The translations under genes were made by a program, and so were the position numbers. Of a stretch of DNA of 48,827 bases, positions 1 through 48,827 are shown one piece after another. This DNA comes from Gemmatimonadota bacterium (GTDB lineage: Bacteria > Gemmatimonadota > Gemmatimonadetes > Longimicrobiales > Gaopeijiaceae), in contig PXFI01000336.1 in NCBI GenBank assembly GCA_003564295.1, positions 1 through 48,827 on the forward strand, written 5' to 3'. The notes beneath the pieces were generated by a model that searched no databases, had not been told where the DNA came from, and saw only the letters and a list, made by a program, of their open reading frames with translations. Position 1 is the stretch's first letter. Each line of letters opens with the position of its first letter.

Positions 1-173
1 GCCGCAGTAGGCCCAGAACGCTCGCTTGTTCTTGAACCGGTAGGGCGTCACCACGATGGGCAGGAGCTGGGCTGTGCGGATCTCGCCCAGGCCCGGGCAG
101 CTCTTCACCAGCCGCCACGCCACGCCCCGGAACCGAAACAGGCTCTTGATGCGGTTCTGCACCCGAAACATGC
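1..173 (-). mobile_element. IS110-family (Transposase_20-like) transposase remnant, truncated by window edge
   Basis: Reverse complement reads MFRVQNRIKSLFRFRGVAWRLVKSCPGLGEIRTAQLLPIVVTPYRFKNKRAFWAYCG; PGLGEIRTAQLL...P.RFKNKRAFWAYCG resembles the IS110 C-terminal domain. Confidence 0.7.
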
Positions 174-547
174 GTTACACCGACCCGAACTGGCGGTGGA
201 ACGGGCCGGCCATACCCTCCGTGAAACCCCCCTTCCGCTCCCTTCACCCCGGGGAGGACGGGACCGTGTGGGTTCAGACCTCCCAGCCCGGGGTGAAGCG
301 GGAGGATCCGGGCTACGATCCGACGGACCCCAGGGCTCTCCCCGACGAGTGGAGGGAACCCGTGGCCTTCGGTGTCTTTGACGAAGAAGGTCGATACCTG
401 GGTCCCGCCCTTATCCCCGAGGGCTTCAGCACGTACCCGGAGCCTGTCTTTACCCGAGATTGGGTCCTGGCCACGGTCCGGGACGCCTACGACGTGCAGA
501 CCGTGGTGACGTTCCGGGTCGATGTGGGGAGGCCGGACTCACCCTAA
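170..547 (+). pseudogene. C-terminal fragment of a 6-bladed beta-propeller-like protein, interrupted by the IS110-like remnant
   Basis: Reading MRYTDPNWRWNGPAIPSVKPPFRSLHPGEDGTVWVQTSQ... resembles C-terminal blades of 6-bladed propeller proteins; no coding 5' half in the window. Confidence 0.5.
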
Positions 548-3500
548 CATGGCCCGGGCATCCGTCAGGACCGCCGTCACCAGCTCCTCCGGGACCCGGG
601 GGGCAGAGGCCAGGGCAAGGGAGCGGCTCAGGGCCGCCGCCTCCTCGAGATCCACCAGCCCTCGGGGAATCGCCTCGCCGTGGAGCCAGACGGCGGCCTG
701 TTCGGGGGATGGAGGCTCCTCTCCGAGCCTGTCTCCCAGGGCCAGGAGCATGGATGCCGCAGCGAGGCTCAGCGCCTCCCCTCCATGGCCGCTCTCGGCC
801 AGGGCCTCGGCGGCCCGGAGCTTCCGTTCCGCGGGCCGGGGCTCCGGGGGCCGAAGTGCCGCCGCCGGGGCCTCGAAGATCGTAGGCCCTTCGGACCAGG
901 GTGACGAGGGACCCAGCCGTGTCAGGGCCGCCCAGCTCCTGCTGTCCACCACCGCCATCGGGACCTCCCCCTCCAAGGAGGCCACCTTGGCCTCGGTGGC
1001 GGCGTTCACCCTCCCCGCTACCACCACCACCAACCCCCCTTTGGTGGCCACCACCCGCTCTACGCGCTCCCCCAGGGTTCCCTGGAGGCTCGCCACCAGG
1101 TGGGCCAGGGACGGATCGTCGTCACGCCAATCAGGACTCGCCGCCAGGGGCACCGTGTCCGCAGCGGGCGCGGTGACCTCTTCCTCCTCGGCCGGTTCCC
1201 GGACCTCCGCTTCCCGCGGTGCCGAAGGAGCCCTTCCTTCCTCATCCTCCTCCAGTGTGGCCAGGGCCATCTCCACCATCTTCTTCGACACCCCCACCAC
1301 GTCCTCCGTGGCGTCCTCCTCTACCACGTTCCGGAAGAGCTCCCGCTTCGCGTTGATGAGCCCGGCGATGCGCTCCTCGTAGGAGCCTCGGGATACCATG
1401 AGAATCACCTGGACGGGTTCATCCTGCCCCAGGCGATGCACCCGGCCGATGCTCTGATCCAGGACCGCCGGGTTCCAGGGGAGGTCCAGATTCACCAGAG
1501 CGCTGGCGGCCTGGAGGTTCAGCCCCACACCACCGGCATCGGTGGAAAGGAAGACCTGCGTGCCCGGGTCCTTCCAGAATCGGTCGATGAGCTCGCCCCG
1601 GCGTGGGGTGGGAACTCCGCCGTGAAGGCGGATGGTGCCAAGCCCCAGCTCCCGGGCCACCTCCTCGGCCATCTTCGTCATGCGCTCCCACTGGGAGAAG
1701 ACCACCACCTTCCGCCCTCCATCCACGCAGAGCTCTTCCAGGACGCTGGCCAGCTCCTTGAGCTTGGGGGAGCCCACCGTCTCCTTGTCCACCAGCCCTG
1801 CGGCGTTGCACGCCATCCGGGTGATCTGCAGAAGAGACAGGAGGCGCTTCTCCTCCGATGGAGTCAGGGGCCGACGCTCGGCGATGCGGGCCAGGTTGCC
1901 CGCCGCCGAGTAGGCCTCGTCGTGAAGGTCCCTCTGGCGCCGGTCCAGCTCCAGGTCGAGGCGGGCGTCGATGCGGTCCGGGAGCTGGTCCCGGACCAAG
2001 GTTCGGTTCCTGCGGAGCATCACCGGGGTCAGGCGGCGCCGAAGCGCCGTGAGGTTGCGGTACCCCAGGACCCGCCCCCGATCATCCGTGACGTGGAAGT
2101 CCAGGAGGCAGCGCCAGAGGGGCCCCAGGACTCGGGAATCCACCACCTGCATGAGGCTGTAGAGGTCCTCGATGCGGTTCTCCAGGGGGGTTCCGGTGAG
2201 GACGAAGGCGAAGGGCGTAGCCAGGGACTTCACCGCGGCCGCCGTCTTGGTCCGCCAGTTCTTGATCCGTTGGGCCTCGTCCAGGATCAGGAGGTCCGGG
2301 GCCAGCTCCGACTGGAGGGCCTCATGGTCCCGGAGGACCACCTCGTAGTTCACCAGCGTGAACGGAGCCCCCCTTCGGTAGAGAGCCAGGCGTGCGGCGG
2401 GCCGGCCTTCAACCACGGCGGCCTCCAGGCTCGTGAACCGCTGGATCTCCCGAGCCCACTGGTGCTTCAGGGAGGCCGGACAGATGACCAATGTCCGCTG
2501 GACCCCTTCGTGCTCCCTCAGGACCGAGGCGGCGGCGATGGCCTGGAGCGTCTTTCCCAGCCCCATGTCGTCGGCCAGAAGGGCCCGTCCGGCGGTGGCC
2601 AGGAAGGCCACTCCTTCGACCTGGTAGGGGTAGAGCCGGGCGGAGATTCCCGGAAGCGTGCCCCCGGAGCGACGGAGCCTGCCTCCCAGGGCTTGGGCCC
2701 TCAACGTCCGGTCCGCCTCCTCCGCCAGCCGTCGCACGTACTCTCCCACTTCAGGGGTGAGGACCACGCCTGTCTTCTCGCGAACCTCCCTCTCCAGGGC
2801 GTGGAAGGCCTCGGGCAGGGATCCCCGGAGTAGGCCCTCCTCGTCGAAGTGGCGCTCCAGCCAGGAGGGGGACCCCTGGGCAGCCGGCATGAGGCGGACC
2901 CCCGGGGCCTGGGGCTGTCCCCAGTCCAGGTGGACGAACCCCACGGGCGGACCCTTGCGGGCGTAGGCCTCGAACTTTCGGGGGGCCCTCTTCCGCAGCC
3001 TGTGCAGGACGGCCTCGATGTGCTTGCAGGTGCCAAGGCGGTTGGTGGCGAAGTCGGGGCAGGTACAGTGGTTCAGGCGGCCGGACACGGAGCGGATCTG
3101 CACCCGGTAGGGAGGTCGGCCTTCCGCCGCCGTGGCCATGGACCGGGCTTCCCAGGTGCCGAACCACGGATCTCCCTCCACATGCTTCGCCTCCACCTCC
3201 GAGCGCCCCCGCTGCACCCTGGCCTGCACCGCCTCCCGGGCCGCGCCCTCGGCCTGCACCTCCGTCACGGGTTGGCGGGCGGCGTAGGAGAGGAAGGCAG
3301 CCACTCCGTGCTTGCACACCGGCTCCCAGTCGAAGGGGCAGTCGCAGTCCACCCACAGCTCCCCGTCCTCGTCAAGGCCGATCTCCACCTGGTAGGCTCC
3401 CGGGCGGGTTCCTTCCACCGCTGCCCAGATCCGTTCCTGGTTCCATCCCAGGTCCGTGACCCGGTTCTCCTTGAAGTAGGCGATCCCGCGCTTGACGATG

Positions 3501-3577
3501 GGAGGAGAGGCCAGGGCCTGAAGGTCCTCGGCGTCCAGGAGAAAGGGATCGGCGGCGGGGCTGCTGACGGGGGCCAT
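539..3577 (-). CDS. SNF2-family DEAD/DEAH helicase with two N-terminal SWIM zinc-finger motifs
   Basis: 1012 aa; SWIM motifs CDCPFDWEPVCKH and CTCPDFATNRLGTCKH; ADDMGLGKTLQ, LDEAQRIKN, LTGTPLENR, DQSIGRVHRLGQ helicase motifs. Confidence 0.95.
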   Translation of the reverse strand: MAPVSSPAADPFLLDAEDLQALASPPIVKRGIAYFKENRVTDLGWNQERIWAAVEGTRPGAYQVEIGLDEDGELWVDCDCPFDWEPVCKHGVAAFLSYAARQPVTEVQAEGAAREAVQARVQRGRSEVEAKHVEGDPWFGTWEARSMATAAEGRPPYRVQIRSVSGRLNHCTCPDFATNRLGTCKHIEAVLHRLRKRAPRKFEAYARKGPPVGFVHLDWGQPQAPGVRLMPAAQGSPSWLERHFDEEGLLRGSLPEAFHALEREVREKTGVVLTPEVGEYVRRLAEEADRTLRAQALGGRLRRSGGTLPGISARLYPYQVEGVAFLATAGRALLADDMGLGKTLQAIAAASVLREHEGVQRTLVICPASLKHQWAREIQRFTSLEAAVVEGRPAARLALYRRGAPFTLVNYEVVLRDHEALQSELAPDLLILDEAQRIKNWRTKTAAAVKSLATPFAFVLTGTPLENRIEDLYSLMQVVDSRVLGPLWRCLLDFHVTDDRGRVLGYRNLTALRRRLTPVMLRRNRTLVRDQLPDRIDARLDLELDRRQRDLHDEAYSAAGNLARIAERRPLTPSEEKRLLSLLQITRMACNAAGLVDKETVGSPKLKELASVLEELCVDGGRKVVVFSQWERMTKMAEEVARELGLGTIRLHGGVPTPRRGELIDRFWKDPGTQVFLSTDAGGVGLNLQAASALVNLDLPWNPAVLDQSIGRVHRLGQDEPVQVILMVSRGSYEERIAGLINAKRELFRNVVEEDATEDVVGVSKKMVEMALATLEEDEEGRAPSAPREAEVREPAEEEEVTAPAADTVPLAASPDWRDDDPSLAHLVASLQGTLGERVERVVATKGGLVVVVAGRVNAATEAKVASLEGEVPMAVVDSRSWAALTRLGPSSPWSEGPTIFEAPAAALRPPEPRPAERKLRAAEALAESGHGGEALSLAAASMLLALGDRLGEEPPSPEQAAVWLHGEAIPRGLVDLEEAAALSRSLALASAPRVPEELVTAVLTDARAMLG

Positions 3578-3777
3578 GGGCTGTGGGTCTCGTGCTCTGG
3601 TTCAAAAGGTGTCGAAGGCGGGTGAGCTTAAGCTCATGGAGGCATGGAGGGAAGATGGAAGACCCTCCGTTCGGCTTCGAGGCTGCAATCCCCCGGGCCC
3701 TTGCGGACCTGCCCGGATTGAAGATCTTCGGGTTCGTTGCGGGGTGCAGCCACTCTGCCGGCACGGGTCGGGGGTCC

Positions 3778-4995
3778 ATGGCCGAAAAACACAGGTGGGA
3801 GTTTCGCCCGCGCTTCCGGCGCGGCGCCTTCGGATGGAGGTCTCAGCCCGCCGAGAAGCGGGTGAAGGAGGCGGTGGCGGAGGTGAAGAAGATGGCCAGG
3901 ACCGATCCGGCCCTGGCTGCGGAGGGTGCCGTCCTGTTCCTGGAGCGGGTGTCCCCCGCCTTGGAGCATGTGGACAGCTCTTCCGGAACCCTCGGGACGG
4001 CCGTCAACCGAGCGGTCGACGCCCTGGTTCCCATTATCGCCACCGCTCCCATCGCCCAGCGACGTCGGGCCGCCCTTCTGGAGAGGCTCTTTGAGGCTCT
4101 CCAGGACGACGATCCTCCCTACATCGAGACGCTGGCCGAGCACTGGGGTGAGCTCTGCGCCAGCCCGGCCCTGGCTTCGAACTGGGCCGACGACCTGTTG
4201 GGGACCGTGAGGCTGGCCTGGAGCCCCGATCCAAATCTGCGGGGGTACTTCAAGGGTACCGCTGCCTGCCTCTCGGCCCTCCTGGCCGCGGGCCGCCACC
4301 AGGAGCTTCTGGATCTGCTGGAGGCAGCACCCTACGCCTTGTGGCATTACCGGCGCTTCGGGGTGATGGCCCTGGTGGCCATGGGCCGCAAGGCCGAGGC
4401 TCTCCGGTACGCCGAGGCTTCCCGGAGCCGGTATGATAGGGATGGTCCCATCGACCGGGCTTGCGAAGAAATCCTCCTCTCTTCTGGACTGGTGGAGGAG
4501 GCCTACGAGAGGTATGGGCGGAAAGGAGCCCTCCGCTCCACCTATCTCACCACCTTCCGGGACCGGGTTCGGCGATACCCCCACCTTCCTCCGGAAACCA
4601 TCCTCAGGGATCTGGTGGCGAGCACCCCCGGGAAAGAGGGAAAATGGTTCGCGGCGGCGAAGGATGCCGGCCTCCTGGACCTGGCCCTGGAGCTCGCGGC
4701 AGCGTCGCCCACCGATCCCCTTACGTTGAGCCGGGCCGCCCGGGATTTCGTCGAGGAGAACCCAGCCTTCGCCGTTGAGGCGGGCTTCGCGTCCCTTCGC
4801 TGGCTGGTGGAGGGATACGGGTACGAGATCACCGGCGCCCACGTTTGGGTGGCCTACCACCGGACCCTGGCGGCTGCCGAGGCCCTGGGACGGCGGGAGG
4901 AGGTCCGGGAGCGGATCCGGGCTCTGGTGGCCACGGAAGTCTCAGGGGAGCTGTTCGTCAACACGATCTTGGGAAGGGAGCTGGGGTTGCGATGA
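3778..4995 (+). CDS. hypothetical protein, helical-repeat/TPR-like
   Basis: ORF with ATG at 3778 preceded by GGGGG; alanine/leucine-rich helical repeats; divergent from the SNF2 gene; the ORF track start at 3583 is also possible. Confidence 0.7.
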   Translation: MAEKHRWEFRPRFRRGAFGWRSQPAEKRVKEAVAEVKKMARTDPALAAEGAVLFLERVSPALEHVDSSSGTLGTAVNRAVDALVPIIATAPIAQRRRAALLERLFEALQDDDPPYIETLAEHWGELCASPALASNWADDLLGTVRLAWSPDPNLRGYFKGTAACLSALLAAGRHQELLDLLEAAPYALWHYRRFGVMALVAMGRKAEALRYAEASRSRYDRDGPIDRACEEILLSSGLVEEAYERYGRKGALRSTYLTTFRDRVRRYPHLPPETILRDLVASTPGKEGKWFAAAKDAGLLDLALELAAASPTDPLTLSRAARDFVEENPAFAVEAGFASLRWLVEGYGYEITGAHVWVAYHRTLAAAEALGRREEVRERIRALVATEVSGELFVNTILGRELGLR

Positions 4996-5038
4996 TCAGG
5001 CCACAGCGGGGAGTTCGGCCATGGGGGAGTAGGGGGAC

Positions 5039-5929
5039 ATGATCCGGCGTGCGTACGTCCACGTCACGGGACCTCCCGGGGGAGGAAAGACCGTCCTGGT
5101 GGAGCGCATCCTGGAGAGCTTCGACGGCCTGGTCCATGTGGCGCGCTGCGCCCGGGTCGACGAGCTGCGTGAGCCGGAAGAGACGAACCCTTCGGGAGAC
5201 CCGGAGCTCCGGCGGTACCGGGCGGCAGGTGCTGATGGACGGTGCTGCTATCGATTTCCCCGTGGAAGCAGCACGGTGGACGACTTCTTCTCCACCGACC
5301 TGATGGCGGACTACTCCGAGGCCGTGATCCTGGAGGGGGACCTGCCGGTGCCCTATGTGGACGTAGCCGTGTATGTAGCGCCGACCCTACCGGAGGGTGA
5401 GTCCCTTCTGGTACGCCAGCTCCGGGACCGGGCCCGTGAAGCCCGAGAGCAAGCCGAGGAGCGGAAGAGGCTTCTCAGTACTCCGGGAGGTGCGGACCGG
5501 GTTTTCAAGCAGCTCCTGGGACCGGAGGGCCTTCTCGCGTTCCGACCCGGAAGCAAGGGATGGAACGCCCTCAGGGACGGGCTCCTTCCCAAGCTGTTGG
5601 AGATGAAGAGGGAGAGTGCGAAGGGGCTGGAGCAGGGGCCGACGGAACACTGGGCCATAGCCCAAGGCTACCCGGGGATCGAAGGGGCTCCCGTGGTGGT
5701 GGTGAACACCCGGGGCCAGGGAGAACGGGGCGTGGCCGAGCAGATGGTCCTGGACCTGAAGCGTATCCGGAAGGATCCGGAAGTCTTCGAGGACATCCTG
5801 GGTCCCTGCGGAAGCCGCATCCCTATCACCGCCGTGGCGGCGGACCTCGCCGATCCCAGGGACCCCGGAACCCGGAAGATCCTGGGCCGGATCAAGAGGA
5901 GCATGAAAGGAGGGCTTCTTGGGGGGTGA
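5039..5929 (+). CDS. P-loop NTPase (GTPase/ATPase-like), uncharacterised
   Basis: Walker A GPPGGGKT near N-terminus; strong RBS GGGGGAC upstream of ATG; 296 aa. Confidence 0.75.
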   Translation: MIRRAYVHVTGPPGGGKTVLVERILESFDGLVHVARCARVDELREPEETNPSGDPELRRYRAAGADGRCCYRFPRGSSTVDDFFSTDLMADYSEAVILEGDLPVPYVDVAVYVAPTLPEGESLLVRQLRDRAREAREQAEERKRLLSTPGGADRVFKQLLGPEGLLAFRPGSKGWNALRDGLLPKLLEMKRESAKGLEQGPTEHWAIAQGYPGIEGAPVVVVNTRGQGERGVAEQMVLDLKRIRKDPEVFEDILGPCGSRIPITAVAADLADPRDPGTRKILGRIKRSMKGGLLGG

Positions 5930-5977
5930 AGGAGTGACAAGGTGCGGCGGACTCCGGGTGAAGGCGGCAGTAGGCCC

Positions 5978-6345
5978 TCAGGGACGCCGTCGCTTCGCCC
6001 CTTCCCGGGCCTCGTCCCTGGCCCTCTCCAACAGATCAGCGACTCCCAGGCGTCCCCCCCAAGCGTCAAGGTGGGAAGAGTCGATGCCGGACCCCTGGAT
6101 GCGCAGGACGGCCACCACATCCCGCCACTGGCGCTCCGACACCTCACCGCCCCGCCGATACCGCTCCAGCTTCCTGAGAACAGAATGCTCGGCGGTGTCC
6201 ATCCAAAGCCAGGAAGGGGGGGCGGTGCTCACCAGGAGCCGCTCCCGAAGGCGGAGCCGCTCCTGGTCGAAGGGGTCTCTACCCGCCAGGAAGACGTCGA
6301 CTTTCACGGCCGCAGACATGTGAATCGCGTTGAAGTGGAGGCGTG
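5978..6345 (-). pseudogene. nucleotidyltransferase-like protein (AbiEii/DUF-type), N-terminus truncated by an IS
   Basis: Coding reads upstream of the annotated Met (RLHFNAIH-MSAAVKVDVFLAGRDPFD...VLRKLERYRRGGEVSERQWRDVVAVLRIQG) right up to the IS inverted repeat at 6346. Confidence 0.6.
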
Positions 6346-7006
6346 CTCCGCGAAAACCCTATCCGCCTGAGTTTTCTGGACATTTTGATTTGCTCAGGGC
6401 TGGACGTATGACACTCGGACTGATTCCTGGGGGACCGATGGGCGGTCGCGAGAGACCCGAGGTTTCTCTTCGGGGTTCGGACCCGGCGCCAGGAGATGAC
6501 GAGTGACGACCGGATCCGCCTGGGCACCAGTCGCTGGTGGATTAGCGGGTGCCCCTGAGCTACGCGGCGATCCGGTCCTCGCCCCACTCAGGATGATCGG
6601 ACGAGATGCGGCGGATGAGGTTGATGTGGTTCCGAGGGATTGTGGGTCGGCCGCCGCCTGGCCCACGGGATCGTCGTCGCCAGTGGCGGCGGTAGCCTTC
6701 CCGGTGCCACTTGAGGACCGTTGCCGGCTGGATCAGCACCAGGGAGGAGCGCCACCAACTCCAGTGCCGGCACAACCAGATCCAGAGCAGTCGGTCAGCG
6801 GGCCGGAGGAACGGCCTGGGTCGCTCCCGCTGAAGCACAGCGACTTGGTGACGAAGGAGGGCGTTCTCAGCTACCAGGGAGGCCCGGGATCGAACCATAC
6901 CAGTGAGGGTGCCTCGGACCAGAAAGAGCCATGAGATCATGGCCCCACAGTCCATGGGCAACATCAGGAAGTCAACTGCCGCAGGGTGGATAGGGTTTTC
7001 GCGGAG
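6346..7006. mobile_element. Decayed insertion sequence of about 660 bp with terminal inverted repeats
   Basis: CTCCGCGAAAACCCTATCC at 6346-6364 and its exact reverse complement GGATAGGGTTTTCGCGGAG at 6988-7006; encloses a truncated transposase. Confidence 0.75.
6560..6964 (-). pseudogene. Truncated integrase-core (rve) transposase, N-terminal HTH region only
   Basis: MVRSRASLVAENALLRHQVAVLQRERPRPFLRPADRLLWIWLCRHW...ATVLKWHREGYRRHWRRRSRGPGGGRP...SSDHPEWGEDRIAA then stop; catalytic core absent. Confidence 0.75.
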
Positions 7007-7277
7007 GACGGGCATCCGAGAGGCTGCCGTGACGCTCATCCGCCGATGGCGTAGAGAAGCCCAGAGAGAGGAGTAGCGGAAGAGAGGGTTGGGGTCGAGC
7101 GTCCGGCCGTCCTGCCCCGTTCCAGGCCCCGATTCGAATGCCATTGTTGGCAGCGCTGTTGGCAGGAATCGAACTCAATCCCCAAAAACTCAAGAGGCGC
7201 CGGGCGGAATCACCTGCGGTCGCTTCGCGATCCTCAGTGTTCCGCCCGGAACAACAGATCGGGTCTTCATGGAGCAA

Positions 7278-7349
<72 letters not shown>

Positions 7350-7395
7350 AAAGGAAAGGGGCGATGGACGGCTGGCGACCGGATCGCCCCCCAAG

Positions 7396-7468
7396 AGCGG
7401 GAAACGGGACTCGAACCCGCGACCCCAACCTTGGCAAGGTTGTGCTCTACCAGCTGAGCTATTCCCGC
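7396..7468 (-). tRNA. tRNA-Gly (GCC)
   Basis: Reverse complement GCGGGAATAGCTCAGCTGGTAGAGCACAACCTTGCCAAGGTTGGGGTCGCGGGTTCGAGTCCCGTTTCCCGCT; anticodon GCC. Confidence 0.95.
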
Positions 7469-7704
7469 AAGTGACCGGAGGATCGCATGGAAACCTGCCC
7501 GACTCGGCTGAGGTGAGTTCCCGAACGCCCTCTCGGATCATCATTTTCAAGCTAGGAAGCGGCCGGAAGGGTGTCAAGCCGGTTCCTCAGGTCCCCCCCG
7601 TTTTCCCGAATCCCACCCCTCCGTTAGATTTCCTTCCGCTCTTCGCGGCGGCGTGCGGGGCCCGGCCTCCCGCCCCTGACAACTGATCCCCGAGTGGCCC
7701 CGGC

Positions 7705-9327
7705 ATGCATCGATCTCCCCTTCGACTTCGTCACCCTGGACTCGTCTCGACGGCAATGGCCGTGGGCCTTGGCTTTTTCGCCGGCGAGATGCGGGCTCAG
7801 GAGCTTCCATGGCTCTCCGGGGGGACGGTCCGGCTGGACTTCGCGCCCAGTTTCTGGGCCTGGGACTCCCGCTACGGAACGGGCCCCGACGGGACCACGA
7901 GAACCGAACCCCTGGGGCTGGACCTCACAGCCGACCCCATGGGAAGCGCCCTGCTACCCCACCTCAGGGATCTGGAGGCAAGCCTTCAGAACGCCATCGA
8001 CGACCCGGCATACAGAGTCAGATTGGGGCGGAGTCGGGCCATCGTGGACCAATCGAGGCTCACCTTACCATTCCGGTTGGAGGTGGGTGTCACCGACTGG
8101 CTCACGGTGGGGGCCATGGTGCCTCTGGTGAGGCCCAGGACGGAGCTTACCTTCACCTTCGACGCCGACTCCCTTTCGGCGGACGTGGGACTCAGCCCAC
8201 AGGTGACAAGCCCTGCGGCGGTCTCCCAGTTCTTGAATGTGTTCGAGACTGTCCTTGCCCAGGCCCGTAGCGCCCACCCGAACGATCCGGACGTTGCGGC
8301 GGCAGAGGACTTCCTGGAAGCCCTTTCCCAGGCCTATGCCCACGGCACCTTCTTCTCCGTTTCCGGTTCCGGGGTGGGAGATCAACTGCAACAGCGCCTT
8401 GATCATTTCCGGAACGCTTTCGGATCCCTGGGCGTGAATGGACTACCGGAATCCGTGCCCATGGCCCAAGCCTACCTGGACCTGGAAGGATTCCAATCTT
8501 ATCTGACCGGCCAGGCCATGAGAGCAGCTCCACTGCAGAGTTGGACGAGGCTCTGGAGCGTGGGAGACGTGGAGCTGACTGCGGCCCTCAGGCTACTTCA
8601 CGGAGGATTCGCCAGGGATTCCCTGGGGGAGGTTTCCCGTTTCCGCTATCAGTTCGGTGCCGGCATGCTCCTCAGGTTGGGCACCGGGGAACAGGCCGAC
8701 TACAACCGTTTCCTGGACCAGGATGCCGGGGATGGCCAGACGGACCTGGAGGGCAGCGTGTTCGGCCTCGTGGAAGTGGGCTCCAGACTCGGGATCTGGG
8801 GCCAGTTCCGGTACGGGATCCAGACCGAGGGAGAAGTGATACGGCGCATCGCGGCCCCCTCTGAGACCCTTCCCCACGCGGAACGACTGGCCGCCCTTTA
8901 CCGGACCCCGGGAGACTACCGGGAGCTGGACATCAACCCCCGGGTCTTCCTCAATCCTGCCATGAGCTTCGGGGTCCGCTACCGCCACTGGTCCAAGGGA
9001 GCCGATTCCCACCGACTCCAGGCTCTCGACCCGGAGTCCCTCTCGGACCTGGACTACCCTCCGCCGGAACTCCTGGACCAGGGAACGGAGCAGACCCTCA
9101 GGGAGCTTGGAATCACCGGCACCTTCTCCACCGTGGATGCCTTCGCCCGGGGGAAGACGGCCCTGCCCCTCTACGTCCGGGCTACCTACTTCCGACCCCT
9201 GGGCGGGAGCGGAGGGCAGACTCCCAGGGGGAGCCGATTCGAGGCGGGAGTCACGGTCTACCAGACTCTCTGGGGGCGTCCGCAGAGAGCGGCACCCGAG
9301 GCCGACCCCGGGCCGACCGGCATGTGA
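7705..9327 (+). CDS. hypothetical secreted/outer-membrane protein
   Basis: 540 aa with N-terminal signal-like segment (VSTAMAVGLGFFAGEMRAQE) and beta-strand-rich body. Confidence 0.7.
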   Translation: MHRSPLRLRHPGLVSTAMAVGLGFFAGEMRAQELPWLSGGTVRLDFAPSFWAWDSRYGTGPDGTTRTEPLGLDLTADPMGSALLPHLRDLEASLQNAIDDPAYRVRLGRSRAIVDQSRLTLPFRLEVGVTDWLTVGAMVPLVRPRTELTFTFDADSLSADVGLSPQVTSPAAVSQFLNVFETVLAQARSAHPNDPDVAAAEDFLEALSQAYAHGTFFSVSGSGVGDQLQQRLDHFRNAFGSLGVNGLPESVPMAQAYLDLEGFQSYLTGQAMRAAPLQSWTRLWSVGDVELTAALRLLHGGFARDSLGEVSRFRYQFGAGMLLRLGTGEQADYNRFLDQDAGDGQTDLEGSVFGLVEVGSRLGIWGQFRYGIQTEGEVIRRIAAPSETLPHAERLAALYRTPGDYRELDINPRVFLNPAMSFGVRYRHWSKGADSHRLQALDPESLSDLDYPPPELLDQGTEQTLRELGITGTFSTVDAFARGKTALPLYVRATYFRPLGGSGGQTPRGSRFEAGVTVYQTLWGRPQRAAPEADPGPTGM

Positions 9328-9369
9328 CATCTGCGGGAGCCGCCCCCGACAAGAAGATGCCGGTCTCAG

Positions 9370-11031
9370 CTACGACACCCCCAGGAGCTCCCTGGCGTGG
9401 TCCCGGGAGGTGGGCGAGTCCGGGTCCCCTCCGAGCATGCGGGCCACCTCGCGCACCCGGTCCTCACCTGTCAGTTCCCTGACCCGGGCAGAGGCCAGTC
9501 CCTCCACCTCCCCCTTCTCCACCAGGAGCTGGTGCTGGGCCCTGGACGCCAGCTGGGGAAGATGGGTGATGACGAACACCTGATGGTGACGGGCCACGCT
9601 CCGGAGCTTCTCCGCCACCTGGAGGGCCACCTCCCCGCCGATCCCGGCGTCGATCTCGTCGAAGACCAGGGTGGGAATCCGGTCCACCCCCGCCAGAATA
9701 GCCTTCAGGGCCAGCATGACCCGGGAGAGCTCGCCTCCCGAGGCGATGCGGGAAAGGGACCCCGGCTCGAATCCGGGATTGAGGGACGCGAGAAACTCCA
9801 CCTGCTCCGCCCCTCCCGGACCGGGCGCCGCCACGGGCGAAAGGGCCACGCGGAACTCCCCCTTGCCCAGCCCCAGGTCCGGGAGGATCTCGCCCGCCTC
9901 CCGCTCCAGGCTCAGGGCCGCGTTTCTCCGCCTCTCCGTCAGGGCACGGACTCTGTCCAGGAACTCGGACTCGATGCGCCGAACCTCCCCCCTCAGGTCC
10001 TCCAGGTCGAAAGAGGCCGCCTCCAGCTCCGCAAGCTCATCCCTGACCCTGCTGCCGGCCTGGAGGACGTCCTGGATCTCGGGGCCATACTTCCGCTTCA
10101 GGCGGAAGAGGAGGTCCTGTCTTCTGCGAATCTCCTCCAGCCGCCCGGGATCGTGCTCCAGGCCGGAGGCGTAGCTCCCCAGTCTCTGGCCCACGTCCGC
10201 CAGGAGATGGTAGGCCTCCTCCAGGGTCCCAAGGGAGCCCTCCAGTGAGGAATCCAAACGGGCTAGAGCGCCCAGGAGGTCCTGCAGACCGGAAACCCGG
10301 TCCGAGAGGGAGTCGTCGCCGGCATAGAGCCGCTCATGGAGTTTCCCGGCCCCCAGGGCCAACTCCTCCGCATGCTCCAGGCGCCGAGCCTCTTCCTCAA
10401 GAAGCTCCTCCTCGCCCACCTGGAGGGCCGCGCCGTCGATCTCCTCCAGCTGGAACCGGAGGAAATCGGCCCGGGCCTCCAGCTCCCGGATCCTCACCTC
10501 CTTCCGTTCCAACTCCTGCCGTTTCTCCGAGAGCTCCCCGTGAAGAGCCCGCGTCTCCCGGGCCAGGCCCTCGGCCCCTCCGAAGACGTCCAGGATGGCT
10601 CGCTGCTCCCGGGGCCGGAGAAGGCTCTGGTGCTCGTGCTGGCCGTGGATGTCCACCAGCCGGCCCCCCAGCTCTCCCACCGCCGCTGCCGTGGCGGGGG
10701 ATCCGTTCACCCACGCCCGGTTCCGTCCTTCCGCCGCCACCTCCCGCCGGAGGAGGAGAAGGCCGTCTTCCGTGGCGAACCCCAGGTCCAGGAGCTGATC
10801 CTCCAGGCCGGGAATTCCCTCCACATGGAAGACCGCTTCCACCACCGCCCGCTCCGCTCCCTTCCGGACCACCTGGGAGGAAGCACGCTCCCCCAGCAAC
10901 AGGGAAAGGGCTCCCACGATGATGGACTTCCCTGCCCCGGTTTCCCCGGAGAGCACATTGAAGCCGGGCGACAACTCCAGGTAGAGGTCGTCGATGACGG
11001 CGTAATCCCGGATCCGGAGCTCGATCAGCAT
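9370..11031 (-). CDS. recN: DNA repair protein RecN
   Basis: MLIELRIRDYAVIDDLYLELSPGFNVLSGETGAGKSIIVGALSLLLG; C-terminal FDEIDAGIGGEVALQVAEKL. Confidence 0.95.
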   Translation of the reverse strand: MLIELRIRDYAVIDDLYLELSPGFNVLSGETGAGKSIIVGALSLLLGERASSQVVRKGAERAVVEAVFHVEGIPGLEDQLLDLGFATEDGLLLLRREVAAEGRNRAWVNGSPATAAAVGELGGRLVDIHGQHEHQSLLRPREQRAILDVFGGAEGLARETRALHGELSEKRQELERKEVRIRELEARADFLRFQLEEIDGAALQVGEEELLEEEARRLEHAEELALGAGKLHERLYAGDDSLSDRVSGLQDLLGALARLDSSLEGSLGTLEEAYHLLADVGQRLGSYASGLEHDPGRLEEIRRRQDLLFRLKRKYGPEIQDVLQAGSRVRDELAELEAASFDLEDLRGEVRRIESEFLDRVRALTERRRNAALSLEREAGEILPDLGLGKGEFRVALSPVAAPGPGGAEQVEFLASLNPGFEPGSLSRIASGGELSRVMLALKAILAGVDRIPTLVFDEIDAGIGGEVALQVAEKLRSVARHHQVFVITHLPQLASRAQHQLLVEKGEVEGLASARVRELTGEDRVREVARMLGGDPDSPTSRDHARELLGVS

Positions 11032-11118
11032 GGGATTGAATCTAGGAGCCTCGAGAGGGGCGCCTCAATGGGAGAATGCCCGCCCCCGGAAAGAAGGGCA
11101 GGTCCGAAGAACCGCTTT

Positions 11119-12027
11119 CTACACCTCGCCGGGGGGACGGATGGCCCAATTCAGCTTGTCCCGGAGGGTCGAGAAGAATGTCTGCCCCGGGAACCGCACC
11201 AGGTTGACTCTGGCCTCGCCTTGCCGGATCACCACCGACTCCCCAATGCAGAGGTACGTACCGGTCTGCCCGTCCACGGTGAGGACCAGGCTTTCGGTCC
11301 GGCCCAGGGGACGGACGGTGAGCGTCTCCCGGGACGAGATGACCAGGGGGCGAACCGCAAGGGTATGGGGGCAGACGGGGGTGACGAGGATGCACCCCAT
11401 GTCCGGGGCCACGATGGGCCCGCCCGCCGAAAGGGAGTAGGCGGTGGAGCCGGTGGGCGTGGAGAGGATGAGCCCGTCCCCATTGAACCGGCTGATCTCC
11501 TCCAGATCGTCCTCCTCCCCCACCAGGAGATCCAACCGGATGACGCGAGCCATTCCACCTTTATGGATGACGAAGTCGTTCAGGGCCAGGTAGCGCTCCC
11601 GCTCGCGCCCGTCCTCTCCCATCACCCGGGCATCCAGCGTGAACCGGGTGTCCAGGACGTAATCCCCCCGGAACAGCTTCTCCATCCCCTCTTCGATCTC
11701 GTTGATGGTGATGGAGGTCAGGAAGCCCATGCGCCCCAGATTGATGCCCAGAACCGGGATCCCCCGCCCCGCCACCAGGCGGGCGCCCCAGAGCAACGTG
11801 CCGTCCCCCCCCAGGGTGATCAACAGGTCCAGCCCATGGTCCAGGGTTCCTTCGATCTCCGGCTCCAGGGACTCCCCCGGCAGGAGCCGTTCCCTGAACA
11901 CCACCTCCACTTCGTGCTCGTCGAAGACGGCCTGCAGCCGGTCCGCCACCGCATCCTGGCCCCCGTGGGCCTTCTTGCCCACCAGGCCCACCCGCCGAAA
12001 GGGGCTCGCTCCGGTAGGCGGCGGCAT
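11119..12027 (-). CDS. nadK: NAD kinase
   Basis: LITLGGDGTLLWGARLVAGRGIPVLGINLGRMGFLT; FNGDGLILSTPTGSTAYSLSAGGPIV. Confidence 0.95.
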   Translation of the reverse strand: MPPPTGASPFRRVGLVGKKAHGGQDAVADRLQAVFDEHEVEVVFRERLLPGESLEPEIEGTLDHGLDLLITLGGDGTLLWGARLVAGRGIPVLGINLGRMGFLTSITINEIEEGMEKLFRGDYVLDTRFTLDARVMGEDGRERERYLALNDFVIHKGGMARVIRLDLLVGEEDDLEEISRFNGDGLILSTPTGSTAYSLSAGGPIVAPDMGCILVTPVCPHTLAVRPLVISSRETLTVRPLGRTESLVLTVDGQTGTYLCIGESVVIRQGEARVNLVRFPGQTFFSTLRDKLNWAIRPPGEV

Positions 12028-12029
12028 GA

Positions 12030-14009
12030 TCAGGCCGTCTCCCGATTCCGACGGGAGGACTGGCCGGCCGCCTGCCCCTTCCCCGTGGCCCGTGGCCCCA
12101 CGAGCCGCCTGACCCGTTCCTCGATTCCCCGGGCGTCCAGGTCGACCTCCCGGAGAAGCTCGGCCCGGCTCCCGTGGGTCACGAAATGGTCGGGGATACC
12201 CAGGGTTTCCACCCGGACGCCTCGGGCCTCCTCCATACCTGCCATCTCCCGGACCAGGAAGGCGCCGAAACCGTTCGCCACCGCTCCCTCCTCAACCGTC
12301 AGGACCCGGTCGTGACCTGCCAGAACCTGCTTCAGGACCTCCGTGTCGAAGGGCTTCAGGAACCTGCAGTTCACCACCGTGACCTGGATTCCGTCCTCTG
12401 CCAGCTCCTCGGCAGCCTTCCGGGCCTCCAGCACCATGGCGCCCACGGCCAGCAGAGCCAAATCCTTCCCCTTTCGAAGGACCTCCCAGCTCCCATAGGG
12501 AACGTCGGGGATCTCGGCCATGGGAGGCACAGGCTCGGGCACGTTGTCCCGGGGAAAACGCAGGGAGAAGGGTCCGGTCTCATGCGTCACCCCGAGCCGG
12601 AGGAGGGCCAGGAGCTCTGCGCCGTCCTTGGGAGCCGTCACGGTCATCCCGGGAACGCTCAACATGAAGTTGATGTCCAGGACCCCGTGGTGGGTGGGCC
12701 CGTCGGCTCCCGCCACGCCGGCCCGGTCCATGGCGAAGACCACCGGGAGGTTCTGGAGGGCCACGTCGTGGGCGACGTTGTCGAAGCCTCGCTGGAGGAA
12801 GGTGGAGTAGATGGCCACCACCGGCCGCATTCCCTCCGTGGCCAGGCCGGCGGCGAAGGTCACCCCGTGGCCCTCGGCGATCCCCACGTCGAAGAACCTG
12901 TCGGGATGAGCCTCCTGGAACAGGTCGGTGCTGGTCCCGTCCCGCATCCCAGCCGTGATGGCCACCACCCGGGGGTTCGACTTGCCGAGCTCCACCAGGC
13001 CCTCCCCGAAGACCTTCTGGTAGGCCGGCAGGATCTCCTTCCCTCCCGCGGTGACGATTCCCGAGCCCCGGTCGAAGGGCTTGGCGGCGTGCCACTTGAA
13101 GGGGTCCTGTTCAGCCGCGTCGTATCCCTTCCCTTTCTGGGTCAGGACATGAACCAGGATGGGACCCCTCATCTGCCTGACCCCGTCCAGGGTGTCCAGC
13201 AGGGAGTCCAGGTCGTGTCCCTCCACGGGCCCCACATAGCGGAAGCCCAACTCCTGGAAGAGCATGCCCGGCATCAGGAGGTTCTTCACCGTCTCTTCCA
13301 GCTTGTAGGCGAAGCTCTCCATCATCTCGCCCAGACCCGTGGGCACACGCTGCAAGAGGCTCTTGACCTCCCGGCGAACCCGGTTGTAGCCCGGGTTGGT
13401 GATCATGCTGGTGAGGTACTTGTTCATGGCCCCCACGTTGGGGGCGATGGACATCTCGTTGTCGTTGAGAACGACGGTGAAATCCCGGCCCGTATGCCCG
13501 GCGTTGTTCAGGGCCTCGTAGGCCAGGCCACAGCCCATGGCGCCATCCCCGATGACGGCTATGACCCGGAAGTCATGGCCGTTCAGGTCTCTGGCCACGG
13601 CCATGCCCCATGCTGCGGAAATGGAAGTGGCCGCGTGTCCGGCTCCGAAGGCGTCGAACTCCGATTCTTCCCTGCGGCAGAAGGGAGCCAACCCGCCCTT
13701 CTGGCGGATTGTGGGAAACGCCTCGTTTCTCCCCGTCAGAATCTTGTGGATGTAGGTCTGGTGACCTGTGTCCCACACGATCTTGTCCCGGGGGGTTTCG
13801 AAGATGTAATGGAGAGCCACGGTGAGCTCCGTGACGCCCAGGCTGGCGCCGAAATGGCCACCCACCTTCGACACCACATCGATGTGACGCTCCCGGGCCT
13901 CGCTGGCCAGCTGGCGAAGCTCCTGGCGGGAGAGGCCTCGCAGGTCCTTGGGGTACTTGATCCGGTCGAGGAGGGGCACCTCAAATGCCTCCTTGGTGAA
14001 GAGAATCAA
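12030..14009 (-). CDS. dxs: 1-deoxy-D-xylulose-5-phosphate synthase
   Basis: HFGASLGVTELTVALHYIFETPRDKIVWDTGHQTYIHKILTGR; VIGDGAMGCGLAYEALNNAG; DRAGVAGADGPTHHGVLD. Confidence 0.97.
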   Translation of the reverse strand: MILFTKEAFEVPLLDRIKYPKDLRGLSRQELRQLASEARERHIDVVSKVGGHFGASLGVTELTVALHYIFETPRDKIVWDTGHQTYIHKILTGRNEAFPTIRQKGGLAPFCRREESEFDAFGAGHAATSISAAWGMAVARDLNGHDFRVIAVIGDGAMGCGLAYEALNNAGHTGRDFTVVLNDNEMSIAPNVGAMNKYLTSMITNPGYNRVRREVKSLLQRVPTGLGEMMESFAYKLEETVKNLLMPGMLFQELGFRYVGPVEGHDLDSLLDTLDGVRQMRGPILVHVLTQKGKGYDAAEQDPFKWHAAKPFDRGSGIVTAGGKEILPAYQKVFGEGLVELGKSNPRVVAITAGMRDGTSTDLFQEAHPDRFFDVGIAEGHGVTFAAGLATEGMRPVVAIYSTFLQRGFDNVAHDVALQNLPVVFAMDRAGVAGADGPTHHGVLDINFMLSVPGMTVTAPKDGAELLALLRLGVTHETGPFSLRFPRDNVPEPVPPMAEIPDVPYGSWEVLRKGKDLALLAVGAMVLEARKAAEELAEDGIQVTVVNCRFLKPFDTEVLKQVLAGHDRVLTVEEGAVANGFGAFLVREMAGMEEARGVRVETLGIPDHFVTHGSRAELLREVDLDARGIEERVRRLVGPRATGKGQAAGQSSRRNRETA

Positions 14010-14067
14010 CCATCAAAGATAAGGAAAAGACGACGGCCTGGCATCTCGGTCCCATTTCCCCATTCTC

Positions 14068-14979
14068 CTATCGCTCCCGCTCCACCACGAACCATGCCAG
14101 CGCCTCCAGCTCCGGTGCTTCCAGTCCGGCACTCCGGAGGGCCGCCACGGCCTCCTCAGTCAGGCCCCGGGCCTTGCGGGAGGCCTCTTCGAGCCCGAAT
14201 AGAGTGACGTAGGTGGACTTGCCCAGCTCGGCATCCGAGGGGTTCTTGCCCAGGGCCTGGGCCGACGATGTGGCGTCGAGCAGATCGTCGGCGATCTGGA
14301 AGGCCAGCCCGATGGCCTCGCCGTAACGGTCCAGGGCCGCCAGCTCCCCGGGTGTGGCGGCTCCGGCGATCCCGCCCATGCGAAGAGAGGCCCGAAGGAG
14401 GGCCCCCGTCTTCCGGCCATGCAGGTCGTCCAGCTCCGCCGCCGTCAGGGCCTTCTCCTCTCCCAGGAGATCCAGGAACTGCCCCCCCACCATCCCGCCT
14501 CCCCCGGCGGCCCGGGAGAGCTCCTCCACCAGGAGCCGGCGCCGCTCCTCGGCAAGGCCCATGGACGCGCCCCCTTCCCATGCCTGCCACGCCGCCGCCG
14601 GGATCAAGAGGGCTCCGGCCACCACGGTGGCCTCTTCCCCTTCCACGCGATGGGTGGTGGGCCTTCCCCTCCGGAGCTCGGCATCGTCCATGCACGGGAG
14701 GTCGTCGTGCATGAGGGAGTAGGCGTGGATGAGCTCCAGGGAAACGGCCAGGGAGTAGATGGCATCGCCCATCCCTCCCACGGCCCGGTAGGCCGCCACG
14801 CAGAGGATGGGCCGAAGACGCTTCCCGGGGCTGGTCACTCCGTGCCGCACGGCCGCCGCCAGACTGCCCGGAATCCGGGGCAGGATGTCCTCCAGTGCCC
14901 TGTCCAGGGCCGCCTCGGTCCTTTCCCTCTCCCTTGCAAGGAATCCCTGGAGATCCACCTGGCCGTCCGAACCCGTCAC
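14068..14979 (-). CDS. polyprenyl (farnesyl/geranylgeranyl) diphosphate synthase
   Basis: GKRLRPILCVAAYRA; LIHAYSLMHDDLPCMDDAELRRGRPTTH; FQIADDLLD. Confidence 0.95.
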   Translation of the reverse strand: MTGSDGQVDLQGFLARERERTEAALDRALEDILPRIPGSLAAAVRHGVTSPGKRLRPILCVAAYRAVGGMGDAIYSLAVSLELIHAYSLMHDDLPCMDDAELRRGRPTTHRVEGEEATVVAGALLIPAAAWQAWEGGASMGLAEERRRLLVEELSRAAGGGGMVGGQFLDLLGEEKALTAAELDDLHGRKTGALLRASLRMGGIAGAATPGELAALDRYGEAIGLAFQIADDLLDATSSAQALGKNPSDAELGKSTYVTLFGLEEASRKARGLTEEAVAALRSAGLEAPELEALAWFVVERER

Positions 14980-15219
14980 TCCTCCTCCTCCCGGAAGGGA
15001 GCGGCCCGGAGCTCTTTCCCCTCGCCCAGCAGCTCCTCTACCCGGAGCTCGGCAGCCGCCAGGGTGGTCTCCGCCTCCTTTACGTGGGCCACCCCCTCCT
15101 CGAAGAGGGCCAGAGCCTTCTCCAGCTCCAGGTCGTCAGCCTCCAACTGGCTCACGATCTCTTCCAGGCGCCTGAGGCGCCCCTCCAGCGTGAAGTCCTT
15201 CTCGGCCACGTCGGTCACG
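14976..15219 (-). CDS. xseB: exodeoxyribonuclease VII small subunit (GTG start)
   Basis: VTDVAEKDFTLEGRLRRLEEIVSQLEADDLELEKALALFEEGV; immediately downstream of xseA. Confidence 0.9.
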
Positions 15220-16455
15220 CTACACCTCGTCCTGTTGGATGTCCCGGGTCTGGCACGAGATACGACCGTCCACCACCCGGAGCAGAAAGCTCCCTCCCGG
15301 CGCAAAGTCCCTGACGCGCCGGAGCACCCTCCCTCCGGCCCCCAGGGGCACGGCGTATCCCCGGCGGAGGGTGGACAGGGGGGAGAGGGCGTCCATCATA
15401 CCGCTCAGGCGCGCCAGGAGTTGCCTTCGGCCCTGAAGTCCGGAGCTCACCGCCCGGTGGAGCCCTGTCCGGGCTTCTTCCAGCCTCCTTTGCCGGGGCA
15501 CCAGGATGACCCGGCCGCTGCGCCGGAGCCCCGCCCTTCCCTCCTCCAGGATCCGGCGCCTCGTCTCCACTCCCCTCCGGAGACCCCGGGACAATCTCTC
15601 CCCGGCCACCTGAAGGTTGCGGAGGATCTCGTCCCTGTCGGGGGCCACCGCCTCGGCGGCGGCGGATGGCGTGGGCGCCCTCAAATCCGCCACCAGGTCC
15701 GAGATGGTAACGTCCACCTCGTGACCCACGGCGGAGATCACCGGAACCGGGCAGTCGGCCAGGGCCCTGGCCACGGGCTCCTCGTTGAAGGCCCAGAGGT
15801 CTTCCCGGCTCCCCCCTCCCCGTCCCACGATGATGACGTCGGCAAGGCCGCTCCCGCCCAGGGTTTTCACGGCCTCGGCGATCTCCTCCGCCGCGCCCTC
15901 TCCCTGGACCCGGGCGCCCCTCACCAGGACCCTCAGCCAGGGAGCCCTCCGGCGCAGGACCGTCAGGATGTCGTGAAGCGCCGCTCCCGTGGTGGAGGTG
16001 ACCAGGCCCACGCACCGGGGAAGGCGGGGAATGGGCCGTTTCCGCTCCGGCGCCAGGAGGCCTTCCTCCTGGAGCTTCCTGCTGAGCCGGTCGAAAGCCA
16101 GCTTCCAGAGCCCCTCTCCCTCCTCCCCTTCCAGGGCCCGGACCACCAGCTGGTAGTCTCCCCTGGCCTCGTAGAGGGTGAGCTGTCCCTGGGCCCTGAC
16201 CCGCATACCCTCGGAGGGATCCGTCGGAAGGCGGGCCGCCTCGCCCCGCCACATGACGCACCGCAATTGGGCCGACTCGTCCTTGAGGGTGAAGTAGCAG
16301 TGTCCCGACCCGGCCCGCTTCCAGTTCGCCACCTCCCCCGAGACCCAGAGAGGGGGAAGGGATGCCTCCAGCAACCCCCGCACCGCCCGGTTGACCTCCG
16401 AGACGGTCCACACCGGCGTCTCCGGGCGGGGGGGGTCGAATAGATCCAGATTCAC
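15220..16455 (-). CDS. xseA: exodeoxyribonuclease VII large subunit
   Basis: VSEVNRAVRGLLEASLPPLWVSGEVANWKRAGSGHCYFTLKDESAQLRCVMW; VGHEVDVTISDLVADLRAPTPSAAAE. Confidence 0.96.
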   Translation of the reverse strand: MNLDLFDPPRPETPVWTVSEVNRAVRGLLEASLPPLWVSGEVANWKRAGSGHCYFTLKDESAQLRCVMWRGEAARLPTDPSEGMRVRAQGQLTLYEARGDYQLVVRALEGEEGEGLWKLAFDRLSRKLQEEGLLAPERKRPIPRLPRCVGLVTSTTGAALHDILTVLRRRAPWLRVLVRGARVQGEGAAEEIAEAVKTLGGSGLADVIIVGRGGGSREDLWAFNEEPVARALADCPVPVISAVGHEVDVTISDLVADLRAPTPSAAAEAVAPDRDEILRNLQVAGERLSRGLRRGVETRRRILEEGRAGLRRSGRVILVPRQRRLEEARTGLHRAVSSGLQGRRQLLARLSGMMDALSPLSTLRRGYAVPLGAGGRVLRRVRDFAPGGSFLLRVVDGRISCQTRDIQQDEV

Positions 16456-16493
16456 GGTGCTCGGTGGCGAGGGGCTGACGGCCAGCCTCTCGC

Positions 16494-17390
16494 CTACTCC
16501 TGGATCCCGGCCTGGCGGACTGCGGCGTCCACGGTGTTGGACATGAGCATGGTGATGGTCATGGGCCCCACACCGCCGGGCACGGGTGTGATGGCACCGG
16601 CCACCTCCTTCACCTCGTCGAAGGCCACATCACCCACCAAGCGGTAGCCCCGCTCCCGGGTATCGTCGTCCACACGGTTCACGCCCACGTCGATGACCAC
16701 GGCACCGGGCCTCACCATGTCGGCCTTGAGGAGCTCGGGCCAGCCGATGGCCACGATGAGGATGTCGGCCAACCGGGTGACGGCCCCCAGGTCGGGGGTT
16801 CTGCTGTGGGCCACGGTGACGGTGGCATTTCCGCCCTTGGCCTTGCGCAGCAGGAGGGAGGCCATGGGACGGCCCACGATGTTCGACCGACCCACGATGA
16901 CCACGTGCTTGCCCGAGGGATCGTTTCCGGTCCGAAGGAGCATCTGCACGACCCCGGCGGGGGTGCAGGGAGCCAGGACCTCCATCTCGCCGGTGGAGAG
17001 TCTGCCCACGTTGATGGGGTGAAAGCCGTCCACGTCCTTGGCGGGCTCGATGGCCAGGAGGATCTTCGACTCCTGGATGTGATCGGGAAGGGGGAGCTGG
17101 ACCAGGATGCCGTGGATGTCCGGATCGGCATTCAGGCCTTCCACGATTCCCAGGAGCTCGGCCTCGGGGATATCCGCGTCCAGGGTGATTTGCCTGGAGA
17201 AGATTCCCATCTCCTTGGCGGCCTTGTTCTTCATCCCCACGTAGCTCTGGCTGGCCGGGTCCTCTCCCACGAGAACGGTGGCCAGGCCAGGGGTGAGGTC
17301 GTGCTTCTTCTTCAACGAAGCCACCCGCTGGGCAGTCTCGCCGCGAATGGAGTCTGAGATTTCCTTGCCGGAGATGATCTTGGCACTCAT
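16494..17390 (-). CDS. folD: bifunctional methylenetetrahydrofolate dehydrogenase/cyclohydrolase
   Basis: ILVQLPLPDHIQESKILLAIEPAKDVDGFHPINVGRL; VVIVGRSNIVGRPMASLLL; PVPGGVGPMTITMLM. Confidence 0.97.
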   Translation of the reverse strand: MSAKIISGKEISDSIRGETAQRVASLKKKHDLTPGLATVLVGEDPASQSYVGMKNKAAKEMGIFSRQITLDADIPEAELLGIVEGLNADPDIHGILVQLPLPDHIQESKILLAIEPAKDVDGFHPINVGRLSTGEMEVLAPCTPAGVVQMLLRTGNDPSGKHVVIVGRSNIVGRPMASLLLRKAKGGNATVTVAHSRTPDLGAVTRLADILIVAIGWPELLKADMVRPGAVVIDVGVNRVDDDTRERGYRLVGDVAFDEVKEVAGAITPVPGGVGPMTITMLMSNTVDAAVRQAGIQE

Positions 17391-17515
17391 CTGTCAACCC
17401 TTGTTGGAGGAGGGCCCGGGCCGTTCGAGAGAGCCACGGAGGGCGGATCCCGGGCAGATCATGGGAGGGAAGATAATCACTTCCGGGACCGGAGACTGCC
17501 CCCGGAGCCCGGGGC

Positions 17516-17899
17516 TCAGGGTATCAGCCCCAGCCATTCCATGCACTCGTCCCGGTCCCAGAACACCCGGGTCTGGCGACGGCCTCCCTTGAACTCCCGG
17601 AGCCTCGAGTAGATGCGGGACAGGCCCATGCCCAGGGATTGGGAAATGAGAATGGCGATCTTGATGGGAATCGCCTCCGGATCGGTGGCCGCCGCCACCG
17701 AGGCCAACTCGGACAGTCCGGCGTAGGTCAGGTCCTGGAGGTCCGCCTCCGTCAGATCGATGAGCTCGTCGTAGATGTTGTACCGCGAGTCTCCCAGGTA
17801 CTCCCGGACGTAATCGAGGAGCTCCTGGTCGGTGACGATGCCCTCACCCCGGACGAAGATCACCTGCTGGTTCTCATCGATCTGCACGTTCAGAGGCAT
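17516..17899 (-). CDS. hypothetical protein, STAS/SpoIIAA-like fold suspected
   Basis: 127 aa, good coding signal, adjacent to rny. Confidence 0.7.
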   Translation of the reverse strand: MPLNVQIDENQQVIFVRGEGIVTDQELLDYVREYLGDSRYNIYDELIDLTEADLQDLTYAGLSELASVAAATDPEAIPIKIAILISQSLGMGLSRIYSRLREFKGGRRQTRVFWDRDECMEWLGLIP

Positions 17900-17911
17900 G
17901 GCTTCCCTACC

Positions 17912-19480
17912 TCAGCGGGCGAAGTCCACCGACCGCGTCTCACGGATCACCACGACCTTGATCTGACCCGGGTATTGGAGCTCTCCCTCGATCTTGCGGG
18001 CCACGGTTTCGGATAGCTGGGCCATCTCCTGGTCCGATATCTTCTCGGGCTGGACCATCACCCGCAGCTCCCGGCCCGCCTGGATGGCAAAGCAGCGCTC
18101 CACGCCCGGGTAGGCCGAAGCGATCTCCTCCAGGTTCTCCAACCGCTTCACGTAGCCCTCGAACATCTCCCTCCGGGCGCCGGGACGGGACCCGCTGATG
18201 GCATCAGCCGCGGTGACCAGGAAGGTTTCCGGGAAATGGTGAGGTTCCTCGTCGTGATGGGCCTTGATGGCGTTCAGCACCACCTCCGGCTCCTTGTGCT
18301 TCTTGCACAGCCTCCACCCCAACTCCACGTGCGTCCCTTCCTGCTCGTGGGTCATGCCCTTCCCTATGTCGTGGAGAAGGCCGGCCCGCTTGGCCAGTTG
18401 AGCATCGAGTCCCATCTCGGCAGCCATGTTTCCCGCCAGAAGAGCGACTTCCCGGGAATGGCCCAGCTGGTTCTGGCCGAAGGAGGTGCGGAACTTGAGC
18501 TGGCCCAGGACCTTGACGATCTCCGGATGGACGTTGTGGATGCCGAGCTCGTAGAGGACCTGCTCGGCGGCCTCCAGCATCCCCTGCTCCACCTCCTTCT
18601 CACTCTTGGCCACGGTCTCCTCGATCCGACCCGGGTGGATCCGCCCGTCCTCCACGAGCTTTTCCAGTGCGATCCGGGCCACCTCTCTCCGCACCGGGTT
18701 GAAAGCCGACAACACCACCGCCTCGGGTGTATCGTCGATGATGACGTCCACTCCCGTAGCCTGCTCGAAGGCCCGGATGTTCCTCCCTTCCCGCCCGATG
18801 ATGCGGCCTTTCATCTCGTCGGAGGGGAGCTGCACCACCGAGACGGTGGTCTCGGCGGTCTGGTCGGCGGCCAGACGCTGGATGGAGAGGGCCAGGATCT
18901 TCTTGGCTTCCTTCGTTGCCGTACGCTGAGCCTCCTCCTTGATGTCCCGGAGATCCTGGGCGGCTCCGGCCCGGGCCTGGTCCAGCATGGCGCTCGCGAG
19001 CTCCTTCTTCGCCTCCTGGGCCGTCTGACCTGCCAGGGCCTCCAGCTTCTCCAGGACCAGCTGCTCCTGCTCCTCCACGTTGCGAATACGATCTCTCAGG
19101 GATTGATCGCGACGGTCCAACTCCCGAAGCCGGGTCTCCTGGCTGGCCTCCCTTTCGCTGAGGCTGTCGAATTTGCGATCCAGAAACTCCGATCGCTCGT
19201 CCAGCCGTCGCTCCAGTCGGTCGATCTCCTCCCGGCGACGGTCCTCCTCCTTCTCCCATCCCTCCCGAAGCCGGAACACCTCTTCCTTCCCCTGGAGGAG
19301 TGCGCTTTCCCGAAGGGTCTCCGCTTCCTCCCGGGCCCGCTTCAGGATCCGGGAGGCTTCGTCCTTGGCCTCCTCCCGCTCTCGCCTCTGCCGGGACCTT
19401 TCTCTTCCCCGGCCGACAAGGAAAGCGATCAGGGCAAGCGCTACGGCAAGACCCGCCAGCGTGGCTTCCACGCCCGTCAT
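17912..19480 (-). CDS. rny: ribonuclease Y
   Basis: N-terminal TM then coiled coil; KH domain [31 protein letters not shown] domain [19 protein letters not shown]. Confidence 0.97.
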
Positions 19481-19656
19481 CTATTGACTCCGAAAACCGG
19501 ACACTCCTGTGTCCGATGGGTGGGCGATGATCGACGAACACTCACACCTGACCTGCCAACTGCCCCTACCTGCCAGTTGCAGGACAGGTGTCAATGGTTA
19601 ATGAAAGAATAGGAGTACCGGGGCAAAAAACGCAAGTAATGAGAACGGGACCATGC

Positions 19657-20022
19657 TCAATCCCCCATCCCAGGCTCTTCTTCACTTCCCTGCCCGGGCT
19701 GCCCCATCCCCTCAGTTCCGGGCTCCTTCAACCCCTCCTCCAGTCGGAACGCCAGCGCCTGGACCCGGCCGGCGGTGGAGTGCTTGAGCTCATCCAGTTC
19801 GGTCCTGGCCTGGAAGAGCTCGTCGGTTATGGAAAGGGCCGCCAGGATGGCCACCTTGTGGTTCTCCAGAAGTCCGACCTGGCTTCGGATCTCCATCATC
19901 CGCTGGTCCACCCACTCGGCACATCGACGAGTGTAGTCGGCCTCCACGTTGGCCCGGATGGTGTGCTCCTCTCCCCCGATCCGGACCGTTACCGCCGTCC
20001 TGCCCCCTGAGTTGGCCATCAA
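19657..20022 (-). CDS. zapA: cell division protein ZapA
   Basis: TVRIGGEEHTIRANVEADYTRRCAEWVDQRMMEIRSQ...HKVAILAALSITDELFQA. Confidence 0.85.
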   Translation of the reverse strand: MMANSGGRTAVTVRIGGEEHTIRANVEADYTRRCAEWVDQRMMEIRSQVGLLENHKVAILAALSITDELFQARTELDELKHSTAGRVQALAFRLEEGLKEPGTEGMGQPGQGSEEEPGMGD

Positions 20023-20336
20023 GCTTGCTCCTCCAGGTATCGAATCCGGGCCAGAAGCCGTTCCACGCCCGCTCTTCCCTTGGACAGACGTTCCAGGAGG
20101 TCCCGGTTTGCCGACTCCAGCTCTTGGAGCCGCACGGTCAGGCTGGTGGCGTCCTCATTATCTCCGGTGAACTTGTCGAGGAACTCCTTCATCCTCCTGC
20201 CTTCCACCTCGGCCTCCCGGAGCTCCTCTCGCAGGAGGTTCATCCGGTCCATGGTTTCTGCCACCGCCGCCTCCAGGCGGGCAAAGGCCCGGGCCTCCGT
20301 GGACTCCGATTTGATGCTATGCTCTGGCTTCGACAC
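20019..20336 (-). CDS. coiled-coil protein, ZapB-like candidate
   Basis: 105 aa coiled coil; overlaps zapA start by 4 bp and pheT end. Confidence 0.6.
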   Translation of the reverse strand: MSKPEHSIKSESTEARAFARLEAAVAETMDRMNLLREELREAEVEGRRMKEFLDKFTGDNEDATSLTVRLQELESANRDLLERLSKGRAGVERLLARIRYLEEQA

Positions 20337-22722
20337 CGAGTTCCTCCCGCAGGCGCTCCAGGATGCCCGCCACGCTCCGCTCCACCTCCTGGTCCGTCAG
20401 GGTGCGACGGTCGGACTGGAACCGGAGGCGGAAGGCCAGGGACCGGTGGCCATCCGGAATCCCCTCTCCCTCATAAACATCGAAGAGCTGCACGTCAACA
20501 AGCAACGGGCCTCCCTCGTTTCTGATGACCTCCTCCACTTGCCGGGCCTTCACGTCCCCGGACAGCAGAAGAGCCAGGTCCCGGTCAACGCCGGGAAAGA
20601 CGGGAAGAGGCTCATAGTGGCGTACGGCGGGCGGGGCCGGTTCCGGAGGGAGAGAGATCTCCAGGCCCCACATCGGACCCGCCCATGCGGGAGCGTCCAC
20701 GGCGCCGGAACGCACCCGCCCACCATATCCTACCATCCCGCCGCCGGCGTCAGCCACCGTGAAGCCTTCTTCCGGCAGGAGGAGCCCCTCCGCCGGCGCC
20801 CCCTCGGCAAGAGCCGCGCCTTCCAACCGGCATCCTGCAACCAGACGCCCCAAGAGGCCCTTCACGTCCCAGAGGTCCACCGCCTGGGGCTCACCCTGCC
20901 AGTGGAGGGGAGCCCTGTTCCCGGTAAGGACGACGCAGAGGTGGCTCTCCTCCCGTGGCGCCTCTCTCCCATCCTGCTCCAGGAAGACGGTGCCGATCTC
21001 GAAGAGCCGGATGTCCCTGCGGCCCCGGGCAAAGTTGTGTTCAACTCGCCTGAGAAGACCGGGAAGCAGGGTGGTTCTCAGCCGATCCTCCTGGGTCGAG
21101 ACCGGGTTGCTCAGCTGGGCCTCTCCTTCCCCTTTCGGGGCGAACGACATGGTCTGAGCCTCGAGAAAGCCCTCTCCCACCATGAGATCCCTGACCTGGT
21201 CCTCCAGCTGGAAGAGAGGGTGGTCCGGAACCGTTCCCATCCGGAAGGGTCCCAGGACCTCCGGGAACCGATCGTAGCCGTAGGCCCTGGCCACCTCCTC
21301 CAGCAGGTCCACCTCCCGCAGGACGTCGTAGCTCCTGAACCCCGGCACAGCAATCTCCATCTCCTCTCCGGAAGCTGCCAGGACCCTGAAGCCGAGAGGA
21401 CGGAGGAGATCACCGATCTCCTCTTTCGAAAGGGAGATCCCCAGGAGGCGTTCCACTCGTGCCGGGCGGAGGGACACCACCATCCCCGACCAGCGCTGCG
21501 GGCCCACATCCAGGATCACAGGGTCCGGCCTCCCTCCCCCCGTGGCCAGGATGATCTCCACGGCCCGCCGCACGGCCAGCTCCATGCCTTCTGGATCCAC
21601 CCCCCTCTCGAACCGGTAGCTGGCGTCCGTGGACATGTCCAGGGCGTTCCGGGTGGCCCGCACCGACTTCGGGTCGAAGAGGGCGCATTCCAGCAGGAGG
21701 TCCGTGGTGTCCTCCGTGACCTCGGAGTAGAGGCCGCCCATGACGCCCGCGATGGCCACCGGATCCCGGGCATCGCAAATGGCCAGCATGTCTTTGGTGA
21801 GGCGCCGGTCCACTCCGTCCAGGGTCCGGATGAGCTCGCCCTCCCGGGCCCGCCGCACCTCGATGGTGTTGCCCCCGAGCTTTTCCAGGTCGAAGGCGTG
21901 GAGGGGCTGGCCCAGCTCCAGGAGGACGTAGTTGGTGGCGTCCACCACGTTGTTGATGGGCCGGGACCCTGCCGCCCGGATCCTGGAAGCCAGCCAGGCC
22001 GGGGACGGCCCCACCCGGATGCCTCTCACCACGGCTCCCAGGTACCGGAAACACAGGTCCGGGTCCAGGATCCTCACGATGACTCCCCCGGCGGAGACCT
22101 CGCTCTCGTGTGAAAGGAGCTCCAGCGCCACCTCCGGAGCGCCGGCGACGAGCTCCAGCCGCACTTCCCCGTCTTCGGCGGCAGCCAGCTCCCGGGCCAG
22201 GCCCAGGTGAGAAAGGAGATCCCCCCGATTCGCCGTGACCTCCACGTCCAGCCGCCAGTCGTCGAGCCCGAGGACATGGGCCAGAGGCTCTCCGGGGGTG
22301 AGCTCTCCCGCCAACGTCAGGAGCTCCGACCCGTCGGGTCCCAGATCCAGCTCCTCCTCGGAGCAGAGCATGCCGCTGGACTCCACCCCGCGGATCCGGG
22401 CTCCACCGATCTCCGTCCCGTCCGGGAGACGGGAGCCCGGAGACGCGAAGGGATAGAACCCCCCGGGGCGCACGTTGGGAGCGCCACACACAACCTGGAG
22501 GAGCTCTCCACCTGCGTCGACGCGACAGACGGAGAGGCGGTCGGCCTCCGGATGGGGCTCCACGGATTCCACCCTGGCCACCAGGAGCCCCTCCAGGGCC
22601 ACAGCCAGAGGGACGAGACTTTCCACGGGCGCTCCCCGGAGGGCGAGGGTCTCCACCACTTCCTCCGGGGAGAGGGACGATCCGGGCCTCAAAGCCCTGA
22701 GCCACCGATACGATACGTTCAT
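20317..22722 (-). CDS. pheT: phenylalanyl-tRNA synthetase beta subunit
   Basis: MNVSYRWLRALRPGSSLSPEEVVETLALRGAPVE; tRNA-binding and B3/B5/FDX-ACB regions; start placed at 22722, overlapping pheS. Confidence 0.96.
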   Translation of the reverse strand: MNVSYRWLRALRPGSSLSPEEVVETLALRGAPVESLVPLAVALEGLLVARVESVEPHPEADRLSVCRVDAGGELLQVVCGAPNVRPGGFYPFASPGSRLPDGTEIGGARIRGVESSGMLCSEEELDLGPDGSELLTLAGELTPGEPLAHVLGLDDWRLDVEVTANRGDLLSHLGLARELAAAEDGEVRLELVAGAPEVALELLSHESEVSAGGVIVRILDPDLCFRYLGAVVRGIRVGPSPAWLASRIRAAGSRPINNVVDATNYVLLELGQPLHAFDLEKLGGNTIEVRRAREGELIRTLDGVDRRLTKDMLAICDARDPVAIAGVMGGLYSEVTEDTTDLLLECALFDPKSVRATRNALDMSTDASYRFERGVDPEGMELAVRRAVEIILATGGGRPDPVILDVGPQRWSGMVVSLRPARVERLLGISLSKEEIGDLLRPLGFRVLAASGEEMEIAVPGFRSYDVLREVDLLEEVARAYGYDRFPEVLGPFRMGTVPDHPLFQLEDQVRDLMVGEGFLEAQTMSFAPKGEGEAQLSNPVSTQEDRLRTTLLPGLLRRVEHNFARGRRDIRLFEIGTVFLEQDGREAPREESHLCVVLTGNRAPLHWQGEPQAVDLWDVKGLLGRLVAGCRLEGAALAEGAPAEGLLLPEEGFTVADAGGGMVGYGGRVRSGAVDAPAWAGPMWGLEISLPPEPAPPAVRHYEPLPVFPGVDRDLALLLSGDVKARQVEEVIRNEGGPLLVDVQLFDVYEGEGIPDGHRSLAFRLRFQSDRRTLTDQEVERSVAGILERLREELGVEARA

Positions 22723-23753
22723 GGCTGTGCGAACTGGCTCAAGAAGCGGATGTCGTTGTCGTAGAACATCCGGATGTCCCGGATCCCGAACTTCAGGGCC
22801 GCCATGCGGGCAGGGCCCATTCCGAAGGCGTATCCGGTGTAGCGCTCCGGGTCGTACCCCACGTTCTCCAGAACGGCGGGGTCCACCATCCCGGCTCCCA
22901 TGATCTCCAGCCAATCCGTCTCTTCCAGGCTCCCGTCGGGCCGGGTGGCGACTCTCTTGACGTCCACCTCGGCGCTGGGCTCCGTAAAGGGGAAGAACGA
23001 CGGCCGGAAACGCACCTTCGTGCCGGGTCCCCAGAACCTGCGGGCGAACTCCGCCAGCGTGGCCTTGAAATCCACGAAGGTGATCCCCTCGTCCACCACC
23101 AGGCCCTCCAACTGGAGGAAGGCAGGCGTGTGGGTGGCATCGGGGGTGTCCCTCCTGTAGACCATGCCCGGGGCGATGATCCTGACCGGAGGCTCATACC
23201 TCTCCATGATCCTGATCTGGACCGGAGAGGTGTGGGTCCTCAGGAGGAGGCCGCTCTTCAGATACAGAGTGTCCGCCTCGTCCACCACAGGGTGGTCAAG
23301 GGGGGTGTTCAGGGCCACGAAGTTGTACCAGTCCGTTTCCACCTCCGGCCCCCGGGCCCGGGTGAAGCCGAGGGAGCGGAAGATCTCCCAGATCTCGTCC
23401 ACGACCTGGGTCACGGGGTGCCGGCCACCCCTCCACACCGGCCGCCCCGGCAGAGACAGGTCCAGCCCCGGGTGCCTCCCCTTCCGCCCCGAGGCCAGCT
23501 CATCCTTCCGTTCCTCCAGCGCTCTCTGGACCGAGGCCTTCACGCGGTTGGCTTCGGCCCCCAGGACGGGGCGATCCTGGGGTGGGAGCTTCCCAAGGCC
23601 CCTCAGGACACCCGAGATCTTCCCGTCCTTCCGGCCAACGTAGAGGACACGGAGGTCCTCCAGGGACCCGGCATCCTCGGCGCCGGCCACGGCTTCCAGA
23701 GCCTCGGCCTCGAGCCGCTTGAGGGCCTCGACGGATGTTTCCAACCCGCTCAT
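22719..23753 (-). CDS. pheS: phenylalanyl-tRNA synthetase alpha subunit
   Basis: HPVTQVVDEIWEIFRSLGFTRARGPEVETDWYNFVALNTPLDHP; GMGPARMAALKFGIRDIRMFYDNDIRFL. Confidence 0.97.
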   Translation of the reverse strand: MSGLETSVEALKRLEAEALEAVAGAEDAGSLEDLRVLYVGRKDGKISGVLRGLGKLPPQDRPVLGAEANRVKASVQRALEERKDELASGRKGRHPGLDLSLPGRPVWRGGRHPVTQVVDEIWEIFRSLGFTRARGPEVETDWYNFVALNTPLDHPVVDEADTLYLKSGLLLRTHTSPVQIRIMERYEPPVRIIAPGMVYRRDTPDATHTPAFLQLEGLVVDEGITFVDFKATLAEFARRFWGPGTKVRFRPSFFPFTEPSAEVDVKRVATRPDGSLEETDWLEIMGAGMVDPAVLENVGYDPERYTGYAFGMGPARMAALKFGIRDIRMFYDNDIRFLSQFAQP

Positions 23754-23890
23754 TGTCGTTCGTATCCCTTCCTTGGCCGGCCATTCTCCGAACCCCTCCC
23801 CTGCCGCTCCGGCGATCCGTTCCGCCCTGTCCTGGCCTTCCGCCGACCGGCTCCGCCTGCCCCCGGTTGTTGCGGCGACCCGCTAACCTA

Positions 23891-23934
23891 CGGCGAAGGG
23901 CTTCACGACGAAATCGTCATGAAGCCCTTCGCCG
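23891..23934. repeat. Large near-perfect hairpin between pheS and rplT
   Basis: CGGCGAAGGGCTTCA-c-GACGA-AA-TCGTC-a-TGAAGCCCTTCGCCG: 20 bp pairing with one mismatch, 2-nt nominal loop. Confidence 0.9.
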
Positions 23935-23954
23935 AACCGGGGAGGAGGGTGGGG

Positions 23955-24320
23955 TCAGCCGACTTGCGTCAGCCCTTCCTTCGCCCGGTCGGCCAGGTTG
24001 CTAAAGGCGTTCGGATCCCGGATGGCCAGGTCGGCCAGGGCTTTGCGATCCAGCTCAACGCCGGAGCGCTTGAGGCCGTTCATGAACCGGGAATAGGAGA
24101 GATCATTCTGGCGAGCCGCAGCGTTGATCCGGACGATCCAGAGGCTCCTGAAATTCCGTTTCTTCTTCTTGCGGTCGCGATATGCGTGCTCCCACCCCTT
24201 CTCCACCGCGTCCTTGGCGGTGCGGTAGAGATTCTTTCGCCCTCCGAAATACCCTTTTGCCGCCTTGAGGATCTTCTTCTTGCGCTTCTTCCGGGCGGCA
24301 GCGCGCGATACACGAGGCAT
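23955..24320 (-). CDS. rplT: 50S ribosomal protein L20
   Basis: [51 protein letters not shown]. Confidence 0.98.
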
Positions 24321-24339
24321 GGCTTGGCTCCTCTCTTCT

Positions 24340-24534
24340 TCAACACGCCAGCAGGCGCTTCATCCGCTTCTCGTCGACCCTGGCCACCAGGGTGCTGGTG
24401 CGCAGGCGCCGCTTCCGCTTCCGGTCCTTCTTCGTGAGGATATGGCTCTTGTTGGCTCGCATGCGCCGGATCTTGCCGGTCCCGGTCTTCCGCAAGCGCT
24501 TCGCCGCACCCCGGTTCGTCTTCATCTTGGGCAT
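24340..24534 (-). CDS. rpmI: 50S ribosomal protein L35
   Basis: [45 protein letters not shown]. Confidence 0.97.
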
Positions 24535-24624
24535 GACAAACTCCTTGTGGGGCGGCCCCGGCATCGGCCGGAGCGGGCCCGAAAAGCTCACCCCAGGGAC
24601 CCCGTTCGGGGCCCGGAGGGTCTC

Positions 24625-25143
24625 TTACTTCACTTTCAACGGGGCCATGACCATGAACATGACCCTTCCCTCGAACCCGGGCGCTGCCTCCACCTTGCCC
24701 AGATCCGACAGGTCCTCCTGCACCCGTTTCAGAACCTCCAGTCCCAGCTCCGAGTGGGTGATCTGGCGTCCCCGGAACATCATGGTGAGGCGAACCTTGT
24801 TCCCTTCCTCGAGAAACCGCCGGGCGTGCCGGAGCTTGAACTCGTAATCGTGTTCCTCGATGCCCGGGCGGAACTTCACCTCTTTGACCTGGATCTGATG
24901 CTGCTTCTTCTTTGCCTCCCGGGCAGCCCGCGCCTGCTCGTACTTGAACTTGCCGTGGTCCATCATCTTGACCACCGGAGGCCGGGCATCCGGCGCAACT
25001 TCAACCAGGTCCAACCCCTTCTCTTCGGCGCGCTCCCGGGCTTCATCGATGCTAACGATGCCGATCTGTTCACCGTCGTCACCAATGAGGCGGATGGGGC
25101 TGATCCGAATCTGCTCGTTGACACGGACCTTTTGTTCTTTGAT
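24625..25143 (-). CDS. infC: translation initiation factor IF-3 (ATC start)
   Basis: In-frame extension upstream of the track ORF reads (I)KEQKVRVNEQIRISPIRLIGDDGEQIGIVSIDEARERAEEKGLDLVEVAPDARPPVVKMMDHGK from ATC at 25143 with GGAGGT 8 nt upstream. Confidence 0.92.
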   Translation of the reverse strand: MKEQKVRVNEQIRISPIRLIGDDGEQIGIVSIDEARERAEEKGLDLVEVAPDARPPVVKMMDHGKFKYEQARAAREAKKKQHQIQVKEVKFRPGIEEHDYEFKLRHARRFLEEGNKVRLTMMFRGRQITHSELGLEVLKRVQEDLSDLGKVEAAPGFEGRVMFMVMAPLKVK

Positions 25144-25201
25144 GGCTCAGAACCTCCACTCTGGCTGTGGCTCGGACCTTCCGCACCAGGGCCCACAGAA
25201 G

Positions 25202-25227
25202 AAAAAGGCCCGGATGAACACCGGGCC
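25202..25227 (-). terminator. Rho-independent terminator/attenuator in infC leader
   Basis: On minus strand GGCCCGG-TGTTCAT-CCGGGCC followed by TTTTTC; about 60 nt upstream of the infC start. Confidence 0.75.
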
Positions 25228-25441
25228 GAGGCAACTCCCGAAAGGTCCCGAGGGACCCTTCGGCCTGCTTCTGAACCCGGCGATGCCCCGAAAAACCACG
25301 GGGATCGAAAGGTGGGAGGAAGGATTCCCCCTCTTCCAATGATCTGCTCAAAGATACCGGGAGACGCCCAAGGGTCAAGCTTTCAGGGCGCTTTGCCCGC
25401 TCCCGCTCCCGCCAGAGCCCCCTTGGGAACTCCCGAAGGAC

Positions 25442-27367
25442 TCACCTCAACGCTCGAGTCCTGATCTCCTCCTGGAGCCGGGCCACGAATTCCTCCCGGG
25501 GCATGATCTCCTGCTTCTTCCCGGCTCCCCTCCTCCGGACTGCCACGGTGCCCGCTTCAGCCTCCCGCTCGCCGATGACGGCCATGCAGGGCACCTTCTG
25601 CATCTCGGCCTCCCGGATCCGGTAGCCCAACGTCTCACGCTGGAAGAGAAAGGCCCGAATTCCGGCAGCCTCGAGCTGCTCCACAAACTCCCGGCTACTT
25701 TCCACCCAGTGTTCCGAGATGGGCAGGACCCTCACCTGCTCCGGCGCCAGCCAGAGGGGGAACTCGCCCGCGTAGTGCTCGATGAGCCCTCCCACGAAGC
25801 GCTCCATGGATCCCACCAGAACCCGGTGCAGCATGACAGGACGGTGGGGCTCGTTGTCCTCCCCGATGTACTCCATGTCGAAGCGATCCGGGAGGTTGAA
25901 GTCCAACTGGACGGTGGGGCCCTGCCACTTGCGGCCGATGGCATCGATGAGCTTGAAGTCCAGTTTGGGACCGTAGAAGACGCCGCCGCCCTCGTCGATC
26001 CTGTATTCCTTGCCCCGCCCCTCCAGGACCCGGACCAGCTCGTCCTGAGCCTTCTCCCAGTGCTCCGGGGAGCCCAGGGCCTTCTCGGGCCGGGTGGCCA
26101 GGTCGATGGTGTAGGGATAGCCGAAGGTGGTGAGCATCTCATCCACCAGGTCCAGCAATCGCCCGATCTCCTCGGGGACCTGCTCGGGCGTGCAGAAGAT
26201 GTGGGCGTCGTCCTGCGTGAACCCCCTCACGCGGAGCATTCCGTGAAGAACCCCACTTCGTTCATACCGGTAGACCGTGCCGAACTCGGCCATGCGGATG
26301 GGCAGATCCCGGTAGGAACGCTGCTGGGACTGGTAAATGGCGATATGGCCCGGGCAGTTCATGGGCTTCGCCCGGTACCGGGCACCCTCCACCTCCATGG
26401 GTCCGAACATGTCGTCGGCGAAGTTCTCCAGGTGGCCGGAGATCTCGAACAGCCTCTCGCTCTGGATGTGGGGGGTGTAGACCAGGACGTAACCATGCTT
26501 CAGGATCAGCTCCTGCTCGAACTGCTCCACCTGGTTTCGGATGACGGAGCCCTTCGGATGCCAGAGAATCAGGCCCGAGCCCACCCGCTGATCGGTGGAG
26601 AAGAGATCCAGTTGCTTGCCCAGGGTCCGGTGGTCTCTCTTCTTCGCCTCCTCGAGACGGACCAGGTGCTCCTTCAGCTCCTTCTCACTGAAGAACGCCG
26701 TCCCGTAAATGCGCTGGAGCATCTGCCGGCGCTCGTCTCCCCTCCAATAGGCCCCGGCGGCGGAGAGGAGCTTGAAGTGCTTCACACGCCCGGTGGAAGG
26801 GATGTGGGGCCCCCGGCAGAGGTCCAGGAACGGTCCGTCCCGGTACACCGTGATGATCTCGTCATCGGAGAACTCCTCCAGGCGCTCCAGCTTCAAGGCA
26901 TCGTCGGAGAAGAGCTCCCGGGCCTCCTCCTTGGTGACGCGCCGCCGTTCGAAGGGCAGGTCCGCTTTCGCCACTTCCGCCATCTTGGCCTCGATGGCCT
27001 TCAGGTCCTCGGGCGTGAAGGGCTTCGGCACGTCAAAGTCGTAGTAGAACCCCTCGTCGATGGCGGGGCCGAAGCCGATCCCCGCTTCCGGGATGAGCTC
27101 CCGGACCGCCGTAGCCAGGACGTGGGCCGCCGAGTGCCGGAGAAGCCCCAGAGCCTCCGGGTCCCGGGCCGTCAGGATCCGGACATCCACATCTTCCGTC
27201 AGCGGCTCCATGAGACCCGCCACCTGCCCATTCACCTGGGCTCCAACGGCTGCCTTGGCCAGTCCAGGCCCGATCCTGGCCGCCAGATCCCCCACCGTGG
27301 ATCCCCCGGGAAGGTCCAGGACCGCCCCGTCCGGCAGGGTAACCTTGATCTTGTCGTCGTCAGACAT
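25442..27367 (-). CDS. thrS: threonyl-tRNA synthetase
   Basis: TGS domain, HSAAHVLATAVRELIPEAGIGFGPAIDEGFYYDF, core MNCPGHIAIYQSQQRSYRDLPIRMAEFGTVYRYERSGVLHGMLRVRGFTQDDAHIFC. Confidence 0.98.
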   Translation of the reverse strand: MSDDDKIKVTLPDGAVLDLPGGSTVGDLAARIGPGLAKAAVGAQVNGQVAGLMEPLTEDVDVRILTARDPEALGLLRHSAAHVLATAVRELIPEAGIGFGPAIDEGFYYDFDVPKPFTPEDLKAIEAKMAEVAKADLPFERRRVTKEEARELFSDDALKLERLEEFSDDEIITVYRDGPFLDLCRGPHIPSTGRVKHFKLLSAAGAYWRGDERRQMLQRIYGTAFFSEKELKEHLVRLEEAKKRDHRTLGKQLDLFSTDQRVGSGLILWHPKGSVIRNQVEQFEQELILKHGYVLVYTPHIQSERLFEISGHLENFADDMFGPMEVEGARYRAKPMNCPGHIAIYQSQQRSYRDLPIRMAEFGTVYRYERSGVLHGMLRVRGFTQDDAHIFCTPEQVPEEIGRLLDLVDEMLTTFGYPYTIDLATRPEKALGSPEHWEKAQDELVRVLEGRGKEYRIDEGGGVFYGPKLDFKLIDAIGRKWQGPTVQLDFNLPDRFDMEYIGEDNEPHRPVMLHRVLVGSMERFVGGLIEHYAGEFPLWLAPEQVRVLPISEHWVESSREFVEQLEAAGIRAFLFQRETLGYRIREAEMQKVPCMAVIGEREAEAGTVAVRRRGAGKKQEIMPREEFVARLQEEIRTRALR

Positions 27368-27421
27368 GGCTCTCTGGAATCATTGGGTTCGGCTGGAGTG
27401 TTTCCCTGGAGTCATCTGGGT

Positions 27422-27501
27422 GCAAACGAATCCGGCGCATCGTCACGGTCCGGGCGGCGCTTACGCAAACGAATCCGGCGCATCGTCACGGTCCGGGCGG
27501 C
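27422..27501. repeat. Tandem duplication, 43-bp unit, in thrS 5' leader
   Basis: GCAAACGAATCCGGCGCATCGTCACGGTCCGGGCGGC at 27422-27458 and identically at 27465-27501. Confidence 0.97.
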
Positions 27502-27505
27502 ACCC

Positions 27506-27541
27506 ACACAAGAAACGCGGCCCCGGAGTTGGGGGGCCGCG
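27506..27541 (-). terminator. Intrinsic terminator of the thrS leader (candidate attenuator)
   Basis: Minus strand CGCGGCCCC-CCAACTCC-GGGGCCGCG-TTTCTTGTGT; 9-bp GC stem then T-rich tract. Confidence 0.75.
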
Positions 27542-27570
27542 GCGCCGGTGGTCTCGGGAGTCCTTCGAGG

Positions 27571-27648
27571 TCACACAAACCGGCGTGGCCCCCACCCGGT
27601 GGTCCGGGTGGCGGTCCCGGTAGTCGTGGCCCCTCTGAAGGCTCTCAT
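27571..27648 (-). CDS. Thr-rich leader peptide upstream of thrS (MRAFRGATTTGTATRTTGWGPRRFV)
   Basis: ATG at 27648, TGA at 27573-27571; GGGTGA SD-like element about 10 nt upstream; 7 Thr of 25 residues; followed by terminator hairpin and thrS. Confidence 0.7.
   Translation of the reverse strand: MRAFRGATTTGTATRTTGWGPRRFV
27592..27611 (-). promoter_or_regulatory. Attenuator hairpin 1:2 within leader peptide Thr codons
   Basis: Minus strand CCACCCGG-ACCA-CCGGGTGG, perfect 8-bp stem. Confidence 0.7.
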
Positions 27649-27693
27649 GGTGGTGTGCTCACCCGTGTTCGTGTTCGTGTTCTTCTCCCCCGG

Positions 27694-27722
27694 AGGCTAA
27701 CGCTCCACCGGCGGAGGGTCAA
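27694..27722 (-). promoter_or_regulatory. Candidate promoter for the thrS leader
   Basis: TTGACC-N17-TAGCCT on minus strand, about 45 nt upstream of the leader ATG; -10 match weak. Confidence 0.35.
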
Positions 27723-27991
27723 TCCTCTTTCGTCCATCCCCATTCGTCACCGGCGACGGCCATGTCGCTCCAGGCCGGGCGCCGGGGCGACTCGGCGGCG
27801 AGTCCGTCCTCTCCGATACCATTTGCCGGCTCCAGCCCGGGCGTGCGGCGACTCGGCTCCGGGTACTGCGGGAAGAGGCGCGCTGTCCTCTCCAGCAGCA
27901 GGAGTCCCCGGCGGCCGGGTGGCCACCGGGGATCCATGGTACGAAGGGCGAGACCTCTCGGGTCTCTTCCTCTCGGGTCTCTTCCTCTCGA

Positions 27992-29970
<1,979 letters not shown>

Positions 29971-30025
29971 TCTGATTCCTCCGCGTTGGTTAAATTACTG
30001 TTATTCAGTGATTTACCGAGAATTG

Positions 30026-30052
30026 TTAGCACTCACGTACATCGAGTGCTAA
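30026..30052. promoter_or_regulatory. CIRCE element (HrcA operator)
   Basis: TTAGCACTC-ACGTACATC-GAGTGCTAA, perfect 9-N9-9 inverted repeat upstream of groES. Confidence 0.97.
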
Positions 30053-30196
30053 ATAGGACTGGAGAGAATATACTTCGGACTTCAGGCGAGTCAATAGGGT
30101 GTCCTTACCGAGAAGCCCTCTGGAGCCCTTCCGAAGCTCCCAGAAAGGCCAGGTTCCGAAATTGCTGCTTACCGAACTTCGACCACAGCGCGGGAG

Positions 30197-30445
30197 GTGG
30201 CGAGACCGGGAGCGAGTGCGGAGAAGGCGGCAGGCGGGGATTCGGCGGGCCCGGAGCTGGCGATGGTGGCGTACCCGTTCCGGCAGGGGCGGGTGGTTCC
30301 GGAATGGCACGAGGCCTCGGTGCGAGAGGTGTTCCACGAGCCCTACCGGTTGATCTACGAGGTCATCGAGGATCGCATCGAGATCCTTACCTTGACGCAC
30401 TTCCGCCAGGAGCTTCCTCCACAGCCTCCAGGCGGCTCCTCCTAA
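30197..30445 (+). pseudogene. RelE/ParE-family toxin-like ORF, N-terminus apparently degenerate
   Basis: GRVVPEWHEASVREVFHEPYRLIYEVIEDRIEILTLTHFRQELP matches the C-terminal half of ParE toxins; upstream half does not. Confidence 0.55.
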
Positions 30446-30561
30446 CGGGGATTTGAACCAGACCGGGTCGGCTCCGTGGCCCGGAGCGCTCGCCTTGCGG
30501 CTCGCACTCGGGCTCGGCATCCTGGTCCGGGAGGTCAAACCCAGGGCGTTATGGAGCCGCA
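30432..30561. repeat. attC-like imperfect dyad (candidate integron recombination site)
   Basis: GGCGGCTCCTCCTAACGGGGATTTGAACC at left; reverse complement of right end GCGGCTCCATAACGCCCTGGGTTTGACC; TAAC...GTTA ends and an extra base in one arm; overlaps the stop of the ParE-like ORF. Confidence 0.4.
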
Positions 30562-30562
30562 G

Positions 30563-31024
30563 TTAGCGGAGCAGACGGGAGTCTATGGTGATTTCTTCAG
30601 GAGATCCAATCCGGATGTGCCGGAAGTCCAGATGGGCCGGGTTGAGCAGGTAGTTGTGCTCGTCGGGAACGATGACACTGGGAACTCGTAGCATCGCCGA
30701 TCTCTCCTGGTCTGCCCACTCGTCGCCGATCCGTTGAGTGGAAGGAGGTGGCGGGCTCTGGCGCCAGTCTGGCGGGAGGCTGTCCTGCGGGACCGGAAGG
30801 ACGAGCGAGTCGTCATAGGCAGCAGGGATCAAGACGTAACTCTGGAGTGGCCTGACGGACCCTAAACCAGCGAGAACCTCAAGAAGGCACAGCGCGCGCG
30901 TTGCTGATGCGTATGCGATAGGGATGCCGGGGCTGTTCCAGCGACCGCCGTGCTGCCGCGCTCCTTCGCCGTCGAACGCTGAGTCGGCGTGACGCTTCTT
31001 CACGATCCGCCATGCTGTGGGCAT
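30563..31024 (-). CDS. RES-domain toxin
   Basis: AWRIVKKRHADSAFDGEGARQHGGRWNSPGIPIAYASATRALCLLEVLAGL. Confidence 0.9.
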   Translation of the reverse strand: MPTAWRIVKKRHADSAFDGEGARQHGGRWNSPGIPIAYASATRALCLLEVLAGLGSVRPLQSYVLIPAAYDDSLVLPVPQDSLPPDWRQSPPPPSTQRIGDEWADQERSAMLRVPSVIVPDEHNYLLNPAHLDFRHIRIGSPEEITIDSRLLR

Positions 31025-31025
31025 A

Positions 31026-31511
31026 TCAGAGAGGAATGCCGTGCTCGAGCCGTCCGATCAGGTTCTCCACTTCTCGAGCACCGATCTCTGTGGTGGCGAA
31101 CTCGAGGGGAGCCTGACCGGCAAGCGCGGCATGGGGAGTCGTAAGCCAGGAGCGCATCTCCTCGAGGTCGCCTTCAAAGAGCTGAAGTGCGAGGCCGACC
31201 AGCCGGGTGAGCCGGATAAGTCGATCGGACTCCTCAGGCTCGAATCGTTTGGCGTTCTTGCGCCTGGCCAGGGTCCGAGACGGGATCTGGAGGAGCTCCG
31301 CGGCACGGGACGCCGGAAGGTCGAGAACCCGACGAAGTCTTTCGAACGCTTCGTAGGAGAGCCCCTCTCGAACTCGCAAGTGAAGTTGAGCGGTTTCGTA
31401 CGTTCGAAGGCCAAGGAGCGAAACGTAGGCGTGAGCTCGTTGCGGATCGGTGTTGACCTGGCTCCAGAACCGATCGACGGACTTGGGTCGGGAAGTCGCA
31501 GCAATGCTCAT
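31026..31511 (-). CDS. Xre/MbcA/ParS-type antitoxin (DUF2384-like)
   Basis: SYEAFERLRRVLDLPASRAAELLQIPSRTLARRKNAKRFEPEESDRLIRLTRLVGLALQLFEG...WLTTPHAALAGQAPLEFATTEIGAREVENLIGRLEHG. Confidence 0.92.
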   Translation of the reverse strand: MSIAATSRPKSVDRFWSQVNTDPQRAHAYVSLLGLRTYETAQLHLRVREGLSYEAFERLRRVLDLPASRAAELLQIPSRTLARRKNAKRFEPEESDRLIRLTRLVGLALQLFEGDLEEMRSWLTTPHAALAGQAPLEFATTEIGAREVENLIGRLEHGIPL

Positions 31512-31534
31512 GACGAGTCTCCTTTAGGACACAT

Positions 31535-31568
31535 GGCATAATATACCATGCCATATGGCTATGCACAA
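31535..31568 (-). promoter_or_regulatory. RES-Xre promoter with overlapping palindromic operator
   Basis: TTGTGC-N17-TATATT on minus strand; TGGCAT-N8-ATGCCA inverted repeat (31535-31554) overlaps the -10. Confidence 0.65.
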
Positions 31569-31736
31569 GTGGGGCCGCTTCATGACGAGGGATTGCACTT
31601 GTCAGCCGCCGCCGCATGGGCATCCGGCTGCGGGACATGGGGGCGAAGCCAACCCGTGCCTTGTGGCCAACCCAGGGGGGATCGGCGGGCCGCTCGAAGC
31701 TCCGGACACCGTGTCCGGTCCGAGGGGTGGGGAGCG

Positions 31737-32816
31737 TCAGCCGTCCGCCGAAACGATGGCCTCCATTCGGGCTACCCCGTCCAGGCCCACGATGGCGTGG
31801 ACCACCTCCCGGGAGAGGTCGGGCGGGAACCAGAACCCCAGCTCCGCCAGGCGGCGGAAGGAAGCGTCCGCCTCCTCGTAGGCCAGGCCCAGGACGGCCC
31901 GGGCCGGGGCCCGGAAGAGCTCCTGCACCACCTTCTCGGGCAGGGCCTCTCCACCCCGGAAGCGCTCCAGGGCGTCCTTCTCCCCTTCGGACCCGTGATG
32001 GTGGATCTGGGAGACCAGGAGGTTGTGGCTCCTGCGGCCCAGATCGAACTCGAAGTCCGTCAGGTCGTCCACGATCTGGAACGCGGTGCCAAGGCGGGCC
32101 ACGGCCGACTCCGCCTCCCGAACCGCCTCCCCCACCGCCCCATCCTCCAGCACGCCCGGCGCCACGAAGGCCAGGGAGAAGAGGGCACCTCCCCGGACTT
32201 CGTGGACCTGGCCCATCATCCGGGAGGGCGTGGGTATCTCCGCCACCCCACCCTCCTCCGACCCCTCCAGCTCACCGATCTCCGCCATCCGGTTCAGCAG
32301 ACCTCTGAGGATGGCGTGGGTGTGGCCCTCCTCCATGACGCCCCTCTCCACCGCACGGTCGCAGCTCCGTCGGATGAGGCGCTCGAAGCTCATGAGCTGA
32401 AGGATGGACAGGAACCGGGGCCCCGAGCTCCCCCTGAGGGGGAGAAGGCTCTTGGCCTGGTCATCGAAGATGTTGTCGGCGGCGGTGATGGTGCCCTTGA
32501 TGCAGAAGTTGAGCTCCGCGTACAGGGCCAGACGCTCCCGGCCGACGCCCAACGACTCCAGGAGGGACCGGAAGAGAATCAGGAAGAAGTAATCCTGGAG
32601 AAAGGAGAGGCCCTCCTGGGAATACAGGCTCCCCAGCTCCGGAACCCTCTCCCCCTCGTGGAAGAACCTGGGGGCCATGAGATTGCCCAGGTCCCCGTAG
32701 AGGGTGTTCACCGCACGGGCCTGGGCCTCCATGGCCGGCCCCAGTCGCTCCCAGACCCCTTTCTCTTCCAGAAGCCGGACGGCCTCCGGCGACCGGAACA
32801 CCGGTGATAGCGTCAT
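31737..32816 (-). CDS. trans-isoprenyl diphosphate synthase-like (class I terpenoid synthase fold) protein
   Basis: AADNIFDDQAK and FQIVDDLTDFEFDLGRR aspartate-rich motifs in an all-helical protein. Confidence 0.75.
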   Translation of the reverse strand: MTLSPVFRSPEAVRLLEEKGVWERLGPAMEAQARAVNTLYGDLGNLMAPRFFHEGERVPELGSLYSQEGLSFLQDYFFLILFRSLLESLGVGRERLALYAELNFCIKGTITAADNIFDDQAKSLLPLRGSSGPRFLSILQLMSFERLIRRSCDRAVERGVMEEGHTHAILRGLLNRMAEIGELEGSEEGGVAEIPTPSRMMGQVHEVRGGALFSLAFVAPGVLEDGAVGEAVREAESAVARLGTAFQIVDDLTDFEFDLGRRSHNLLVSQIHHHGSEGEKDALERFRGGEALPEKVVQELFRAPARAVLGLAYEEADASFRRLAELGFWFPPDLSREVVHAIVGLDGVARMEAIVSADG

Positions 32817-32877
32817 GACACTCCGGTTCCTCCCTGAAATCCCACAAAGAGACAGAAGAATCTAGCCCGGTCCGGCT

Positions 32878-33657
32878 CTACTTGGCCATATGTTCTCCGG
32901 CGAAGAACAACCCGCGAAGGGTCAGGAAGGGCTCAACCCGCTCCACGGTGCGGCAATGGGGCGCAAGGAGACCCGCGTATCCGCCGGTGGCCACCACCAG
33001 TGCGTCGGGCTTCTCCCACTCGGCCTTGATGCGCCCCACCATCCCGTCGATGGCGTCCACCGTCCCATAGAAGACGCCGCTCTCCATGCAGCGCTCCGTC
33101 CTCCGGCCGATGACCGCCGGGGGAGGGCGGAACTCCACCTTGGGCAGCTTTGCCGCCCGCTGGCCCAACCACTCCACCCCCACCTGCACGCCGGGAGAGA
33201 TCACGCCACCGATGAACACCCCCTCGGCGGTGATGCAGTCGAAGGTAGTGGCCGTTCCCAGGTCCACGACGATGGTGTCCCGGCCGAACAGGACGCTTGC
33301 GGCCAGCGTGTTCACGATCCTGTCGGCTCCCACGGTCTTGGGCTCGTCCACGTCCAGCTTCACCGGAAGGCCCGCCGCTCCGTTTTCCACCGTGAACACC
33401 GGTCCCGAGACCAGTCCTCCCAGGGCGACGCGCAGACGCTCGGTGACGCTGGGGACCACCGAGCCCATGACTCCCCTGGTCAGGGCTTGGGATTCGAACC
33501 CCTTCCGGGCCAGGAGGGCGTGGATGAGGTAGTCGAACTCGTCGGCGGTCCTGGTGGATCCGGTACTCAGGCGCCAGTGGGCCAGGATCTCCCCGCTGTC
33601 CGGGTCCGCAAGCCCCAGAACCATTTCGGTGTTTCCCACGTCCACCAAGAGATACAT
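32878..33657 (-). CDS. coaX: type III pantothenate kinase
   Basis: MYLLVDVGNTEMVLGLAD; VGADRIVNTLAASVLFG; IVVDLGTATTFDCITAEGVFIGGVISPGVQ. Confidence 0.96.
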   Translation of the reverse strand: MYLLVDVGNTEMVLGLADPDSGEILAHWRLSTGSTRTADEFDYLIHALLARKGFESQALTRGVMGSVVPSVTERLRVALGGLVSGPVFTVENGAAGLPVKLDVDEPKTVGADRIVNTLAASVLFGRDTIVVDLGTATTFDCITAEGVFIGGVISPGVQVGVEWLGQRAAKLPKVEFRPPPAVIGRRTERCMESGVFYGTVDAIDGMVGRIKAEWEKPDALVVATGGYAGLLAPHCRTVERVEPFLTLRGLFFAGEHMAK

Positions 33658-33699
33658 GGGCTTATCCTATTGTCACTCAATCATTTGGAGTATCTCACT

Positions 33700-34623
33700 T
33701 CACAATACTCTCAGCGAGAGGTCCGCCACGGGAGCCGAGTGGGTGATGGCTCCCACACTTATGATATCCACCCCCGTCTCCGCCACCCGACGAACGGTGT
33801 CCAGGGTGATGTTGCCCGAGGCTTCCACCAGGGGCCGCTTGGCCCCCAGGCTGCGGACCTGGCGGACGGCCGCAGCCATGGTCTCCGAATCCATGTTGTC
33901 CAGGAGGACCCGGTCCACTTCCAGGGGAAGGAGCTCCTCCAGCTCCTCCAGGCTCCTGACCTCCACTTCCACCGGAAGACCGTAGCGGTTCTCCCGGCGC
34001 ACCCCCTCCACGGCCGCCCTCACCCCTCCGGCCGCCGCCACGTGGTTGTCCTTCACCAGGACCATGTCGTAAAGGCCCATTCTGTGATTGCCCCCCCCTC
34101 CGGCCCTCACCGCCTCCTTCTCCAGCAACCTCCAGGCCGGCGTGGTCTTCCTGGTGTCCTGGATCTGGGCGCCCGTCCCTTCCACGGCATCCACGAAACG
34201 CCGCGTCAGGGTCGCCACCCCCGAGAGCCGGCCCAGGAAGTTCAGGGCCACACGCTCCCCCGTCAGGATTCCCTGCAAGGGACCCTCCAACCGCAGGACC
34301 GTGTCCCCGGATCCGACTCGCCGGCCGTCCCTGGCCAGGCGGCTCACCACGATCCCGGGATCCACGCGCCGGAACACCTCCGCCGCCACCTCCCCCCCGG
34401 CCACCACGATCTCTCCCTCCTTGGCCACCACCACGGCCGTTCCCCGGGCCCCGGGAGCCACCGTCCACTGCGTGGTCCAGTCACCCGAGCCCACGTCCTC
34501 CGCCAGGGCGGCATGGACGAGGCCTGTCACGGCGGACTCCCAGCGCTGCTGGGCATCATCCTCCCGGCGCAGGCTGCCATCATCCTCCCGGCGCCGGCCC
34601 ACATCATCCTCCCGCTGACGCAT
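33700..34623 (-). CDS. nadC: nicotinate-nucleotide pyrophosphorylase (carboxylating)
   Basis: AALAEDVGSGDWTTQWTV; ALNFLGRLSGVATLTRRFVDAV; IQDTRKTTPAWRLLEKEAVRAGGGGNHRMGLYDMVLVKDNH. Confidence 0.96.
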   Translation of the reverse strand: MRQREDDVGRRREDDGSLRREDDAQQRWESAVTGLVHAALAEDVGSGDWTTQWTVAPGARGTAVVVAKEGEIVVAGGEVAAEVFRRVDPGIVVSRLARDGRRVGSGDTVLRLEGPLQGILTGERVALNFLGRLSGVATLTRRFVDAVEGTGAQIQDTRKTTPAWRLLEKEAVRAGGGGNHRMGLYDMVLVKDNHVAAAGGVRAAVEGVRRENRYGLPVEVEVRSLEELEELLPLEVDRVLLDNMDSETMAAAVRQVRSLGAKRPLVEASGNITLDTVRRVAETGVDIISVGAITHSAPVADLSLRVL

Positions 34624-34627
34624 GCCA

Positions 34628-35416
34628 TCACCTCACGAACAGAAGGTACAGAAGGAAGAGTCCTCCCACCCCCCAGCAATAGGGCGCGAACCGGTGAAAG
34701 GCCTTCCGCTCCAGGAGCCGGACGAAGGTGCGGATGGCGAGAATGCCTGTGAGACCCGCCACGACGCTCCCCGCCATCAACCCCGCCCACCCCACACCGG
34801 CCCCGTCATCGGCCAGTGCCGGCAGGTCGAGGATGGCGGCGCCCAGGATGGCCGGAATGGCCATGAGAAAGGAGAAGGCCGCCGCCTCTCTCACGCTCAT
34901 CCCCAGCCAGAGGCCCGCCACCACCGTGGCTCCGGAACGGGAGATCCCCGGAACCAGGGCGCAGGCCTGAGCCAATCCCACCAGGAGAGCGATCCTCATG
35001 TCGGGCCTTCCATCCGGCTCTCTCGCAAGGGCCCTGCGGCTGGTCCAGAGGAAGGTGCCGGTGACCAGGAGGGCAGCCCCCACGGCTTCCGGCACCTCGA
35101 AGAGCCCCTCCACGAAGTCCCGACCCAGGAGCCCCAGCACCCCGGCGGGGATGGTGGCCAGGACCAGGAGGCCGATATACCTCCAGGCGCCGGATTCACG
35201 GCGGACCGCCCCTGCCACCAGCCTCCCGATCCGGTTGCGGTATACCACCAGGACGGAGACCAGGGTGGCCACGTGGACGCCCACCTCGAAAGCCACCCCT
35301 GGAATCTCGATGCCCAGAAGCGTCTGCCCCATGACCAGGTGCCCGGAGCTCGACACGGGGAGGAACTCCGTGAGGCCCTGGACCAGGCCCAGCAGGATGG
35401 CTTCCAGCACACTCAT
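34628..35416 (-). CDS. uppP: undecaprenyl-diphosphate phosphatase
   Basis: MSVLEAILLGLVQGLTEFLPVSSSGHLVMGQTLLG; ALVPGISRSGATVVAGLWLG. Confidence 0.96.
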   Translation of the reverse strand: MSVLEAILLGLVQGLTEFLPVSSSGHLVMGQTLLGIEIPGVAFEVGVHVATLVSVLVVYRNRIGRLVAGAVRRESGAWRYIGLLVLATIPAGVLGLLGRDFVEGLFEVPEAVGAALLVTGTFLWTSRRALAREPDGRPDMRIALLVGLAQACALVPGISRSGATVVAGLWLGMSVREAAAFSFLMAIPAILGAAILDLPALADDGAGVGWAGLMAGSVVAGLTGILAIRTFVRLLERKAFHRFAPYCWGVGGLFLLYLLFVR

Positions 35417-35519
35417 GGTCGAGCCGTCCTCCCACCTTGAGGATGCCCGCACCCTGAGGGTGTCCGTCCCCTTGCGTCACTCACCTCGGCACCCACCATC
35501 CAGGACGCCCGGGTATCCA

Positions 35520-36662
35520 TCACTCGTCTCCGAAGTCACCATTGAGCACGTCCCAATAGAGGTTCTCGTAAAGTGGAACCACCCGCTCGGAGGAGAACCG
35601 TTCCACGGCGTCCTCCCGGGCGGCCTGGCTGAACCGCTTCCAGCGAACCGGATCCGTCAGGAGGGCCGAGCCCGCCTCCGCCATTTTCTCCACCGCCCCC
35701 AGGGGGTAGAGGAACCCCGTCTCCCCATGTCGCACCACCTCGGGCAGGCCGCCCGTTTCCGTGCCGATGACCGGGGCCCCGCACGCCAGGGCCTCCAGGG
35801 CCGCAAGGCCGAAGGACTCGTCGCGGCTGGGCAGGAGGAAGAGGTCGGCGCAAGCCAGGATCTCGTCCACGGCAGCGTGCTTGCCAAGGAAGAGGACCCG
35901 GTCCGACACCCCCAGCTGTTCGGCCCGCTCCACCGCCCTGGGACGCTCCGGTCCGTCCCCCACCAGGACGAGGCGGGCCGGGGTCTCGCCGGCGATCCGG
36001 GCGAAGACCTCCACCACGTCGGGGATCCGCTTCACGGGACGGAAGTTGGAGACGTGCATGACGATGCTCTCCCCTCCCGGGGCCAGGGTGGCCCTGTGGC
36101 ACGGCTTGCCGTCCCGCCGAAAGACCCGGGGGTCCACGAAATTGGGGATGACCCGAATCCGGTCCGGCGAGACCCGGAAGTCCTCCACCGTCCGGTCCTT
36201 GAGAAACCGGGACACGGCGGTGAGGCCGTGGGATTTCAGGATGGAGAACCGGGTGATGGACTGGAAGGAGGGATGCAGCCCCACCAGGGTGATGTCCGTG
36301 CCATGGAGGGTGGTGACGATCTTGAGGTCCCTCTCCTCTCCCAGCATCTCCTCCGCGATCCAGGCGGAGGTGGCATGCGGAATGGCGTAGTGGACGTGGA
36401 TGAGGTCCAGTTGGTGCTGCAGGGCCCTGTCGTGGATGGCCACCGCCAGGGCCAGGGAATAGGGAGGGTGCTCGAAGAGGGGATACTGATCCATCTCCAC
36501 TTCGTGGAAGAAGATGCCCTTTCGGAAGTGGTCCAGGCGAAAGGGGGGGGCATAGGAGATGAAGTGAACCTCGTGACCGCGGTCGGCCAGGGCCAGCCCC
36601 AGCTCCGTGGCCACGGCTCCCGAGCCTCCATAGGTGGGATAGCAGGTGATCCCTATTCTCAT
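35520..36662 (-). CDS. bshA: N-acetyl-alpha-D-glucosaminyl L-malate synthase BshA (bacillithiol biosynthesis)
   Basis: MRIGITCYPTYGGSGAVATELGLALADRGHEVHFISYAPPFRL...; GT4 motif PSRDESFGLAALEALACGAPVIGTETGGLPEVV. Confidence 0.93.
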   Translation of the reverse strand: MRIGITCYPTYGGSGAVATELGLALADRGHEVHFISYAPPFRLDHFRKGIFFHEVEMDQYPLFEHPPYSLALAVAIHDRALQHQLDLIHVHYAIPHATSAWIAEEMLGEERDLKIVTTLHGTDITLVGLHPSFQSITRFSILKSHGLTAVSRFLKDRTVEDFRVSPDRIRVIPNFVDPRVFRRDGKPCHRATLAPGGESIVMHVSNFRPVKRIPDVVEVFARIAGETPARLVLVGDGPERPRAVERAEQLGVSDRVLFLGKHAAVDEILACADLFLLPSRDESFGLAALEALACGAPVIGTETGGLPEVVRHGETGFLYPLGAVEKMAEAGSALLTDPVRWKRFSQAAREDAVERFSSERVVPLYENLYWDVLNGDFGDE

Positions 36663-37672
36663 TGCACTTCCTCCCTTCCCTTGCTTCCGCCCTGGCCCGG
36701 CTCCGCCCTCCACCGTCCGGCGGCCCCGGCGCCTCGCCAAATGTCCACCACTCGCCGGGACAGGCTCTCCGGCGCCATGGTCCCGTCCAGCGCCAGGGTC
36801 CCGGCCGGAAGCTGATGGCGGAACCAGGTCACCTGCCGGCGGGCGTAGCGCCGGTGGGAGCAGCGGATCTCGTCGGCCGTGGCGTCCAGCCCCGGCCCTC
36901 CCTGGAGGAAGCCCACGATCTCGCGGTATCCGGCTCCCGTCAACCCGGGATCCTCGGGACGGTACCCCTCCTCCAGGAGAAGCTCCACCTCCTCCACCCA
37001 TCCTGCCTCCAGCATCCGGCCCACCCTCCTGTTGATTCTCTCGTAGAGGTCCTCCCTGGGCAGATGTAGCAGGACGATCAGGCCCCTCAGGGGCTCCACG
37101 TCCGGACCGGGCTCGGCGTGCCACCATGAGAGGGTCCGCCCGGTCAGCAGAGGGACTTCCACGGCCCTGGTCATACGCTGGCGCCCGCCCTGCCAGGCTT
37201 CGGCTGCCCTGGCCGGATCCAGGACCTTGACGTAGGCGTGCACCTCCTCCGCCGGGAGCCGGTTCAGGAGGGTCCGAAGCCTCTCGAGCCTCTCCCGGTC
37301 CAGCTCCGGCTCAGGAAAGAGGGGTTGGACCAGGGCCCTGAGGAAGAACCCCGTCCCGCCCACCAGGAGGGGGACCCGGCCCCGGCCCCGGATGTCCCGG
37401 ATCCAACCCCTGGCGTCCCGGACGAACTGGCCCGCCGAGTACCTCTCGTCCGGGTCCCGGAGGTCCAGGCCGTGGTGGGGAAGGAGCGCCCGTTCCCGAA
37501 GGCTCACCTTCCCGGTGCCCACGTCCATCCCCCGGTAGACCTGCCGGGAGTCCATGGAGATCACCTCCACGGCGAGACGGCGGCCCACTTCCAGGGAAAG
37601 AGCCGTCTTGCCCGAGGCCGTGGGGCCCACCATGGCCAGGAAATGGGGGGCTGAGTCCGTACCCGTCCGCAT
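36659..37672 (-). CDS. miaA: tRNA dimethylallyltransferase
   Basis: LAMVGPTASGKTALSLEVGRRLAVEVISMDSRQVYRGMDVGTGKV. Confidence 0.97.
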   Translation of the reverse strand: MRTGTDSAPHFLAMVGPTASGKTALSLEVGRRLAVEVISMDSRQVYRGMDVGTGKVSLRERALLPHHGLDLRDPDERYSAGQFVRDARGWIRDIRGRGRVPLLVGGTGFFLRALVQPLFPEPELDRERLERLRTLLNRLPAEEVHAYVKVLDPARAAEAWQGGRQRMTRAVEVPLLTGRTLSWWHAEPGPDVEPLRGLIVLLHLPREDLYERINRRVGRMLEAGWVEEVELLLEEGYRPEDPGLTGAGYREIVGFLQGGPGLDATADEIRCSHRRYARRQVTWFRHQLPAGTLALDGTMAPESLSRRVVDIWRGAGAAGRWRAEPGQGGSKGREEVQ

Positions 37673-39474
37673 CAGTGCCGCCCGAACTTCCGCTCCAGCT
37701 CGGCCTTGCTCAGCCGGACGATGGTGGGGCGGCCGTGAACGTCATGGTAGGGCAGATCGGTGGCGAAGAGGGAGTCGAAGAGCTCCGAGATCTCGTCCCG
37801 GGAGAGTCGCTGGCCGGCTTTGACGGCTCCCTTGCAGGCGAAGGTCATGGCGATCCGCTCGTACTGGTTGTTGGCGGACCGCACCAGGGGCGAGCCCTCG
37901 GTGAGCTCCCGGATCATCTCCCGAAAACACCGCTCCGCATCGAAGTAGGGATGAGGGGCCGGCACGGATTGGAGGATGACGGTGTCGCCCCCGAACTCCT
38001 CCACTTCGAAGCCGGCTCTGGCCAGCAGCCCCCTCAGCTCCGAGATCTGGGCCAGCTCCGCCGGCGGTAGGCGAAGGGTCACCGGAAAGAGGAGCCGCTG
38101 CCCGGACTGGCCCCCCTCCCGAAAGGCCGTCATGAGGCGTTGGAAGAGGATCCTCTCGTGGGCCGCGTGCTGGTCGATGATGAGGAGGCCGTCACGGGTC
38201 TCGGCCAGGATGTAGGTGTCATGGACCTGCCAGAGACGCGGGCGTCCCGTGTCGGCCACGCCCATGGGCACGGCAGCCTCATCCCCGCCCTCTTCCCCCT
38301 CTTCTCTCCCGGCGGCCTCGGGAGCTCCGGGCATGAAGAGGGCCATCTGGGAGTCCTCCGCCGCCGCCGCCGGCCCCGGGGGCCGGTCCCGGCGGGGAGC
38401 CGGTGGGCCCCCTTCCCCGCCTCCTGGCTCCCGAACCGCCATTCTGGCAGGTGCCGGGTGGGAATCCAGGGTGGCGGAGCTGGCCGGGAGCGACAGGGCC
38501 TCCTGGACGCCCCTCTCCACAAGGGCCTCCACCAGGGCCTGGTCCCGAAAGCGGACCTCCAGCTTCGCCGGGTGGACGTTCACGTCCACGGCCGGACCCC
38601 GGACCCCGAAGTAGAGGAAGACCCAGGGTCGCTGACCTGCCGACGTGGTGGTGCGGTAGCCACGATCGGTGGCCCGGAGGATGGCCGGGCTCCGAAATGG
38701 CCGGCCGTTCACGAACAGGTAGGCTCTCCGGAATCCGGGGCGTGCCGCGTCGGGCCGCTGGATCAGGCCACGAAGGGAAAGGTCCTTCTCCTCACCCGCC
38801 ACCGGAAGCAGGCTGAGGGCCTCCTCCTCGCCCCAGATCTGGGCCACGCGGGTGGCCACGTCCTCCGCCGGGGGAAGGTCCAGGAGTGTCCGGTCCTTGG
38901 AGGAGAGTGAGGTGGCCACCCGGGGGTTGGCCAGGGCCAGGGCCACCAGGACCTCGCTCACGGCCCGGGTCTCGGCCGCCTCCGACCGCAAGAACTTCCT
39001 CCGGGCCGGAGCGTTGAAGAAGAGGTTCCGGACCTCCACGGTGGTTCCGGCCCGGCGGGAGAAGTCCTGAACCGAGACGATGCGGCCTCCCTCGGCTCGC
39101 AGTGAGGTCCCCGCCTCGGCATCGGCCTCCCGGGTCTCCAGTGTGAGCCGCGAGACGGCGGCGATGGAGGAGAGGGCCTCCCCCCGGAACCCGAAGCTGG
39201 CCACCCGGGCCAGGTCCGCCGCCTCGGCGATCTTGCTGGTGGCGTGGCGGTCCAGGCAGAGGAGGGCGTCCTGCCGCCCCATCCCCCCACCGTCATCCGA
39301 CACCCGGATGCGCCCCTTCCCTCCCCCGTCCACCTGGACCCGAACCACCGTGGCTCCGGCATCCAGGGCGTTCTCCACCAGCTCCTTCACCACCGAGGCC
39401 GGGCGCTCCACAACTTCTCCCGCGGCGATCTGATTCACCACCGAGTCTGGAAGGATCTGGATGCGTCGGGACAT
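37672..39474 (-). CDS. mutL: DNA mismatch repair protein MutL
   Basis: MSRRIQILPDSVVNQIAAGEVVERPASVVKELVENALDAGAT; GFRGEALSSIAAVSRL. Confidence 0.97.
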   Translation of the reverse strand: MSRRIQILPDSVVNQIAAGEVVERPASVVKELVENALDAGATVVRVQVDGGGKGRIRVSDDGGGMGRQDALLCLDRHATSKIAEAADLARVASFGFRGEALSSIAAVSRLTLETREADAEAGTSLRAEGGRIVSVQDFSRRAGTTVEVRNLFFNAPARRKFLRSEAAETRAVSEVLVALALANPRVATSLSSKDRTLLDLPPAEDVATRVAQIWGEEEALSLLPVAGEEKDLSLRGLIQRPDAARPGFRRAYLFVNGRPFRSPAILRATDRGYRTTTSAGQRPWVFLYFGVRGPAVDVNVHPAKLEVRFRDQALVEALVERGVQEALSLPASSATLDSHPAPARMAVREPGGGEGGPPAPRRDRPPGPAAAAEDSQMALFMPGAPEAAGREEGEEGGDEAAVPMGVADTGRPRLWQVHDTYILAETRDGLLIIDQHAAHERILFQRLMTAFREGGQSGQRLLFPVTLRLPPAELAQISELRGLLARAGFEVEEFGGDTVILQSVPAPHPYFDAERCFREMIRELTEGSPLVRSANNQYERIAMTFACKGAVKAGQRLSRDEISELFDSLFATDLPYHDVHGRPTIVRLSKAELERKFGRH

Positions 39475-39567
39475 GGATCGAGCCGGAAAGGGCCAAAGGA
39501 GCAAGGGCCGGGGCCGCAGCCCCTGGTTGAACTCAAGAAACGTTACGCAGACATCCGCAAGCAGGTA

Positions 39568-40353
39568 CTAGGATGTAAGGTCGAAGAAGCAAACGGCGTT
39601 CCCGGTAGTGTACCCCATGACCTCGTTCAGATCCTCCCCACGGATGACGGCCAACTCTTCCGCCACGCGGCTTACGAAGGCCGGTTCGTTCCGGCGACCC
39701 CGGTGGGGCGCGGGAGCCAGGTAGGGAGCATCGGTCTCAACCATGAGCCTGTCGCCGGGAACGGACCTCACCAGATCCCGGGACCCGTAGCTCTTGAAGG
39801 TGATGATCCCGGTGAAGGAAACCATCCAGCCCAGGTCCAGGGCGGTGTCCATGAGGGCCTCACCTCCGGTGAAGCAGTGAAGGACCCCTCGAACCCGGGT
39901 TCCCCCTTCCAGGAGGATCCGGGCCGTGGCCTCATCGGCGTCCCGGGAATGTACCACCACAGGGAGCCCCAGCTCCTCGGCCAGGGCCATGTGCCGCCGG
40001 AAGAGGGATTCCTGCACGGCCCGGGGAGAATGCTCATAGTGGAAATCAAGCCCCGTCTCCCCAACGGCCACCACCCGGGGATGGTCCCGGGCCAGCTCCC
40101 GGATGACGGAGAGATCTTCCTCCTTCGCGCCTCCGGCTTCATGGGGGTGGACCCCTGCCGTCCCCCACAACCGGGGCACCTCCGCCATGCCCTCCACTTC
40201 GTCCAGTAGCCCGGTCACGCTGAGGGCATCGGCACCATTGGAGGCCACCACCAGGATCCTCTCCACCCCAGCCGCCAGGGCCCGGAAGAGGACGCCCCTC
40301 CGGTCCGCCTCGAACCGGGGGTCCGTCAGGTGGCAATGGCTATCAACAAGCAT
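39568..40353 (-). CDS. tatD: TatD-family metal-dependent deoxyribonuclease
   Basis: MLVDSHCHLTDPRFEADRRGV; GETGLDFHYEHSPRAVQESLFRRHMALAEELGLPVVVHSRDA; ETDAPYLAP. Confidence 0.93.
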   Translation of the reverse strand: MLVDSHCHLTDPRFEADRRGVLFRALAAGVERILVVASNGADALSVTGLLDEVEGMAEVPRLWGTAGVHPHEAGGAKEEDLSVIRELARDHPRVVAVGETGLDFHYEHSPRAVQESLFRRHMALAEELGLPVVVHSRDADEATARILLEGGTRVRGVLHCFTGGEALMDTALDLGWMVSFTGIITFKSYGSRDLVRSVPGDRLMVETDAPYLAPAPHRGRRNEPAFVSRVAEELAVIRGEDLNEVMGYTTGNAVCFFDLTS

Positions 40354-40443
40354 GGAAGAGCCGACTCGCGGAAGGCGGGGTGCCTCGACACGAGACAATG
40401 ACCGGGGACGAGCCCTCCAAGAAAGGACGGGGGCCCTTCCCCC

Positions 40444-41409
40444 TCAAACCGGAACCGCCGTTTCCCGCCGCTTCCTGCGCTCCCGCTCCTGGGCGTCCGC
40501 GAACCTGAACCGTTTCTGGATCTCCAGGAGTGCCGGGGCGGCTACGAAGATGGAGGAGTAGGTTCCCACCACCACCCCCAGGATGAGGATGAGGGTGAAG
40601 TCGCGGATCACCGGTCCTCCCAGGACCAGGAGGGCCAGGAGAACCGCCACCGTGGTGCCGGAGGTCAGGACGGTCCTGGGGAGGTTCTCGTTGATGGACC
40701 GGTTGACGAGGGCAGCCGGATCCTCCTTCCGGCCCCCCTTCTTGTTGAGATTCTCCCGTATGCGGTCGAACACCACGATGGTGTCGTTCAGCGAATACCC
40801 GACGATGGTCAGGATGGCCGCCACGGTGGGCAAGGCGATCTCCAACCGGAAGATGGCCAGGAAGCCGAACATGATGAGAATATCGTGGAGGGTGGTGATG
40901 ACGGCGGCCAGGCCAAAACGGAGCTCGAAGCGGATGGCCAGGTAGATGAGGGTGAGCACGAAGGAAATGGCGATGGCCATGGCTGCCTTGCGCTGAAGCT
41001 CGCCCCCGATCTTGGGACCCACCAGCTCGGTGCGGACCACCTCCAGGTTACCGGCGCCGAACTTCGCCACCAGCTCCTCCCGGATCTCCAGCCCCACAGC
41101 CTCCACGTCCTCGGCCTCCCGGACCGGCGCCCGGATGGTGAACTCGTTCTCTTCCCCGAACCGGGTGATGGAGTAGGCGGCCGATCCTTCCAGGGCCTCC
41201 CTCAGGTCCCCTGCGGTGACGGGAACGTCGAACCGGACCTGGATGAGGGAGCCCCCGGTGAAGTCCACCCCATAGTTCTGCCAGCTTCCCAGGAACAGGG
41301 CGTTGAACACCATGGCGGCCATGGCCAGGAGCAGGAGAACGCCCGAGAAGACGTAGGCCTTCCTGCGCTGGGGAATGAAGGAGTAGTTGGCGTCGCTGAA
41401 GATGCGCAT
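40444..41409 (-). CDS. secF: protein translocase subunit SecF
   Basis: MRIFSDANYSFIPQRRKAYVFSG; VDFTGGSLIQVRFD; VGYSLNDTIVVFDRIREN. Confidence 0.95.
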   Translation of the reverse strand: MRIFSDANYSFIPQRRKAYVFSGVLLLLAMAAMVFNALFLGSWQNYGVDFTGGSLIQVRFDVPVTAGDLREALEGSAAYSITRFGEENEFTIRAPVREAEDVEAVGLEIREELVAKFGAGNLEVVRTELVGPKIGGELQRKAAMAIAISFVLTLIYLAIRFELRFGLAAVITTLHDILIMFGFLAIFRLEIALPTVAAILTIVGYSLNDTIVVFDRIRENLNKKGGRKEDPAALVNRSINENLPRTVLTSGTTVAVLLALLVLGGPVIRDFTLILILGVVVGTYSSIFVAAPALLEIQKRFRFADAQERERRKRRETAVPV

Positions 41410-41423
41410 GGATTGCCCTGGAT

Positions 41424-43070
41424 CTAGATGCTGATGGGATCGGCGGTCTTCTTCCCGGAGAGATACAGGAGGAAGAGGGTCCGGGTGACGAAGAGAGCCG
41501 AGAAGAACGAGGCCACGATCCCGATGGAGAGGGTCACGGCGAAGCCTCGGACCGGCCCGGTACCGAACTGGAAGAGGATGAGGGCGGTGATGAGGGTGGT
41601 CAGGTTCGCGTCCACGATGGCCGAGATGGCGTTGCCGAAGCCGTCGTCCACCGCCGTTCGGGTGGCCCTCCCGGCGATGAGCTCCTCCCTGATCCTCTCG
41701 AAGATGAGGACGTTGGCGTCCACGGCCATCCCCACCGACAGGATGAGGCCGGCGATGCCCGGTACGGTGAGGGTGGCGTTCAGGGCCGCCAGACCGCCCA
41801 GGACGAGGACCCCGTAGATGCAAAGGGCCCCAAGGGCTAGCAGGCCCGCCATCCGGTAATAGGCCAGCATGATGGTCACCACCAGGATGACCGCCACGAT
41901 GCCCGCCATGATCCCGGCGTCGATGGAGTCCTGCCCCAGGGAGGGCCCCACGGTCCGCTCCTCCATGATCTTCAGGGGGGCCGTCAGGGCCCCGGCCCGG
42001 AGGACCAGGGCCAGGTCCCGGGCCTCCTCCATGGGGGCCTGGCTGAGCTCGATCTGCCCCCTGGCTCCGATCCGGTCCCGGATGACGGGAGCGCTCATGA
42101 CGTCACCGTCCAGGACGATGGCCAGGTGATCTCCCACGTGCTGGCCCGTGAACTCGGCGAAGCGCCGCCCGCCCCGGCGGTTGAGCTCGAAGTGGACCAC
42201 GGGCTGGTGGAACTGCTGGTCCCGGCTGGCCACGGCATTTTCCAGCATGTCGCCGGTCATGAAAGCGTCGGCCGCCAGGACGTACAGCCGCCGGTAGGTG
42301 CGGGCCCCGATCCCCACGGGTTCCGCCCCCCACTGGAGGGACACGTCCCGGGGTATGGCCTGCCGGACCTCTCGTAGGGCCAGGAAGCTCTTGGCTGCCT
42401 CTACGTCAGTCTCGGCCACGTAGTAGACGCCCTCATGGTCACCCTGGTTCAGGAGGGAGGTGAAGGGCCTCAGCTCCAGGGCCGACACCTCCGCCGTGTC
42501 GGGCGCCTCCTCGGCCTCTACCGTGTCGGGGGTCTCTTCGACCTCTACCGTGTCGGGGGCCGCCGGAGCCGTATCGGGTCCCCGGAAGAGAAGCTCCTCC
42601 AGGGTCTGGGTGGGAGCTTCCGTGTCCCGGCCCATCTGCCGGAGGGTCTCCTCCCCCAACGTGGCCACGATGGCCCGGTCGATGCGAGGGAGGGCCGGGT
42701 CGACGCGGCTCGTGGGCAGGACGAGCTTGAACTCCAGGAAGGCGCTGGACTCGATGAGGCCCTTGGCCCGTTCCGGGTCCTGTATTCCCGGCAGCTCGAT
42801 GATGAGGCGCTCCTGTCCGGCCCTCTGGATCAAGGGCTCCTCCACCCCGAACTCGTCGATCCGGGTTCGGATGATGCGCTCCGAGCGCTCGATGTGATCC
42901 GCCCGGGCCTCCAGCGTCATGGTGCCATCGGGATCGTCCACCTCCAGGACCAGGTGCATTCCGCCCTGGAGATCCAGGCCGTACTTGATCCCGTTGGTGA
43001 AGAGATAGCCGAGGGCTGCCGCCATCAGGACGACAATCAGGATGATCCGGGATCGGATGGACTTGAACAT
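41424..43070 (-). CDS. secD: protein translocase subunit SecD
   Basis: GIKYGLDLQGGMHLVLEVD; LPGIQDPERAKGLI; SVGMAVDANVLIFERIREEL. Confidence 0.96.
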   Translation of the reverse strand: MFKSIRSRIILIVVLMAAALGYLFTNGIKYGLDLQGGMHLVLEVDDPDGTMTLEARADHIERSERIIRTRIDEFGVEEPLIQRAGQERLIIELPGIQDPERAKGLIESSAFLEFKLVLPTSRVDPALPRIDRAIVATLGEETLRQMGRDTEAPTQTLEELLFRGPDTAPAAPDTVEVEETPDTVEAEEAPDTAEVSALELRPFTSLLNQGDHEGVYYVAETDVEAAKSFLALREVRQAIPRDVSLQWGAEPVGIGARTYRRLYVLAADAFMTGDMLENAVASRDQQFHQPVVHFELNRRGGRRFAEFTGQHVGDHLAIVLDGDVMSAPVIRDRIGARGQIELSQAPMEEARDLALVLRAGALTAPLKIMEERTVGPSLGQDSIDAGIMAGIVAVILVVTIMLAYYRMAGLLALGALCIYGVLVLGGLAALNATLTVPGIAGLILSVGMAVDANVLIFERIREELIAGRATRTAVDDGFGNAISAIVDANLTTLITALILFQFGTGPVRGFAVTLSIGIVASFFSALFVTRTLFLLYLSGKKTADPISI

Positions 43071-43428
43071 GATCAATGGAGCCGATGATTCAAGGTAAGA
43101 AAAGGGCCCGTAGGCCCACCTCCAATAGCCCTTAAAACTTACGAACCTGCTGCACCGTGTCAATTTGGTGAGAGTTCATGACGCACGTTCCGAAATCGCT
43201 GGGTCTTCGACTCTCCGGATTTCCTCAGGGGCTGTGCGTCGCCAAAGTATGACCGCATTGCTCTCCACACTCTATACCCCGAAGCACTCACCTGGGATCG
43301 TGCCTCCGGAGATTCTGCCGCCGAGTGAAGACGCTTCGCCAGCCCCCACGCGCGATCCAACCGCTGCTGGCCTGAGTGTGCCGCCGGGCCACGGGCTGCG
43401 CCGGCCCCGCCTGGAGCCGAACGGTGGC

Positions 43429-43512
43429 AGGCCTCAGAGGCGGGACCGCGGGCCTCAGAGGCAGGATCGCAGGCCTCAGATCTGGGACCGCAGGCCTCAG
43501 AGGTGAGACCGG
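43429..43512. repeat. 4 x 21-bp tandem repeat overlapping the 3' end of the PilB-like gene
   Basis: AGGCCTCAGAGGCGGGACCGC / GGGCCTCAGAGGCAGGATCGC / AGGCCTCAGATCTGGGACCGC / AGGCCTCAGAGGTGAGACCGG. Confidence 0.95.
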
Positions 43513-45659
43513 CGGATGATGGCTCTGACCCGGGCTATGAACCGATCCGCCTCCACGGACTTGGTGAGGAAGTCGTCGGCTCCGGCGTTCAGTAGCTCCG
43601 CCTCTTCGCTGACACCGGCGGTTCCCGTCCGGATCAAGATTGGCAGGGCCGCCGTGTCCGCCGAGCCCCTGACCCTGTTCAGAAACTCCCTGCCGTCCAT
43701 GGCCGGCATTCTCAGGTCCAGGATCACCAGGGAGAAGTCCGGGTCGGCCTCCAGAATGTCCAGGGCCTGGCGACCGTCCTCGGCTTCGTGGACTTCGAAG
43801 GCCACGTTCTCAAGCAGCGTCCGCATAAAGACCCGGGCCTCCTCGTCATCATCCACCAGCAGAATCCTGGGAGGCCCTTCGCCCTCTTGGGACCTCTCCT
43901 CTTCATCCAGGGACTGCCCCAGAACCCGCTCCACCTCAACCAGTGTGGCCTTGCCTTCCCGAACCCACTCCAGGCCTACCCTGTGCATGGGGCGCATTCC
44001 CCCCTGCTCCGCCAGCCGACCCAGGGTGGCCACTCCCTTCCGGGCCTCGATGGCGGCAGCGAGGCGGGAGTTCATGATCATGACCTCCATGACCGGGAGC
44101 CTCCCCCGGTACCCGGTGAACCCGCACTCCGGACAGCCCACGGCCCTCACCACCGGCTCCGCCCCGTGCCGTTCCGAGAGGCGGCGCTCCTCCGGCGTCA
44201 GGGAGCCCCGAACGGGCTCGGCACAGTCGGCGCAGACCCTCCGGAGGAGACGCTGGGCCAGGGCCCCCCGGAGGGTGGCGGCGATAGTGGAGTACTGGAG
44301 ACCGAGATCAACCAGCCGCGGCACGGCGCTCACAGCGTCGTTGGCATGGACCGTGGTCAGCACCAGGTGCCCGGTCATGGCAGCCTGGGCGGCCGTCTCA
44401 GCCGTCTCCCGGTCCCGGATCTCTCCCACCAGAATCACATCGGGGTCCTGCCGCAGGATGGAGCGGAGGGCGGCGGCGAAGGTAAGCCCCTGCTTCGTCT
44501 CCACTTGGGTCTGGGTGATGGTGGGGAGCTCATACTCGATGGGGTCCTCCACCGTCATGACGTTGACCTTCCCGTCGGCCAACTCCCTGATGACCCCGTA
44601 GAGGGTGGAGGTCTTCCCGGATCCGGTGGGCCCCGTGACGACGATAATCCCGTCCCGGTAGGCCATGAGCTGCCGCAGGCGGGCCAACTCGGCGGCAGGC
44701 ATGTTCAGGTCGTCCAGGGTCACCGTGGTGTTGGAGTCCAGGACCCGGATAACGCACTTCTCGGCCCCACCCGCCGGTAACGTGCTCACCCGTAGATCGT
44801 AGGCCGACGGGCCCACCCGAACCCTGGCCTTCCCATCCTGGGGCCTCAAGCGGTCGGTGATGTCCAGTTTGGAGAGGATCTTCACTCGGGAGACGACCCG
44901 GTTGAGGGCCGCAATGGGGAGGTCCATATGCCTTCTCAAAACCCCATCCACCCGGTACCGGACCGCCCCCATCTTCTGCCCCGGCTCGATGTGGATGTCG
45001 CTGGCTCCCTGGGCGATTCCGTCCCTGATGATGAGGTTGGTGAGCTTCACCACCGGAGTTGCCTGGACGTCACCTTCGGTAATGGCTTCGGGCCCCATAT
45101 CCTCCACCAGCTTCACCGTGTCCTCGGCGGCATCCCCCAAATCGGAGCTCCCAAGGAGATTATCAACGTCCCTCTCCGGGGAGGACCGGTCATCCAGAGC
45201 CCTCTTGATGGCCCGGGGAGGAGCTACCTGGAAGACGGCTTGCCGGCCCGAGGTGAACCTCAGGATCTTCTCCACCTCCACATCGGTGGGATCGGCGGTG
45301 GCCACCACCAGCTGCCGGTTCGTTTCCAGAAGAGGAAAGATGAGGTGCTTTCGGGAGATGGCCTCAGGGATCACCTGGAAGGCTTTCGGATCGGCAGCGG
45401 AGAAGTCCGCCACCTCCATCCGGAAGAAATCCGCCACCACATCGGCCAGCTCGGTCTGCGAGACTCCCAGCCCCTTGCAGGCGGCGTCCCAGGCGTCCGC
45501 GGCCGGTACCCCGGGAGATACGTTCAGGGAGGTCGCTCCCGCCAGGCCGGCTCGCTGGGCAATGCGGACGACCCAGTGGCCCGAAGGTACGCCCTTTGCG
45601 GAGCCTTCACTTCTGGCCGAAGCCGTCCTGGACCCTGACTCGGAGCCTTTGGTGCTCAA
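43497..45659 (-). CDS. PilB/GspE-type secretion/pilus ATPase with N-terminal MshEN-like domain and C-terminal response-regulator receiver domain
   Basis: Walker A VTGPTGSGKTSTLYG; VEDPIEYELPTITQTQV; CADCAEP...CPECGFTGYRGR; C-terminal ILLVDDDEEARVFMR...LVILDLRMPAMDGREFL...LTKSVEADRF. Confidence 0.93.
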   Translation of the reverse strand: MSTKGSESGSRTASARSEGSAKGVPSGHWVVRIAQRAGLAGATSLNVSPGVPAADAWDAACKGLGVSQTELADVVADFFRMEVADFSAADPKAFQVIPEAISRKHLIFPLLETNRQLVVATADPTDVEVEKILRFTSGRQAVFQVAPPRAIKRALDDRSSPERDVDNLLGSSDLGDAAEDTVKLVEDMGPEAITEGDVQATPVVKLTNLIIRDGIAQGASDIHIEPGQKMGAVRYRVDGVLRRHMDLPIAALNRVVSRVKILSKLDITDRLRPQDGKARVRVGPSAYDLRVSTLPAGGAEKCVIRVLDSNTTVTLDDLNMPAAELARLRQLMAYRDGIIVVTGPTGSGKTSTLYGVIRELADGKVNVMTVEDPIEYELPTITQTQVETKQGLTFAAALRSILRQDPDVILVGEIRDRETAETAAQAAMTGHLVLTTVHANDAVSAVPRLVDLGLQYSTIAATLRGALAQRLLRRVCADCAEPVRGSLTPEERRLSERHGAEPVVRAVGCPECGFTGYRGRLPVMEVMIMNSRLAAAIEARKGVATLGRLAEQGGMRPMHRVGLEWVREGKATLVEVERVLGQSLDEEERSQEGEGPPRILLVDDDEEARVFMRTLLENVAFEVHEAEDGRQALDILEADPDFSLVILDLRMPAMDGREFLNRVRGSADTAALPILIRTGTAGVSEEAELLNAGADDFLTKSVEADRFIARVRAIIRRSHL

Positions 45660-46696
45660 GGTTCGTTCGACGCCCTTCCCCGCGGGGAGGCCGCCCTCTT
45701 GGCCCTCTTCTCAAGGTGCATGGCCTGGTCGGCCAGAGCCAGGAGCTCGGTGAGCCTGGGTCGGCCTTCTGCGGCAAAGCGGGCAGTGCCCAGTGAGAGG
45801 GAGAGCCGGAATGGCTGTTTCCCGGACCGGTTCACATCATCCACCCGTTCTCTCAGCCGGCGGGTCATCTGGTCTTCGTTCTCCTCCGATGCCTCCAGGG
45901 CCAGAACGGCGAACTCGTCGCCCCCCATGCGCCCCACGATGTCGGATTGCCGAAAGGTATCCCTCAGTACGTTTGCCGTCTGTATCAGGACGCTGTCTCC
46001 GACCAGGTGACCCAACGTGTCGTTGACGGTCTTGAGCTCGTCCACGTCCACATAGACCAGGAGGACGGCACGGCCCGAGCGCCTCGCCAGCTTCAGGTGC
46101 TGCTCTCCGAGGTCCAGGAAGCCCCTGCGGTTGTAGAGGCCCGTGAGGTCATCGATGAGGGAGAGGCTGCGGAGGGCCGACATGAGCCTGTGCCGCTCCA
46201 CGGCGTAACGGAGGGACCGCATGAGGAGATCGGCTCCCACCTGCCCCTTCACCAGATAGTCCTGGGCTCCCCCCTGGACCGTGCCCAGGCCCAGCTCCTC
46301 GTCGTCCAGGCCGGTGAGCACCACAATGGGCACCTCCGGTGCGAAGGCATGGGCCCTTTCGAAGGTGGTCAGGCCCTGGCTGTCGGGAAGAGCCAGGTCC
46401 AGGAGCAGGAGATCGAACCCCCCCTGGGAAAGCCTCTCCAGAGCCGAGGACAGGGTTCCGGCCCACTCCAGCTCCACGGGCCGGTCTCGGAACCTGGCAA
46501 AGGCCTCCTCCAACTCCGATACGCCCTGGCTTTCCACCTCCACCAGGAGGACTCTGAGGGGCCGCTTGCTGCCCGGGCCGTTTGCTGCGAGGGTTCTTTG
46601 CATCCCGGCGGAGGTGAGGAGTTGACGAGATGGCACGCTGGGGCCCGCGAAGCCCACGGCGGACCGGGTTTGCACGCTGGGGCCCGCGAAGCCCAC
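45656..46696 (-). CDS. response regulator with GGDEF diguanylate cyclase domain (true start uncertain)
   Basis: REC-like LRVLLVEVESQ...LLLLDLALPDSQG...DYLVKG; GGDEF RQSDIVGRMGGDEFAVLALE. Confidence 0.92.
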   Translation of the reverse strand: MGFAGPSVQTRSAVGFAGPSVPSRQLLTSAGMQRTLAANGPGSKRPLRVLLVEVESQGVSELEEAFARFRDRPVELEWAGTLSSALERLSQGGFDLLLLDLALPDSQGLTTFERAHAFAPEVPIVVLTGLDDEELGLGTVQGGAQDYLVKGQVGADLLMRSLRYAVERHRLMSALRSLSLIDDLTGLYNRRGFLDLGEQHLKLARRSGRAVLLVYVDVDELKTVNDTLGHLVGDSVLIQTANVLRDTFRQSDIVGRMGGDEFAVLALEASEENEDQMTRRLRERVDDVNRSGKQPFRLSLSLGTARFAAEGRPRLTELLALADQAMHLEKRAKRAASPRGRASNEP

Positions 46697-46750
46697 GGCG
46701 GGCCAGCTTCACATGCTGAAGCCCGCGAAGCCCACGGCGGGCCAGGTGGG
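46634..46750. repeat. 3 x 39-bp tandem repeat near the 5' end of the GGDEF gene
   Basis: CACGCTGGGGCCCGCGAAGCCCACGGCGGACCGGGTTTG repeated at 39-bp spacing (46634, 46673, 46712). Confidence 0.95.
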
Positions 46751-46929
46751 GGCAACGCTGGCTTCCCGGCAATTCAAGGTAACCCTACCCGGGAGCTTTT
46801 TCCACGTGTAAAGGTGGCCTCCTGTGCGGCGATATTCTAGCTTCCGCAAAGGATCATCCAGGCCCTTCCGGTGAACGCGACATGGGAGGAGATGGCCTGA
46901 GACCTCACGCCACTCCTGGAGGAAGGAAC

Positions 46930-47418
46930 ATGACCGCCATCCGCCAAACTGCCATCCGCCGAGCCGCGGTCCGCCGAGCCGCGGTCCGCCCATTCGTCAT
47001 CCGCCAAGCCCTCATCCCCGCCCTGGCTATGCCCTTCCTGGTGGCGGGGTGCGGGGAAGTGCCGGACACCGGAGACCCCAGCCTCGTCCTGGAACTGGCC
47101 ATTTCTCCCACGCCTCCGCTTGTGGGGCCGGCCCGTCTCATCATCACCCTCTACGACACGCTGGGCGTCCCCCTGGAAGAGGCCCAGGTCCAGGTGGAAG
47201 GCGAGATGGACACCGTTGAGATGACACCGGTTTCGGCCGCTGCAGAGGAGGAGGGGGAGGGCCGGTACTCCGTGCCCCGATTCGTCTTCACCATGCCGGG
47301 AGATTGGGTCCTCACCACCCGGGCCACCCTGCCCGACGGCCGCTGGGCCCAGACCATGACCGCCACGAGGGTCCTGGGTCCGCCCAGGGACCCGGACTTG
47401 GGGGAACCGGACTCTTGA
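46930..47418 (+). CDS. lipoprotein with YtkA/FixH-like domain
   Basis: RBS GGAGGAAGGAAC-ATG; signal ALIPALAMPFLVAGCG lipobox; SPTPPLVGPARLIITLYDTLGVPLEEAQVQVEGEMD. Confidence 0.75.
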   Translation: MTAIRQTAIRRAAVRRAAVRPFVIRQALIPALAMPFLVAGCGEVPDTGDPSLVLELAISPTPPLVGPARLIITLYDTLGVPLEEAQVQVEGEMDTVEMTPVSAAAEEEGEGRYSVPRFVFTMPGDWVLTTRATLPDGRWAQTMTATRVLGPPRDPDLGEPDS

Positions 47419-48827
47419 CGGGCCCTCACCCCGGGGCCAGAGGGTTCGATCTTCTTCGAGCCCCGGCGGTGGGACCCTTCTTCCGCTGGCGCCACGCCCG
47501 GACCACCCTCCAGCTCTTCCTCCTGGTGGTGGCGGTCCTGGTGATCCTGGCCGGCTTCCGGGGTCCCCAACCGGCCCCGAGGAACCTGGCGGGAATCCTC
47601 CCCTGGATCCATTGGCCGGGGTTCGTGGCCCTCACCCTCCTGGTGTTCGGGAACCTCTTCTGCATGGCCTGCCCCTTCATGCTCACCCGGCGCCTGGCGA
47701 AGAGGCTCCTGCCGGCCAGGCGCCACTGGCCCCGGGCCCTGCGCCTGAAGTGGCTCGCCCTGGCTCTGCTCTTCGTGTTCCTGTGGGCCTACCAGGCCTT
47801 CCACCTCCGGGAGAGCCCTCTCCTCACCGCCTGGTTGGTCCTGGGCTACTTCGCCGTCGCTTTCGTCATGGACGGATTCTTCCGGGGCGCCCCCTTCTGC
47901 AAGTATGTGTGTCCCATCGGCCATTTCCACTTCGTGAACTCCATGGCCTCCCCCTTCGAGGTGGCGATCCGGGAGCCTGGCGTCTGCGCGGCTTGCAGGA
48001 CCAGGGACTGCATCGTGGGCCGGTACGAGAGCCCCCGCGGGCTGGACCAGGGAGACACGCCCCTCCGGCCAGGGGAGCGGGGCAGGCTCCTGCAGAGGGG
48101 GTGCGAGCTCTGGCTCTACCAGGAGACCAAAGCCGGAAACATGGATTGCACCTTCTGCATGGAGTGCGTCCACGCGTGCCCCTACGACAACGTGGGCATC
48201 CTGGCCCGGGTCCCGGCCAGGGAGCTCTGGGAAGACCCCCAGAGGGCGGGCGTGGGCCGGTTCAGCCTGCGGCCCGACCTGGCCGCCCTGGCGGCCTTTC
48301 TCACCTTTGCCGCCTTCATGAACGCCTTCGGGATGGTGACGCACGCCTCGGCGGCCGAAGCCTGGATCGGCAGGATCCTGGGGACCGACTCGGAGCTGCT
48401 GATGGGGGGGGTCCTCCTCCTGGCGGGGATGATCCTGCTCCCGGCCCTCCTGGTGGCCGCCGCCGCCCGGGCCTCGTCCCTCCTGTCGGGCTCCGGACGG
48501 ACGGTGGTGCAGGAGGCCACCCGCTACGCCTATGCCCTGGTCCCGGTGGGCTTCGGGATGTGGATCGCCCACTATCTCTTCCATTTCCTCACGGGGGGCA
48601 TGGCCGTCGTTCCGGCGGTCCAGGAGTACGTAGCCGACCTGGGCTTTTCCTTCCTGGGAGAGCCAGCCTGGACCCTGGGGCCCATGGTTCCCCACTCCTG
48701 GCTCCTGCCCCTGGAGCTCCTCTTCCTGAAGCTGGGGCTCCTGGTGTCCCTGGTGGTGGCCTACCGGCTGGGCATACGGGAGGCGGGAGCCGGGACCGGG
48801 GCCTTGCCGGGAGCCGGGAGCCGGGCC
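47415..48827 (+). CDS. membrane 4Fe-4S ferredoxin-type protein (NapH/CcoG-like), partial at window end, TTG start
   Basis: Open frame to window end, absent from ORF track: LFCMACPFMLTRRL, PFCKYVCPIGHFHFVNS, CAACRTRDC, MDCTFCMECVHACPYDNVG, multiple TM helices; TTG overlaps preceding TGA. Confidence 0.85.
   Translation, partial: MTGPHPGARGFDLLRAPAVGPFFRWRHARTTLQLFLLVVAVLVILAGFRGPQPAPRNLAGILPWIHWPGFVALTLLVFGNLFCMACPFMLTRRLAKRLLPARRHWPRALRLKWLALALLFVFLWAYQAFHLRESPLLTAWLVLGYFAVAFVMDGFFRGAPFCKYVCPIGHFHFVNSMASPFEVAIREPGVCAACRTRDCIVGRYESPRGLDQGDTPLRPGERGRLLQRGCELWLYQETKAGNMDCTFCMECVHACPYDNVGILARVPARELWEDPQRAGVGRFSLRPDLAALAAFLTFAAFMNAFGMVTHASAAEAWIGRILGTDSELLMGGVLLLAGMILLPALLVAAAARASSLLSGSGRTVVQEATRYAYALVPVGFGMWIAHYLFHFLTGGMAVVPAVQEYVADLGFSFLGEPAWTLGPMVPHSWLLPLELLFLKLGLLVSLVVAYRLGIREAGAGTGALPGAGSRA

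Follow-up and report, generated by a model that had tools for sequence, protein, structure and literature searches.

A GspE/PilB-type motor ATPase with a C-terminal receiver domain and its overlapping GGDEF partner gene in Gemmatimonadota

The window analysed here, a stretch of 48,827 nt from contig PXFI01000336.1 of a Gemmatimonadota bacterium (assembly GCA_003564295.1), carries two overlapping genes of signalling interest (Table 1). Gene A specifies a GspE/PilB-type ATPase that ends in a receiver (REC) domain, and gene B, just upstream, a REC-GGDEF protein. The reading we lean towards is that A is a phosphorelay-output motor, phosphorylated at D648, that has lost its c-di-GMP input, and that B is an accessory cyclase. 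The parts of this reading taken from sequence are the domains, their residues, the gene overlap, its conservation, the confinement of the fusion to a single clade and the linkage of kinase and Hpt genes in sister clades. Pilus and secretion motors are tuned from outside by c-di-GMP, by PilZ/FimX or by chemotaxis-like pathways; if A is indeed a motor that is its own response regulator, a kinase would reach the motor in a single step. No earlier description of a motor ATPase-receiver fusion was found in the open-access literature, most subscription papers lying outside that search.

Table 1. Features of the gene pair and its flanks (positions are those of the window).
Feature	Position (nt)	Strand	Details
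Gene A, GspE/PilB-type ATPase with C-terminal receiver	43,497–45,659	minus	720 aa, TTG start
A residues 29–161, N-terminal ND0+ND1, MshEN/PilB-N fold without c-di-GMP motifs	45,177–45,575	minus	AF2, Foldseek, motif score
A residues 199–577, T2SSE motor ATPase domain	43,929–45,065	minus	Pfam PF00437, 2e-115
Walker A of A	44,607–44,633	minus	GPTGSGKTS
A residues 598–711, receiver	43,527–43,868	minus	Pfam PF00072, 8e-26; D603/D604, acceptor D648, T678, K700
TTGA overlap, A start codon on B stop codon	45,656–45,659	minus	4 bp
Gene B as called, REC-GGDEF	45,656–46,696	minus	346 aa, GTG start
B residues 50–153, pseudo-receiver	46,238–46,549	minus	Pfam 2.5e-13, family columns; E53, V54, D100, T128, K150
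B residues 180–334, GGDEF diguanylate cyclase domain	45,695–46,159	minus	Pfam 4e-37
GGDEF signature of B	45,911–45,925	minus	
I-site of B	45,941–45,952	minus	RQSD, five residues ahead of GGDEF
21-bp tandem repeat, 3' end of A	43,427–43,511	not assigned	4 copies
39-bp tandem repeat, overlapping the called 5' end of B	46,633–46,747	not assigned	2.9 copies

The first-pass annotation of this region had been made from the letters and open reading frames, and its description of the two genes (coordinates, length of A, 4-bp overlap) was confirmed. The fusion of the ATPase to a full C-terminal REC domain was likewise borne out by Pfam and by the complete set of receiver residues. A possesses the motifs of the T2SSE superfamily (Walker A, Asp box, Walker B, His box and the two CxxC of the tetracysteine), all near invariant across its relatives, in agreement with the earlier report of an intact Walker A and tetracysteine. 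Orthologues of A are 57–75% identical. Its top NCBIfam matches were TIGR02533 GspE (460.6 bits) and TIGR02538 PilB (444.8 bits), both under the equivalog cut-offs (630.25 and 675.65, respectively). Because both cut-offs were missed the name PilB is not secured, and the initial label of a PilB-type ATPase holds in the sense of a GspE/PilB-type T2SSE motor only. A further difference from these two families is that no platform (PilC/GspF), T2SS or T4P gene lies near A in the window. The full-length AF2 model of A was poor (pTM 0.28), with no REC-motor interface seen in it. Relatives of A on plasmids were generic ATPases only, none covering 80% of A, and a search for sigma-70 promoters found none. 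Tandem repeats unrelated to each other lie on either side of the gene pair.

The N-terminus of A had been described as MshEN-like, and A as a possible c-di-GMP receptor. As to the fold, the description stands. An AF2 model of residues 1–200 had a mean pLDDT of 79.5 (at least 85 in each block of residues 31–160), and its best Foldseek matches were the N-domain of X. citri PilB (7lko, 2.7e-7) and MshE with c-di-GMP (5htl, 6.3e-7). The model displays the MshEN/GSPII fold of a four-helix ND0 and an alpha/beta ND1, with fewer or shorter helices in ND0 than in MshE. The Pfam MshEN match (PF05157, residues 87–161, 8e-14) is partial (profile positions 12–87 of 90) and corresponds to ND1. The c-di-GMP site of MshEN domains is made of tandem 24-residue motifs, RLGxx(L/V/I)2xxG(L/V/I)2xxxxLxxxLxxQ, with a 5-residue spacer (PMC5013675), and it is this part that A does not retain. 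The best score in A was 4/11 per motif, and among the 30 orthogroup members scored the median tandem score was 7.5 of 22 versus 7.7 for shuffled sequences, with none at 14 or above. The corresponding values were 8.0 versus 8.1 for 42 other REC-fused ATPases (motif lost in 41) and 16 for 69 receiver-free ATPases (46 scoring 14 or above), motif loss and REC fusion being confounded by common descent in this comparison. On these scores, which included positive controls, c-di-GMP binding by A was rejected: the binding residues are absent across the whole orthogroup, an outcome named beforehand as counting against the receptor claim. Conserved in the A family in place of the motifs are W29 and A56-W57. 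An ATPase on another contig of the same genome (C144) carries a recognisable tandem motif (9/11 and 7/11, 29 residues apart), and since PF05157 matches this protein and A alike, the Pfam name MshEN does not show binding. Such a match should be read with caution, as it may fall outside the binding motifs.

Two characterised proteins are close to this half of A. MshE of Vibrio cholerae, an MshEN c-di-GMP-binding extension ATPase (PMC5013675), has the ATPase core and N-terminal fold in common with A, but A lacks the tandem motif and has a C-terminal receiver that is not found in MshE. Bd2402 of Bdellovibrio bacteriovorus, an MshEN-containing response regulator that binds c-di-GMP (PMC5013675), also links a GSPII/MshEN-type N-domain to a two-component receiver, whereas in A the motif is gone and a complete motor ATPase is present.

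The receivers of A and B are not equally preserved. That of A has the DD, D, T, K set of response regulators, with both acidic residues, the phospho-Asp and the Thr found in 31/31 orthogroup members and the Lys in 30/31, and because of this conservation A looks phospho-regulated. The receiver of B in the window lacks the complete set, having E53-V54 at the acidic pair, with D100, T128 and K150 kept. Among its relatives, 18 of 20 have a non-acidic residue at the second acidic position, 10 of 21 have the phospho-Asp (the other 11 have S, N or E there) and 15 of 21 have the Lys. PleD and WspR are REC-GGDEF diguanylate cyclases, and B resembles them in domain order, GGDEF signature and RxxD I-site but differs in its missing DD pair and in the frequent loss of the phospho-Asp among its relatives. 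Under the definition given in PMC12632262, the receiver of B is a pseudo-receiver, and since its residues are not conserved B is probably not phospho-regulated.

The cyclase domain of B appears to be in working order. The canonical GGDEF and RxxD reported by the first reading were found again, and the GG(D/E)EF signature is accompanied by the Mg and GTP residues of diguanylate cyclases; across the B family the GGDEF Asp and the I-site R/D occur in 22/22 and the Mg and GTP residues are nearly invariant. B is thus probably a working, product-inhibited diguanylate cyclase. Its true start is likelier to be M32 (46,603), because relatives begin near there and the initial ~31 codons of the called gene read through the 39-bp repeat. 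A Shine-Dalgarno sequence is not visible at either position.

The pairing of A and B, also proposed at the outset, proved to be conserved, so the other outcome named beforehand as counting against the proposal, a pairing absent from relatives, did not occur. Across 96 genomes from the family of the source organism, orthologues of A were found in 33 (one truncated) and of B in 28; both were present in 22, A only in 11, B only in 6 and neither in 57. The pair spans about 15 genera, and a 4-bp overlap is possible in 16 of the 22 distinct loci with both genes, the remaining gaps being 2 to about 30 bp. The module is thus genuine but facultative, and separable, since some genomes have just one of the two genes. 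At several loci the gene order is the same: NtrC-type regulator - kinase, or else sigma/anti-sigma genes, and after these B - A - (porin) - secD - secF - tatD - mutL. In lineages with A and no B, a metal-ABC permease or SCO1-like gene (named by eye) is upstream of A. Decayed or truncated remnants of A lie beside an intact B at four loci (L177:6032-6976, L179:7064-7705, L181:5788-6129 and L184:6145-7257). Within the window, A has neither a kinase gene nor an Hpt gene as its direct neighbour.

In the phosphorelay-output reading, A would be a secretion or pilus extension-type ATPase converted to a response-regulator output, and a kinase or Hpt protein encoded elsewhere would phosphorylate D648, changing how the motor assembles or how actively it hydrolyses ATP. 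The N-domain would keep the PilB/GspE docking fold with c-di-GMP binding gone, so that phosphorylation would have replaced c-di-GMP as the direct input. B, co-translated just upstream of A, would be a feedback-inhibited and probably active cyclase that, as its receiver is a pseudo-receiver, is probably governed by contact with a protein or by its expression level, not by phosphotransfer. Its c-di-GMP may act on other receptors, such as the C144 ATPase with its recognisable MshEN motifs. The phosphotransfer, the effect on the motor, the target machine and the route by which B acts are the parts of this scheme that we infer.

Three other arrangements were weighed. In X. citri, a PilB with the same N-domain fold and no motif is controlled through PilB-PilZ-FimX, FimX having degenerate REC and GGDEF domains (PMC8389850); the pair studied here differs in that the receiver is within A itself. 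B could likewise be a scaffold that contacts A or a bridging protein, with its pseudo-receiver or GGDEF/I-site as a c-di-GMP sensor or docking part, and both the translational coupling of the two genes and the structural closeness of the N-domain of A to that PilB agree with this. We nevertheless hold it to be unlikely: no PilZ protein was matched in the source genome (~89% complete), B has no EAL domain and a GGDEF that looks catalytic, and A is kept without B in 11 genomes. A second alternative, distinctly unlikely in our view, is that the two genes have no direct functional link and are neighbours through a stable gene order (kinase/sigma cluster - B - A - secDF - tatD - mutL). In its favour, secD, secF, tatD and mutL are as conserved there as A and B, B still precedes secD at loci from which A has vanished or where it has decayed (L176-L181, L184), and A also occurs where B is missing. 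The 4-bp overlap at 16/22 loci and the strong co-presence of the genes across the 96 genomes (Fisher p = 1e-8, without correction for relatedness) point the other way. The first-pass proposal of a closed two-input motor module, with one phosphorelay phosphorylating both receivers and c-di-GMP from B binding the MshEN domain of A, draws on the overlapping and conserved pair, on D100, T128 and K150 of the window B and on the match to c-di-GMP-bound MshE, but is highly improbable because the motifs of A are gone (both at chance level in 30/30 members scored) and B has a pseudo-receiver (second acidic residue non-acidic in 18/20, phospho-Asp missing in 11/21), and the two genes have been lost independently. 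With the c-di-GMP site of A lost, phosphorylation and c-di-GMP are unlikely to converge on the motor itself in the way first proposed.

The machine that A drives was sought in the rest of the genome. The single PilC is encoded on contig C54, beside another PilB and a PilT, and given this separate PilB-PilT-PilC cluster A was rejected as the main PilB. A T2SS home was rejected because secretin searches gave no match in the ~89% complete genome. Dependence on T4P was not indicated by co-occurrence of A with PilC in the family genomes, which was not significant (25/32 versus 43/63, p = 0.35), and in two genomes that are 94–97% complete (G072 and G056) A is present and PilC was undetected. Prepilin-type sequences occur in 12/12 genomes tested. 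A may be an alternative motor for the one pilus platform, or it may drive something else.

Matches to A (E ≤ 1e-108) were present in 147 of 298 genomes of the phylum. A receiver is carried by 73 of 143 distinct ATPases, nearly all of the 73 from Gemmatimonadota. In a tree of the ATPase core, all 61 REC-fused rows fell on one side of a single branch (support 85), a side that includes one Acidobacteriota protein, and the fusion needed one change (0/500 shuffles as low); the tree was built by a quick method, its root is not known and it has long branches (L140, L004, L082 and L163). The window orthogroup formed a 21-row clade with support 100. This pattern fits a Gemmatimonadota-wide clade of ATPase-REC proteins that arose by a single fusion.

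Outside the window orthogroup, 16 of 34 ATPase-REC loci examined have a Pfam-verified kinase and/or Hpt neighbour: a hybrid kinase ending REC-REC-Hpt (L135, L137, L138, L044, L169, L170 and L171), a kinase plus a stand-alone Hpt gene (L134 and L152), a stand-alone Hpt gene (L045, L144, L164, L165, L166 and L168) or a kinase-REC (L173). By coordinates, the overlap with these neighbours is 4 bp at L137, L138, L134 and L152. At L136 and L139 a prepilin gene is immediately upstream. A motif scan saw no GGDEF gene beside these other loci; a GGDEF partner thus seems to be peculiar to the window orthogroup. The chances seem evenly poised that this is a motor clade which acquired its receiver once across Gemmatimonadota, serves as the direct output of multi-step phosphorelays (hybrid kinase, Hpt, motor) and exchanged c-di-GMP input for phosphorylation, a cyclase being recruited alongside in the window lineage. 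The confinement of the fusion to one clade, the invariance of the receiver residues and the presence of linked Hpt genes make phosphorylation of the motor directly testable in vitro.

Several members of the clade depart from the plan of A. The source genome has a second ATPase-REC (L004/L134, contig C126:4316-6565; 749 aa, 32% identical to A), which is flanked on one side by a hybrid kinase (HisKA-HATPase-REC-REC) and on the other by an Hpt gene, both of which overlap it or lie close by; with its Walker B and its His box degraded, it may serve a phosphorelay as a pseudo-ATPase. The paralogues L140, L141, L142 and L143 are without Walker A/B and keep the receiver and N-domain, which poses the question of whether they are dead motors retained for signalling. 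A separate, widespread subfamily (L154-L160) consists of orphan ATPase-REC genes at a fixed place near engB-like GTPase genes (by eye), with kinase neighbours absent. A basal relative of A (57%) at L144:7425-12876 lies in a cluster Hpt - REC - ATPase-REC - Hpt - CheY-like - CheA, which suggests chemotaxis-type control. Lastly, the 905-aa ATPase-REC at L163:5626-8343 bears an extra C-terminal domain that, by eye, is GAF-like and looks like an additional sensory input on the same motor family.
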